64,000 nucleotides of DNA. Source: Serendipita indica DSM 11827. Its lineage: Eukaryota > Basidiomycota > Agaricomycetes > Sebacinales > Serendipitaceae. The notes beneath the pieces were generated by a model. The model did not search any database. It worked only from the letters and a program-made list of their open reading frames with translations, and was not told the origin of the DNA. The stretch covers positions 1,488,001 through 1,552,000 of the forward strand of contig CAJVGD010000005.1 of the NCBI GenBank assembly GCA_910890315.1. The letters run 5' to 3'. Numbering within the stretch: position 1 is the stretch's first letter; each line of letters opens with the position of its first letter. Positions 1 through 64,000 of the stretch are shown in pieces. Made by a program: the position numbers and the translations under genes.

Positions 1-330
1 CATGGGTACATGGAACGTCGGACAAGGAAAGGTGGCCGACCAAGGTACTAGCAACAATCCACCAGATGGCAATGGGACCGCATCAAGACTGGGCCGATCG
101 GGCTCTCAGCGGTCCCGGCGGTCACGCCGGTCAATAAGCCAGGAGAGAGATGACGACTTGGTACGTTTGCGTTTCGATTCACTTTCCGGCTCTTGCCTGG
201 TCGCTTGCCAGTGAGAGTTTCATGCACCGTCCCTTTACCTCATATCTATCTTACTCGTATCACCTCTCGTTTGGTTGCGGTGGCTGACATGGAATGACAG
301 GCAATGCCGCCCCCATCGTACTCGCCATAA
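1..330 (+). CDS. 3' end of a single-pass membrane protein, tandem paralogue of the next gene
   Basis: Only the C-terminal part lies in the window. An open frame from base 2 runs to a donor after base 160; the intron ends at 300 and a last exon (301-330) encodes AMPPPSYSP and a stop. The sequence matches the C-terminus of the complete gene at 1014-3586: both share the motif SRLGRSGSQ, an RS-rich basic stretch and a tiny last exon with a PPSY (PPxY) motif. The intron sits at the same place in both copies, so this is a tandem duplicate, not a shadow frame. PPxY motifs are known ligands of WW domains such as those of Rsp5/NEDD4 ubiquitin ligases; that role here is inference. The N-terminal part cannot be judged. 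Confidence 0.8.
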
Positions 331-1013
331 CACACGGCCACCTTTTCTCAATTTATTACATTTGTTTCTTTTCATCCTGGTCTCCAATTGACCTAGTTAC
401 ATTCCATTTCGATGACCCACCTCTTGCAATTTAGGATGAGTAAGACAATATGACAGATGTAGTCAAATAAGACACATCCGAGCTACCATGATAGAACCAG
501 ATTAGAAGAAAGCACTCGAGTCTTTTCCTCAGTCTGTCGAGTTTGCAGTCGACAGGCACCTGGCTTTAAATTCTCAACTCACTGGGTAACGTTTATATGA
601 CTGATTTATCGCCATTAGGAGCTCCTATTCGTCCCAAGTAAGCGACTGGCAGACGCCGGGTGATAAAATTGACCGATCGAGATAATAACGTATGTGATAA
701 ACGGTTTTGCAACGAAGTGCTTACACAATGTCAAAAGAATCCTTGCCGTCCTCAACCTGCCCCTTTCGGTCCCCGCGGCCATATGGAATCGAATATTCCC
801 CCAAATTATGCTAGATAATATCTGATAATGATAATTTGGCCGACTGGCGTTGACGGAGTCGCTGGCTACGTCGGCCAGTAGGTCGCATGTCAACCTGTCA
901 GCTTGACCTGTCAATGGTGTAAAGGCCCCGATTTGCAAACAGTCTTTGACAACTTGGACCCGATCCCCTTCCTTATGCCCATTTCTCCTCGTCATTCTCT
1001 CTCCTCCTGAGCC
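331..1013. other. Intergenic region between tandem paralogues
   Basis: About 680 bases hold the 3' UTR of the partial gene and the promoter of the next gene. A 126-codon minus-strand open frame (615-995) has no recognisable domain and looks incidental. I see no repeat, RNA gene or clear TATA box. Confidence 0.5.
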
Positions 1014-3586
1014 ATGCTCTCTTCTTTGCTCTGGATCCCCCTTGTAGCTCTACTCACCCTTCACAGCGTCTCCGCTGCTCTCGTCAATGCGACGATTGAT
1101 GACCAGACATATTCAATCATTACATACTCCCCAAGCCGACAGTGGAATCATCAACCACTACAGGGATGGGAAAACGACTTTTACAACCATTCTCGTAGCT
1201 TTACTTACTCTAGAGGCGCCACCGCGACGTTTGTCTTTACTGGTACGTTCTCCAACTCCTCGTCCTCGATGGTTGACCCATGAAACTCGCTCAAAGGTTC
1301 CGCTATATGGGCCCAAGGACCCTTTGCCCCCGACCAAGCCCAGCGGCGCATTTCCCTCGACGGCGTCGACCAAGGTGTCTACAACGCCCTCGCACCAGAA
1401 AGGAGTCCCTCGAGACCATTTTGGAACAGAACCGGTCTCGTCTATACGACCCACACGCTCGTAATCACTCACGACGACCCGGGTGCAAACGCCATCTTGG
1501 CATTGGATGCGTTCATGTGAGTCTTTCCACCTTCATCGTTCTCACACTTTCTGAACCCACGCCTCAGTGTCCAGTACGACGATGCACAGGATCCGTTCCC
1601 GTATACTACCACCACCGTCACATCGTATGCTCCAGAGGTTACCGTGACCACCAATTCTGCAGGTCAAGTCGTCTCAACTATTATTAACGGCGGAGGACCA
1701 AATCAGGGAGGGACTATCAATGGAAACCCCGTTAATGACGGGCTCACGAGTCCGCGCAAGCCATACAGTGCGGTGATCATTGGCATCGTCGTCCCAGTCG
1801 TCTTTCTCTTGGTGCTTTGCTGCGTCGGGCTCTGTCTGTACCGCAAACGAAGAGCACGCACGCGGGAGCGACGTCGCCAATCGTTTCGCGAGAAAATGTT
1901 TCGCCGAATCGGGAGACAATCCATCGGACGCGATGCAACACCTCTTTCGCCGGCAGCTTCAGGTTCAGGGTCAAGGGGGATGCGCGAGCGGCGCATGTCG
2001 GGCTTCACGTACGCGTCTACGCATTACTCGACGGCAGAGGAGTACCATGCGCCTTCTCCACCGCCCTCGGGAAGTGGAGGCCATTTTACACCGACGTCAC
2101 CGACCCCGTTTGCCGTCTCGTTTGGACGGGAGAGTCAAGACTCTGTTAGAGCAGGCACAAATGGTATGCCTTATCGAAGTGAAACCGTTCCCGCTCCGAA
2201 CGACGAGCGTCAGGGCACGGCGCAACAAGCTCCGATTGCTTTCCCACCTAACAGCACACCAAGAGATCCGCCGGTAAACGAAACTGGTGGGAATACTCGA
2301 TCTGCGGAGAGAGAGAGACTTGTTTCCACATACGATCCGACGTTCAGCCCTCCGGCAGAGTGGGATTCGACACCTACAGCAGCTCGCCTTGGTACTGCGC
2401 CTGCCAATGCTGCAAGGAGTGGAGCTCGGCAGACAGATCCTCACACGCCCACAAGAGAGAACCATGCGGGTGTTGATAGGCGAAACTCGACGTCGACGGC
2501 AACCACCCCTTCGGCATATGTCACGGCAGCGAGCCACCAACGTCGACCATCAACAGTCTTTTCAGATTCCGAATCGAGTGCTTCTCACCAGAACCCACAA
2601 CGCCGACCATTGTCGCCACTCTCGCGCACACGTCAGCGGGGCTTCTCCGCCACTGGCACTCCCGCATCCTCGTCGCGGCCCGGCTCGATGCTTCGACGAT
2701 TCTCACAAGCACTGGGAATCTCTTTCTCACGATCTGGCTCGCCAGATGTAGAGGCGAACCGTAATAACCTCAACATGCAAGGACTCGGGAGAGGAGCCGG
2801 CACTGCGCCAGTCGAGGAACAGGATCCTGGTTATTTCCGTGGAATGAATCATTTCAATCTCGGGATCCCACTCAACTATCGGCCCTCAGCGAGCGCAGCT
2901 TCACCTACAGACGGCACACGCATCTCGCGCCATTCGCAGAATCTTCGAAGCCTGGCTATAGACGAAGGCTCGACCGGGCTGAGATCAATGTCACGCACAA
3001 CAAGTGGAAGAATGGACGATTTGGCATTCTCATCGTACACCCAACCCGTCCGCGAGCGCGTCTTGAGCACCGTCGAATCGTCTGCACAAGATCAAGACGC
3101 CCACTCCAACCCAGGAAAAACTGAAGAAGACGAAGAGATGACAGAAAAGGAAAAGATTATCGAAGCATTTGACGGCTCGACGATCGAAGGCAGTATGCGC
3201 GCATGGAGCGTCGGGCATGGCACGATGGCCAGCCAGGGCACCATCAACGGCCCACTAGACGGTGCGGATGTGGATGGCAATGAGGCCGCATCAAGATTGG
3301 GCCGTTCGGGCTCTCAGCCCTCACGGCGGTCACGGCGGTCAATCAGTCACGAGAGAGATGACCATTCGGTACGTTTTGAGTCGATTTGATTTTTTCCCCC
3401 TGCTTTCATTTACCCGTTCCCTGTACTCGCAAGAGTTTCATTCCCTGGCCATATATCATATCCCCGTCTTACCCTCATCCCTTATTCTTTTGTGGGTGTG
3501 CCTATGTGGCTGACACGTAATGACAGGTAATTCCGCCTCCCTCGTACTCAGTGTACATCCCACCCGACACAAAAGGGCAGCCCTAG
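1014..3586 (+). CDS. Single-pass membrane protein with extracellular beta-rich domain and long disordered tail
   Basis: Four exons (1014-1242, 1297-1516, 1568-3368, 3527-3586) give 769 residues. Residues 1-22 form a signal peptide (LLWIPLVALLTLHSVSAA). The ectodomain of about 190 residues contains FVFTGSAIWAQGP and the run LVITHDD, a pattern seen in fungal putative carbohydrate-binding beta-sandwich membrane proteins. One membrane helix follows (AVIIGIVVPVVFLLVLCCVG), then a basic stop-transfer stretch (RKRRARTRERRR). The remaining roughly 500 residues are Ser/Pro/Thr-rich and look disordered, ending in an RS-rich stretch and a 19-residue last exon with PPPSY. The family is widespread in agaricomycetes but uncharacterised. 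A surface sensor whose tail recruits a WW-domain ubiquitin ligase is inference. It is a tandem duplicate of the gene cut by the window start. Confidence 0.85.
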
Positions 3587-4057
3587 AGAGGTTCACTGGA
3601 CCCGACACTCATACATCCGTTTCACCACATGCATTAGATTTTACACCGCAGCAATTTCCAAATCCTAGTCCACCGCCTATACGACCATTGCATGCGCAAA
3701 AAAAGGCGACAGGCGCGTCTCCGCCTATTTATACTTACTTGTACCTATTCCAGAGCACGTTTCGGACTCTACAGTCTCTTGTCTCGCACTACTAATTTCC
3801 AACCCATGTGTTCATAGTAGTCTCACAAATGGCACTTCGTTGTGTTTCAAGCCCCTGTTTTAAGACAGTCTCACATAGCATAGATACAATGAGGGGAATG
3901 TAGCCACCAGCCACGAGAAACCTCGAGCTTCCGTGAACTTGGCGAGTACGAGCAAACCAAACCGTCGACGCCAGAGAGAATCAACATCGTATTCGGAGCG
4001 TCGGATTTTTGTCGTGTCGGAGATAATAGCCAGAGAATAAACAAACCAGAGAGACGC
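3587..4057. other. Convergent intergenic region
   Basis: These bases lie between two converging stop codons and should hold both 3' UTRs. I see no further gene or repeat. Confidence 0.5.
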
Positions 4058-5813
4058 TTAGAGCTCGACGTGGGTCTGCCCTTGCGTGTCCTGGGTGGCG
4101 ACTGGAGTCTCGGCGGCGACGGGTGTGCTCGCAGCAGCAGCAGTATCCTGAGCTGGAACATTCAACGAGTTCTTAGCGTTCTTCTCGACAAACTCGACGA
4201 GCGATTCAAACGAGCGGTCACCCTCATAGTCGATAAACTCGCGACCACCGGCTGGCTTGAACTTGAGAGTCGGGAAGCCAGCGACACGGAAGGGTGCCGA
4301 AGGAGGAATGTCGTTTTCGGTGGCGTCCATCTTGGCGATCACGAGCTTGTCCTTGACCGCGGCGTACTTCTCACCGAGCTGATCCCAAGTTGGCTTGAGA
4401 CGCTTGCAGTGACCACACCAGGGAGCGTAGAACTCGACGAAGACGTCCTTCGACTCGTCGAAAACGACCTGGTCGAATTCCTTGGTCACCAAGGTGAAGA
4501 CGGGCTCGTCTTGGGTCTCCGGGATAGGCTGGCTCTTCAACGAAGGCGCGATGCGGCCCTCGGAGTAAGCCTTGACAAAGTGAGCGACCTCTTCGATGGT
4601 AAGCTCCTTGCTCTGGTCGAATGGCCACTTGAGCTGCTTCTCGATATCCTGGATGACAAACGAGGGCCACTTGGCCTCTTGGAGGTTCATCATCTTTGCG
4701 TGCTCGCCAAACTTGATGGCATCGATCCAGACAAAGTTGATCTTGCCCTTGTACGACTTGGCGAGGGGCTTGAACGTCTCGACAAACGCATCCTTGCCCT
4801 CTGCGGACGGGTCCACAAAGACATAGGCCAATGGGAGACCGCTCTCGGCGTAGAGGCTGTAGTTTTCACCCGAAACCTCGTCGAGGAGTGGGACGGAGTT
4901 CTCCTTCAACCAGCTGACCAACTTGGCGTCTGTGACAGAGGAGACGGTTGCCGAAGGATAGTCGACGCGACCATCGTCGAACTTCTTATAGACGACCAAA
5001 GCCGGAGGGGTGACACCAGCAGCCTTGGCGACTTCTGCGTCCGTGACCATACCGAACAAGTAGTCATCGCGGTGCTTCTCAGCCGTCTTCACGAAGTTGG
5101 GTGCCGGAGGCTCCTCCTCTTCGTTGACATAGAGGACAGCAACGACCCTGTCGGCCTTGATGAACTCGGCGTGATCTGCAGCCTTGACGTTGGTAACGGC
5201 AGGAAGAGATTGCCTAAGTGTGTTTCTGTCAGCATCTCCGAAGCATTCGGAAGGGGCATAGATGCTTACTTGACCATGTAGCTGACGATGCCATCAGCCT
5301 TACGAGGGCCCTGGTAGTCGGTGGGAGTACCCTTGCGGAAGACCTGGAAAAGAAGGGAATCGAGTGAGCACAATCTTTTGATCTACGAGCCAGGGGTTGC
5401 TGTACCTTGAGGGTCCTGTAAAGCCGCCACGTCAATACGGACTCTTGGTCAGCGAAAGCGGAGAAACGCACGGGTAGCCAGAGACGCCATGGGTTTGGCA
5501 GAGCTCAGATTGGTCAACACAGTCAACCTTTGCGAGCGGGATATTCTTCGCCTTGAGAGTGGTGGCAGCCTCTTCATACTGAGGCGCGAGGTTCTTGCAG
5601 TGGCCGCACCTGGTAAAATGCAGTTAAGTACAATACACTCTGACTAGTTCAAGCTACGTACCATGGGGCAAAGAACTCGACGAGAATGAGATCTGCCGGA
5701 TTGACGACCGACTCGAAGTTTGTCGCCGTCAAGTCGAGCACGTCCGACTCAGCGGCAGCGAGGACGCGGGTGAGGGAAGCAAGCAAGACTGTAAAAGAAA
5801 GCGAGAGACGCAT
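4058..5813 (-). CDS. PDI1: Protein disulfide isomerase
   Basis: Five exons (5813-5662, 5609-5472, 5415-5406, 5343-5270, 5213-4058) encode 509 residues, the usual length for PDI. A signal peptide ([20 protein letters not shown]) precedes thioredoxin domain a, whose active site CGHC is split from FFAPW by intron 1. Two thioredoxin-like b domains follow, then domain a' with [14 protein letters not shown]. The acidic/Ala C-terminal tail ends in HVEL, a variant of the HDEL retention signal. The enzyme forms and rearranges disulfides in the endoplasmic reticulum. Start choice: the ATG at 5813 begins the signal peptide, while the longer upstream frame lacks one. The third exon is only 10 nt long (codes PTLK with its neighbours). 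Confidence 0.97.
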
Positions 5814-6009
5814 TCTGACGGACGAAACGGGGAGCAGACGAAGGTAGAGGTCGGGGTCAAGTTTAGTATGTTTGGCTGCCACGTCGAGTGGCACTTTATG
5901 CGCTGGCGAGCGGCTTATCTGCCCAATATACCCCGAAGTTCTTTCTCTTAGCTACACGTAGCACTTGGTAATCCCTGTATCAATTCATGCGTTGTCTTCG
6001 TACAGCTGG

Positions 6010-8206
6010 TCACTCGACTTTGTCGTTCCTCCGATTCCCCGCATTGCTACCGCCAGCAGACTCACGAGTGTGACTAAAACTCGACTCTGCCTGACTGATA
6101 TTCCGCATCGGTCGTGCTCCAAACCGTATGCGCGTCGAGCTCATCGGCTCCGCAACCCCAGTGGCCAGAACACCTGACGCTGTCTGGACCGCCGCCGAGT
6201 TACTATTCGTCCCCATGACAGGTGTTTGTACTGGATGATGACTTCGTGCTGGGGCAGTGAACGGGCTCGGGGGGACGTCTTCTCCTTCGTCTTCACTTCC
6301 CACGGGATTGTAAGGCAGACGTCCACCAGAATCCACGCTTGACCTTCGATGCCTATCTGAGCGAGTCGAAGCCCGTTGTAAATTGGATCCCATCATACTC
6401 CTATGCTTTGATGTGCGTACGGTTCCATGCACGGGGCTGATGCGGTCGCCGCGAAGCATGTACCAATAAGGATTGGACGCTGCGCTGGTCTTGGATGTAG
6501 TTGCCGGCGCGTCGACAACTTGTGGGTCAACCGGATTCGTTCCTATCACTCGCGAAGGATCGTATCGTCTGGCTGAATGATCCTTTCGCATTGGCGAGGC
6601 GGGGAGAGGCTTAGAGGTATTGGCCGGAGCGGGTATTTGGAAGACGGGTGTCGTTGATGTGGTGGGAGGGTTCGGTGGCGGACTGGGAAAGTCTGAATAG
6701 CGCTTGAAGGAACCTGTTGACTGCCGTGTCGATTGCCGTATCGCTGCTTCGCGGCTTGCGCGTTGCAATGAAACGGGAATTGCAGGCCACACACGTACAC
6801 TTCGCTCTACCATGACTGCTGGTGCGCTACCGGGGATAGCATAGGGGTTCTCCGCTATTCGACTCTTACTCGCCCGGCTGAGTTTGCGCAATGCCCTTTC
6901 TCGTTCCTCTGTGAGCGCCTCCAAAGAGAATGGAGGGTGCTCAATGGCTCGTTGTCGGCGTACCGATTGGTGTCGCTCGCTGCTTGTCCGGAAATGAAAC
7001 TCTGAGAGTGGCGACGTCGGAGGTGCAATCGATTCCCGATTCTCCCTGAAAATGTTGAGCATTCGGGTGCTTGGGATCGAATCGACACGCGTCAAGGCCT
7101 TTGTGACCTGAGCATGCTCTTGATTGAAGACTGCTACGACAATCGCCGATGCCAGGGCGAATGGAATACACTCCGCTGCGATATTGACGGGTATGATGAA
7201 CGGAACAATAGTGAGTAGCTCGAGTAGGAGAAGTGAAACACATTTGGCCATTCGCAGATCCTGTAGCGCTTCAAGCCGATGCTGGAGGCGAAGAAACGAT
7301 GGCGCGAGGAAAATGGCGAAACGAAACGCGGCGTAAACCTCGAAAAGAATATTGAATAGTGCCGTCAGCAGCGCCGTGATGACAAGGCTTTAAGATTCGT
7401 CAGTATGAAGAATTGGACTCTGCATAACACTGCATAACACTGACTGTTGTCTGGAGCACAAGGCAAGTCCACCATCCTTGTAGTAGATTCGTAATATGCC
7501 AGGGGCGAGTACATTATTGGCGATCATCAAAGCTAGATGAGAGTGAGCGCCAGTGCCAATTCGTCGGGTTACCACTGACCGACGGAGCCAAGAATATACA
7601 ACCATGTGAGATACATCTCCCATCTCTTCGTACCCAAGGCGCGCAGGTCGAGACCGATCCGTATAAACGCGATTATGCGTATCATCTCTGCGGAGAGGCC
7701 AAACCAACCGACAACAAATGCTGATGAATGTCAGGATTGAGATGATCAAGAGTTACTGGGGGACTCACTACAAAAGCCGTCTTGACCGGCGCGAAAGAGA
7801 AGTGTAGAGCCAAACATGCTAAGACTAGCACTAGCAACAATTATGGAGAGAATTAACATGAGGTTTTTGGGATCCGAGTTCTCCGAGTTTCCTAGCAGCG
7901 TCTCCTCAATCCATCGACGCATTCGTGCCTTTTCCGCGGCATTTTCCTCCATGGCCTCTTGACTGGCAGCGATGTACGAGTTGGTGCGGAATACATTTCT
8001 GAATGTTCCTACAATGAACTGGACGGCAGAGGAGTTGATTATACAATACACGGACAACAGGAATGTCCCGCCGAGGAAGAAGGCAGATATGTTCCTTCTA
8101 AACGACACTTTTAGCCTCTCATAGTCATTATACCGGTGAAAGATACGCACAGAGATGGATTTCGAAAGAACTCGTCGTCCGGAAGATGCTCGAGTTGAGG
8201 TGACAT
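6010..8206 (-). CDS. Polytopic membrane protein with long cytoplasmic tail
   Basis: Spliced exons start at the ATG at 8206 (MSPQLEHLPDDEFFRNPSL). Introns were placed by phase: donor CT|GTGCGT to TTTAG near 8100, then near 7768-7720, 7578-7530 and 7459-7389. About six hydrophobic segments follow one another: AFFLGGTFLLSVYCIINSSA, LMLILSIIVASASLSMFGST, FVVGWFGLSAEMIRIIAFI, MYLTWLYILGSVGALMI, LVITALLTALFNILF and LLELLTIVPFIIPVNIAAEC; a seventh is possible. About 350 residues of Ser/Pro/Arg-rich, apparently disordered tail end at 6010. The layout recalls fungal 7TM receptors with long tails, but I recognise no defined family. Its promoter lies in the divergent region shared with the glutaminyl-tRNA synthetase gene. 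Confidence 0.8.
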
Positions 8207-8731
8207 GTCGAATGTACAAGTGCTGGGACCGAAACGCGCAAAAGCGGGAAGAAGATTAAGAAATAATGATAAAAGAAAGACGATGAAGTAGCAGACGAGC
8301 CCAGCTCGGGACCAGCTCGCAAATGGCTGAGGGAGTGGAGGCCAAAAAGAGGTACGTTAGCAACCGTGAAACGGCACAGCTAAACCGAAGACGGGAATGA
8401 GATCAGATTCTCCGTGGTGCAAGGGAAATGGCTCAAGTAAAGTAAGCCGCCGAGCATCGCACGCTCACAGCTTTCTTTCACCGCAGCTGTACCTCGTCTC
8501 GACGTGTCATAAGCTTATAAATATATTGCATTTCAAGGGTTTTGATTGTTTTATGGGTCAAATTTATAAACCGTCTTTGTCTATGTGATATGGCAGGGTC
8601 CAAGTTGGAAGATCTACACTGGGAAGCCCAGTAAACGTGGATATTGAAGACCATTTTTAATTATTTGTACACTTGCTTATTAAGACTTGTTTGGCAGCCT
8701 CGTCTTGGATGACTTGGACCCAACGATAGCC
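8207..8731. promoter_or_regulatory. Divergent promoter region
   Basis: These 525 bases separate the ATG of a minus-strand membrane protein gene from the ATG of the glutaminyl-tRNA synthetase gene, so they must carry both promoters. The part near 8500-8680 is AT-rich. I could not assign specific sites. Confidence 0.5.
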
Positions 8732-11461
8732 ATGCCACCAAAGTTTGATCCAAACGACCCCGCTATCGCAGAGCTACTTCAACTTTTCAAATCGTTCGGC
8801 CTATCAGAAACAAAATCGGCGGAGGCCATTCGAAATCCAAAGACTGCCGCGACGCTCAAGGAGATTGTAGTTGCATGTAACCTCGCTGAGCACCCGCTCG
8901 ACGATAAGCAGTCTGGACTGGTCGCTCTTCTTGCAAATCAAGGTGGAAAGCTTCCAGAGGAAGAGCGAAATTATATAGCGCGAGCTATAGCAGATGGAAG
9001 ACTCAAGACGACTAATCAACTCTCGGGTATGTATTTGTAAGCCATTACATGCAACTCATAACTCTGTAAACATAGCTGCTATCAAATATGTCGAGAAGAA
9101 TCCCCCACCCATCGACGATGCGGTATTTGATCGCGCCTGTGGCGTTGGTCAGTATCTCGCAAGGAATGCTTCAGCCATATCTTATCGTTATTTCTAGGCT
9201 TCAGTATAACATCTGCAGAGTTATACACGGCCATCAAGGACTTGGTCGGTCCAAATCCTTCCTGGGATAAACTCAACGCGCTTCTCGGTGCAACGAAGCA
9301 GGATGCTACGCTCCAGTGGGCAAACTCGCTCGATGTCAAGAATACACTAGAAGCGGTTCTTACCGAACTTGCTGGCCCTAAACCAGCGGCCCCTGCGAAG
9401 GGTGCAAAAGCAGCCCCAGTCGCGTCCACTTCGAAAGGCTCGACGTCAACAAGTACCGGTGCCAATCCTACGCCTGCACAAGTAAACGATCGATCTGTGT
9501 TTGAAGAAGGATTCCTCGGAAAACTGCACCGCGTAGGAGAGAACCCTCAGAAACACGAGGAGCGGAGGAAAGAGCATCTCGAGTGGACCAAAGGGAAAGT
9601 ATTCACTCGATTTCCGCCTGAACCGAATGGTTTCCTCCATATTGGGCACTCCAAGGCCATCTTTGTCAACTTTGGCTACGCCGCACACAATGGCGGACAC
9701 TGCTATCTTCGATACGACGATACCAACCCAGAGGCAGAAGAAGCTCGCTACTTTGAAAGTATCCTAGAGGTTGTTCGTTGGCTAGGCTACGAACCATTTA
9801 AGATTACCTACTCGAGCGACCACTTCCAGAAGCTCTATGAGCTCGCGGTGGAGCTGACAAAGCGTGGGTTGGCATATGTGTGCCACTGTACTGGTAAGTC
9901 TCATTACTTGGATACAGGACAAATTAACGAGACTCTCAGGCGAGGAAATCAATGCCGCTCGTGGAGGCGCCGAAAGAGGTCCTCGGTATGCATGCAAGCA
10001 CAGAGATCGCCCGATCGAAGAGTCACTGGAAGAGTTTGAGAAAATGAAGCGTGGAGAGTACAAGCCAGGTGAAGCCATTCTTCGCATGAAGCAAGATTTG
10101 GAAGACGGAAACCCTCAAATGTGGGACCTGGTGGCGTATCGTGTCCTTAATACACCTCATCATCGAACAGGCGACAAATGGGTCATCTACCCGACTTATG
10201 ACTTTACTCACTGTCTCTGCGACAGTTTCGAGAACATCACGTAAGTCCTTTTAAATCGTTCGCTCCTTCACTGATGATACAAAGTCACTCCCTATGCACA
10301 ACCGAGTTTATCCAATCCAGGGTCTCATACGAATGGCTCTGCAATGCGCTCGACATTTACTGTCCCCGTCAGTCAGAGTACGGTCGACTGAATATCCAAG
10401 GGACAGTGATGTCAAAGCGCAAACTCAAGAAGCTGGTCGACCAGAAGCATGTAATGGACTGGGACGATCCTCGGCTCTACACGCTTATCGCTCTACGCCG
10501 ACGAGGTGTACCACCTGGTGCAATCAAATCGTTTGTCGGTAGTCTCGGTGTATCGACATCCGCGTCGAACATTCAAGTCTCACGCTTCGAACAAGCCGTT
10601 CGCGAGCATCTTGAGCTTAATGTTCCCCGACTTCTCATGGTCATCAAGCCGCTCAAGGTGACCATAGAAAATCTTGCCGAAGATTTTGTCAAGATGATCG
10701 AAAAGCCACTCCACCCTAAAGTACCAGAGCTAGGAACGAGCACCATTCCGTATACGAGGACAATCTATATCGACGAGGACGACTTCCGATTGGAAGACTC
10801 GAAAGACTATTTCCGACTCGCACCCGGCAAGTCTGTCGGTCTCTTCCAGGCACCATACCCTATTACCTATGTCTCACACAAGACGGACGAGAGTGGCAAG
10901 GTTGTCGAGGTGATCTGCCGTGAAGAAAACACTGGGCCTCCGAAGAAGCCAAAGGCGTTCATTCAATGGGTGGCAGAACATCCAGCATCAGGCAGTCCCA
11001 TTCGCATCGACGAACTCAGGGTCTTCCATCGGCTATTCAAGAGTGACGACCCAGCAGCAGAGCCAGACTTCCTCAAGGATGTTGCGCCAGACACACTCGA
11101 GGTCGTCAAAGGGGCGATTGTCGAGATAGGTTTCCTACCTCTGGCCAAGAAGGCATTCTCTCAGGCGCTGAAAGAGGGACGAGAGAGGACGAACAAGGCG
11201 AACGCCCAAACCTCGAAAGAGCTCACTGTGCCCGAGGAAATATCGCATGATGATACTCCAAAGGCGACGGCGGAGCAGCTCGTTGGAAACGAAGTGGTTA
11301 GGTTCCAAGGTCTACGAGTCGCCTATTTCGCATTGGACAAGGACGCAAAGCTGTCGTGCTTTGAGGAGTCGGAAACGCAGACTCCAGGTTTGCATCCTGG
11401 GGACAAGCTCATTTTGAACCGCATCGTCAGCTTGAAAGAGGACTCTGGAAAGTCTGCGTAA
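8732..11461 (+). CDS. GLN4: Glutaminyl-tRNA synthetase, cytoplasmic
   Basis: Five exons (8732-9026, 9076-9147, 9198-9893, 9940-10240, 10285-11461) join in phase to 846 residues, close to yeast Gln4 (about 809). The N-terminal 230 residues form the eukaryotic appended domain that aids tRNA binding, ending in an Ala/Ser-rich linker. The class I catalytic core starts near residue 260 with [14 protein letters not shown] (HIGH motif at about residue 270) and has PTYDFTHCL and a KMSKS-type loop VMSKRKL near residue 497. A two-lobed beta-barrel anticodon-binding region completes it (IYIDEDDFR and onward). It charges tRNA-Gln with glutamine. Start: the ATG at 8732 (MPPKFDPND) is the first ATG in frame. 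Confidence 0.97.
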
Positions 11462-11511
11462 ATGTGTTGCATTGATGTAATGAACCCTTGTTTTTGCGGA
11501 TTCTATCAATG

Positions 11512-12288
11512 TTACAGGTCAGGATTAAGGTCAAGGTCAAAGAGATCCATGTTGGGTGCTGCCCGTCTTCGAGGCTGTTGCACTGCTTGAGCTGTTGGGT
11601 GTGGTCTCGCTTGGGCAGGCGCTTGAATGAAGGGTAGACCTGCCAATGTGTCAGAGGAAGTTTGACTGTTTACAATGCCTTGACCTTTGGTATCTCCAAT
11701 AACGCGCGTTTCTCCAACTGGGCCTATTGGCTCTTCGAGACCCAGTCTTCCTCGTTGCATGATCTCGGTCGCGGGGAATGGAGGGTGGAATGCGTATGGC
11801 AATGCCGCTGGCTCTTTGTCATCTGCTGGAGCATTTGGTGGTGCAGCCGTAAAGTCGGCCAACTTGGATCCGTATGAAATGAGTAGCGGATACTCGACTG
11901 CCACTGCGAACTTGGTAAGGTAGACCAAGGGACATGGAACGTTCTTACTTTTTTCTGCCTTGTCCGCGGATGCTATTCGTTCCTCTCCTTCTTCTATGAT
12001 TGCTTGTAGGTCGCGTTGACCTGTTGCGAGAGTTTCGACGATATCGACTAGCTGGCGGTCAAGCTCATGGATTTCATCCATCAATTGTTCGATTTGTTTC
12101 TGTTTGAGGAGGTGTATCCGGGCGAGTTGCAGTGCTTCAGCAAGGTTCGCATCACAAGCCGCGAGTTCTGCAATCGGAGGCTCGGGCGTGTTTCCGCTAG
12201 CCAGACTGGTAAATAGTCCATGCGCAAGAGCTTCTAGTTGGGAGATCGGTCTCTCCAACATATTTCGCATAGACTCGGGTTCAGACAT
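11512..12288 (-). CDS. MED4: Mediator of RNA polymerase II transcription subunit 4
   Basis: Two exons (12288-11949, 11903-11512) give 243 residues. The N-terminal half is a coiled coil (about residues 40-110, HLLKQKQIEQLMDEIHELD). It is followed by the family signature YPLLISYGSKLADFTAAPP and YAFHPPFPATEIMQRGRL, matching the Med4 pattern of an IS-containing helix, an APP turn and a PFP-EE-MRxGxL stretch. Med4 sits in the middle module of Mediator, which links transcription activators to RNA polymerase II. The 45-nt intron is in frame and stop-free, so an unspliced transcript would still read through. The C-terminus ends in an acidic DLFDLDLNPDL. It is divergent with SEC15, the two ATGs being only 39 bp apart. 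Confidence 0.9.
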   Translation of the reverse strand: MSEPESMRNMLERPISQLEALAHGLFTSLASGNTPEPPIAELAACDANLAEALQLARIHLLKQKQIEQLMDEIHELDRQLVDIVETLATGQRDLQAIIEEGEERIASADKAEKSKNVPCPLVYLTKFAVAVEYPLLISYGSKLADFTAAPPNAPADDKEPAALPYAFHPPFPATEIMQRGRLGLEEPIGPVGETRVIGDTKGQGIVNSQTSSDTLAGLPFIQAPAQARPHPTAQAVQQPRRRAAPNMDLFDLDLNPDL

Positions 12289-12327
12289 GGACGGTGGCGG
12301 AGAACAAGCTTCGTCTCCACCACCAAC
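12289..12327. promoter_or_regulatory. 39-bp gap between divergent MED4 and SEC15 start codons
   Basis: The MED4 ATG (minus, ends at 12288) and the SEC15 ATG (plus, 12328) are separated by 39 bp. Both starts are supported by conserved N-terminal sequence, so each promoter and 5' UTR must overlap the other gene's coding region. Confidence 0.75.
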
Positions 12328-15105
12328 ATGGCTGGCCGATCAAAGAAGGGCAAGTTCCTCGAATCGGACATTGATCAGCAACTACAGCAAATTCACCTTT
12401 TGGATGCTCAGTCTACCTCTGAAAATTTGGAGCAACTCGCGCCAATAATCAAGAACATTCATGCCACTAGACAGCAAGACGCATACCTGCGGACATTGAA
12501 GCAGCTTGCAGAGAGCAAAGAAGCGGAAATTCAGCAAATATGCAGCGACAACTACCAGGATTTCGTGTCCTCGGTATCCACGATGCTGAACGTCCGCTCG
12601 TCCACGAACAATCTGCGCGATAGGATCATCTCATTGGACGATAGTGTCAATCAAGCAGGCAGAGCTCTCGCTGAGAAAAAGAAGGGTCTCCTCAAGGCAA
12701 AGAAAGCAGCCATGAACCTGGACGAAGCAATAGAAACACTCCAGGCGTGTTTAAGACTTCTCGATCTCGTGAATCGAATAGGAGAATTGATCAAGCAAGG
12801 CAAATACTATAGCGCTTTACGGGTGCGTTCTCCTGGAACCGACCTCGAAGAGATCTTGACCAGTTTCCCAGTCACTAGATGATATTCAGAATCTCCCTAC
12901 ATCCTCTCTTTCTCAGACACCATTCTTTAATCATTTACTGGCCTCCCTCCCATCCTATCGTACCCAAATCAAGGATGCGGTCACCGCGTCGCTCAAGACA
13001 TGGCTCTTTGATCTCAGGAATGTATCTCGACAAGTTGGGAGCCTCGCACTAGAGGCGATGGATCTACGGAGTAAACGTTGGGCACAACGGAAGGAGAAAG
13101 AGCCTCAACTCAAGCTTTGCCGACTCGGTGGTGCAGTAGAGCTCATCACCTACGAGAAAGTGGAATGTACGTTTCTTCTCATCGAGCTTTCATCACCATG
13201 ACCAATCCTGCGTGTAGACGATGTATTCGACAATGACAAGCTCCAGGTAGACTTCAAGCCGCTGTATCAAAGTATCCTCATCTACACGGCTCTAGAAATG
13301 CTAGAGGAGCTTCAAAAGAGCTATCAAGCCGACAGAAAGACACAATCAACGCTTATTCTATCCTCGCAAATGTCGCTCCAGTCCCTTGCAGATCTTACAG
13401 AAGAGATTACCGGCTTCTTCATCGCCGAAACGCATGTCCTTCAGAATACTCGCGGCTTCAGAAGTCAGCGTGAGGTGGACGAGCTCTGGGAAGGCGTTTT
13501 AGAGCGATTGAATTCTTCGGTTGCATCCGAACTGGAGACGGAGTCAGATCCGGAAGTTTTCCTTGGAGTCAAAGAGAGTCTGCTCGCATTCACGATGACA
13601 ATGGAGGTACGTTTATCTTTCATCTTTCTGCTGCTATTAAGTGCTCCTAGGGCTATGGTTATGACTGCCAACGCCTTCATGATCTCATTCTGCTCCTTTT
13701 CGGGAGCTATGCATCTCTGTTGGAAAAACAATACGAAACGGTCTTCGAAAAGGCGAGAACCACGCGTTCTTGATCGTCTCTAACCCACCATTAGATTGTC
13801 CAAGAAGACGATAATACTCCACTCACCGCAGAAACTGGCGAAGAGTTGGATGCTATCGTCTCAGGATGTTGGCTGCCGTCAAGTGTCGCTGCTTCTCTTT
13901 ATAGGCGAGTCAATAAACATACAGAGCCTGGGTCTAACTCTCACAAAGTTTGGATCCTCCTTGTGTCCTGCCATTTTCCCAAACATTCTACCAATGCTGC
14001 ATGAATGTGGGTGTATCCCTATCCGCTGCGTCTTGCTCATCTAGCCTAGATACGGAGCTTTGTCCAAAAGTTCTATCAGTTTGTCGAAGGCGTCTCACAA
14101 CATCATCGGGACATAGACGAGCTTTTGGGAACGGTGGGTTATCCATCCTATCATCGCTGATGGCTGACATTGTCCAAGTCGCTGGATCGTCTCATGACGA
14201 AGAACATCTGCCAAAAGATCTCCTCGAAAGTCAAAGAGAGTCAAGGATTCAGCCAAATCGCACAAAGTGTGATCACATTGGAGTACTTTGAGAATGCATG
14301 CGGCGAAATTGAGCAAGGTCTTGCGAGCCTGCGGTTAGTACTGTGCATTCATTGTATCGGCATGCTAACGATGTTTGCAGCTCAATCCAACGGGGAGGTT
14401 CCATCAGGCTCGGCTGTCGACCCGTGTTTGCCGAAACATTGCAACTCGCACTCAAACGCATCGATGAAGTACTTTTGGTCAAACTAGAAAGCAACTTTGA
14501 AATGTCGGACTTTGAATGGACGCCGTCGGGCAGCAGTGGAGGGCCTAGTTTGTACATGATCCAGATGATCATGTGGCTCACAACGAACATTGATGCGCTA
14601 TCTCTGCAAGACATTTACAAGAACAATGCGTACACAACCGCGATTCAGTACATAGCTGACAGCTTGACGGTATGCAGCAATGCCGTGTGCAATTGCCAAT
14701 CTTGACTCGGTTCTAGGAATGCTTGACTGGTACCACCGTATCCCAACTCAACGACGCCGCGCTGTCGAATATGCTTGTAGACATTGATTTTGTCGAGCAG
14801 TCACTCCGAGACAGCGGTCAGTCGCATCTGAGCTCCATCTTTGACCATTTGAAGCTAGTGAGTACGAGATGATCACCAAGAGCCTGACTGACGGCCCGTA
14901 GTTGGTCTCCATTCCATTGAACAATACCGTTCAGGAATACTTGAACGCGTCACAGCGCCAAGCTTCATACGCGTCAATCAGACCCACAGAACTCGCACCA
15001 GTGCTGGAGAAGCTTGCTCGAGGGAGTTCCAACTCGAGAGAGAGGGCTGAGAGAGAGCGAGGCGAGCGCAGAAGAACAGAGGCACTTGCCGTTTCCAGAT
15101 TGTAG
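12328..15105 (+). CDS. SEC15: Exocyst complex component Sec15
   Basis: Eleven exons (12328-12822, 12872-13166, 13218-13606, 13651-13752, 13795-13904, 13949-14006, 14050-14133, 14179-14333, 14381-14669, 14717-14857, 14902-15105) keep phase throughout and give 773 residues, normal for Sec15/EXOC6. Recognisable stretches are the N-terminal coiled coil (LRDRIISLDDSVNQAGRAL), a middle part aligning with animal EXOC6 around LPFSQTFYQ and RSFVQKFYQFVEG, and a C-terminal helical-bundle domain (MVDIDFVEQSL-like; LVSIPLNNTVQEYL). Sec15 tethers secretory vesicles to the plasma membrane and binds the Rab GTPase Sec4. Two introns (13753-13794 and 13905-13948) use GC rather than GT donors; no GT donor keeps the conserved frame. 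Confidence 0.95.
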
Positions 15106-15289
15106 ACGTCATGCTCGTAAGCTAGGAGAAAGGACGTATCGATTGCAATAAATGATCGTATGTGGACAACAGGCAGAAAGAAATTGAGAGACGGAGGAGA
15201 GTCGTGGCCGATGATCGAGTCGACGTGGAAACAAGGACGTGCGTTCTATCTGCTAGTATATTCCCGATCAAGGTACTCTGTCATAATTA

Positions 15290-16175
<886 letters not shown>

Positions 16176-17210
16176 GGTGAATTCTAATCAGACGGTGAGG
16201 CTTGTAAAACTAGAGGTGGTGGTCGCTGGCCAAGTTTCGCTCACTGCTTTCAAAAAGGCAAATCGTGCGAGACCTCGCTGGCACCAAGGACAGCAGTCAT
16301 TAAATCATCGAAAATCACTATAGCCATTGCGGACGCAGCATTTGCAGGATTGTGGGCTCCGTCATCCATACATCCAGTTATTCGGGCGGATCCTCGAAAG
16401 CCAGAACGAAAAAGCGAGCGTATATATATCAAATTCAAACTCTCTGGACACTTACAGGCGCAATGTCGCTTCTCGGTTCGATCGTCATAACTCTCTAAAA
16501 CCTCCCTTGGCCCAGGGCCAATCTTGTTCCGTATCCGATGTGGAGTTAACTACGATACTCCTCAATCAGCCATGAGGAGGTCGTTAATCCACTTGTGAAC
16601 CTAACTGGGGGAGCAGAAGGCTCGCCAACGTCCTGACGACTGGCAGGACTCTTTACGGCTTCTAGTCAGCGACAATCAGTGTCACAGACGACTTGTTTCA
16701 CCTGCAAATACCCAGGGTTGAGTGGTCGACCTATGGCCTAATAGCCCTTTGATTGACAAGAGGTACGTCTTCGTGAAAGTTGACACTGTAACTGACAACT
16801 GAGTCAGGCTTCGAAATCATTGAATAGATTATATTATTCCTTGTGATCCCCAGATCTTATCTCGCTGCGCAGCTCACGTCACGGGTCACCCCCGGATGGC
16901 TTTAGAACGGTAGCCATCATTTAGCCCTTGTTCATAAATCCGTGAGCCTCTTTCCCCCTTCATTTATAACAGCTATATAGACCTCCTGCCTTCCGGTACT
17001 GATTTTCCCCTTGCCACACTGGCTATTGCCGCATTAATTTTGACAGGATATGCAGTGCAAATAGTCAATGGTTTATTAAGCGAGAAATGGACATGAATCT
17101 GCCAGCCGACCTGCCCGATTAGACGCAAAACAAAGGCACCAGCCATCTCATTGTCCTTGTCCCACTCCTCGACCTTTGCCCACTGTTGGCAGTGGTCTAG
17201 ATCCACAATA
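16176..17210. other. Intergenic region upstream of ARF1 and of an orphan gene
   Basis: About 1 kb between divergent start codons. It should hold both promoters and the ARF1 5' UTR. Short open frames on either strand show no family resemblance, and no clear repeat or RNA gene was seen. Confidence 0.5.
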
Positions 17211-20200
17211 ATGTCCTCAATCGGCACTAGAAAGTCTATCAAGCGTAAAACATCAGATTTTGGAGGGATTGGACACACGAGCACGATCAAGCGGCAAGAC
17301 AGGAAGACGACGCCGCCTCTAGAGAGCCCAAATCCACCTGAAGCAGTATTAGAGGTACGTATAGTGCCATTTCGTTGCACATAGGCTCCTTGGGGTCGCC
17401 CTTCCGGCTTCGCCGCCCCCTAGTCTACCACCAGCCGAACCCATCCATCCTTGAGCATAGAGCCTCGCTAACGAGCATCAGAACGATACACACACAGACG
17501 AAGAAGACTTTGGTTCCGTCTCTCGTGCGGTATCTGAGGTACCTACAGTGAACACGGATGCACCAACCGAGGTGAGCCGCCACTGAGCCCAGGATTGCTA
17601 CCAGGCTAATCACATAATATGTCTAGTTTGTAGGTGAAGAAACTGAATACGATGGAGAAGGCAACGAAACAGTGGATGCCAATCGGGCTAGCTGGCCAGT
17701 AGGTTGCCACCGGCTTTTGACGCAGGAACTCTTATCCGTGTCTAGGACCATGAAAATGAAACCGAAGAAGATAATGATCTGGTCCTCTATGCACCTCAGA
17801 GCTACCCCACGACTACGGCGGCAACTTTCGAGGTCAGATGCCAGCTGAGAGGACAAGGCGACTCGACTGACTCCCCTTATAGAATGGCATAGATGAATTC
17901 TCTTCAAAATCGGAGGACTACAACGACAGTGATGATGAACTGCTCTCTGGACGGCGAACCCCGCGTCAGGCTGATTTTCAGAATGTACGTCTCCAACTAA
18001 ATCTAGCCCACGAGTGCTCACGACATAAATGGCTGTAAAGGACAAGGATGATTCGAGCGATGGGGATGAGAAGAGATCTGCCAGCGAGCTCAGCGCAGAC
18101 GACGACCCCTCGAGTGACTGGCACGAGACACCAAAGAAGCAAGTCAAGAAGAAGAAAAGTCTCATAAACTTCAACACCCCCAAACTCATCGAGCTTCGCA
18201 ACCAGCTTGGGATCCTCCCACATCAGATAGACGAACGGATGAAGAACCATGGCATATACATTGATCGCAAGATTCTGCACAAAAGCTTTGTGCAACAAGT
18301 CTTCGCCAAATTCAAGATCGAATTGCCAGAGACGAAGACAGATGTAGGATCCGACCCCGACTCCATCTTGGTGGGAGACGAGGAGCCTGATGAGACAACC
18401 AATCACGAAACGTTGTATCCTACAACGGGTCTTCGTGGATATATCAAGGCATTGATTGAACCCACTCCAGAAGATGATGCGAGAAGAGAGGAACTCTTAA
18501 CAGACAAGGGTCTCATATTGAAGTGCGGATCGAATGGTATTACCTACAAGACCTCGTACTATACTCCGTCGTGAGTCGAACCTTTCCCCGAGCGAAAATT
18601 GCTCATTACCCTCAGGACTGTTACCGAATCAATTCTCGCATTCCTTCGTAATTAGGCTTTCATAGGGGATGCCTCGCTTCAACGACAGGGGGGAAATGAA
18701 CGCTATGAATTTATAGCGATCAAGGCTAGTGAATATGACGATAATCTCAAGGAGCTATTTAGACCATTGCCGAAACGACGCAATGACACACCGGTTCCCA
18801 GTCCTTTGTATCCTTCCTTCTCACTGGACTTACCACCAGCGGAGCCTCAACGAAATATTGAGGTCTCCCTATTCATGATCGGCGAACCTTTCGTCAATCT
18901 AATTCAACACGCTTTCGACTGCCTGTTCCCCAGTCTTGGATGAAGGTATGGCCTGCATATTGTCTAGAGTGAGCTGATAGTCTGCAGCTCATCAATTGCA
19001 ATGTACCAAGGGTTGTCTACTCAGACGATTACTCGAAATATTTCGATCTAGAGCCTGAATCAAGTCAACCCGAACCGGAACCAGCAAAGCCCCCCTCGAC
19101 TCCTCTTTCTACGGCTGCGGATTACCCTGAGGAACTGGAACCGACAAATGATGTGCTGCCCCATCTAACGCCACCAAAACTTGGTTGGAAGGCGCAAAGG
19201 GCTGTCATGAAAGCCAGGCGCTCGATGCCTGAGCCTCGCCATGAGCCTATTGAGGCCACGGAATCATCTGATTTTGTCAAAGAATACATCGAGAATCATG
19301 GAGATCTCTATATGTTCACAGAAAGTGACACCGAGTCTACCAAGCATAAGAAGGCTTTGGCACTCCGCGAATCTCTCACCAAAAAGGAGCAAGAGTGGAA
19401 CAAAGATTCAGAAAGATATCTATTTGCCTATTTGTATGGTTATGGTAGCGGTCGATCCGCTGGTTTAGCTGGTGTCGATCCAGGGACCATCGAGGCGGCA
19501 AGTAATATGTTATGGGGAAATCCTACCTTTCAAGACCCATTTTCTCTACTCGACGAGACAAAGGCATCTGCTCCGATTTCCAAGCTTATTCAATGGAGGA
19601 AAATGGAAACCCCTGTAATCCAGAGCGAGGCGGTAGTTGTCTCGAAGATTACCCCATATACAATGGGGTTTTTCGATGATCTTGATCTGGAAGAGGAGAT
19701 GTACGGAATCCGTTTGCACATCTCTAATGCTCTGACGTTTTGTAGGAGTGTTCCATTGGGCACACCCACATTCTCTCGACTGTTCGGGAGTGATCCCGCG
19801 CCCGATTATGTTGTTCGTATTCGCCAGGAAGAGCTCGGGAACTGGCCTCGTCAATTACGACCATGTGTATTCGTTCAAGAGACGAAGACTAGGCCATCAC
19901 GGATAGCTCGAGCGCAGCTTGCTATGAGCTGCGTCACTACGTTGCTAATAATCACACGTATGTTTACCTACGTCCACCAGCCAGGATATAAAATGCCTGC
20001 ATGGATGGTGATCCATGGAATCGTGCATACGCGGGAAGGTTTCACCTGGTACGCTCACTTCCCGCGCGCTGTTCCAATCGAATTGCAGGACGGGAAGTTT
20101 TCATGGAAATGGGAGTGGGTTTCTCAACTTGTTACGGACACATTTACCCGGGTTTTCCTTGATCACACCCCGATTCAAGTTCGAATGATGGCATATTCCG

Positions 20201-20367
20201 CGTTTTTGGTCATCCGCTCTCATGGGCGTCAACTCGCGACGCATCTCAAGCATTGGATCAAGGAGTCTGCACAATGTGGAAAGGGAGTGATGGATGATAT
20301 CATTGCGAGTGTCTATGACCAACTTGGAGAGCTGGAGGACAATGCGAGCAACTTCGTATTCGAGTAA
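17211..20367 (+). CDS. Uncharacterised protein with acidic disordered N-terminus
   Basis: Exons 17211-17354, 17461-17571, 17627-17698, 17746-17832, 17883-17984 and 18041-18570 join in phase and encode an acidic, Ser/Glu/Asp-rich N-terminus followed by KKKKSLINFNTPKLIELRNQ. Later exons end in the long frame that stops at 20367. Two places need care. An in-frame TAG at 18653-18655 is avoided only if a 69-nt intron (18648-18716) is spliced out. The frame change before SWMK is solved by a 41-nt intron with a CTAAT branch-like site. The C-terminal half has conserved-looking MPAWMVIHGIVH and FTWYAHFPRAVP. I recognise no domain. A related gene lies tail to tail at 20421-21608, so this is a locally duplicated family. 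Nuclear location is only a guess from the lysine-rich stretches. Confidence 0.7.
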
Positions 20368-20420
20368 TCTAATGTCACAGATAGACAGTTAGCTACAGCC
20401 AAATTTATGACTAGTTACGT

Positions 20421-21608
20421 TTACATATGAAACTGGGTCCAAACTTTCGAATATCCTGGCCAGGCGCGAAGGCGGCTAAGTACGTCCATGCAATGACCTT
20501 TAATGTGTGTAAGGGTCGCGAGCAGCGGCTCTCGGCACCAAGGATCTTGCCCCCAAACGCCCCTGAAACCCTTTACGATTTCGAGTGAGACAGCTCCCCA
20601 AGAACCGCTACTATGGGGCGCGTTGGGATCTTCTGGCGACTCGAATATCGGATGATATGCGTGAATCGTAAATCCTTGCATCTTTGATGAATACGTAATC
20701 CCATAGAGCACCATCCATCCTGGCATTTCTTCGTCCCAGGTGGACCGAGTGTCGAGAAAATAAAGAATAAATAAGATCATGGTTTGATGAAAAGTAGCGG
20801 CAAGGGTTTCCAGAGCATTTTGCGGGTTTTCGCCCTCATCATGAGCCGCGAATAGTACTGGTGTAAGGTCGTCACTCCAGCCCATAGCTGATCCAACTGC
20901 TCGGCAGGAATAATCGGGTGGGAGGAAGTTCCCCACCTGAAGGAGACTAGGCCATTCGTTACGTGCACCACTACGATGACTGTCAACATGGAATTAGGTT
21001 TCAAAGAGGATGAGCTTACTACTTCAATGGAAACTCATCAGTGCATACCATTGTTCCTATCAGCATCCCAACATCCTTTCGCCAGTCGAGCTCCTCGACC
21101 AGTGGATATTCGCGATGGGCTAACAGTCGGCTTCCTGCACGCTGTGGCCATAGATCGGGGTTGCGACTCGATTGATTGGCATCGAAATCTGTTATGTGTT
21201 GCCGATCAACACATCCTCGAATAGGCATCTTCCAGATGGACCTGAAGTGGGACGGCCTGCCAATTTGGAGAAATTCGCCACAAGCACGAGCTCGGGCAGT
21301 CCTGGCATATCGAGTACGAGTAATGAGCCTAGGGTTCCAATTCGATGCGTTAGCAGGGTCTTTGCTGCCGAGAGTGTAACTCGAGCTGATATGGTGGCTC
21401 TCGTAATGCGATTTATGCTTTCCCTCCTCGATGCTTCCGATGTTTACGCCCAACCGTACGTCTTCGAGTTCCTGGTACTATTTCAGCCAATGTGCTTGCA
21501 GCGTTATCATATGCCAACCTTCCATGATAGCGATGAAAATAAGCAACTGTTGAGGCACGTGGTTCGCAGTTCATAGAACTCGCATCGAATCGACTCTTCA
21601 CACATCAT
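20421..21608 (-). CDS. Uncharacterised protein, paralogue of the neighbouring 17211-20367 gene
   Basis: The last exon (stop near 20421, acceptor near 20985) contains ARNEWPSLLQVGNF, MPGWMVLYGITYSS and FTIHAYHPIF, matching in order ELGNWPRQL, MPAWMVIHGIVH and FTWYAHFPRA of the neighbour. Upstream exons run to about 21478 and, across a 41-nt intron, to MMCEESIRC at 21608. The 5' end is uncertain: no convincing ATG or acidic N-terminal region like the neighbour's was found, so the copy may be shorter or decayed at its 5' end. The two genes converge with 53 bp between stops. Function unknown. Confidence 0.55.
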
Positions 21609-22633
21609 GCTGGGAATGGCCGAGAGGTTTACACCGTTCGGCCTATCATAGGCTTTCGCAAGCTGCTCAGTTGAACGAACGGCCTTATGCCACGCATAGC
21701 TGCCACGACATCGCGGACTGTGGTGAACTCGCCACTTCAGGAGCTGGAGTCGCCTAACGTTCATCAGAGGAAGCCTTCAGATCGCGATGGACTGCTTACT
21801 CCATCAGAGACATGTCGCATGTAGACGGCGAGAGAAATGGGAGTCGAAGGTCGACCATAAATCTCTCTAGTTCGCGTGATTCGTTGTGAACAGCTCCTTT
21901 GGATACACGTCCGCGGTTCGGACGATGTGTGGCCCGATATTTTGTAGCGTTGCGGCTGTAATATGGTTTGATTCTTACACGCTTAGAGGTGAAACACGCT
22001 TCATTTGCAGGAGTATGTGAGCTTGTTCGACAGGAGCCCCAAGGAGAGTGTTGGAACGTATTGGGCACGGATGTCGCGATTGTCGAGCGCGTAGAACGCC
22101 GACTAGACTTGTTTATCATGCTTTATGTCCTTTTTGGGGGGTTTCAGAGCGCCCCTAGTCCTTCGCCACGCGTTGTCTGTCGAGGTCGGCGACCAGCCCG
22201 TCGCATTGTTTTGGTCGCAACGCGTCGAATGGCGTTTGATGAGCTAAAATTGTTACCGCAGATATTCACAATTGACCCTACGTGGGCACCCAGCCCAAGA
22301 CTTATCTCTTTGAGTTCACCAATTTCACCGATCGCTGACAGACTCTAACAAAGGCACGGCATATGGCCGCAGTTCAGTTCCAAATACCATTTGATTCAAT
22401 GAATCCAATCAGCTTTGTTCGTGATTCTCGGGAGACGAATAGACCGAGCTCCCGACCTGAAGAATGCGGGGTCAAGGCCGCCAGCGTAGCAGTCGAAGCC
22501 TAAGTGTGGCCGAGATGTCTTGCGTAGGGTCTTGGAGACCCGCGAGGCTCGGATGGCATATATAATCCACCGGAAATGCGTACGTGTCAACCTATCCTGC
22601 CTCCTAGCTCTTGCCACCCTAGGCCAGGCCAAG
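21609..22633. other. Region without a supported gene, upstream of the P450
   Basis: Open frames here are short and overlapping with no recognisable family. The stretch may contain decayed 5' sequence of the minus-strand paralogue. The last 100 bases hold the P450 promoter with a TATA box at 22559. Confidence 0.4.
22559..22565 (+). promoter_or_regulatory. TATA box of the P450 gene
   Basis: TATATAA lies 69 bp upstream of the P450 ATG at 22634, a sensible distance for a core promoter element with a short 5' UTR. Confidence 0.55.
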
Positions 22634-24896
22634 ATGGACAACGTATTCGAAAGGTTATCCAAGATGGACACTAAAGCTTCCTCGAGTATACTTCGCATCG
22701 TTCTCGCAGTTCCAGCTGCCGCACTGCTCTACTTGAGCTACCGCGCAGCAGTGTACCTCATCAAGCCGTACTTATCGCCACTACGCAAGCTAAAAGGCCC
22801 CAAGTCAGACTCGATATTGTTCGGTAACATGATTGATCTTGCCAGGGGAGACGCCTATGTCCGCCTTCGCGAATGGCGAGCCGAGTATGGCAACGTCTTT
22901 GTGCTTCACGCACTTTTCGGGGTAACTAGCGATTCTGGGTGAGTCCCGCAAGACTCATTCTTCACTACAGGACTGGCGCTGCGTCATTGCCGATAACAAG
23001 GGTATTGCGCACCTCCTGGCAAATCATATGAGCTACTACAAACCCGAGTTTGCACGATTCCAGCTGTCATACCTCCTAGGGCACGGTGAGTAATTCTCTG
23101 CTGTTATATGAATTCGTCTCAACCTGTTCGAGGCCTGGTCTCTGCTGAAGGTAGGCTCCCACGGTCTGGTGTGGGTGTGTTTACAAGTTCGAATCAGGCC
23201 TTGAGCATCGCCACCAGCGACGTATTATGGTATGCAACATGACTAGTTACTTCCATGACTGAATACCTGCAGACCCCTGCATTCAGCGCCAGTCATTTGC
23301 GCAATATATTGCCCACGTTCTTAGACAAATCTGCTGCGGTGAGCCACTTGTTAAGACCTCCGCTTAATTGTTCTAAAAGCCTCCAGCTTTCCGAAATGCT
23401 ACGTAAACATCTAGAGAAAGCACCGACGACATCCCCGGACGCCGTGCCCTCGCTTCGCGTCGACATGATTACTTACTTATCAAAGGCAACCATCGACATT
23501 ATCTCCGTTGCTGGCTTTAACTACGACTTCGATACGCTTCACCAGAAGCCCGGCGAGCCTGGTACAGAGCTGGCGGGCGCACTTCATCGGTTCCTGTCTC
23601 CTGAAAAGTTTCCCGTCTTTCTCTTCCTCAAAGGCTTTATCCCTCTGTTTAGGTTATGGGAGTGGGACGCTCAGGCTCGCGAGGCGCGCAAAGCCAGAGT
23701 TACCATTCGCAGAATTGGTAAAGGGTTGATTGAGGATGGATTGAAGAGGGTCAATGAAGAGAAGGCGAGTGGTGGCGGGACAGACTTGAAGCATACCGGT
23801 ATGCACTACTTTTCTGTTGCTCTGAATGTACTAATACTTACTGGCATAGTGCACGACAAGGATTTGCTCTCCCTCATGATCAAGTCGAACATGTCGACCA
23901 CAGTCCCACCAGAGCAACGTCTCTCCATTGAACAGATGATGAACCAGATCCCGACTTTCCTCATTGCAGGTGTGTCTCTGTCTCCTTTCTCCCTCGAGTC
24001 GCACTCACCGTCACAGGTCACGAAACGACGGCCAACTCGACTGCGTGGTGCTTGTACGCGCTTTGTAACAATCCAACGATCCAGACGCGCTTGCGTGAGG
24101 AACTCCTCCAGGCGTTCCCAGTTGGCGACTCGACTGAAGTTACAGCCGACGCACTCAATGCGCTTCCATATCTTGAAGCAGTAGTCCGTGAGACCCTTCG
24201 GTTCCATCCACCCGTCGAGCTATCCGCGCGTGTGGCAGAAGGCGACGACGTGATCCCATTGGAGAAACCATTTGTGGACAAGTACGGCAAACTGCGCGAG
24301 TGTATTGAGTGCGTATCCTCTTCTCAAATATGTTATATGATTAGGCAGCTCATAGAAGTGCAGAGTCAAGAAAGGCGATGCTTTCATTATCCCTATCATG
24401 CTCATGAACCGCGCAAAGGATATCTGGGGAGAAGATGCGGACGAATACAAGTGCGTATATCTTGATAGAGTGACCAGGATGTTGATGTCCACAAGTCCTG
24501 ACCGCTGGCTGAATGAGCTACCTGGGAAGACGGCAGGCATTCCTGGTGTATGGGCCAATCTGCTCACGTTCCTCGGGGGACAACGCTCTTGTATCGGATT
24601 CAAGTTTGCCATCCTCGAGTGAGCTCTTGACGTACACCGCTTGTGTTCCCTACTGACAGGGTTGGTAAGGATGAAAGCCCTCTTGTTACACCTATTGCGC
24701 AACTTTGAGTTCCAGCTCGCCGTCAAACCAGAAGATATTGCCGGCATGGAAATGTGATCATCTATCTCTCCGTAAAAGCGATAACTAACCCGTCATAGGA
24801 TTGTGACGCGACCTGTCGTCAAGCATGAGAAGAATAAGGGAGCACAGTTGCCAGTAGTCATCCGCCCTATAGTCCATAACCTCTGAAGAGCGAGGT
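22634..24896 (+). CDS. Cytochrome P450 monooxygenase
   Basis: About eleven exons join to roughly 550 residues. The N-terminus carries a membrane anchor (SILRIVLAVPAAALLYLSYR). Landmarks in order: the helix C region HRHQRRIMTPAFSASHLR, the I-helix oxygen-activation motif AGHETT, the K-helix ExxR in ETLR, the PERF-type stretch NPDRWL and the heme loop FLGGQRSCIG with its Cys ligand. The reading needs several introns that interrupt these motifs, such as one inside the AGHETT coding region. It is an ER-bound oxidase; the substrate cannot be told from sequence. The heme loop and N-terminal pattern fit the large agaricomycete clans of secondary-metabolism and xenobiotic P450s. No biosynthetic partner genes lie beside it. 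Confidence 0.93.
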
Positions 24897-25212
24897 AAGG
24901 ACCGGAAAATAGCTAGCCTCCAGTCTAGTTAGATGGCTAGCATAAGCAAAGACTGAATCAAAGTGCTTGCAAGACATCGGCTTTGAGCGCAAAAAAGATG
25001 TAGACTCGAGCCTCGCTTTTATAGCGAAGATCGGACCTTTTGATCAGAAAAGCGCCTATCCAATGTGAAATCAGCCAAATTTAGCTTCCGAGTACTCGAT
25101 ATATCCGAGCGATTGTATTTGAACTGGCAGTAAAGGGAAGTGCAGTGGTAGTCAACCTTGGAGTTGACCTCCTTGGATTGTTCAACCGGCGAGAAATCAA
25201 ACACTATAAATC
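24897..25212. other. Intergenic region between P450 and CFT2
   Basis: 316 bases between a stop and the next ATG on the same strand. They should hold the P450 3' UTR and the CFT2 promoter. I see nothing else. A TATAAA at about 25205 is only a few bases before the ATG, too close to be a core promoter. Confidence 0.45.
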
Positions 25213-28200
25213 ATGGTCTCGTTCACTCCTCTCGCTGGAGGAGCACATTCGGCATCCACGATACCGTTGGCCTATCTGCTCGACATTGATGGCGCCAAAA
25301 TTCTTCTTGATTGTGGGTCGCCAGATTGGCATCTTGATGACGACCTCAAAGTCGGTGAAGAGCAGAAGCAGATATTCGAGAGCTACTGCGCCCAGCTTCA
25401 ACGGTTGAGTGACCTTCACATGTTGCCGATTGTCATTTAACCATCTGCACGCAGAATATCGCCAGATATTGACCTAGTTCTGTTGTCCCATGGTGACTTA
25501 GCGCATGCTGGTCTATATGCATATGCCAACGCTCGCTGGGGACTTACTGCAACGGCGTATGCAACCCTTCCGGTTCAAGCAACTGCGAGACTTGCAACCT
25601 TGGAGGAATCTATCACTCTACGTGGGGAAGAACAGATCGATTCCGACCCTCAACCAACCCCAGAAACGGACGGCATGGAAATAACACCAGCTGAAGAGAA
25701 GAAGCGAACCAAAATCCGAGTCGCAAAACCACAAGAAATCAATGATGCCTTTCAGTCTATTATCACCTTGAGATACTCTCAACCGACGCAGCTAGCAGGT
25801 CAGACCTCTCAACTTTGATGTTGTCGGGCTCATCTTCTTTAGGGAAGTGTCAGGGTATCACAATCACACCCTTTTCCGCTGGACATACGATTGGAGGGAC
25901 GATTTGGAAGATTCGCTCCTCATTGGCTGGTACAATTGTATACGCTGTCAATTTGAATCATCTCAAGGAGCGACATCTTGACGGCTCAGTCCTCACCCTA
26001 TCGACAGGAGGGAATGTATTTGAGCCTCTTGCTCGACCAGAGGTACTCATTACGGATGCGGAGAGAGCATTAACAATCGGCAGCAAACGAAAGGATCGCG
26101 ACAGAGCGTTGCTTGGTGAGTAAAAACCTTGATTACAGTTAAGGCTGATTTGTTCCAGATCTTATTACTGAAACAATTGAGTCCGGTCACTCTCTCCTTC
26201 TCCCAGTCGACTCTTCCACCCGCCTGTTGGAATTGCTGGTCTTGACGGATCAGCATTGGGCATACTCAAAGATGCGCGCGCCAATTTGTTTGATCAGCAA
26301 GACATCACGACAACTGCTCTCTATGGTCCGTAACATGATGGAATGGCTTGGGGGTACCATCTCGAAAGAGGATCTCGGTGATTCGGCAAAGAATCAACGA
26401 AGGCGGCGAGATGAAGACGACGAGGCATTGGGTGCACTTGCGTTGCGCTTCAAGTGAGATCTTGCCCAACTTCTTTTCTCTGAGCTAACGCTGCCACAGG
26501 TTTGTCGAATTCTTCTCAAATCCAGATGAGATGATCAACATTTTCTCATCAAGAGAGCCCAAGCTCATTCTCTCTGTCCCTGCTTCACTCTCCCATGGTC
26601 CATCTAGATCGCTCTTTGCCGACTTTGCCGTCAACGAAGGAAACATGGTCGTACTCACCCAGCGCACTGGAATGGGAACACTGAATCGCTTCCTATTGGA
26701 CCGCTGGGAAGCAGGACAAGAGGACTCACAGCGGTGGCAAGATGGTCACATCGGGGTACCTGTATCCCTGGATAGACCAATTGATATGGAAGTAGGTAAC
26801 CTCCCACTCAGTGTTCCGTCTCTGACTTTGGATAGCTCCGCATCAAAGTTCCCCTCCAAGGCGTAGAACTCGAGGAATATCGAGAAAAGGAGAAGTTGGC
26901 AAAGGAACAAGCGAATGCGAAGAAAGCTGCTGCGGCTCGACAACAACAGATGCGTGAAGAAGAAGTCGAGTCATCGGGATCAGAGTCCGACGATTCAGAC
27001 GATTCAGATTCTGGAGAGGACGTGACTGCAGAAGTTACCGAGGAGATGGAAGGAGTCGATTGGACAATCCTGGATCAAGAAGAAGTAGGCCTCAGATATC
27101 AATCCTACGATATCTACGTCAAAGGGCATCAAAACAAGACATCCAATTTCTTCAAAAGCAACGATGCAAGTGTGCCGCGCTTTCGCGTATTTCCCTTCAT
27201 CGAGAAGCGAAAACGTGTGGACGATTTCGGAGAGGTCATCGATGTCAGCTCGTGGCTACGAAAGGGAAAGATTATGGACCAGAATGCCGAAAGCGAGCAG
27301 TCGAAGGCTAACAGGCTAAAGGCGGCAGCAAAGGAGAAAGAGGTGAGCTGGATCACACTTGGGACTGGCACCAATTAAGGTCCTGTAGCAACAACCAGAA
27401 GAGGCTCCATCAAAGTTTATCGCCGAGCAGATAAGCATCGACATGCGATGCAAAGTCATGTTCGTCGATCTTGAGGGCGTGCACGACGGAAGAGCTTTGA
27501 AGAACATCCTCCCTCAGGTCAACCCACGGCGTCTGGTCAGTAGTCATATTGTTGTTCTATACTCTGGTTGACACGGGCAGATCATCGTTCAAGCCACTTC
27601 CGAAGCTACAGAATCCTTGGCCGAGGCCTGCAAGGCTATTAAGTCGATGTCGGCAGAGATCTACACGCCAAGGGTCGGAGAGACAATACGGATTGGAGAG
27701 AATATGGAAAATTATACCATCGCTCTTTCGGACGCGTTGATGAACTCATTGAAAATGGCAACGGTCTGTTATGCAGCGTCGTGTCATTCGGCGACTGACA
27801 AAAGGTCTAGTATGAGGACAACGAGATTGCGTTTGTTCGCGGAAGACTCAGCAATCCGACCAGTACCGGTATCTACGTTCTCGAACCGCCACGTTTAGGC
27901 ATGCAGCGCACGACGGATGTCGAAATGGCCAAAAAAGAGAATGGTGTTGCCGCTGCGAAAGATTCGTCCACAGCCGCGGTGATCCCTCGCGCCATCATGA
28001 TTGGCGACCTCAAACTCACCGCACTCAAAATCCGACTCAACCGATTAGGAATTGCCGCCGAGTTTGCCGGTGAGGGTTTTCTGGTATGTCGGAGCAAACC
28101 TATCGACGACGACGAGGAAGATACTGTTGCTGTGCGAAAGACACGGAAGGGAGAGGTGCGCGTCGAAGGAGACGCCTCGCCTCTGTTCTACATGGTGCGA

Positions 28201-28242
28201 GAAGAGATCTATAAACTACACGCGTTGGTGGAGACCAAATAA
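25213..28242 (+). CDS. CFT2: Cleavage and polyadenylation factor subunit CPSF100/Cft2
   Basis: Many short introns interrupt a protein of about 830 residues. It starts MVSFTPLAGGAHSASTIPLA and has the metallo-beta-lactamase core (LLDIDGAKILLDCGSPDW; SHGDLAHAGLYAYA; ITPFSAGHTIGGTIWKI), the beta-CASP region, and an acidic insert (SGSESDDSDDSDSGED) before the C-terminal domain. The zinc-binding HxHxDH motif of the nuclease CPSF73 is replaced here by SHGDLAH, as expected of the inactive CPSF100 partner. It acts in pre-mRNA 3'-end cleavage in the nucleus. Start at 25213 begins the conserved N-terminus directly. The gene converges on the STB6-like gene with 14 bp between stop codons. Confidence 0.95.
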
Positions 28243-28256
28243 TGTACAAAGATCCT

Positions 28257-31200
28257 TCACAGCTGTGCGAATGAGTGCCCACTGATGACATGTTCCTGTG
28301 CCTTAGCCCGCCACTCTAGCACCTTGTCTTCCTCCTCCTCTTTGGCCATTTTGTCGATATCTGGCTGCGTACGCCCTTTGAGATCGAGCCGTGTGTTGAA
28401 AACAGTTGATCTTCGCCATCCATCGTCTGTGCTTGAATGAATTTCCCCACGTCGGAGCATACCAGCCCACAAGATTGCAAGCAGCATTAGCTTGTAGATT
28501 GTTTGGAGGCTCCACAAAAACGGGCATTTACTCCCGAGTGCGAGTGTCAGATCTTCCTCGTCCATCTTTGTCTCTGGTGGGAGATACGCGAGGCGTCGTT
28601 GTTGCCAAAACTGTTCCCGGTGTTTCTTAACCTCTTTCTGGAGCTCTGGTATTCTTGGTATCTCCGCGGATGCCTTGTACTTCGACGATTTGAGCGTCTC
28701 TGCAGCAATAACGGCGTTGACCTTGAATGGAGCATCCCGTGGGATTGCATTGGACGAGAGGAGTCGCGCACGAAGAGGCAGCGCCCTAATCGCATTCAAG
28801 TCTTCGACGGCGGGGAGAATCTCATCGACTGTGGCGTCCAACCGATTTCGGTCATCAGACTGTCGATTCATCTGCGCTTTGATGACTTCTCTTGTTAATG
28901 CCAATGGTCGCATAAGTTCCTTTAATATTGATGAGACTAGTCAACAGAGTTGTTTCCTCACTCACTTGCAAGGCGCTGTGAGCCAGTTGAAGCCGTCGTT
29001 TGCGACGTTGAAGTTCTATGAGAGAGGCCGCAAATTGTACATCGATTCTCATCTGGTCCGAAGAGAGTAATGGAGTGCCGGTCGTATATTCGGTATCGTC
29101 AAAACTTCGACGCCTGAATGTATGTGTTAGACATGAAGGTTGCTCAAAACAGGTGATTACCTTTGAATAGACTTGTGTATGTGTGGGATTTTGAATCGTT
29201 TGGTTTGCTCTGTGCTCCTCCGTTTTGCCTTGGGAACGTACTCATCTTCTGAGTGAACTTCGAGTGCGGTCAAAGTTGGTGGAATGATTCGTTGCTGAGG
29301 TTTACTACCAGGTTCTGGCACGGGGTTTGTGCGTTTAGTCGGCTCAAAGTCCAGGCTCTTTGCCTTGTGCCGAGAGGGAGGATGATGATGATAATGGTGG
29401 TGGTGGTAATTTCCCATGCTGAAATTTGATGTCGTTAATGCAGAGTGTATTCCAAGATGAGGAAATATGGCCTTGCGATGGCGAGGCATACCCTCATCCG
29501 CGCTCAACGTGCGGGCTTCGTCGGGAATGAACGGTCTACAGCAGGTTAGTGAGCTTATTAGGCAAGAGCACAGACTCACGACGTATGGAGGTCAGATCCA
29601 AACAAGCGTCGCGGGCCACCAATCTCGGGTGACGGTCGGGCGGAGGAAAGAGAGGGAGGATACAAGAAGTGAGGAGAAGACGTAACGTCCATACTCTGTT
29701 TTCTTCTGCCTCCGACAGGCAAGCTGTTAAGCCTGGAGAAAATTAGAGGCCTCCTCTCACTATGATTGAAGACTCACCTAGCTGTAATCTCCTGACCAGT
29801 CTGTCTGAGTACAGAGAAACCCTTTCCGAGCATGCTTTCTTCATCTTCGCCACTCTTCGCGTCACTCTTATTCTCTGCGTCCCTTTCCTCCGCCAGTCGC
29901 TTTTCCTCCACCTCTTGCGCCTGCTTAGCATGCGTAAGTCCTGGCCCAAGCTTCCCTGTCCAGATCAACTGCAAGCTTTCGATTGGATCCTTGGAAATAA
30001 CCGAGGGCGACTTGACAAATGCAATCAAATCTGACGTCTCAGGCGCAACGGCATCCGGTGCAGACTTGCTACTTCCGGCCATCATAGATTCGGACGACGG
30101 AATAAGGCTTGCAAGCGCATTGGGCGCAGCCAATGGGCCAATACCAATGCGATAAGACTTGGCTTCGACCGTCTTACGCTTATGTTGTCGATTGATATGG
30201 TCAATGAGGGCAGCACTCAGATATGCACGCGGCACGCCACTCGGTCCGAGACGTGTCATATGCGCCGGACTTGCTTGGGCAAGCGCTTCGGTGAATTTGT
30301 CAGGATATTGAAAAGGATCCTTTGGTACGTTCTAAAAAGAGTTAGAATGATCAGGTGTATAGTGTCAAATGGACGTACCGCGCCGGCTGGGAGAAGCCCT
30401 AGGAGCTTACTTCGCATCGAGACAACTACGCTTAGGATACTGGCCACAATGGGTGGGTCTAGGATCCGTTCCGAGGGCTAAAATATAGTTAGAAAGTCCG
30501 AGCAGTTCGTGGAAACTTACCTGAAGATTTAGTTCGCGCAGCTTTTCACCAATCTCCAGTGTCCATCGTTGAATGCTGTCTACGGTATGGTCTCCCAGTA
30601 GCCCATTTCGTTCTTCGTTTGAGTCATAGAAGTCATAGATACAGAGGGCAGATTGAATGAGCTTGACAAAGGAGAGCACAACGGTCTCGAATCCGAGTCT
30701 TTGGACGGCAATGGCGGGTATCGAGTAAAGCTGCTTAAGTCGCTCTTGAATAGATTCACTGGATTTACATCAGATCAGGTTCTCAAGGGTGCTTTACTTA
30801 CTTGGGAGGATCAAGCGTGAGTGCTGTACGCCCGCTGCATCCGAGACGGAGGAGATTAATGTTTACATATAACTTATCTCTGGATTGAAGATAGTGACCG
30901 CCGGGGATATTGACGATATTGAGGTCTGAGCGAAAGTTTGCCAGTGAGGTGCACATGATCGTCCCAAGTACGGTCTGTCGCGGTCGCGCTCCATCTCTGC
31001 GTAACATTTTGACCGCATTATCATATTCTGCCTGAGATTGTTCCACTGTCAGAGTCGACGAGGGTGTTATCACCGTGACTGTGATCTAAACTGGTTACGG
31101 CAGTTGTCAAGAGTATGTATAGGATATACGAACCACATCCTTCGGATTGCCGGTGTAGACTATGACGACTTTCATGAATCTAGCACGATCCACAACCCTG

Positions 31201-31615
31201 CCATGTATGAACAACAAGCCCATAAGTCACACGGAGAGACGCACCATTTTTCTACGGCATACATTTGGTAGCCCTCTAGTTCTGTGGCATCCTGCTCGAT
31301 ATCAAACTTGCCCAATGGCGAGACCCAATTGTCCTCTACGGGCTGAGACGGAAGTATGTCGATGGAGACGCTATGAGAGGGCTTGTGGGCTCTGAGACGA
31401 TTGGGATACGGCCTTCCTGTCTTTGGAGAAACGGCTTCTATTATCCGTCGTGTCGATTTCGCTCGGACTGTGGGTATTACGAGTGTAAATGACGGCGCTG
31501 CACCCGCGCCTTCCGAGGTCAAGCTCAGCGGTGGTATTCTCGTCGATATATTTAATCCAGTAGGATTTAGAATTGGGGAAACAGGGTTCGAAGATGGCGG
31601 CGAACGAAACGCCAT
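28257..31615 (-). CDS. STB6-like protein
   Basis: Multiple exons starting at the ATG at 31615 give a protein of about 950 residues. The N-terminal part carries FDIEQDATELEGYQMYAVEKW followed by VVIVYTGNP, the hallmark of the STB6-like N-terminal domain found in yeast Stb6/Stb2 and S. pombe relatives. A helical middle region follows (LCIYDFYDSNEERNGLLGD; IQRWTLEIGEKLRELN), then disordered, His-rich and basic parts (GNYHHHHYHHHP) and a C-terminal helical region (LPFLWSLQTIYKLMLLAI-like). Yeast Stb proteins were found through binding to the Sin3 corepressor, but the molecular role of the family is poorly known. The 3' end converges with CFT2. Confidence 0.8.
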
Positions 31616-31669
31616 GATGGAGGAGACCAAGAACGAAATCCACAGGGTACAGCTAATGAAATATATACG

Positions 31670-32090
31670 CTACAACACTATAGTACAGATAAACATTGTG
31701 TCCGTGATCAGCTGCCATGCTAAAAGAAATTAAAGGAGGTCCAGTAAGACGCAAAGGTTGACGACGCACTCTACGTATGTAACCTTTGGTTTCTTTGGTT
31801 TCATTGCCAGACCAACGACCCAAGGTTTGCATAATGCCCCCTAGAATAATGACAATGAGATTTCGACGCGGCGTTGAGTGACACTCACCTAGCCATCTGC
31901 TCAAGACACTTGGTCGTTTGTTCGACTCGAGATAAACCTCTTGTCGTCCAAAGGAGTCTCTACTTCCTCCAAAATGCCTGTACAGATGAGCATTTGTAAA
32001 CTTTCGATGGACATTCGGGTCCTGTTCCGAGATGGGTCTGTCTTCACTGTGGTTCTCCGCAGAGGTGTGTTTGTAGGCGGAGTTCAACAT
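31670..32090 (-). CDS. Small uncharacterised protein with hydrophobic C-terminus
   Basis: Three exons join in phase from an ATG at 32090 (MLNSAYKHTSAEN), with clear junctions G|GTGAGT to TTCTAG and AAAG|GTTACA to TTTTAG, and end in WQLITDTMFICTIVL and a stop at 31670. The frame may extend further upstream: exon-like sequence up to about 32570 can be joined in phase (ENLVYYIFANRC then FISIVSGRTRYE), which would make a protein of about 220-260 residues with an additional hydrophobic part. I recognise no family. The stop lies only 54 bp upstream of the STB6-like ATG on the same strand. Confidence 0.45.
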
Positions 32091-32658
32091 TTCGTATCTT
32101 GTTCTTCCTGATACAATGGAAATGAAGCCTTATAAGAGTTGACTGGGCAAGTGGGGCTGCTGACATCATACAGTCATTTGACAGACATCGATTTGCAAAG
32201 ATATAGTATACAAGGTTCTCTAGCGAGTCATTGAGAAGTGTAAAACGCCTCGCACCGGGCATGCTTACATTGCATGGGCTCGCATCCCTCGGGAGCTGCT
32301 TTGATGCAGATGCCCGACTCTTGGTGACCAGAGGGAGACTTATCAGATTGTTTGACTTCTCCTCGTTTCTGAAATACTTGTTCGGGGTGTCCTGTGACCA
32401 CTCAGCAGGGAATGACGAAACTGAACAAGAAATGCATACCCTGGCGGAGGGCTGGGACGGTATTGTCTGCAAAAGCAGTATCTGTCTGTATAGAGTACGT
32501 GTGTGTTTGTTGATCCATTATTCTGTCGCAGTGGTCGGTTCCAAGTTTGCAAGCGCCGTGACATCATGAACCAAGTCTCTCCTGAAGATCTCTTCTATTT
32601 TCGGTAATGAAACAAGAAAGGTCAAGTGTGGTGCCAGCTTGGACCCCTCCACCCCCAA
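32091..32658. other. Possible upstream exons of the small minus-strand gene, and DUF2985 promoter
   Basis: A minus-strand open frame (32044-32472) without a convincing ATG may be upstream exons of the small gene ending at 31670. The part nearest 32659 must act as promoter of the plus-strand DUF2985 gene. No repeat or RNA gene seen. Confidence 0.35.
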
Positions 32659-34733
32659 ATGTCCGCAGCGGTGCGGGTTCGCAAACGGCCTCCGGTCGCG
32701 TTCGTACCATTGGAGCGTAACAAGGTCGTCGTAGTACCAACAGATGATCTTCCAGAGGATACTCCAGGTCCAGAGGCCTTTGACTCGCCCAGAAATCAGG
32801 AAGTGCTCTACGAACGGGCTGAGCAACTCGCCTCACCCTCGTCTGGGACACCTAAATCTCCATTATCAAAGTCGTTTTTACGACCAGCTCCTACAAAACG
32901 CTCGAGGAGTAGGACCATTGATATTCCTACCGTCCGTCCCACGTTCGAAGCCCCCACACGGACCGTCACCTCCATGTCGGACGGCAACAGAGCAGGAACA
33001 TCCATAGACACACAGACAAGGAAGAGAACTAGCTGGTTCGCCGAGCATGTCATGCAACCGAAAAGGCGTCAGACGATAGATGAAGTCGCAGAGCAACAGA
33101 CATTTCTCAGCCCGCAGGAGATACAGCGACCGAGTATGTCTAGCGATCGATTCTCAGCCGCCAGTTCCATCCCTCAGGTTGATGTAATCATTCCGGACGA
33201 GGCCAGGAGCCATCTCGGACGGGCTTTGGCGCAGAGGGAGCAGCATGGCGTGGATGAGTCCTTGCCAGAGAGTGTACTACATCACAACGACATTGTAGAG
33301 CATCTCGATGTGATAGGTGCGCATTACATCAAGGTTACAATGACCTCCTGATATTTTCCAGACCAGCACATTTCTACCGTGTCTCATTTAAGCAATGCTG
33401 CCAACAGCATTCTAGTGTGCGCATATCGGATCTAGTTCACTCCAAACTAATACCAGTCAGGCCCCCTTTATCCTTCTATTCTCGAAAGCCAACCATTTCG
33501 ATCCCCGCTCGTCTCGTCGATCCAGAGAAGGCTGGGAGTCAAGACGAACTTGATTTACACGTTGAAGACGTCCTTCGGAAGCGAGATAAACTACGTCGGA
33601 CCTTAGAGGGTCTCTGGGCGTACCTCAAAACCCCTATAGGCATCGTCACAGGTTAGCATACTACATCTACCCGAGTCCCGTCTAAACAACCATGCAGCTC
33701 TCTACGGGTTTGCTGTCGTATTCTGGGGCGCGGCTATTGTCTTGTTCCTCGGGAAGCTCATCAACCTCCACAATCCATATCTCCAGGGCTTTTGGGTGGA
33801 GATATCTAGTCAAGTCGTGAACGCCCTCTTTACTGTCCAGGGTGTCGGATTTCTTCCTTGGAGGATTATGGACACGTATAATATCCTTTGGATTTACTAT
33901 TTCTATCGTCTTGACAGACGGCTGCGATCAGAAGCAAAGTTTCCTCCCGTCGGTGATCGAAACGACATTCCGGACCCGTTGATCGACTCCGAGCATGTGC
34001 AAATGCTTACGGACAAGCAGCTGGAGAGATTGCGACATTGTAAGCTCTTCATTTTTCCTACTACCGTAACTCACATCCCCTGAGACCAAGTCAGGTTCAT
34101 GAAATCTCAGACATGGTACCGCCCTCACGGAACAGACACCCACCGAGCATTCTCTATCAAGTTAGTAGATGCATCCGCAACAGAAACTGTATCTGACTCT
34201 TTCTAGCTATGCACTTGCCATCTGTCTGTTCGTGGACGGAAACTCAGTGTTCCAGGTCGGTACCGTGAATCTTTGTTTGCTCTAGCTGATTACCGATAGA
34301 TCATTCTGTGCGGGTGTATGTGGGGCTTGGATCGCTTCCAACGGTCAGTGACCACCTACTGGTTTTTCTGCAGTCACTTATCCCTTGTAGACCGCCGTGG
34401 ACAACCGGTTCCCTGATTCCTCTGAGTTTTCTTTGCGGTATCGCTGCAGCCGTCCTAATCTGGAAAGGAGGCGAGCGGTCAAAGAAGACAGAAGAAGTCG
34501 AAGCACGACTTCGTGCGGCTTTGGATGAGGAGAAGCGTGTCCTAAAGGACCGTTATGGTCCCGAAGTCGCAGAGGAACCTACTCTACTCAACTCTCCGCC
34601 AGAGGATCCAGAGATTGAGAAACCGCCTCAGGAAAAGGTCGATCTAACTCCACGCAAGCCAGCCCCACATCTTGGCCACTTTCGAATCGACGAGACCATG
34701 AGCATCCCGGAGGATGTGGAGCCAACAAAATAG
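32659..34733 (+). CDS. DUF2985 family membrane protein
   Basis: Several exons yield about 590 residues. The N-terminal 270 residues are disordered and basic (MSAAVRVRKRPPVAFVP; PTKRSRSRTIDIPTVRP). The conserved core starts near LEGLWAYLKTPIGIVTALYG and has helices AVVFWGAAIVLFLGKLINL and IILCGCMWGLDRF, plus VNALFTVQGVGFLPWRIMDTY, the DUF2985 signature. Another hydrophobic run is IPLSFLCGIAAAVLIWKGG. The C-terminal tail is charged. The family is fungal, membrane-bound and of unknown function. Start: the ATG at 32659 is the first in the frame and precedes the conserved region by a normal distance. Confidence 0.87.
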
Positions 34734-34804
34734 GATACAGGAAAACGGTGGTATTCTTATTCTTCGGTTACATATAGCACATGATTTTCGGACAATTTAC
34801 TTGA

Positions 34805-35866
34805 TCATTCTACATCCTTGAGGCCGAGGGCTTCTGGGAGTTCAGTTTCACATTCCCCAATAAATCTAAAGTCCACAGGGCCCCTCGATGAACTCTCGAT
34901 ATTGAACTCGGCAACGCGGCCTGTCCGATTATTGTTTGCACGAACTTCCATTGCAAAGTTGGCGGCTGGGGAAACCTACTCGCAAGGATCAGAATAGAAC
35001 CAAGCACGGGGATGCTTACCCTGGACGAGGTACCAACTACTAGACACAAGTCGGCCTCGGCCACAATCTTGTCAATGTCCTCCAAGAGCGGAATCTCCTC
35101 GCCGAACCAAACTACGCCGGGGCGAGCCAAGCTGCCACATTCGGAACATTTGGGTAACTCCGATACTGGGATTTTGACTTCGTGTTCCTTTTGTCCTGCC
35201 TGGATCACACTGGTATGCTCTTTGTCTGCTTCGTGCAATGCAGAACATAGTGGACTCGAGAAGTCGAGTACAGTGTGGTTACATTGTGTACATCGTACGT
35301 CAAACAGACGTCCGTGCATCTCGATGAGACATGAGGGGTTAGGGAGGTCTTGAGGGCTTGGCGAAGATAAGGCGCTTCGTCGTTCTTCTGCAACAGCTTG
35401 AATTGCTCGAGTAGAGAGTCCGTCTACGTTTTGAGTGATCAGATGAAACGATTGAGCCGCTGGAGCGACCCGCGCTAGAATGCTTGGAACCATCATCTTT
35501 GCAAGTGCGAGGTGTGCCGCGTTTGGTTGGGCACGAAGGGCTCTGGACAAAGTTAATGGCGGTTCGTATTACATCAGAGTACTCACGCCTCCCTACGGTA
35601 ATGATAAAACTGCCAAACGAGACTGGGATTCTGGTCGAATGCTTCTGGGGTTGCCAAAGACACCGCCTCCAAGGATCTCCACATTCCTCCTGCTCCTCGA
35701 AAGGTTGGAATACCTGCATCTAGCATGAGCGATAGCCAGCGCCTGACAACAAGGGTTGACCAGAGGCAGCGGAGAGACCTGCTCCAGCAACGACGATTAT
35801 ATTCTTTGCGGCATGTAAGACCCTTCGAAATTCCTCCATATTTCTGCTTCGAAGAGCCGCTTCCAT
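34805..35866 (-). CDS. NAD-dependent protein deacylase, SIRT5 type
   Basis: Exons start at the ATG at 35866 ([13 protein letters not shown]) and end at a TGA at 34805 after a final intron that changes the frame (GTSSRV then [10 protein letters not shown]). Sirtuin motifs are complete: [10 protein letters not shown] and IPTFRGAGG (NAD binding), [16 protein letters not shown] with the catalytic His, two Cys pairs (CTQC and CSEC) for zinc, and VGTSSRV. The stretch FYHYRRE keeps the Tyr and Arg that define class III sirtuins and favour succinyl- and malonyl-lysine. It is therefore likely a desuccinylase/demalonylase, probably mitochondrial, though no clear targeting peptide is seen. An upstream exon cannot be excluded. 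It shares a divergent promoter with RAD52. Confidence 0.92.
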
Positions 35867-36017
35867 TGCTCGGGCTTGGTCGTCGGTTACCAAGAGTGGT
35901 GAACGCGTACACAAACAACACAAGCTCCTCCGCGATACCTGAATGCCCTCGCTATCGGCACATTTGGTGGAAGACTACGAGAAATCATTTCCTCAACAAA
36001 TTGTACAAAGCGGCGCG

Positions 36018-37691
36018 ATGGAATACAACGCCTACGCGCACGGACACAACCGGCCCTCGGTACATCCGCTTGTTCGACGCGTTTTTCTTTGCTAAACACG
36101 CGTAAATTTGTAGATTGCACCCTTTTCTCAGTTTTCAGAGACTGCTGTAGGCAATAGCTCGCTCAGCGACGCGTCGTTCGGACAGGCCATGCGTAACATG
36201 GCGGTTGTCCGATCCGATACTGCTGCTCCAATGAATTTTCAGCAAATGATGGCATTCCAACAGCAACGTGAAGAGGCCCAGGCGCTCCGAACAGCCGCTC
36301 AACTTGCCACACTTCAGGCGAAGCTCAATCAGAAACTTGGACCGGAATTTATCTCCCAGCGACCTGGACCGGGTGGAGGTCCGAAGCTTACGTATGTGGA
36401 AGGGTGGAAAGCGATCAACATTGCCAACGAGGTGTTTGGTTTCAACGGCTGGAGCTCAAGCATCACCAATCTCACCGTCGACTATGTGAGACTCCCCTTT
36501 CCCTGTCACTGACCCGCTAATTTGATTTAGATTGACTATAATCAAGAAACCCAGCGATACAACGTCGGAGTGTCTGCCATTGTCAAAGTATGTCTGCGAG
36601 ACGGTGTGTCCCACGAAGACGTTGGTTATGGCCAAGTAATCAACGTCAAGAACAAGGGAGAGGGTCTGGACAAGGTAAGTCTCTTCTCATCACATCTGCT
36701 CACGCTGACGATGCTACAGTGCAAGAAGGAGGCAGTCACAGATGGCGTAAAGCGAGCACTGCGAAACTTTGGCAACGTCCTTGGAAACTGTATCTACGAC
36801 AAGGATTACACGAACCAGATCCTCAAGATGAAAGCTCCTGCTCCTCCCAAGCTGGGGCAGCAAGATCTTCACCGTCGCAAGGAGTTTGTAGAGACATCTA
36901 CTGCCGCTGGTCTGAGCAACCAGCATCCCCCATTAGCTCCTCCACCAGTGCCTTGTCCCAAACCGCAAATCCCAGTTCGGCACCCTCAAAATCCAAGTCC
37001 CCAGCCCGTCGCCTCGACATCCAAAGCCGCTGCGCAGATACCCGCCGCTTCTAATATCAAACGTGCCCCGACAGACGAATCGCTATACGCCATGGGGTCA
37101 GACGACGACTCTATGTTCACCGAACTGTCGATGGATGAGTGTAGCGGGATCAACTTTGCTGACCGCTCCCGCATACACTCAACCTCATCTGTGTCTACCT
37201 TTGACCCTGCTCCTCGAGCTGTGCCATCTTCTGCGGCTGTCAAGGCAGCCCCAGCACCGGCACCAGCATCGTCGAATCCGGTAGCAGATGTGAAGCCATC
37301 GACATTGGCAGTAAGACCAAATACTGCGTCTTCAAGCAAGCAACCTATGGAGAGTTCGTCCGCAGCGAGCAAGGGTTTGGAGACAAAGAATAACATTCTC
37401 GCCGGTCTTTTGGAGATTGGCCCACTCTCTCAGTCAATATTCCCTTCCCAACCTCCGAAACGACCCTCGTCGGGTGGTGGCTTCGTGATCCCTCCTGGGG
37501 TGACCCGACCTCAGCGACCAGCGAGCGCCCAAAGGGTGCAAGAACAGAGGCCAATTAGTGGAATCGGGAGTAAGAGATTAGCTGCTGATGCGTTCAAGCC
37601 GAGTGCAAATCTGGCTTCGAGTGCCAGGAGCGCACTGAGCGAGCTCGAGGTGGAAAACGATGGCTCTGTCAAGCGACCACGGCTCAACTAA
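36018..37691 (+). CDS. RAD52: DNA repair protein Rad52
   Basis: The conserved annealing domain is plain: [74 protein letters not shown] and [19 protein letters not shown]. The C-terminal half is disordered, Ser/Pro-rich and carries the Rad51/RPA-binding regions in known homologues. Introns are short; one of 45 nt at GLDK|CKKEA is in frame and stop-free. Rad52 anneals complementary single strands and loads Rad51 in homologous recombination. The start is proposed at 36018 ([14 protein letters not shown]) with an intron 36060-36130, giving a phase-consistent join to [17 protein letters not shown]; the ATG at 36189 is the simpler alternative. Confidence 0.93.
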
Positions 37692-37886
37692 CTATTTATT
37701 CTTTACATCCTAATCGCCTCTGGTCAGATCCCCATAGAGAATGGACTCTTTCCCGCCAGATTAGACTTGTCAGCTGTATCATCGTTGCCTCTAATGCATC
37801 GTGCACTTACCCTTTGATATCTTGCAAGGTCAAAACGAAATATGCCAGGAAGATCTGGAGTTTGAATAGCTAAAGTCGCAAAAGAA

Positions 37887-37977
37887 AGGTCCCGGCGGGA
37901 CTCGAACCCACAACCCTCACATCAACAAAACGCGCATGGTTTAGAAGTGTGATATGCTACCATTGCACCACGAGACC
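37887..37977 (-). tRNA. tRNA-Arg(UCU) with a 19-nt intron
   Basis: Read on the minus strand, the acceptor stem GGTCTCG pairs with CGGGACC (one G-T pair), the D stem is GTGC/GCAT, and the T arm GTGGG-TTCGAGT-CCCGC is intact. The anticodon stem TCACA/TGTGA encloses loop CTTCTAA with anticodon TCT at 37945-37943. A 19-nt intron (37941-37923) follows position 37, the canonical place for eukaryotic tRNA introns. No CCA is encoded, as usual in eukaryotes. It decodes AGA. Confidence 0.93.
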
Positions 37978-38419
37978 GATAATACGAGCAAAGCCTAAGT
38001 AGTAATGGATCTATATTGCTAACAGTATATCACCCATTACCATCGTTCTATGGTAAACACCTCTGATACGTTGTCTGGATGTCCACAGTAACCAAAAGAC
38101 CGGGAATACTTGGTAGAAGGTTGCTGTACGCCGCCTAACTTCTTGTCCGCTGCGTCGTCCTTACATGTACCCTCTCGCTCTATAGCCGCTTTCAATCAAA
38201 CTTGCCTTCACCGAGCAATGTCAAGATCAATGAGTACCCCGAGTCAATGGCCCGTGTGTCGAGTTGCGAACACGATTCAAATGCCCCGCTTTGGAATAAA
38301 CACGTCCTGAAACTGCATAAAATGTCACCGGAAACTCTCTAATTCCGTCGCTCCAGGAGTCCAGGCCCTGTCAGTGTCACGCCTGCCCTGCACATCCGTC
38401 CACCGACGCGTCGTCTACG

Positions 38420-38426
38420 TATAAAA
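38420..38426 (+). promoter_or_regulatory. TATA box of the WSC-domain gene
   Basis: TATAAAA lies about 74 bp upstream of the ATG at 38500. Confidence 0.6.
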
Positions 38427-38499
38427 CCGCATTCCAGAGGTAAAGTTTCCCCCCCATTGGACCGAATCTACGCCTTGACCTCTCTTTTAATCTTCAGCC

Positions 38500-40825
38500 A
38501 TGGTCCCCGCGACGTTGGCTCTCCTCGCCCCGCTCGTTTATTCTACATTCACTAATGCCCTTCCTTTCGACTCGAAACACACTGATCATGTCAGTAGACA
38601 GACCGGAGGTTCAAACTGGAACGCTTTGGCTTGCTATACGGACAATACCCTCGCCCGCACGCTCACTGGAGCCCAACTTGCCTCCGACTCCATGACCACA
38701 GCCATGTGCCAGGACTTCTGCTACTCTAATGGCTTCAGGTATGCTGGCACTGAATGGAGCAGAGAATGCTGTACGTTTCTGATAGTGGGCCCAACTTGGT
38801 CGAGCTGAACGTGCAATTCTGTAGATTGTGACAGTGAATTCCGCAACAATGGAGCCCCAGCCGATAGTGGATGCGACATGAAATGCTCAGGTTCACCTCA
38901 AGAGATTTGCGGTGGTGGTGTCCGGCTCTCTGTTTACGAGAACTCTGGCGACCTCGCCCCGCCAGAGCCAACGTATCCCGGCTGGACCTCGCAGGGCTGC
39001 TACACCGACTCTGTCGCCAACCGTGCTCTTCCTACCCAAGTATACGTCGATGGCGATATGACTATTGCGAAATGCACGGCAAAGTGCTTCAGCCTGGGAT
39101 ATCCTCTCGCTGGCGTCGAGTTCGCGCACGAGTGTTTTTGCGCGGATTCTGTTGGCTCTTCTGGAGGTCCCGTGACCACGGGTTGTGATATGAAGTGTAC
39201 CGGAAACCCTAGCGAGACATGCGGAGGTGCCGATCGCTTGAACGTCTTCAAGTATGCTGGTGCATCTCCTCTTCCATCGACCGGAGACTGGGTTCTTGAC
39301 AGTGCTACCGGCTGCTACACGTGTGTACCAATGCTATTCGTCCTCTTGACACTGACAAGACACAGTGATGCCGTCACCAATCGTGCACTAGGTCTTCGTG
39401 TGTACGTCAATGGTCCAATGACCGTACCCAAATGCACTGCAAAGTGTTTCTCCTTGAACTATGGCTACGCAGGTCTTGAGTTCGCCGATGAGTGCTATTG
39501 CTCCCACTCGATTGGCTCGTCTGGCGTGCAGGCTACGGATGGATGCACAATGGTGAGTGTTTCAGCCTGGATATATAAAGCCATTGCTGAGTTTTCAGCC
39601 ATGCTCCGGAGATATGTCTACAATCTGTGGTGGACCGGATAGGATCACCATTTACAAGTATCAGGGCAACGCTCTCACAACCCAACCTACCGTCCTCGAG
39701 TCGTACAGCAACTTTGTTAGCCAAGGATGCTATGTCGACTCTGTTCAGGCCCGTCTCATGACCCCAATGGACGTCGTCGGGCAAATGACCGTGGAGAAGT
39801 GCATCGACGCTTGTTCTGCGGCTGAATACGATGTGGCCGCTGTGGAATTTGGCTCCGAGTGCTATTGCTCTGTCGGTCTCCCAGCGGAAAGCTTCAAGGC
39901 TACCGATAACTGCAACATGCCGTGTGCTGGAGCCGCTGATTATCTGTGTGGGGGCGCAAACCGTTTGAATGTTTATCAGTATCAGCCACCGACGACTGGT
40001 ACTAGCACAAGCAGCCAGATTGAAACCAGCACGTCGACCTCGACCTCGAGTACATCGACACCGACCTCGAGTACATCGACTTCGACCTCGAGCACATCGA
40101 CTTCGACCTCGGCTACCGCTTCCTGGTCTTGGGAGTACAAATCCTGCCACAAATTAGAGCAAGTAGCATGCTTTCCTTTAATTTTTGTTTCTGATGTGTT
40201 GCAGTATCATGAACTTGCCGGGATGGATGACCCAGAGATTTGTGGTGACTGACTTTCGGAATACTGTCGAGGGGTGCACAAATATGTGCCAAGGTTTTTC
40301 ATATCGTACGGCAATGCTCTCAGGAGCGGTAAGCACAGATATCTCGACCCTTCATTCTCTCACATTTTCACGACAGGACTGCTGTGAGAGCAGGTTGATT
40401 GACTTAGTAGCAATTCTGATCTTTGCTAGTCTGCATCCCGAACGCCCTTGATCTTGCCTCGGATTACACATGCACGACGGTCAGTGACCTCTCTGATGTT
40501 TCCTGACCAAGTACAAACTGTCCCCCTAGCCGTGCCCTGGGAATACTGGGCAGATATGCGGCTTTGATAATCCGCGTGCATCAAACAACTACGCTTGGGC
40601 GGTGCGTGCTTTATACTACAGCAATTGAACCGTCATCTCACGACACATTTAGCTCTCTGTCTACACCGCCAGTATCACCAATGTCGCCACGACTGCTTCT
40701 TCAACCACTCCAACCACGACTCCGTGCATGAACAAGGTAAGAGTTTGACCAGCTATTGTCCACCAACATTGATCGCAGCTTTTTTTTCCCAGCGTGCTAG
40801 CATGGATTTCAACTGCGCCACTTAG
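38500..40825 (+). CDS. Secreted WSC-domain protein
   Basis: A signal peptide (MVPATLALLAPLVYSTFTNA) is followed by four clear WSC domains, each with the Cys pattern C-Y-T/V-D ... C...C...G...F...E-C-Y/F-C ... C...C-x-G. Examples are ACYTDNTLARTL, GCYTDSVANRAL, YAGLEFADECYCSHSIG and GCYVDSVQARLM. A Ser/Thr-rich linker encoded by about 21-nt tandem repeats (40027-40110) comes next. Beyond it, short exons can be joined to a fifth WSC-like domain (MNLPGWMTQRF, GCTNMCQGFSYR, DCFCIPNALDLASDYTC, PCPGNTGQICGFDN) ending at 40825. The splice join just before the fifth domain (40140-40205) is not solved: the obvious acceptor changes the frame. WSC domains bind cell-wall glucans. No membrane anchor is visible at the C-terminus. 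Confidence 0.8.
40027..40110 (+). repeat. Tandem repeat encoding a Ser/Thr linker
   Basis: Several imperfect copies of a roughly 21-nt unit (core tcgacctcgagtacatcgac) encode STSTSSTST between WSC domains, a likely O-glycosylated spacer. Such minisatellites can change copy number between strains. Confidence 0.7.
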
Positions 40826-41131
40826 GAAGATCTTGGTTCCCAACGTTTGGCTAACCGACCATACTCTACTTGACATTACCTACCTAATACATTATTTCGT
40901 TTTATGTGCATAGGAAACCTGAGTCATTCGACGGGTATCCAAGCGTGTCGAGCATCATTAAGGGAGGTCGATTCAGAGCCGCTCGGCTGAAGAATTACAC
41001 GTGATCTCAGACGCGTATTGTCGCTAAGTAATGAAGTACAGATTGTTTTTTCTTTCCAAATACTTTCCGGGGTGAGTGGTAAGCAACCACAGCCTTAGAC
41101 ATGCCGACGCCAACCACGACATAGCGGCGCC
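40826..41131. other. Short intergenic region
   Basis: About 300 bases between a stop and the next ATG on the plus strand; no feature seen. Confidence 0.45.
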
Positions 41132-41617
41132 ATGTTTGTCATTCGTTTCACACCAGGCGTCCTCTTCTTTATACTAGCTCCAGTCTTTGGTGCGCTCATC
41201 ATTGTCGTCTGCATCGTCCACGCGAATCGTGGCATCCGAGCGCGACGGGCAAGAGTAGCGGCGTTGGAAGAAGATCAACTGCTATCAAGAAGACCCGACG
41301 TCTATAACTGTTGGCTCAATCGTGGAACATACACACATGCCGAGCCCAGGCTCTCAGACTCGAAATTAGACGGACTTTACTCGCCACAAGGACATGCCTG
41401 GACTGTACGTCTCGCTATTCATCATTTCTATATATTTCGAGTCTAACAGTGGCAGCCTTTGACACTACAAATGACCGACGACGATAAACTCGTGCTGGTG
41501 ACGCTCATTACGATGCCGGCGGAGAACAAGCACAGGGCAGAAATCGGCGACCAAGAAGTCGAATTCGCAACTCGGGATACCCAATTAGAAACGCGTTCTA
41601 GGCTGCCAGTGTTGTAG
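41132..41617 (+). CDS. Small single-pass membrane protein
   Basis: Two exons joined by GT-AG (donor after GHAWT, acceptor before WQPLTL) give about 145 residues. The N-terminal MFVIRFTPGVLFFILAPVFG...LIIVVCIVH region is a single membrane helix followed by an Arg-rich stretch (RGIRARRARVAAL). The C-terminal half (QMTDDDKLVLVTLITMP) is soluble. No family recognised; short proteins of this kind are common but uncharacterised in agaricomycetes. Confidence 0.65.
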
Positions 41618-41855
41618 CTTGCAATATTATTCCAGCCCAGACCTTGCGGCCGATAATAAAGACATAAATGTACAGGCAGAGTATCCCCAAAAAACGAACG
41701 TGATCTGATACGTGACGTGATGCTGAGAAGGATGCGACGAAGACGTGGGCTAAAGATAATATCCGGCCGAACGAAGATGCCTATAATACAGTCAGCAAAG
41801 GCTCCACAAGAAGAGTGATATGGACGCACATCATAACATTGTTACTTTCGTGCTC

Positions 41856-44733
41856 TTAATTGGTCCCGGAGCTTGGTGTTTCGCTTTGCACGACGTTAAG
41901 TTCCTCCAAGAGCGCCAGATTCTGGCTATGCTCCGATTTACGCATAGCCTCGAGCTCCTCTGTCGCCTCTTGCAGCTGCTTGCGAACAACATTGAGCTGC
42001 GCCTCGAGTTTGAGACGCGTCGACTCGGGACCACTGGCTGCAACCTCTAGCGCCGCAGCCTTGGTGGTCAACAGACCATTCGTCTGTTCCATGCTCTCCA
42101 AAGCACTCGCTTGATCGGCCAAGCTTGCTTCTAGGTGACGCTTCTGGCGGTGAAGACTGTCGAGTTCGTCCATACTATCGCACACATTAGTTATTGGCTC
42201 AAGAAGAAAACCCACTGACGACACTCACAGCTCAGCCTGCTTTGTAACCAGCGTCGCGTTGCGCTCCTCTAGCGACTTGACTTGCTTCTGGTACGTCTCG
42301 AGCCCCATCGAACTTTCCTGTGCCAGCTTCTGAGCACGAGCAGCATTATTCTTCAGCAGATCATGCGCTTGCGCAAAGCGCAGGAGACGCTCAATGATCG
42401 CACGATCATCCGCGACCAAAGCCTGTACCCGTTGGGCAAAGGCATCAATATTAAAGTCTGCCGGGTTGGACGGCGTGTTGAACAATGGCGAAGGGGCATT
42501 GTTTCGTGGGTCGTATAGCGCCTTGAGAGCGCGGACGTCGAGATCAGAGAGCGAAGGCGAAGGCGGCTCGCCAAGTCTTGAAGCCATTGGCCGAAGAGGA
42601 GACGTCGGAGATGCAGAGCGTCCCGACGATTTGGCGGCACGAGCTTCTCGAGATGGAAGCAGGCACCAGAGATTCCGTAGCGTCGACATAATGCGGTCCA
42701 CATCATCCGACGTACGGCTACCATTGGAGCTGCCCGGATCGCTCTGCAAAGAGTTGCTTTTTGATGGCACGGAGCGCTCGGACCGGTCCTGTTAAATACA
42801 TCAATACAGACCTCTGTGAAAGAGAAAATGAGCATACCCTTGGGCGATCATCCAGAGACCTGAGCTCCTTCCGGAGTTCGTCCTTTTCTCGGAGGGCTTC
42901 ATCGAGTTCCTGAGAGAGTTTTTCTCGCTTCTCGATGCTAGCTTTGAGGTCAGACTCCATCCGTCGCTTGGTAAGGTTCCATTCATCCTTTTCCAACTCT
43001 TGCAGACGGGCTTCATCCTTGACAGCGTCAAGATGCGCAGAAAGCGCATCGCAAAGGGTCATTAAAGACATGTCGCGTCGTTGAGATGCGGTGAGATTGA
43101 CACTGTGCGACTTGATCAGCGCCTGAAGACGCTCCGACGCCATATCAAGCTCGGCATCGGCACCTCGCGCATTCTCCTCGTCGTGCGCTCGGGCGTCTTC
43201 CATCTCTTGTTGAAGTCGAGCCATGTCTTCCATCTTTTCATCTTCCCACCGTTGTCGCTCCTCTTCGTGCTGTCGACGCTCTTCAGCGAGCATATCTCGA
43301 AGCTGCTTAATCTCGCCATCCCTCCGATCGAGTTCTATTTGAAACTCGGCAGCCTCTTCTCTCTCCTGCAAGTCACGCCGTAGCTTTGACCGTTCCTCTT
43401 CCCACTGTCGTTTATCCTCTTCCAACTGGCGTAGCTTTTTCGTCGATGAATTTGCGCGTTGCAGCTCGGCACGAAGACCTGATATTGTGTCGTCTGCCTC
43501 TTGCAGCTTGTCATTCCATCCGCTGAGAGCCCGAAAGTTTTCGTCCCGTAGTATCTCTGCCTCCTTCCGCAACGCATCTGCCTCGTCCTTGGCAGCGGCT
43601 AGTTGCTCTTCTAGCGCGGCAACCTGAGCTTGTGCACGGACATGTTTGGGCATGGGTGGTAATTTGGCATCAGCGTGACCGGCGAATAGGTGCGCGCCCT
43701 CGAATTTGGCACGCTGTGCGATTGACATATTGCCGGACGTCGGGCTGAGTTCTCCACCATTGATTGCCATGCCCTGATGGGCAGGGGTGTTACGCCCTGA
43801 TGTGCCTTCTTGACTGCCATCTTGAGGTTTCACCATGGCTTCCAATCGTCCGAGCGAATAACTCAAGACGGCAGAACGGTGCTCTAACAGACGAGTATGT
43901 GCTTGGTTATAGCGGTCCTGGTACTTTGAAACTTCCATCTGGGCGGCCTGAACCTTTGTATTGGCCGTTTCAAGGGGTGTCGCAGTAGTCCCGTTGGTGC
44001 CTTTTGAGCCGGTATGCTTGTGGGCAGCCTGGACTTTGTCAAGCGAAAGTGCAGCATCGCGTAATTTTGTCTCCAGTGTCAGTTTCTTCTGAGCCGCATT
44101 GAGGCGAGCAGTCAGGGCTTTGAGTTCCTAAAGCGAATGACAGGTCCGTCAGCACTTGTGCTCCCGCTCGCTCCGAAACAGAATGAATAGCGCTGCACAT
44201 ACCTTTTTGAGCTCGTCAATCTGGTCGGTCCCTAGGATTTCATAGTCTCGGCTGTCGACAACGGCCTCGCTGGCGAGGAGCTCGATGATGAGCTCGTCCT
44301 TTGGATTGAGGGCCGGGCCTTGATTGGACAAGGACGGTGATGCAGATCCATTGGCCATGCGTTTCGAAAAGCTAGAGAGGGCCTTTGAATGGCCTGGACG
44401 ATGCTTTTTGGCTGCTCCGGTGCGGGACGATTGCGAGCTCACGGAATTCGCTCGCTTGGCGGATGGGTCTGCATCGTCTGGGGATATTGGGGCCGAATTC
44501 TGTCTTCGGGGGTTGATATTTGGACTCTGGTTTGTCTTGAGACGGGGTAAAATAGGTGGAGACGGCGTGCGAGTGGGATGCGAGCTACCGGCAAGGGTGT
44601 TTGAGGCAGAGGCAGACCCTACTTGCGGTGTCCAACCAGTGCTGGAGGAGGAATCATAGTCCTGGTAGGGTTGTTCTAGCGCTGTGGTTGTCGTAGAGGC
44701 TCCTCCAGCCCAGAGGCGTCGTACATTGTTCAT
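41856..44733 (-). CDS. Uds1-domain coiled-coil protein (up-regulated during septation)
   Basis: Four exons (first 44733-44203) give about 900 residues. After a disordered Ser/Pro-rich N-terminus (about 130 residues) comes the Uds1 domain: ELIIELLASEAVVDSRDYEI, then DELKKELKALTARLNAAQKKL. The rest is long coiled coil with Glu/Arg-rich heptads (QERQRWEDEKMEDMARLQQ-like), a Ser-rich break around SKSNSLQSDPGSSNGS, and a final coiled coil. Uds1 (S. pombe usp1 family) is up-regulated during septation and needed at the division site in related fungi. The role here is inferred from that domain. It converges on the small membrane-protein gene. Confidence 0.85.
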
Positions 44734-45222
44734 TTGACAGGGCGGATGTTATTTCCCGAATAGTAGAATAATTGATACGATTTTTGCAAAAATAGTTGTG
44801 CAAAGAGGGCCAGCCACTTGACTTGCGACGCTGGAGAGAGTGCGGTCCAAGTTGGAGTTGCGATGCGGCGGAGCTGTGCGGGCAATACGGGAGCTCAGCA
44901 TTGGACATATGGGGATTATTAAATTATTCCAAGTCGTCTAGAACACGAATTATGTTGCGACTTATGATTGCCATGGTCATATTCTCTAACAGGGATGGAT
45001 ACCATTGCAACCCCTTCGACACGGTCAAATACGCGTCTATAACACGTAAAAAGATGCTTTCAGATTTGAGAAATGGCAGCCGACTCGCTGTTTGTACTCG
45101 CGTTTGTTCAACTTTGCGCCCAGCGACACGTTGGGGTTTTCTTGGATCCACGTTATAAATTGCCCACAAAATCAGACAAGACAGCTACAAACAGCTAATC
45201 ACAGTTTCAATCATCTTCTACG
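44734..45222. promoter_or_regulatory. Divergent promoter region of the Uds1 and KEN-box genes
   Basis: These 489 bases lie between divergent ATGs and must carry both promoters. No specific motif was assigned. Confidence 0.5.
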
Positions 45223-46118
45223 ATGCCGCAGATCGAACGACCCACACTCCGCCAACCGCTGCGCGACCTCCCGCTCTCGCTGTTTATCCACCCAGATTAC
45301 GTGTCTGGAACGTCTTTGCTGGGCAAGAAGCGTCCATATTCTCCAAGTTCCATGGTCAGCCCATCCAAGCGGCGCCTCCTCGCCGTCGAAGGCGTGTTGT
45401 CGCCCAGAAGTCCGTTCAAAAAGGCCGTTGCAGATCTTCAACGGGCACTTCCATCCGCTAACACGACTGCCCGGGTGCTCTCCTTTGACACGCCTCAGCC
45501 ATCCCGCATAACCCAGAGCGATGTGCCCATGGGCTCTCCTGTGGCCATGTCTTCTCTTCCAAAATCCCCAGCACGCAGGTCATCTCCTGTCAAATCGATC
45601 GCCCTTGGACTAGCCCCATCGCTCGAGGTCGGGCCCTCGTATACACAGCCAAAGCCTCGTGTAGCGGCCGAGCCGTCCCAGGAAGAGGCGCAACTCCTCG
45701 CTGCATTGGCTGCCGCACCCAAACCGACGCAGGTTTATCTGCCCGGTGCCGCTCACCCTCGCCCAAAGCGAAGCAAAGAGGATGATCCAGAGGAAGATCA
45801 CTATCCTGGATTCGACATTCCGGTCGACGATGACGAGACTGAAGAGGCACACCCCTCTAGAATGGAGGCAGAAGATGAAGACGACGCAACCAAAGAAAAC
45901 CAACAGCCAGTCGACGTATGTATACTATCCCATGTAGGTGTGCTTGCTGACCAGCACCTTAGGAATATGCACTTCGCTTCTCGACACCACTGAGCTCGAG
46001 GAGTAGCATGTCCTCGCTGAGTGGTAGGCCCATACGCCGACCTACAAGGCGCACGGGCCGTGGACGCCTACAAGATGAGGTTGACGGCGACTTTAGCTCT
46101 GATGATGATCTGTTGTGA
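45223..46118 (+). CDS. Nuclear orphan protein with KEN box and CDK-type sites
   Basis: Two exons (donor after base 45915, acceptor before EYALRFSTP) give about 280 residues. The N-terminus RPTLRQPLRDLPLSLFIHPDY holds RxxL-type sequence. LLGKKRPYSP, SPSKRRLL and LSPRSPFKKA are SP-K/R-type CDK sites, and DATKENQQP contains a KEN box. The C-terminus is basic (RPIRRPTRRTGRGR) then acidic (DFSSDDDLL). The sequence looks conserved in agaricomycetes but I know no name for it. KEN and RxxL motifs are known degrons for the anaphase-promoting complex, so a cell-cycle protein destroyed in mitosis is a reasonable inference, in the manner of securin, but not shown. Confidence 0.75.
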
Positions 46119-46639
46119 TTCGATTATTTCCAGTTCCACTTGATGGGGTTTACCCCCATACTCTTCTACAGTCTCATAGCAGCGCGCACGACGACTCGAC
46201 ATTCCCCCACTTTATTCCTATTTCCTTCGCTGTTTATGTGTGTTTTTCTTCGACGACTTGAGTTTCCACTCACGACTGGCCCTCCTGATGTGACGGTTGT
46301 GAAATCTGGTATTGTTGGCGTAGATGGAAAGTGTAAATAGGAAGTTTTGTCAACTCTAAACCTTTGTGACCGCCGTTGTGTGTGACCCGTGCGTGGCTGA
46401 GCTCGATGGACCCAGAAGACTAGTCACAATTCAGTTTGCGAAAATGAGCGCCAGACCCACCGGTGTCCACCAAGCCTAGAAATATTTCTCGAGCAAAAAA
46501 GATGTAAAATAAAAGGTATAGTCTCTGAAACAATGATCTGAATTTCTGAGATTTATTTACAAACTTGAATGTAAGCAGAGCCGGGCACGGTGGGTGGGGA
46601 CAAAGCAATCGCAGCTTGAACTCCTGCTTCCATCTTCAG
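46119..46639. other. Intergenic region upstream of the KDM5 gene
   Basis: About 520 bases between two plus-strand genes, likely a 3' UTR and the KDM5 promoter. No other feature recognised. Confidence 0.45.
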
Positions 46640-52435
<5,796 letters not shown>

Positions 52436-52808
52436 GCATGAGAGAAGGGAGACGATACGTTCGATACGCTTTATCCGTAATCACTCAATTGTACAGTTTT
52501 GGTAAATTGTTCTACAAGACTTATTCAAGCCAGTACACGTTTAAGATTCAAAAGTAGAAGGACATGCCTCCCGAAACCATTGTACCCAGGCCTAGAGAAG
52601 TAACCCAAGTGACATCCAGTAGCAGATAGATAGTGTGATGGAAAGGGTCCTAAAAGCGTGGGTCTAGTGCAGGTATTAACAATTCCTATCGTTTGCAACC
52701 CGTAAGATCGAATACCAGTCTTTGCCTCGTGATATCTGTCACGCTGGGTGGTGAGGAGAGTGGCAGACTTCTTCGACCCGTCCACGTCCACAGCGTCGTC
52801 CTAGAGTC
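52436..52808. other. Region between KDM5 and the NLR gene
   Basis: Contains the KDM5 3' end, the upstream copy of a diverged repeat (52539-52640) and the NLR promoter. A minus-strand open frame here is not supported. Confidence 0.45.
52539..52640. repeat. Upstream copy of a diverged repeat flanking the NLR gene
   Basis: Shares ordered blocks with 57651-57797 in the same orientation: agattcaaaagta-like, aaggac, ctcccgaaac, cattgt, ggcctagagaag and agatagatagYgtgat. The copies differ by substitutions and indels. The element has no coding potential and its family is unknown to me. Confidence 0.6.
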
Positions 52809-55800
52809 ATGGATACGGCAACGAGTCCTCAAGGGTCATCGTCGTCGACAGGAAGATCATCACGCAAGAGGGCCCAAGTATATACCCCGGCCGGCATCAC
52901 TCTCGACACCGTGGCAAATGTGGCCGAGGCATCCGATATACTTGCTCCTCTCAAAGCAGCCTGTCGAGCAACCAAATCAGTCCTCGATGTCATGCAAGTA
53001 AAGTCGGCGAGACTGGCGTACCTCGTCTAAGGAAGACCACAGGGTATCGACGACAACCAGGAAGACTTTGTCGACCTAACACGGCGTCTAGACGAGTACA
53101 TATCGTCTATTGAAGATCAAGTCAACTCGTTTGAACGGTATCCTCCAGCGGATAGAGCCGTCGACGAAGCGCTTAGCCGGCCACTCATTCGTTACGTCGA
53201 GTATGTAGAATATCACTTCTGCTGCAGCAGCGAGCTGATATACATAGGCTTCTTGAAGATTTTCATCACAAGGTCGTAAATCATAGGCACAAGCGACAGC
53301 GCAGCGGTCTCAATGTTCTAGTTGCGATGAGCAAGATTAAACTGGATGCAGGAGAAATCCGTAAATTCAATCGAGATATCGAGGACAGACATAGGCAGTT
53401 TATGGTACGAGTCCCACTAGTCTTATTCACAAGTTGATCTTAGATGCAGAATGCGTTGGGTCTTTTCACTGCATTGCGTGTTCAAGCCACCGAACGCAAT
53501 GTTCAAGCCATTGAACGTAATTCCAAGGTTATCCTGACAGACGGTAAGCTTAACTTTGTCCATTGAAAGTTTGCTAACTATTACAAGTCGAGACTGCTGC
53601 CATACTGCAGCTACCAATGGTAGCATTCGTCGCGTCCTCAGTGCACACCCCCTGTTTGCAAGGAACACGTCGGACTGTTCTTGACAAAATCTGGCGATGG
53701 GCTGAGGATGATGTGTCGGAGAAACAAATATTCTGGCTATGCGACATAGCTGGATCCGGTAAATCCTCAGTGGCAATGTCCGCAGCGGCGTCGTGGCGAG
53801 CCGAGGGAACTTTGGGGGCCCAGTTCTTCTTCTCGATGGCCAGCACCGAAGCATCAAACATAGAAAAGGTCTGCTCAACCATAGCTAAGGAAATCGCCCA
53901 CCATATACCCGAGCTAGCTCCACACATCGCCGAGGCCGTGAAGCGAAATCCGGTGGTCATGCGAAGTCCGCTTGGCGAGCAGTTTCGCACACTCATCATC
54001 GGTCCACTCAGTCATTCAGACAAGCGAGTAATCATTGTCATCGATGCAATCGACGAATGCAGATCTGGATCACAGCGAAGAGAACTTGTCGAAACCATTG
54101 CTATGGGCGTTCGAGGGAGCAAAAACCTCAAGATCTTCATGACGAGTCGACCAGACCCCGTCATCGAAGCTGTTCTCAAAGGGGTCTCTATTAAAGAAAA
54201 GTTGGAAGACCGCCTGCACGATATCAATCACCCAGATAACACCAATGACATTGAGGTCTATGTAGATCAGTCTCTGCACCTAGTTCTACCCAAGGATAAG
54301 AGGCAACGACTGGTCAAAAAAGCCAACAGCCTGTTCATCTGGGCGAGCACCGCATGCCGAATGCTCACTAGCGAAACCAGTTTGAGTTCGCCCGAGGACA
54401 TATATGATCTCCTTATATCCACGGACCAACCCGGAGTCATAGATGACGTATATGGTCTCGTCTTCGAAAGGACCGACCCACAGTACTACGCAGTGATGTG
54501 CGCAATGCTCGCTCTGCTGGTTGCTGCGTTTGAACCACTCACCGTCGACGATTTGGACGACCTACTGAAGCATGCTAGAGTACGGGGAAGTGCTAAGGCG
54601 TTAGTCCAGAATCTGGGAAGCGTACTCAGTGTGGATCCAGGTACACATCTGATCCAATTTCGTCACCCTACCCTGGTCGAGTACCTTCGACGCTGCTCTA
54701 TTGCACCAACCCCCGATAGACGTAATAGACTGTATCTCAACGTCGCTGATGCGCACGGTCAAGCTGCATCATGGTGTCTCAAACGCTTCAAGTCGCCAAC
54801 TGGAGGTCTCAAGTTCAACATATGTCAAATCGAATCTTCTTTCCTCCTCAACAGACAGATCCCTGATCTCGACGCCAGAGTTTCAAAGTTCATCCCTAGA
54901 AGGCTTCGTTATGCCAGCTCCCATTGGTCATTTCACCTGGCGGAAACTGATGACAGATGGCGACGTGCTCTCAAAAGCGAAATCGTATACGTTACCAAAA
55001 GTCCCCATGTGCTATATTGGGTGGAGATTCTGAGCCTTACTGGAGGAGTACCGCGAGCAATAGCCGGTCTTCGAGCCGTCACACGTCACATAAAAGTGCG
55101 TGGTCTCTACAGATATGTTCTAATTTTTGACATAATGGAAAGGCTGAGGAGGGGTTTCAGACCAGATTAACAGAGATCCGACGGTTTCTAATGGCATTTT
55201 CGGTGGCAATCCAGGACAGTACCCCGCACATCTACATCTCGGCCCTTCCGTTTACTCCTACAAAGTCAATGCTGCGTAGCGAGAGTCTCCCACTGTACGC
55301 GAATACGCTGACTGTGACTCAAGGACTTGAGGAAATGTATCCCAGTCTTCCCAGAACGCTTCGAGGTCATCAGAGACAGATAAATGCTGTCAGATTCTCA
55401 CCAGATGGCTCGCGAATCGCATCTGGCTCTGACGACAAGACGGTTCGACTGTGGGACGCGGACACTGGTCAGCCATTGGGGGAGCCACTTCAAGGTCACA
55501 AAGACACGGTCCAGGCCGTCGGATTCTCGCCAGATGGCTCACGAATCGTCTCTGGCTCTTCCGACATGACAATTCGGTTATGGGATGCGGACACTGGTCA
55601 GCCACTAGGAGAGCCGCTTCGAGGTCACAAATTCTCGGTCTTGGCCGTCGGATTCTCTGCAGATGGCTCACGAATCATCTCTGGCTCCTCCGACATGACA
55701 GTTCGATTGTGGGATGCGGACACTGGTCAACTACTGGGAGAGCCACTTCGAGGTCACAAATCCTCGGTCTTTGCCTTCGGAGTCTCCCCAGACGGCTCAA

Positions 55801-57344
55801 GAATCGTCTCTGGCTCCTCCGGCAAGATAATTCGACTGTGGGATGTGGACACTGGTCAGTCACTGGGAGAGCCACTTCAAGGTCACGAATCCGACGTCTT
55901 GGCCGTCGGGCTCTCTCCAGATGGCTCAAGGATCATCTCTGGCTCCTTCGACAAGACAGTTCGACTGTGGGACGCGGACACTGGTCAGCCATTGGGAGAG
56001 CCACTTCGAGGTCACAAATACTCGGTCTGGGCAGTCGGATTCTCACCAGACGGCTCACGAATCGTCTCCGGCTCTGGCGACGAGACGATTCGACTGTGGG
56101 ATGCAGACACTGGTCAGCCACTGGGAGAGCCACTTCGAGGTCACGAAGACTCGGTACGGGCCGTCGGATTCTCTTCAGACGGCTCAAGAATTGTCTCTGG
56201 CTCCTCCGACAAGACAGTTCGACTGTGGGACGCGGACACTGGTCGGCCATTAGGAGAGCCACTTCAAGGTCACGAATCCGACGTCTTGGCCGTCGGATTC
56301 TCTCCAGACGGTTCGAGAATCGTTTCTGGCTCTTACGATAAGACAGTTCAACTGTGGAACGCGGACAATGGTAGGCCACTGAGAGAGCCACTTCAAGGCC
56401 ACGAATCCGACGTCTTGGCCGTCGGATTCTCTCCAGACGGCTCACGGATCGTCTCTGGTTCTGGTGATAAGACGGTTCGACTGTGGGACGCGGACACTGG
56501 TCAGACAATGGGAGAGCCGCTTCGAGGTCACGAAGACGCGGTCTGGGCAGTCGGATTCTCCCCAGACGGCTCAAGAATCGTCTCTGGCTCCTCCGACAAG
56601 ACAGTTCGACTGTGGGACGCGGATACTGGTCGGCCACTGGAGAGCCACTTCAAGGTCACGAATCTGATGTCTTGGCCGTCGGATTCTCTCCAGACGGTTC
56701 GAGAATCGTTTCTGGCTCCTCCGACTGGACAGTTCGACTGTGGAACGCGGACACGGGTCGGCTACTGGGAGAGCCACTTCGAGGTCACGAATCCTCGGTC
56801 TGGGTCATCGGATTCTCCCCAGACGGCTCACGAATCGTCTCTGGCTCTGGCGACAAGACGATTCGATTGTGGGATGCGGACACTGGTCAGCCACTGGGAG
56901 AGCCGCTTCGAGGACACAAGCTCTCGGTCCGGGCCGTCGGATTCTCCCCAGACGGCTCAATAATCATCTCTGGCTCCTCCGACATGACGATTCAACTGTG
57001 GGATGTTGACACTGGTCGTCCACTGGGAGAGCCACTTCAAGGTCATAAATCCGACGTCTTGGCCGTCGGATTTTTTCCAGACGGTTCACGAATCGTCTCT
57101 GGCTCCTCCGACAAGACGATTCGACTGTGGGATATTGATGCCGGTAAGTCTGTTTCAGGCTTGTTGGTTATTCTGTGACGCAGATTTACAACTTTAATTA
57201 GGCACAAGCGCGAATAATGGTCAGCAGGATCTCAGTGAGGCTGCACATTCAAGCATTCCCGAAGATATAGAGGGTACTCCTTTAGGACTACATGTACCTG
57301 GGTTCACGCATTTCTCGCTTTCGAATGATGGTTGGGTCAAATAA
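52809..57344 (+). pseudogene. NACHT-WD40 NLR protein, disrupted near its 3' end
   Basis: Five exons before the long WD40 exon start at 52809 (MDTATSPQGSSSS). The N-terminal 230 residues are helical (LAPLKAACRATKSVL; FVDLTRRLDEYIS), a candidate HeLo/MLKL-like or adaptor domain. NACHT motifs follow: Walker A CDIAGSGKSS and Walker B VIIVIDAIDEC. A helical winged region ends near 55120; an intron then leads to [15 protein letters not shown] and 14 WD40 repeats from 55353. In repeat 10 (about 56640) one G is missing relative to the other repeats, shifting frame; the following four repeats are open in another frame. A last exon after an intron ends at a TAA at 57342, while 56 further open codons (LLFWVPPENRHGL) match the usual tail of this family. 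Such proteins act in allorecognition and immunity-like cell death in fungi. Whether this copy functions is doubtful; a sequence error is also possible. Confidence 0.85.
55353..57142 (+). repeat. Fourteen WD40 repeats of 43 residues (129 bp)
   Basis: Fourteen units with consensus [20 protein letters not shown] then [20 protein letters not shown] lie head to tail. Fourteen units equal two seven-bladed propellers. The copies are very similar in both DNA and protein. Changes cluster at the residues after GH (KDT, KFS, KSS, ESD, KYS, EDS, EDA, ESS, KLS), the residue after the following V (Q, L, F, W, R) and the residue before D in SGSxD (S, F, G, Y). A base is missing in the tenth repeat. Confidence 0.93.
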
Positions 57345-57957
57345 TTCGGTAAACTTCTCTTCTGGGTGCCTCCAGAAAACCGGCATGGACTCCAAACCCC
57401 ACGTCTTCTTCTCACCATGCCAACGGCGAGTTCGTTTCGCGCGACCAAGCTTGATTTCACCCATTTTCAATGTGGTCTTTCTTGGACAAGCGTACGAAAC
57501 AGTGCTAGCTAGTGAGTCGTGGCGTTTAATACATTATGTACTGTCCTGTTTCAATATTAAACATTCATTTACATTCGTCCTCGAAAGCACTCTCTTCTCC
57601 TAGGTAAACTCAGGCTAAACTTTCCAAACGGCGTAAGAGGTAGTACAAAACGTTTTAGATTCCAAAGTACAAGGACGTGGCTCCCGAAACAAAGAGGCAT
57701 TGTCCATCCTGGATATATCATTATAGCTCGGCCTAGAGAAGACGGAAAATAGTCCAAATAGCCCGTTCAAAGTAGGGGGGATAGATAGCGTGATAAAACG
57801 CAGTGGCGCAAAACGAAAGAGGTGCGTGAAGCGAAGACGTAGCGTTGGCGTTGGCATTGCATTTGCGGAAGAAACCGGGCGTTAGTTGCGTTTGCGGAGA
57901 ACAAGGAGAGATAATAAAACGTTGAGGTGTGCGTGTCGAAAAGGGTGGAGGTGTTAG
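57345..57957. other. NLR tail remnant and second copy of the flanking repeat
   Basis: 57345-57512 is open in the NLR frame beyond the TAA and encodes SGKLLFWVPPENRHGL-like tail sequence, ending at a natural TAG. The second flanking repeat follows at 57651-57797. No other gene. Confidence 0.6.
57651..57797. repeat. Downstream copy of a diverged repeat flanking the NLR gene
   Basis: Same orientation as the copy at 52539-52640, with the same order of short matching blocks (ctcccgaaac, cattgt, ggcctagagaag, gatagatagcgtgat) but about 40 bp longer through insertions. Confidence 0.6.
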
Positions 57958-60673
57958 TTACACGGCAAGGTCGCGACGTGGTCGATCACTCTCGACGAGG
58001 AGATCTTGAAACGTCTGGTTATACCGACGCGCCGTCTGAAGTGGAAGACCATCGCGAACCGCATCGTCCAATAACCGCTCGACGCGCTCAAACAAGCCGC
58101 CTTTACCACGAAGAGGAATTGCTTGCTCATTGTACTTGCGCATTGCTATCAGAAAATGTCACCCCGGCCCGATGAATGAAGACTGAGGTATCACTCACCT
58201 CGTTCAAACGAGCGGTACCGCGAATCTCCAATGGAGAGCTTCATCGCTTCACTCAGATCATAGTACCGGTCCCGATGAGACGGAACCGACGCCTCTGGGT
58301 AAAGCGTGATGCCCAAACCAGGCATAGACTGCGGGGTGAGATATGGATTATGAACGGTCGTGGCTCCAGATAGACTCTTTGAATGTGCGTGCTGCGAATT
58401 GGGAGGCGGGTAGCGATACGATGTCGGAGACCCACGCGAGTCGTGACCCGCCGAGCTGTCGAGTCGATGGTTGTGATTGAGCGACGTCGAGTTGCTTGTA
58501 TTCGAGCCTTTACGCTTGTGCTGATCGTATCTACGGTCATACGAATCGAGACTGGCATATCGTCTATCCTTGACGGGCGAGTCCCCGGCATACAACCTAG
58601 GCGAGGTCGAACCCTTTAAGAATCCCATCTCCTGATCGTATCCATACTCGTCCCGCCTACTCTGCGCCTTTTCGTCATAACTAGGCCGCTTCTCCTGTCG
58701 TCTCTCATTCTTTGGCGGCAGAGGTGGCGCCGGGGGAGCCACTGCCGTCGCCGAAGAGGAAAAATGACGATGATGCGCCCGTGTGACGACGGGGGATGCA
58801 GGCGCAGCTGCAGTCGGTTTCGGTGCGGAAACGGCTTGAAGGCTTCGTCGAGGCCGTGAAGGCGGCGGTGTGAGAGGCAATTCAATCAGACTACCGTATG
58901 GGGTAGAGGCGGGGGATTCAAATGGCAATAGCCCATGCGAAAACGGACTTCTTGTCCTCATCGTTGGGGTGGCCATTGCACTAGGGTGCGCCGACGCGCG
59001 CTGGTCGGGATATGGGTCTGGCGAGAGTTGATCGTCTTCGTGTGTGAGTTCTGGAAGTATCTGTCTGTGCATACCACCAATAACTCGCAGTCGTTCACGA
59101 CTGGGCGCTCGTCGTTCTCGCCTTGCCTCGGTGCCAGCGGCAATCACACTCTTGATTTCCGGATTCAATACCATATCTCCTTCCGTCATCTTTGACCTGT
59201 ATCGTTTACCCTTTTCAAGTGGTAAAAACTCTTGACTTTGGCCCGGTGTCGATGGTCGAGTGACTGGGGGTTCAAAGTCGAAAGACGGAAGCGACATGAG
59301 GGCTCTATCAATCGGTGTACCGCACGAAAAGTATGGATGCGGATGAGGATGATGGGGCGGTGGTGGACCTGGAACGCGAATGCTCGTCGTCTGACCGGGC
59401 GAGTGGCTACGTTTTGGATGACGCGAGTCCGACTTTGATCGACGAATGGTATGATTCGAAATGTCCGCGAGCTCGGCAGCAGCCCTGCTGGGCGTCTCGT
59501 AGGCAAGCGAACGATCTTGATAGTCGTCTGGTGCATGTTCGTGCATTGGTTTGGGGGGTGGGTTGGGAAGGGAGGATCGTTTACGCTTGAGAATGGGCGT
59601 AGGAGGTGCAGATGGCTCTTTTGGCTTTATCGAGGCTGGCGTAGGGGGGACAGGAACGACGGGGACAGAGGCAACAGGGGCTGTAGGAAGCGGGGGAGGT
59701 GCTGGTGTAGATTTAGCGGAGCGTAGCGTCTCGCCAATATGCGGAAACTTTAGACCGAGAAAGCGACGCAGCCGTGGCGTGGTTGGAACGCTCTGGGCGG
59801 GCGTATAACCATCATCTTGCTTCGAGTAGCTGTCCTTTCTAAACTCGTCTCGTCGCAACGCCTTGCGACTTGCGCTCTGGAATAGCGAAGCCAGGGTTGG
59901 TTTGCGTCTTGTCGATGACGATCTAGAGGGTGGCGTCGTCGAAAGTGACGCTGTATGAAGCTGATCTGAATAGTCTTGTTCTGGTTGGAGGCTAGTTTGG
60001 CCTGTATTGTCGGCGGCGTGGGCCAAGGTGCTGGAGATGGAAGACTGGCGGGAGAGGGTGTAATGGTGGGTGCGCTGAGTAAAGATTGGCAGAGGACCGA
60101 GAGAAGAATGTTTAGAGGCGAGACCCGTTGTCGATGCGGCGCTGGCGCGAGAGGACCTGTGCAACGAGGCAGCGGCCTTGCTCGCTCGTGGTCAGATTCC
60201 AACTGTAAACTTTCAAGTCACTCACTTCGTCGCGTGATCTGCGTGGTTTGCGCCGCGTCGACTGGCCGTGGCTCTCTGCTGTCTGTGTTTTGTTATGCCG
60301 AGCAGAGAATTGCTTGAGTTCGTCTGCGTTTGCAGGTCCAGGGATCGACAGCGGGTAGTGGCCACTCCCAAAGCTCAGGAGCTGAAGGGACAGGAGCCAA
60401 GTTTGGTCAACCAAACGTCACCAATCTTGTAGTAGACAACATACCCGCTTTGCAGACTGAAATCGATGTCCACGATCCTGCAAGTCCTCTTAGTATCCAA
60501 CTTTGTGAGCCCGAGCGCGCGCGGCTAACCGTTTCGTCTGGCCGTTGCTTGCCTCTCCACGACACCGGGGACGGGCTCACGTGCTCAGACGCCGTTGGGA
60601 CAAATTCAGAGCTCGTTATTGACCCAGATTCAGACGTGAGCGACGGATACGACGACGCCAGCGAGCGAGGCAT
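57958..60673 (-). CDS. Uncharacterised Ser/Pro-rich, largely disordered protein
   Basis: Four exons. The last (stop 57958) joins to the long one (58191-about 60182) through a phase-consistent intron and holds LRGKGGLFERVERLLDDAV, a helical conserved-looking end. Upstream exons join as RSRDE|AAASLHRSS and, across a 40-nt intron, as STTRL|LLSFGSGHYP, with a proposed ATG at 60673 (MPRSLASSYPSLTSES). The protein, about 850 residues, is rich in SP, PPP and basic clusters (RRSKSDSRHPKRSHSP; PLPPKNERRQEKRP), and LRRFLGLKFPHIGETLR is the most ordered patch. I recognise no domain. The 5' end is uncertain because a plus-strand open frame (60330-60725) overlaps it. Confidence 0.65.
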
Positions 60674-61020
60674 GGCACTGGAAGCCCCAGCGGCAGTATT
60701 GGAAAACGAATGGCGATTATTGTAGGAATTTTGAGAATATCGGGGCTGTCGTGGTCGCTGTCCAAGCTTTATGCGTCCTTCGCCGAGCACATTCACATTG
60801 CACACGAACCGAGCTGTGGCAACAACCAGCAAAACTGAAACAGTCTTATATTATTCGTCGGCTCTTTTTGGGCGCTGATAGCTATTTACCACGGGAATTC
60901 TCCTCGCCGTTCTCATGGGACATCCAACCTCCGAATTAACCCTAATCGGCGTGGGACTTGCAACATTTCAGCCTATAAAAGCATTCGGCAGCGGTGGGTG
61001 ATGCTTATTCCCTCTTTTCC
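60674..61020. promoter_or_regulatory. Divergent promoter region with a TATA box
   Basis: 347 bases between the proposed ATG of the minus-strand orphan and the DUF6533 gene. A TATA box at 60974-60980 serves the plus-strand gene. Confidence 0.5.
60974..60980 (+). promoter_or_regulatory. TATA box of the DUF6533 gene
   Basis: TATAAAA lies 40 bp before the ATG at 61021, implying a very short 5' UTR. Confidence 0.6.
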
Positions 61021-62339
61021 ATGGACGAGGAATGGACAGATAGAGATACCAGGGGCCTTGCAAACCTGTTCAACCAGCGCTATGTCACTCTCGCAAGCAT
61101 CACTACAATCGTCTACGACTCGTTTCTCATTTTGGCAGACGAGGTACCAGTTGCGAATATTCCAGCTACACCAAATACTGAACCATACCAGGTAGATCTA
61201 ATATGGTCAAAGCCATGGAAGAGCTCTATCAAGCCAGTCTATCTCATCAACAAAATGATCACCATCGGCTTGAACATTGTCACCATGTACCGTAAGTCGG
61301 CACTCTGTCGAGTAGCCACGCTCACATACTGCAGAACTGGGACCTCTGCGTCCATCTCTTACGCTAAAAGTATGCATTCTATTTAACGATCCGTCTATTT
61401 CTGACCCTCTAGTGGTACTACTCCATAAATCTAGCCGTGCATCGTCTCAGAAATTCTAGGTGTCAAGGATATATTGTCGCAGGGACATTGTGCCAGCTTA
61501 TATCCGAGATTCTGTCCAAATGTCAGTAGCCATCCATGGCCCTTGACCGTCACTCATTAATCACAGGGATTTTAACCCGTCGATTGGTTGCTATCTATGC
61601 AAAAGATAGAAAGATTGTTGCCTCGATATATGCCGCATATGGATTCTGCTACATTGTGTCGGGCGTCTTTGCATTATGGAGCATCAGTGACAATATCAGT
61701 ATGTACACGCCGCAGACTATCGTTCCAGTGCTAACACTACTAGAACACGTCGGCATCTCAAACCGTGGAGAATGTGCAGCGGTCAAGCAGACATCACCCA
61801 TATTTGGTCTTATCTTCATCGCGCCCGTGAGTACAACACTGATCATATCTCCATCTTCTTACCTTTACAGCTAATATACGAACTCTACATGGCCGCTAAC
61901 GATCCGCAAAGCCCTCAGCCACGTCGCCTTTCTCAAGCACCGGAAATCCGCACCGCTACTCTATGTCATCTTCCGAGATGGTATATTCTACCTCTTCATG
62001 ATCATCGTAGCCCGTATCTGCGTCATTCTCCTCATCGTCAAGGGCGGCAGTCTCTACCTGGGCTTGGCCCTCCAGTGGTGCATGGACGTCGTCTTCATCT
62101 GCCGGTTTTACCTCAACCTCCTCAAAGTTGCATCACGGGATCATAATATTAGCATGTGGGAGACAAAGGCGACACTGGATATACAGCATCCTCAAGGGAC
62201 AGAGCTCGACACGTTTGGAGGGACGGCTGGTCCGAGTGTGACGACTGGTTCACGTTTGTCAGAGCGTGAAGTGGCAGATATAGAGACGCCGGGGGGGATT
62301 GGGAATACGAGTACCAAAGGAAAGGAACGAGTGCCATAA
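61021..62339 (+). CDS. DUF6533 seven-helix membrane protein, possibly frameshifted
   Basis: The N-terminal part has the DUF6533 signature: YVTLASITTIVYDSFLILADE joined across an intron to VDLIWSKPWKSSIKPVYLINK. Further hydrophobic helices are IVAGTLCQLISEIL, IVASIYAAYGFCYIVSGVFA, SPIFGLIFIAP and YLFMIIVARICVILLIV. The last exon's membrane-spanning frame (TIRKALSHVAFLKHR onward) does not join to the frame entering it (LIYELYMAA): one extra base at about 61897-61899 (gctaacg) separates them and no intron fits. So the gene is either frameshifted or carries a sequence error. DUF6533 proteins are numerous in agaricomycetes and resemble 7TM receptors, but their function is unknown. Confidence 0.78.
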
Positions 62340-62536
62340 GCGTCGTGCTGGTGTGGACAAGTGTTGTATTAACATTGTAGATTACTTACTGAGATCTTCT
62401 CTTTATTGAGAACAATGTAGTCTCTTCGGCTAATCTCATTATATATACCCGGTCCGCTTACCTCACTGAATGAGGGATGGCGTGCTCGAATGAAATCTAG
62501 GCGAGCTGGGCCGCTGATCAAGCCTTGAACCCAACC

Positions 62537-64000
62537 ATGTCCTCCATATCCTTTCTACGCCAAATCTCGCAGCGAAAAGGCTCTAGTACACCCCACTTTC
62601 TCCGTCCTCACCATCGCGCGTCGTTGGCTGCATTTGCAACCGTCGCCCGGGCCCACGCAAACCAAAAGGATGCAGCCCAGGTGCTTTTACCAGCAAAACG
62701 CGCGTATTCAAATGCAGCAACGAGGCAAAAACGCGAGCCTCCAACGTTTCCGTGCGTCGAAGCGCATGCCGCGCGTGAAGAGCGTCTCCAGTCGACCACA
62801 AAACACCATTTGGTGACTACACATGCACCAGAAACCTCTAACAACAAAGATCCGTCCTCCACCGGTCCCGAACCACCTTATGCGCGTCCGAACCCATCAT
62901 CCTATAAAACATTCACGTCACGCAAGCCACTTCCTCTGGTCTACTATCCGAATCAACCACTGGCAGAATATGACATTGCGTACGAGACGTGGGGCACGTT
63001 GAATGAATCAAAGTCGAATGCAATCTTGTTGCATACCGGCTTGAGCGCATCGTCGCATGCAGCCTCGACAGCCGCGAATCCAGCGCCAGGTTGGTGGGAA
63101 AAGTTTATTGGACCAGGAAAGGCGCTCGACACGGATCAGCATTTCATCATTTGCACAAACGTTCTCGGTGGATGCTACGGCTCGACGGGACCCTCGTCGC
63201 AGGACCCGACGGATGCAAATGGTGGGAAATATGGGACGAATTTCCCCGTTTTGTCAATTTTTGACATGGTGCGGGCGCAGTTTGCATTGTTGGATGAGTT
63301 GGGCATCAAAAAACTGTATGCGAGTGTTGGATCCTCTATGGGTGCGATGCAAAGCCTGGCGGCCGGTTGGTTGCATCCAGAGAGAGTGGGAAAGGTTGTT
63401 TCTATTAGCGGGACAGCCAGGAGTAGTCCGGGTGCGATTGCAATGCGTTTTGCCCAGAGGAGTGGTGGGTCAATTACTTGAGTTCATTATTAGTGCTAAT
63501 CAACCCAATACAGTCCTGATGGCCGACCCCAACTGGAACAATGGCTTCTACTACGATGGCCTACCTCCCCATACAGGCATGAAGCTCGCGAGGCGTGAGT
63601 ATCCCCTATTTAGCATCATACTAGACTGACATGGCGATAGAAATTGCGACAATTACCTACCGCTCTGGACCAGAGTGGGATCAACGGTTTGGACGACGGT
63701 TCCGCGACGCACCCTCGCAGCAACCAGCCAATGGACCTCGCGTACCGGCGCTCTGTCCAGATTTTTTAATAGAGACATACCTAGATCATCAAGGAGAGCA
63801 ATTCTGTCTCAAGTACGACGCCAACTCACTCATTTATGTATCCAAGGCGATGGACCTGTTCGACCTGACGCACTCGGCCCTTTCGTCACTCCATCTCACG
63901 TCTGGTGATGCACCGGATCCAAAATCAGGGAATTCTCATCTTCATCTAACGCCTCCCCCTCCACATCTTTCCGATCTCGCGGCGGGACTGATGCCACTGG
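62537..64000 (+). CDS. Mitochondrial CysA-type serine O-acyltransferase / MET2-like acetyltransferase, 5' part
   Basis: An alpha/beta-hydrolase acyltransferase of the homoserine O-acetyltransferase family. After an N-terminal stretch rich in Arg, Ser and Ala ([16 protein letters not shown]), which looks like a mitochondrial targeting peptide, come the family motifs: [32 protein letters not shown] and the nucleophile elbow [14 protein letters not shown]. Exons join across introns after AMRFAQRS and MKLAR; the frame is open to the window end at 64000. The presence of a targeting peptide and of [11 protein letters not shown] favours the Aspergillus cysA-like enzymes, which acylate serine for cysteine synthesis, over cytosolic Met2. 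That choice is inference. The catalytic Asp and His should lie beyond or near the edge. Confidence 0.88.

What the first reader, a model, noticed from the sequence alone, without database searches (positions are those of the whole stretch)
55353..57142. Fourteen near-identical WD40 repeats with variation focused at a few surface positions
The 129-bp units are so alike that shared mutation by recombination (concerted evolution) is likely, yet a handful of codons differ freely: the three after GH, the one after the next V, and the one before D in SGSxD. Fungal HNWD/HET-type NLRs are known to have repeats that shuffle and diversify at such positions to create new recognition specificities. Fourteen units make two full propellers. 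This suggests an active or recently active recognition locus.
Basis: partly seen in the sequence, partly recalled or inferred. Interest (0 to 1): 0.75.

Follow-up and report, generated by a model that had tools for sequence, protein, structure and literature searches.

The report
Fungal immune-receptor gene with broken frame
This is the repeat-built sensor end of an ordinary kind of fungal immune-type receptor gene, varying at the sites expected to touch a target, but its reading frame is broken as assembled, so it may be an inactive allele or carry an assembly error.

Summary
The repeats are real: 14 tandem WD40 units at 55359-57145 (+), 129 bp each, except unit 10, which is 128 bp, so the frame breaks there. 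'Near-identical' is overstated: mean pairwise identity is 81.5% (DNA) and 76.6% (protein). The focus of variation is real: codons 9, 6, 7, 25, 27, 39 and 5 are the most variable. At the four codons reported for Podospora het-d/het-e (7, 9, 25, 27), omega is about 4 (p about 0.02), against 0.3 elsewhere. The array ends a NACHT NTPase gene starting at 52809, a fungal NLR, but not an HNWD gene: no HET domain was found. Within unit positions 3-32 the same six positions lead in 101 WD40 arrays from 75 of 87 bacterial and viral-collection loci, so the pattern marks repetitive WD40 domains generally, not fungal allorecognition. Evidence for unit shuffling is weak (a 3-unit periodicity). 'Active locus' is not supported: as assembled the protein is cut after ten units. 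A one-base assembly error seems about as likely as a real lesion. New member of a known kind.

The parts
52809..53543 (+). Exons 1-4 of the gene model (52809-52997, 53043-53200, 53248-53404, 53450-53543): region upstream of the NACHT domain, no known domain
   Evidence: Open when spliced. Splice sites chosen by hand: automatic enumeration that required YAG acceptors found no model; the last of these introns ends in AAG. No Pfam family above cut-off. No transcript.
53588..55095 (+). Exon 5: NACHT / NPHP3_N-type STAND NTPase and linker
   Evidence: Pfam NPHP3_N 9.2e-25, NACHT 3.5e-08
55096..55142 (+). Predicted intron between NACHT exon and WD40 exon (GTGCGT donor; several acceptors from 55142 to 55175 keep the frame)
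   Evidence: Enumeration of frame-keeping introns
55359..56519 (+). WD40 units 1-9, 129 bp each, in frame with the NACHT exon after splicing
56520..56647 (+). WD40 unit 10, 128 bp: reading frame breaks after its 40th codon
   Evidence: the short spot is at a small run of G
56648..57145 (+). WD40 units 11-14 (the last with 37 codons), read in a different frame from units 1-10, without stops
56961..56963 (+). Stop codon that ends the reading frame of units 1-10 after about 107 out-of-frame residues
   Evidence: ORF 55191-56963
57144..57201 (+). Predicted intron (GTAAGT...TTAG, 58 nt) after unit 14; it overlaps the last 2 bases of the unit-14 range
57202..57509 (+). C-terminal tail with a degenerate blade-like pattern, interrupted by a stop at 57342-57344
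   Evidence: codon-usage test of the part after the stop inconclusive; that part matches no Pfam family

Best explanation
A fungal NLR (STAND) gene: unannotated N-terminal region, NACHT NTPase switch, and a C-terminal array of 14 repetitive WD40 units that fold into beta-propellers as the sensor. By analogy with Podospora het-d/het-e, binding of a ligand to the loops formed by codons 5-7/9 and 25/27 would release the NACHT domain, drive oligomerisation and trigger the N-terminal region, probably cell death. Shown here: domain order, unit structure, the variable codons lying mostly in the loops before strand a and between strands b and c of the model, and their higher nonsynonymous rate. Inferred: ligand binding, switching, cell death. 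In the allele as assembled the frame breaks in unit 10, so the predicted product has ten units plus a nonsense tail. This is either a real inactive (or truncated) allele or a one-base assembly error; I rate the two about equal (a judgement, not a result).
For: NACHT/NPHP3_N domain; 14 units; gene model open from 52809 through 702 residues and joinable in frame to the WD40 exon. Omega at codons 7, 9, 25, 27 is 4.27 (p=0.016) at kappa 5, the best-fitting of five values tried, rest 0.33, classes differ p=8e-9. Third codon positions at seven variable codons (5, 6, 7, 9, 25, 27, 39) are no more diverse (0.22) than elsewhere (0.24), while first and second positions are 4-6 times more diverse. AF2 model of units 1-10: pLDDT 82, strands at unit positions 8-13, 19-24 and about 29-33. 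Closest solved relative: 2ymu, a highly repetitive propeller. 7 of 10 N-terminal parts tested from relatives carry a STAND- or AAA-type NTPase before the array. Fungal NLR repeat statistics: PMC4986451 (section 13 read). Precedent for a false one-base deletion in such repeats: PMC12222747 (passages).
Against: Omega above 1 is only marginal on the ML tree at kappa 2 (p=0.066), and no single codon reaches 0.05 there; for the seven-codon independent set omega is 1.78, p=0.14 at kappa 2 and 2.25, p=0.039 at kappa 5. No fungal paralogue or strain was available. The first P-loop residue is D where G is usual (DIAGSGKS; consensus recalled), so NTP binding is not assured. The N-terminal region matches nothing known.
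Confidence: 0.82

Rival explanations
1. An active allorecognition locus, working like het-d/het-e, with units shuffled by recombination; the frame break is only an assembly error.
For: Variable codons as in het-d/het-e (PMC1805685 passages); omega about 4 at the independent set; 3-unit periodicity p=0.003, 0.033 corrected, and TRF score higher at 387 than at 129, resembling the 2-4 unit deletions and the duplications seen in Podospora mutants (PMC2873952 passages), in which the mutations in the WD domain all kept the frame; a one-base deletion in a small homopolymer was judged a misassembly in one Podospora strain (PMC12222747 passages).
Against: Frame broken as given; no HET domain; silent divergence between units 0.32 and adjacent units not closer than others; silent-site conversion test p=0.11.
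Confidence: 0.3
2. A true pseudogene or null allele: inactivated by the frame break in unit 10 and perhaps by the stop in the tail, with too little time for stops to build up in units 11-14.
For: Frame break; TAA at 57342-57344 inside a blade-like tail; near unit 10 no donor of 5/6 or better and a single 4/6 donor, at 56500, that could splice round it; unusual P-loop residue. Read-supported stop codons in a repeat are known from one Podospora strain (PMC12222747 passages).
Against: Units 11-14 keep a clean frame, with 3-5 core deviations each against 1-6 in units 1-10; codon usage after the TAA is inconclusive and one possible intron (57294-57375) could bypass the TAA.
Confidence: 0.4
3. A repetitive WD40 scaffold whose variable sites reflect relaxed constraint on loops, with no recognition role.
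For: Nearly the same positions are the most variable in bacterial and viral-collection arrays, so variability there may follow from the fold; the omega test on the ML tree is marginal at kappa 2.
Against: Relaxed constraint gives omega near 1; here 3.0-4.9 for codons 7, 9, 25, 27 across kappa 2-7, with third positions no more diverse than elsewhere; the array is attached to a NACHT NTPase.
Confidence: 0.18

Closest known systems
Podospora anserina HNWD genes het-d, het-e, het-r (PMC1805685, PMC2873952, PMC12222747; passages, and section 7 of the first)
   Same: NACHT followed by a tandem array of similar WD40 units; overlapping variable codons (7, 9, 25, 27 in the 2007 numbering; 10, 11, 12, 14, 30, 32, 39 in the 2025 numbering, which I map to 5, 6, 7, 9, 25, 27, 34 here)
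   Different: No HET domain found; 43-residue rather than 42-residue units; lower unit identity (76.6% aa, 81.5% nt, against 80-100%); frame broken; no strain or specificity data
Fungal NLRs with NACHT-WD40 and internally conserved repeats (PMC4986451; passages and section 13)
   Same: Architecture, 42-43 residue units, counts up to 14 common; WD40 is the prevailing repeat in basidiomycete NLRs
   Different: Mean pairwise aa identity here is below their 85% cut-off (85.0% only if seven variable codons are left out)
Highly-repetitive WD40 proteins, including 2ymu (PMC5587647, passages and section 11; PDB)
   Same: Internal identity above 0.7; diverse at interaction hotspots; 2ymu is the top hit by sequence and by Foldseek E-value
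   Different: No NTPase or fungal context tested for 2ymu; Foldseek TM-scores of the ten-unit model to it are low (0.42/0.36)

Membership tests
Fungal NLR / STAND (NACHT-WD40) | NACHT-type NTPase domain | tested here: met
   NPHP3_N 9.2e-25, NACHT 3.5e-08, both above curated cut-off
Fungal NLR / STAND (NACHT-WD40) | C-terminal superstructure-forming repeats | tested here: met
   14 WD40 units in tandem
Fungal NLR / STAND (NACHT-WD40) | N-terminal effector domain | tested here: inconclusive
   First 217 residues: no family above cut-off at E up to 1; best PDB match E=0.08, a short stretch
Fungal NLR / STAND (NACHT-WD40) | Unbroken coding sequence | tested here: not met
   Frame breaks in unit 10; may be an assembly error. 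This bears on function of the allele, not on family membership
HNWD (het-d/het-e/het-r) | N-terminal HET domain | tested here: not met
   No HET match at E up to 1 in the first 217 residues. Basidiomycete NLRs are said to lack HET (PMC9815663 passages), but the phylum of this window was not established
HNWD (het-d/het-e/het-r) | WD40 units over 80% to 100% identical within a gene | tested here: inconclusive
   81.5% nt, 76.6% aa mean pairwise
HNWD (het-d/het-e/het-r) | Diversifying selection at codons 7, 9, 25, 27 | tested here: met
   As a set: omega 3.0-5.6 over kappa 2-10, p 0.066-0.005, 0.016 at the best kappa. No single codon reaches 0.05 on the ML tree. Not specific to HNWD,
HNWD (het-d/het-e/het-r) | Repeat-number polymorphism and incompatibility phenotype | not testable with these tools
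   No own genome held and no other strain at hand
[quoted passage not shown]
   0.766 mean pairwise aa, measured differently from PMC5587647

The most novel reading that the evidence does not exclude
The frame break is real and the array is kept as a store of variant units: units beyond the break stay free of stops because they still exchange with intact arrays elsewhere in the genome, so that a silent NLR locus feeds sensor diversity to active ones, as suggested by the intact WD40 repeats of the Podospora nwd pseudogenes (PMC1805685, passages and section 7).
Probability: 0.07. Interest if true: 0.6.

Novelty: new member of a known kind. Interest (0 to 1): 0.3.

Why it matters
It extends the pattern of selected contact codons known from one ascomycete family to a fungal NLR without a detectable HET domain. 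The control with bacterial and viral-collection arrays shows that the pattern of variable positions is shared by repetitive WD40 domains widely, so it must not be read as proof of allorecognition. It also shows that such arrays in assemblies need read-level checks before any claim about activity.

Tried and rejected
FEL-type selection p-values were rejected: the optimiser started at log-rate zero and left the synonymous rate stuck near 1; replace them. A first control on the fetched loci (10 arrays) used a motif that fixed most positions, which favours the expected result; it was replaced by one that fixes W, a constant 42 or 43 spacing, at least five units, at least 35% identity and H at position 4 in 60% of units.

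RIP-type mutation was considered: the array is not depleted of CA relative to TA (CA/TA 7.35 against 1.78 for the window). Of 127 changes from the unit consensus outside eight variable codons, 69 are C>T or G>A, and 28 of these 69 lie in CpG; no clear hypermutation.

Splicing round the frame break: in 55359-57300 only two donors reach 5/6 of GTAAGT (55855 and 57144), and in 56380-56800 only one has 4/6, at 56500; not excluded, unlikely. NACHT or WD40 pieces elsewhere in the window: none at E up to 0.01. The Sawyer-type test on all polymorphic sites (0 of 400 shuffles reach the observed sum) was set aside because several changes in one codon inflate it. Codon-usage test of the tail after the TAA: score 0.078 per codon; 16% of 154 stop-free wrong-frame pieces score as high and 14% of 64 coding pieces as low, so a second lesion is not established. 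The organism was not identified; any closer name than 'fungus' (agaricomycete-like) rests on recall. Foldseek did not settle the number of propellers in the ten-unit model. Papers were seen as passages or single sections as named; others only as search listings.
Full report
What is there. The window holds 14 tandem WD40 units on the + strand, 55359-57145. Starts are 129 bp apart in 12 of 13 steps; from unit 10 to unit 11 the step is 128 bp. The last unit has 37 codons, then a predicted intron with a perfect donor (57144). Unit 10 therefore breaks the frame: the ORF of units 1-10 runs on out of frame to a stop at 56963, and units 11-14 belong to another ORF. The short spot lies at a small run of G.

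How alike the units are. Mean pairwise identity is 81.5% at DNA and 76.6% at protein level; without seven variable codons protein identity is 85.0%. The mean proportion of silent differences is 0.32, dS 0.42 by Nei-Gojobori. This is far above an ordinary WD40 protein (rarely over 10-20% between units, PMC1805685 section 7), but lower than in het-d/het-e. So the units are related by duplication or exchange, but are not freshly homogenised.

Where they differ. By amino-acid entropy over all 43 codons the order is 9, 6, 7, 25, 27, 39, 5; by nonsynonymous differences it is 7, 6, 9, 25, 27, 38, 5, 39. PMC1805685 (passages) names 7, 9, 25 and 27 as strongly selected, with 8 and 26 under purifying selection; 8 and 26 are the conserved V and D here too, so the numbering coincides. 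PMC12222747 (passages) uses 10, 11, 12, 14, 30, 32, 39, which I map to 5, 6, 7, 9, 25, 27, 34. On a codon ML tree with a model I wrote, omega at 7, 9, 25, 27 is 3.03 (p=0.066) at kappa 2 and 4.27 (p=0.016) at kappa 5, the best-fitting of five values; all other codons give 0.29-0.34, and the two classes differ with p below 1e-7 at every kappa tried. For the seven-codon independent set omega is 1.78 (p=0.14) at kappa 2 and 2.25 (p=0.039) at kappa 5. No single codon reaches 0.05 on the ML tree. First and second codon positions at codons 5, 6, 7, 9, 25, 27, 39 have diversity 0.48 and 0.47, third positions 0.22; elsewhere 0.12, 0.07 and 0.24. Earlier p-values were wrong because the optimiser stuck. 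Recombination between units is not modelled; a star tree and one tree with shuffled tips give smaller p (7e-4 and 2.5e-4 at kappa 2).

Control from elsewhere. A protein scan with units 1-9 brought 7 viral-collection loci and 80 genome-contig loci, all with bacterial titles (80 is the limit, at least 578 stretches matched). They were chosen for likeness to this array, so they are not a random sample. Cutting them into units by W spacing, with light filters, gave 101 arrays (814 units) from 75 of the 87 loci; 12 loci gave none. Over positions 3-32, their six positions of highest mean entropy are 7, 25, 9, 6, 27, 5; over the same stretch the window's six are 9, 6, 7, 25, 27, 5. On average 4.73 of the top six per array fall in this set, against 1.2 by chance; by identity class the mean runs from 4.18 (35-55% identity, where position 5 drops to ninth) to 5.33 (75% or more). 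The entropy profiles of the window and of arrays of 65% identity or more correlate moderately (Spearman 0.48, p=0.008). Hence the focus of variation is what repetitive WD40 domains generally show; PMC5587647 (section 11 read) says the like for interaction hotspots. Of 48 ORFs with arrays of 65% identity or more, I examined the N-terminal parts of the first 10 in the list with at least 250 residues there: 7 hold a STAND- or AAA-type NTPase (3 NACHT, 3 nSTAND1, 1 AAA_35) and 2 a TIR domain, one of them together with nSTAND1; L001 and L011 show no NTPase, and for L006 only 25 of 45 families, all shown ones WD40-like, were listed. Six of these ten come from the viral collection.

The gene. Upstream, short introns join five exons from 52809 into 702 residues without a stop. 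I chose these splice sites by hand, after enumeration with YAG acceptors gave no model; the last intron ends in AAG. Pfam finds NPHP3_N/NACHT and nothing above cut-off in the first 217 residues. Several frame-keeping introns lead into the WD40 exon. The neighbour 49466-51808 matches PLU-1 and C5HC2 zinc finger, and another gene has WSC domains, which with the introns points to fungal nuclear DNA (inference); no own genome is held. The tail after unit 14 looks like a degenerate blade cut by a TAA at 57342-57344, but codon usage beyond it is inconclusive and one intron could bypass the stop.

Shuffling. Identity peaks at a distance of three units (p=0.003; 0.033 when the best of seven lags is allowed for), and neighbours are not more alike than others (p=0.18); the best three-unit match is between units 7-9 and 10-12 (89.2%). 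Tests for conversion tracts are not significant on 11 silent codon columns (p=0.11) and borderline on 27 non-hypervariable columns (p=0.096 by sum of squares, 0.047 by longest run). A 3-unit duplication is plausible; continuing concerted evolution is not shown.

Structure. The AF2 model of units 1-10 has mean pLDDT 82 and pTM 0.76, with strands at unit positions 8-13, 19-24 and about 29-33; codons 5-7 precede the first strand, 9 lies near its start, 25 and 27 lie between the second and third. That both loops face the same side of the propeller is recalled. The best solved match is 2ymu, a highly repetitive propeller, with low TM-scores. WD counts in fungal NLRs drop sharply above 14 (PMC4986451 section 13), so two propellers are plausible for an unbroken allele, but the number of blades was not established here.

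Verdict. PMC12222747 reports both a one-base deletion in a small homopolymer judged to be a misassembly in one strain and read-supported stop codons in a repeat in another (passages), and warns that short-read assemblies get such arrays wrong (passages); which holds here cannot be told from the window. In Podospora mutants the mutations in the WD domain all kept the frame (PMC2873952 passages), which leans slightly towards an assembly error.

Noticed in passing
37887-37977 (-): tRNA gene with an insert at the anticodon loop; ARAGORN calls it Phe (aaa), but the loop CTTCTAA read by eye suggests Arg (TCT) with an intron.
   Followed up: partly
65-168 and 3273-3376: A 104-bp direct repeat, 86.5% identical; the second copy is near the end of the ORF 1521-3389, so the window start may hold the end of a related gene copy.
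   Followed up: partly
53588-55095: P-loop of the NACHT domain reads DIAGSGKS, with D where the consensus (recalled) has G.
   Followed up: no
38809-40252: WSC-domain gene with a short 21-bp tandem repeat (40034-40111).
   Followed up: no
L009 and L013: Loci titled Arthrobacter and Mycobacterium with an nSTAND1 NTPase and WD40 arrays 71% and 67% alike internally; L013 also has a TIR domain.
   Followed up: partly
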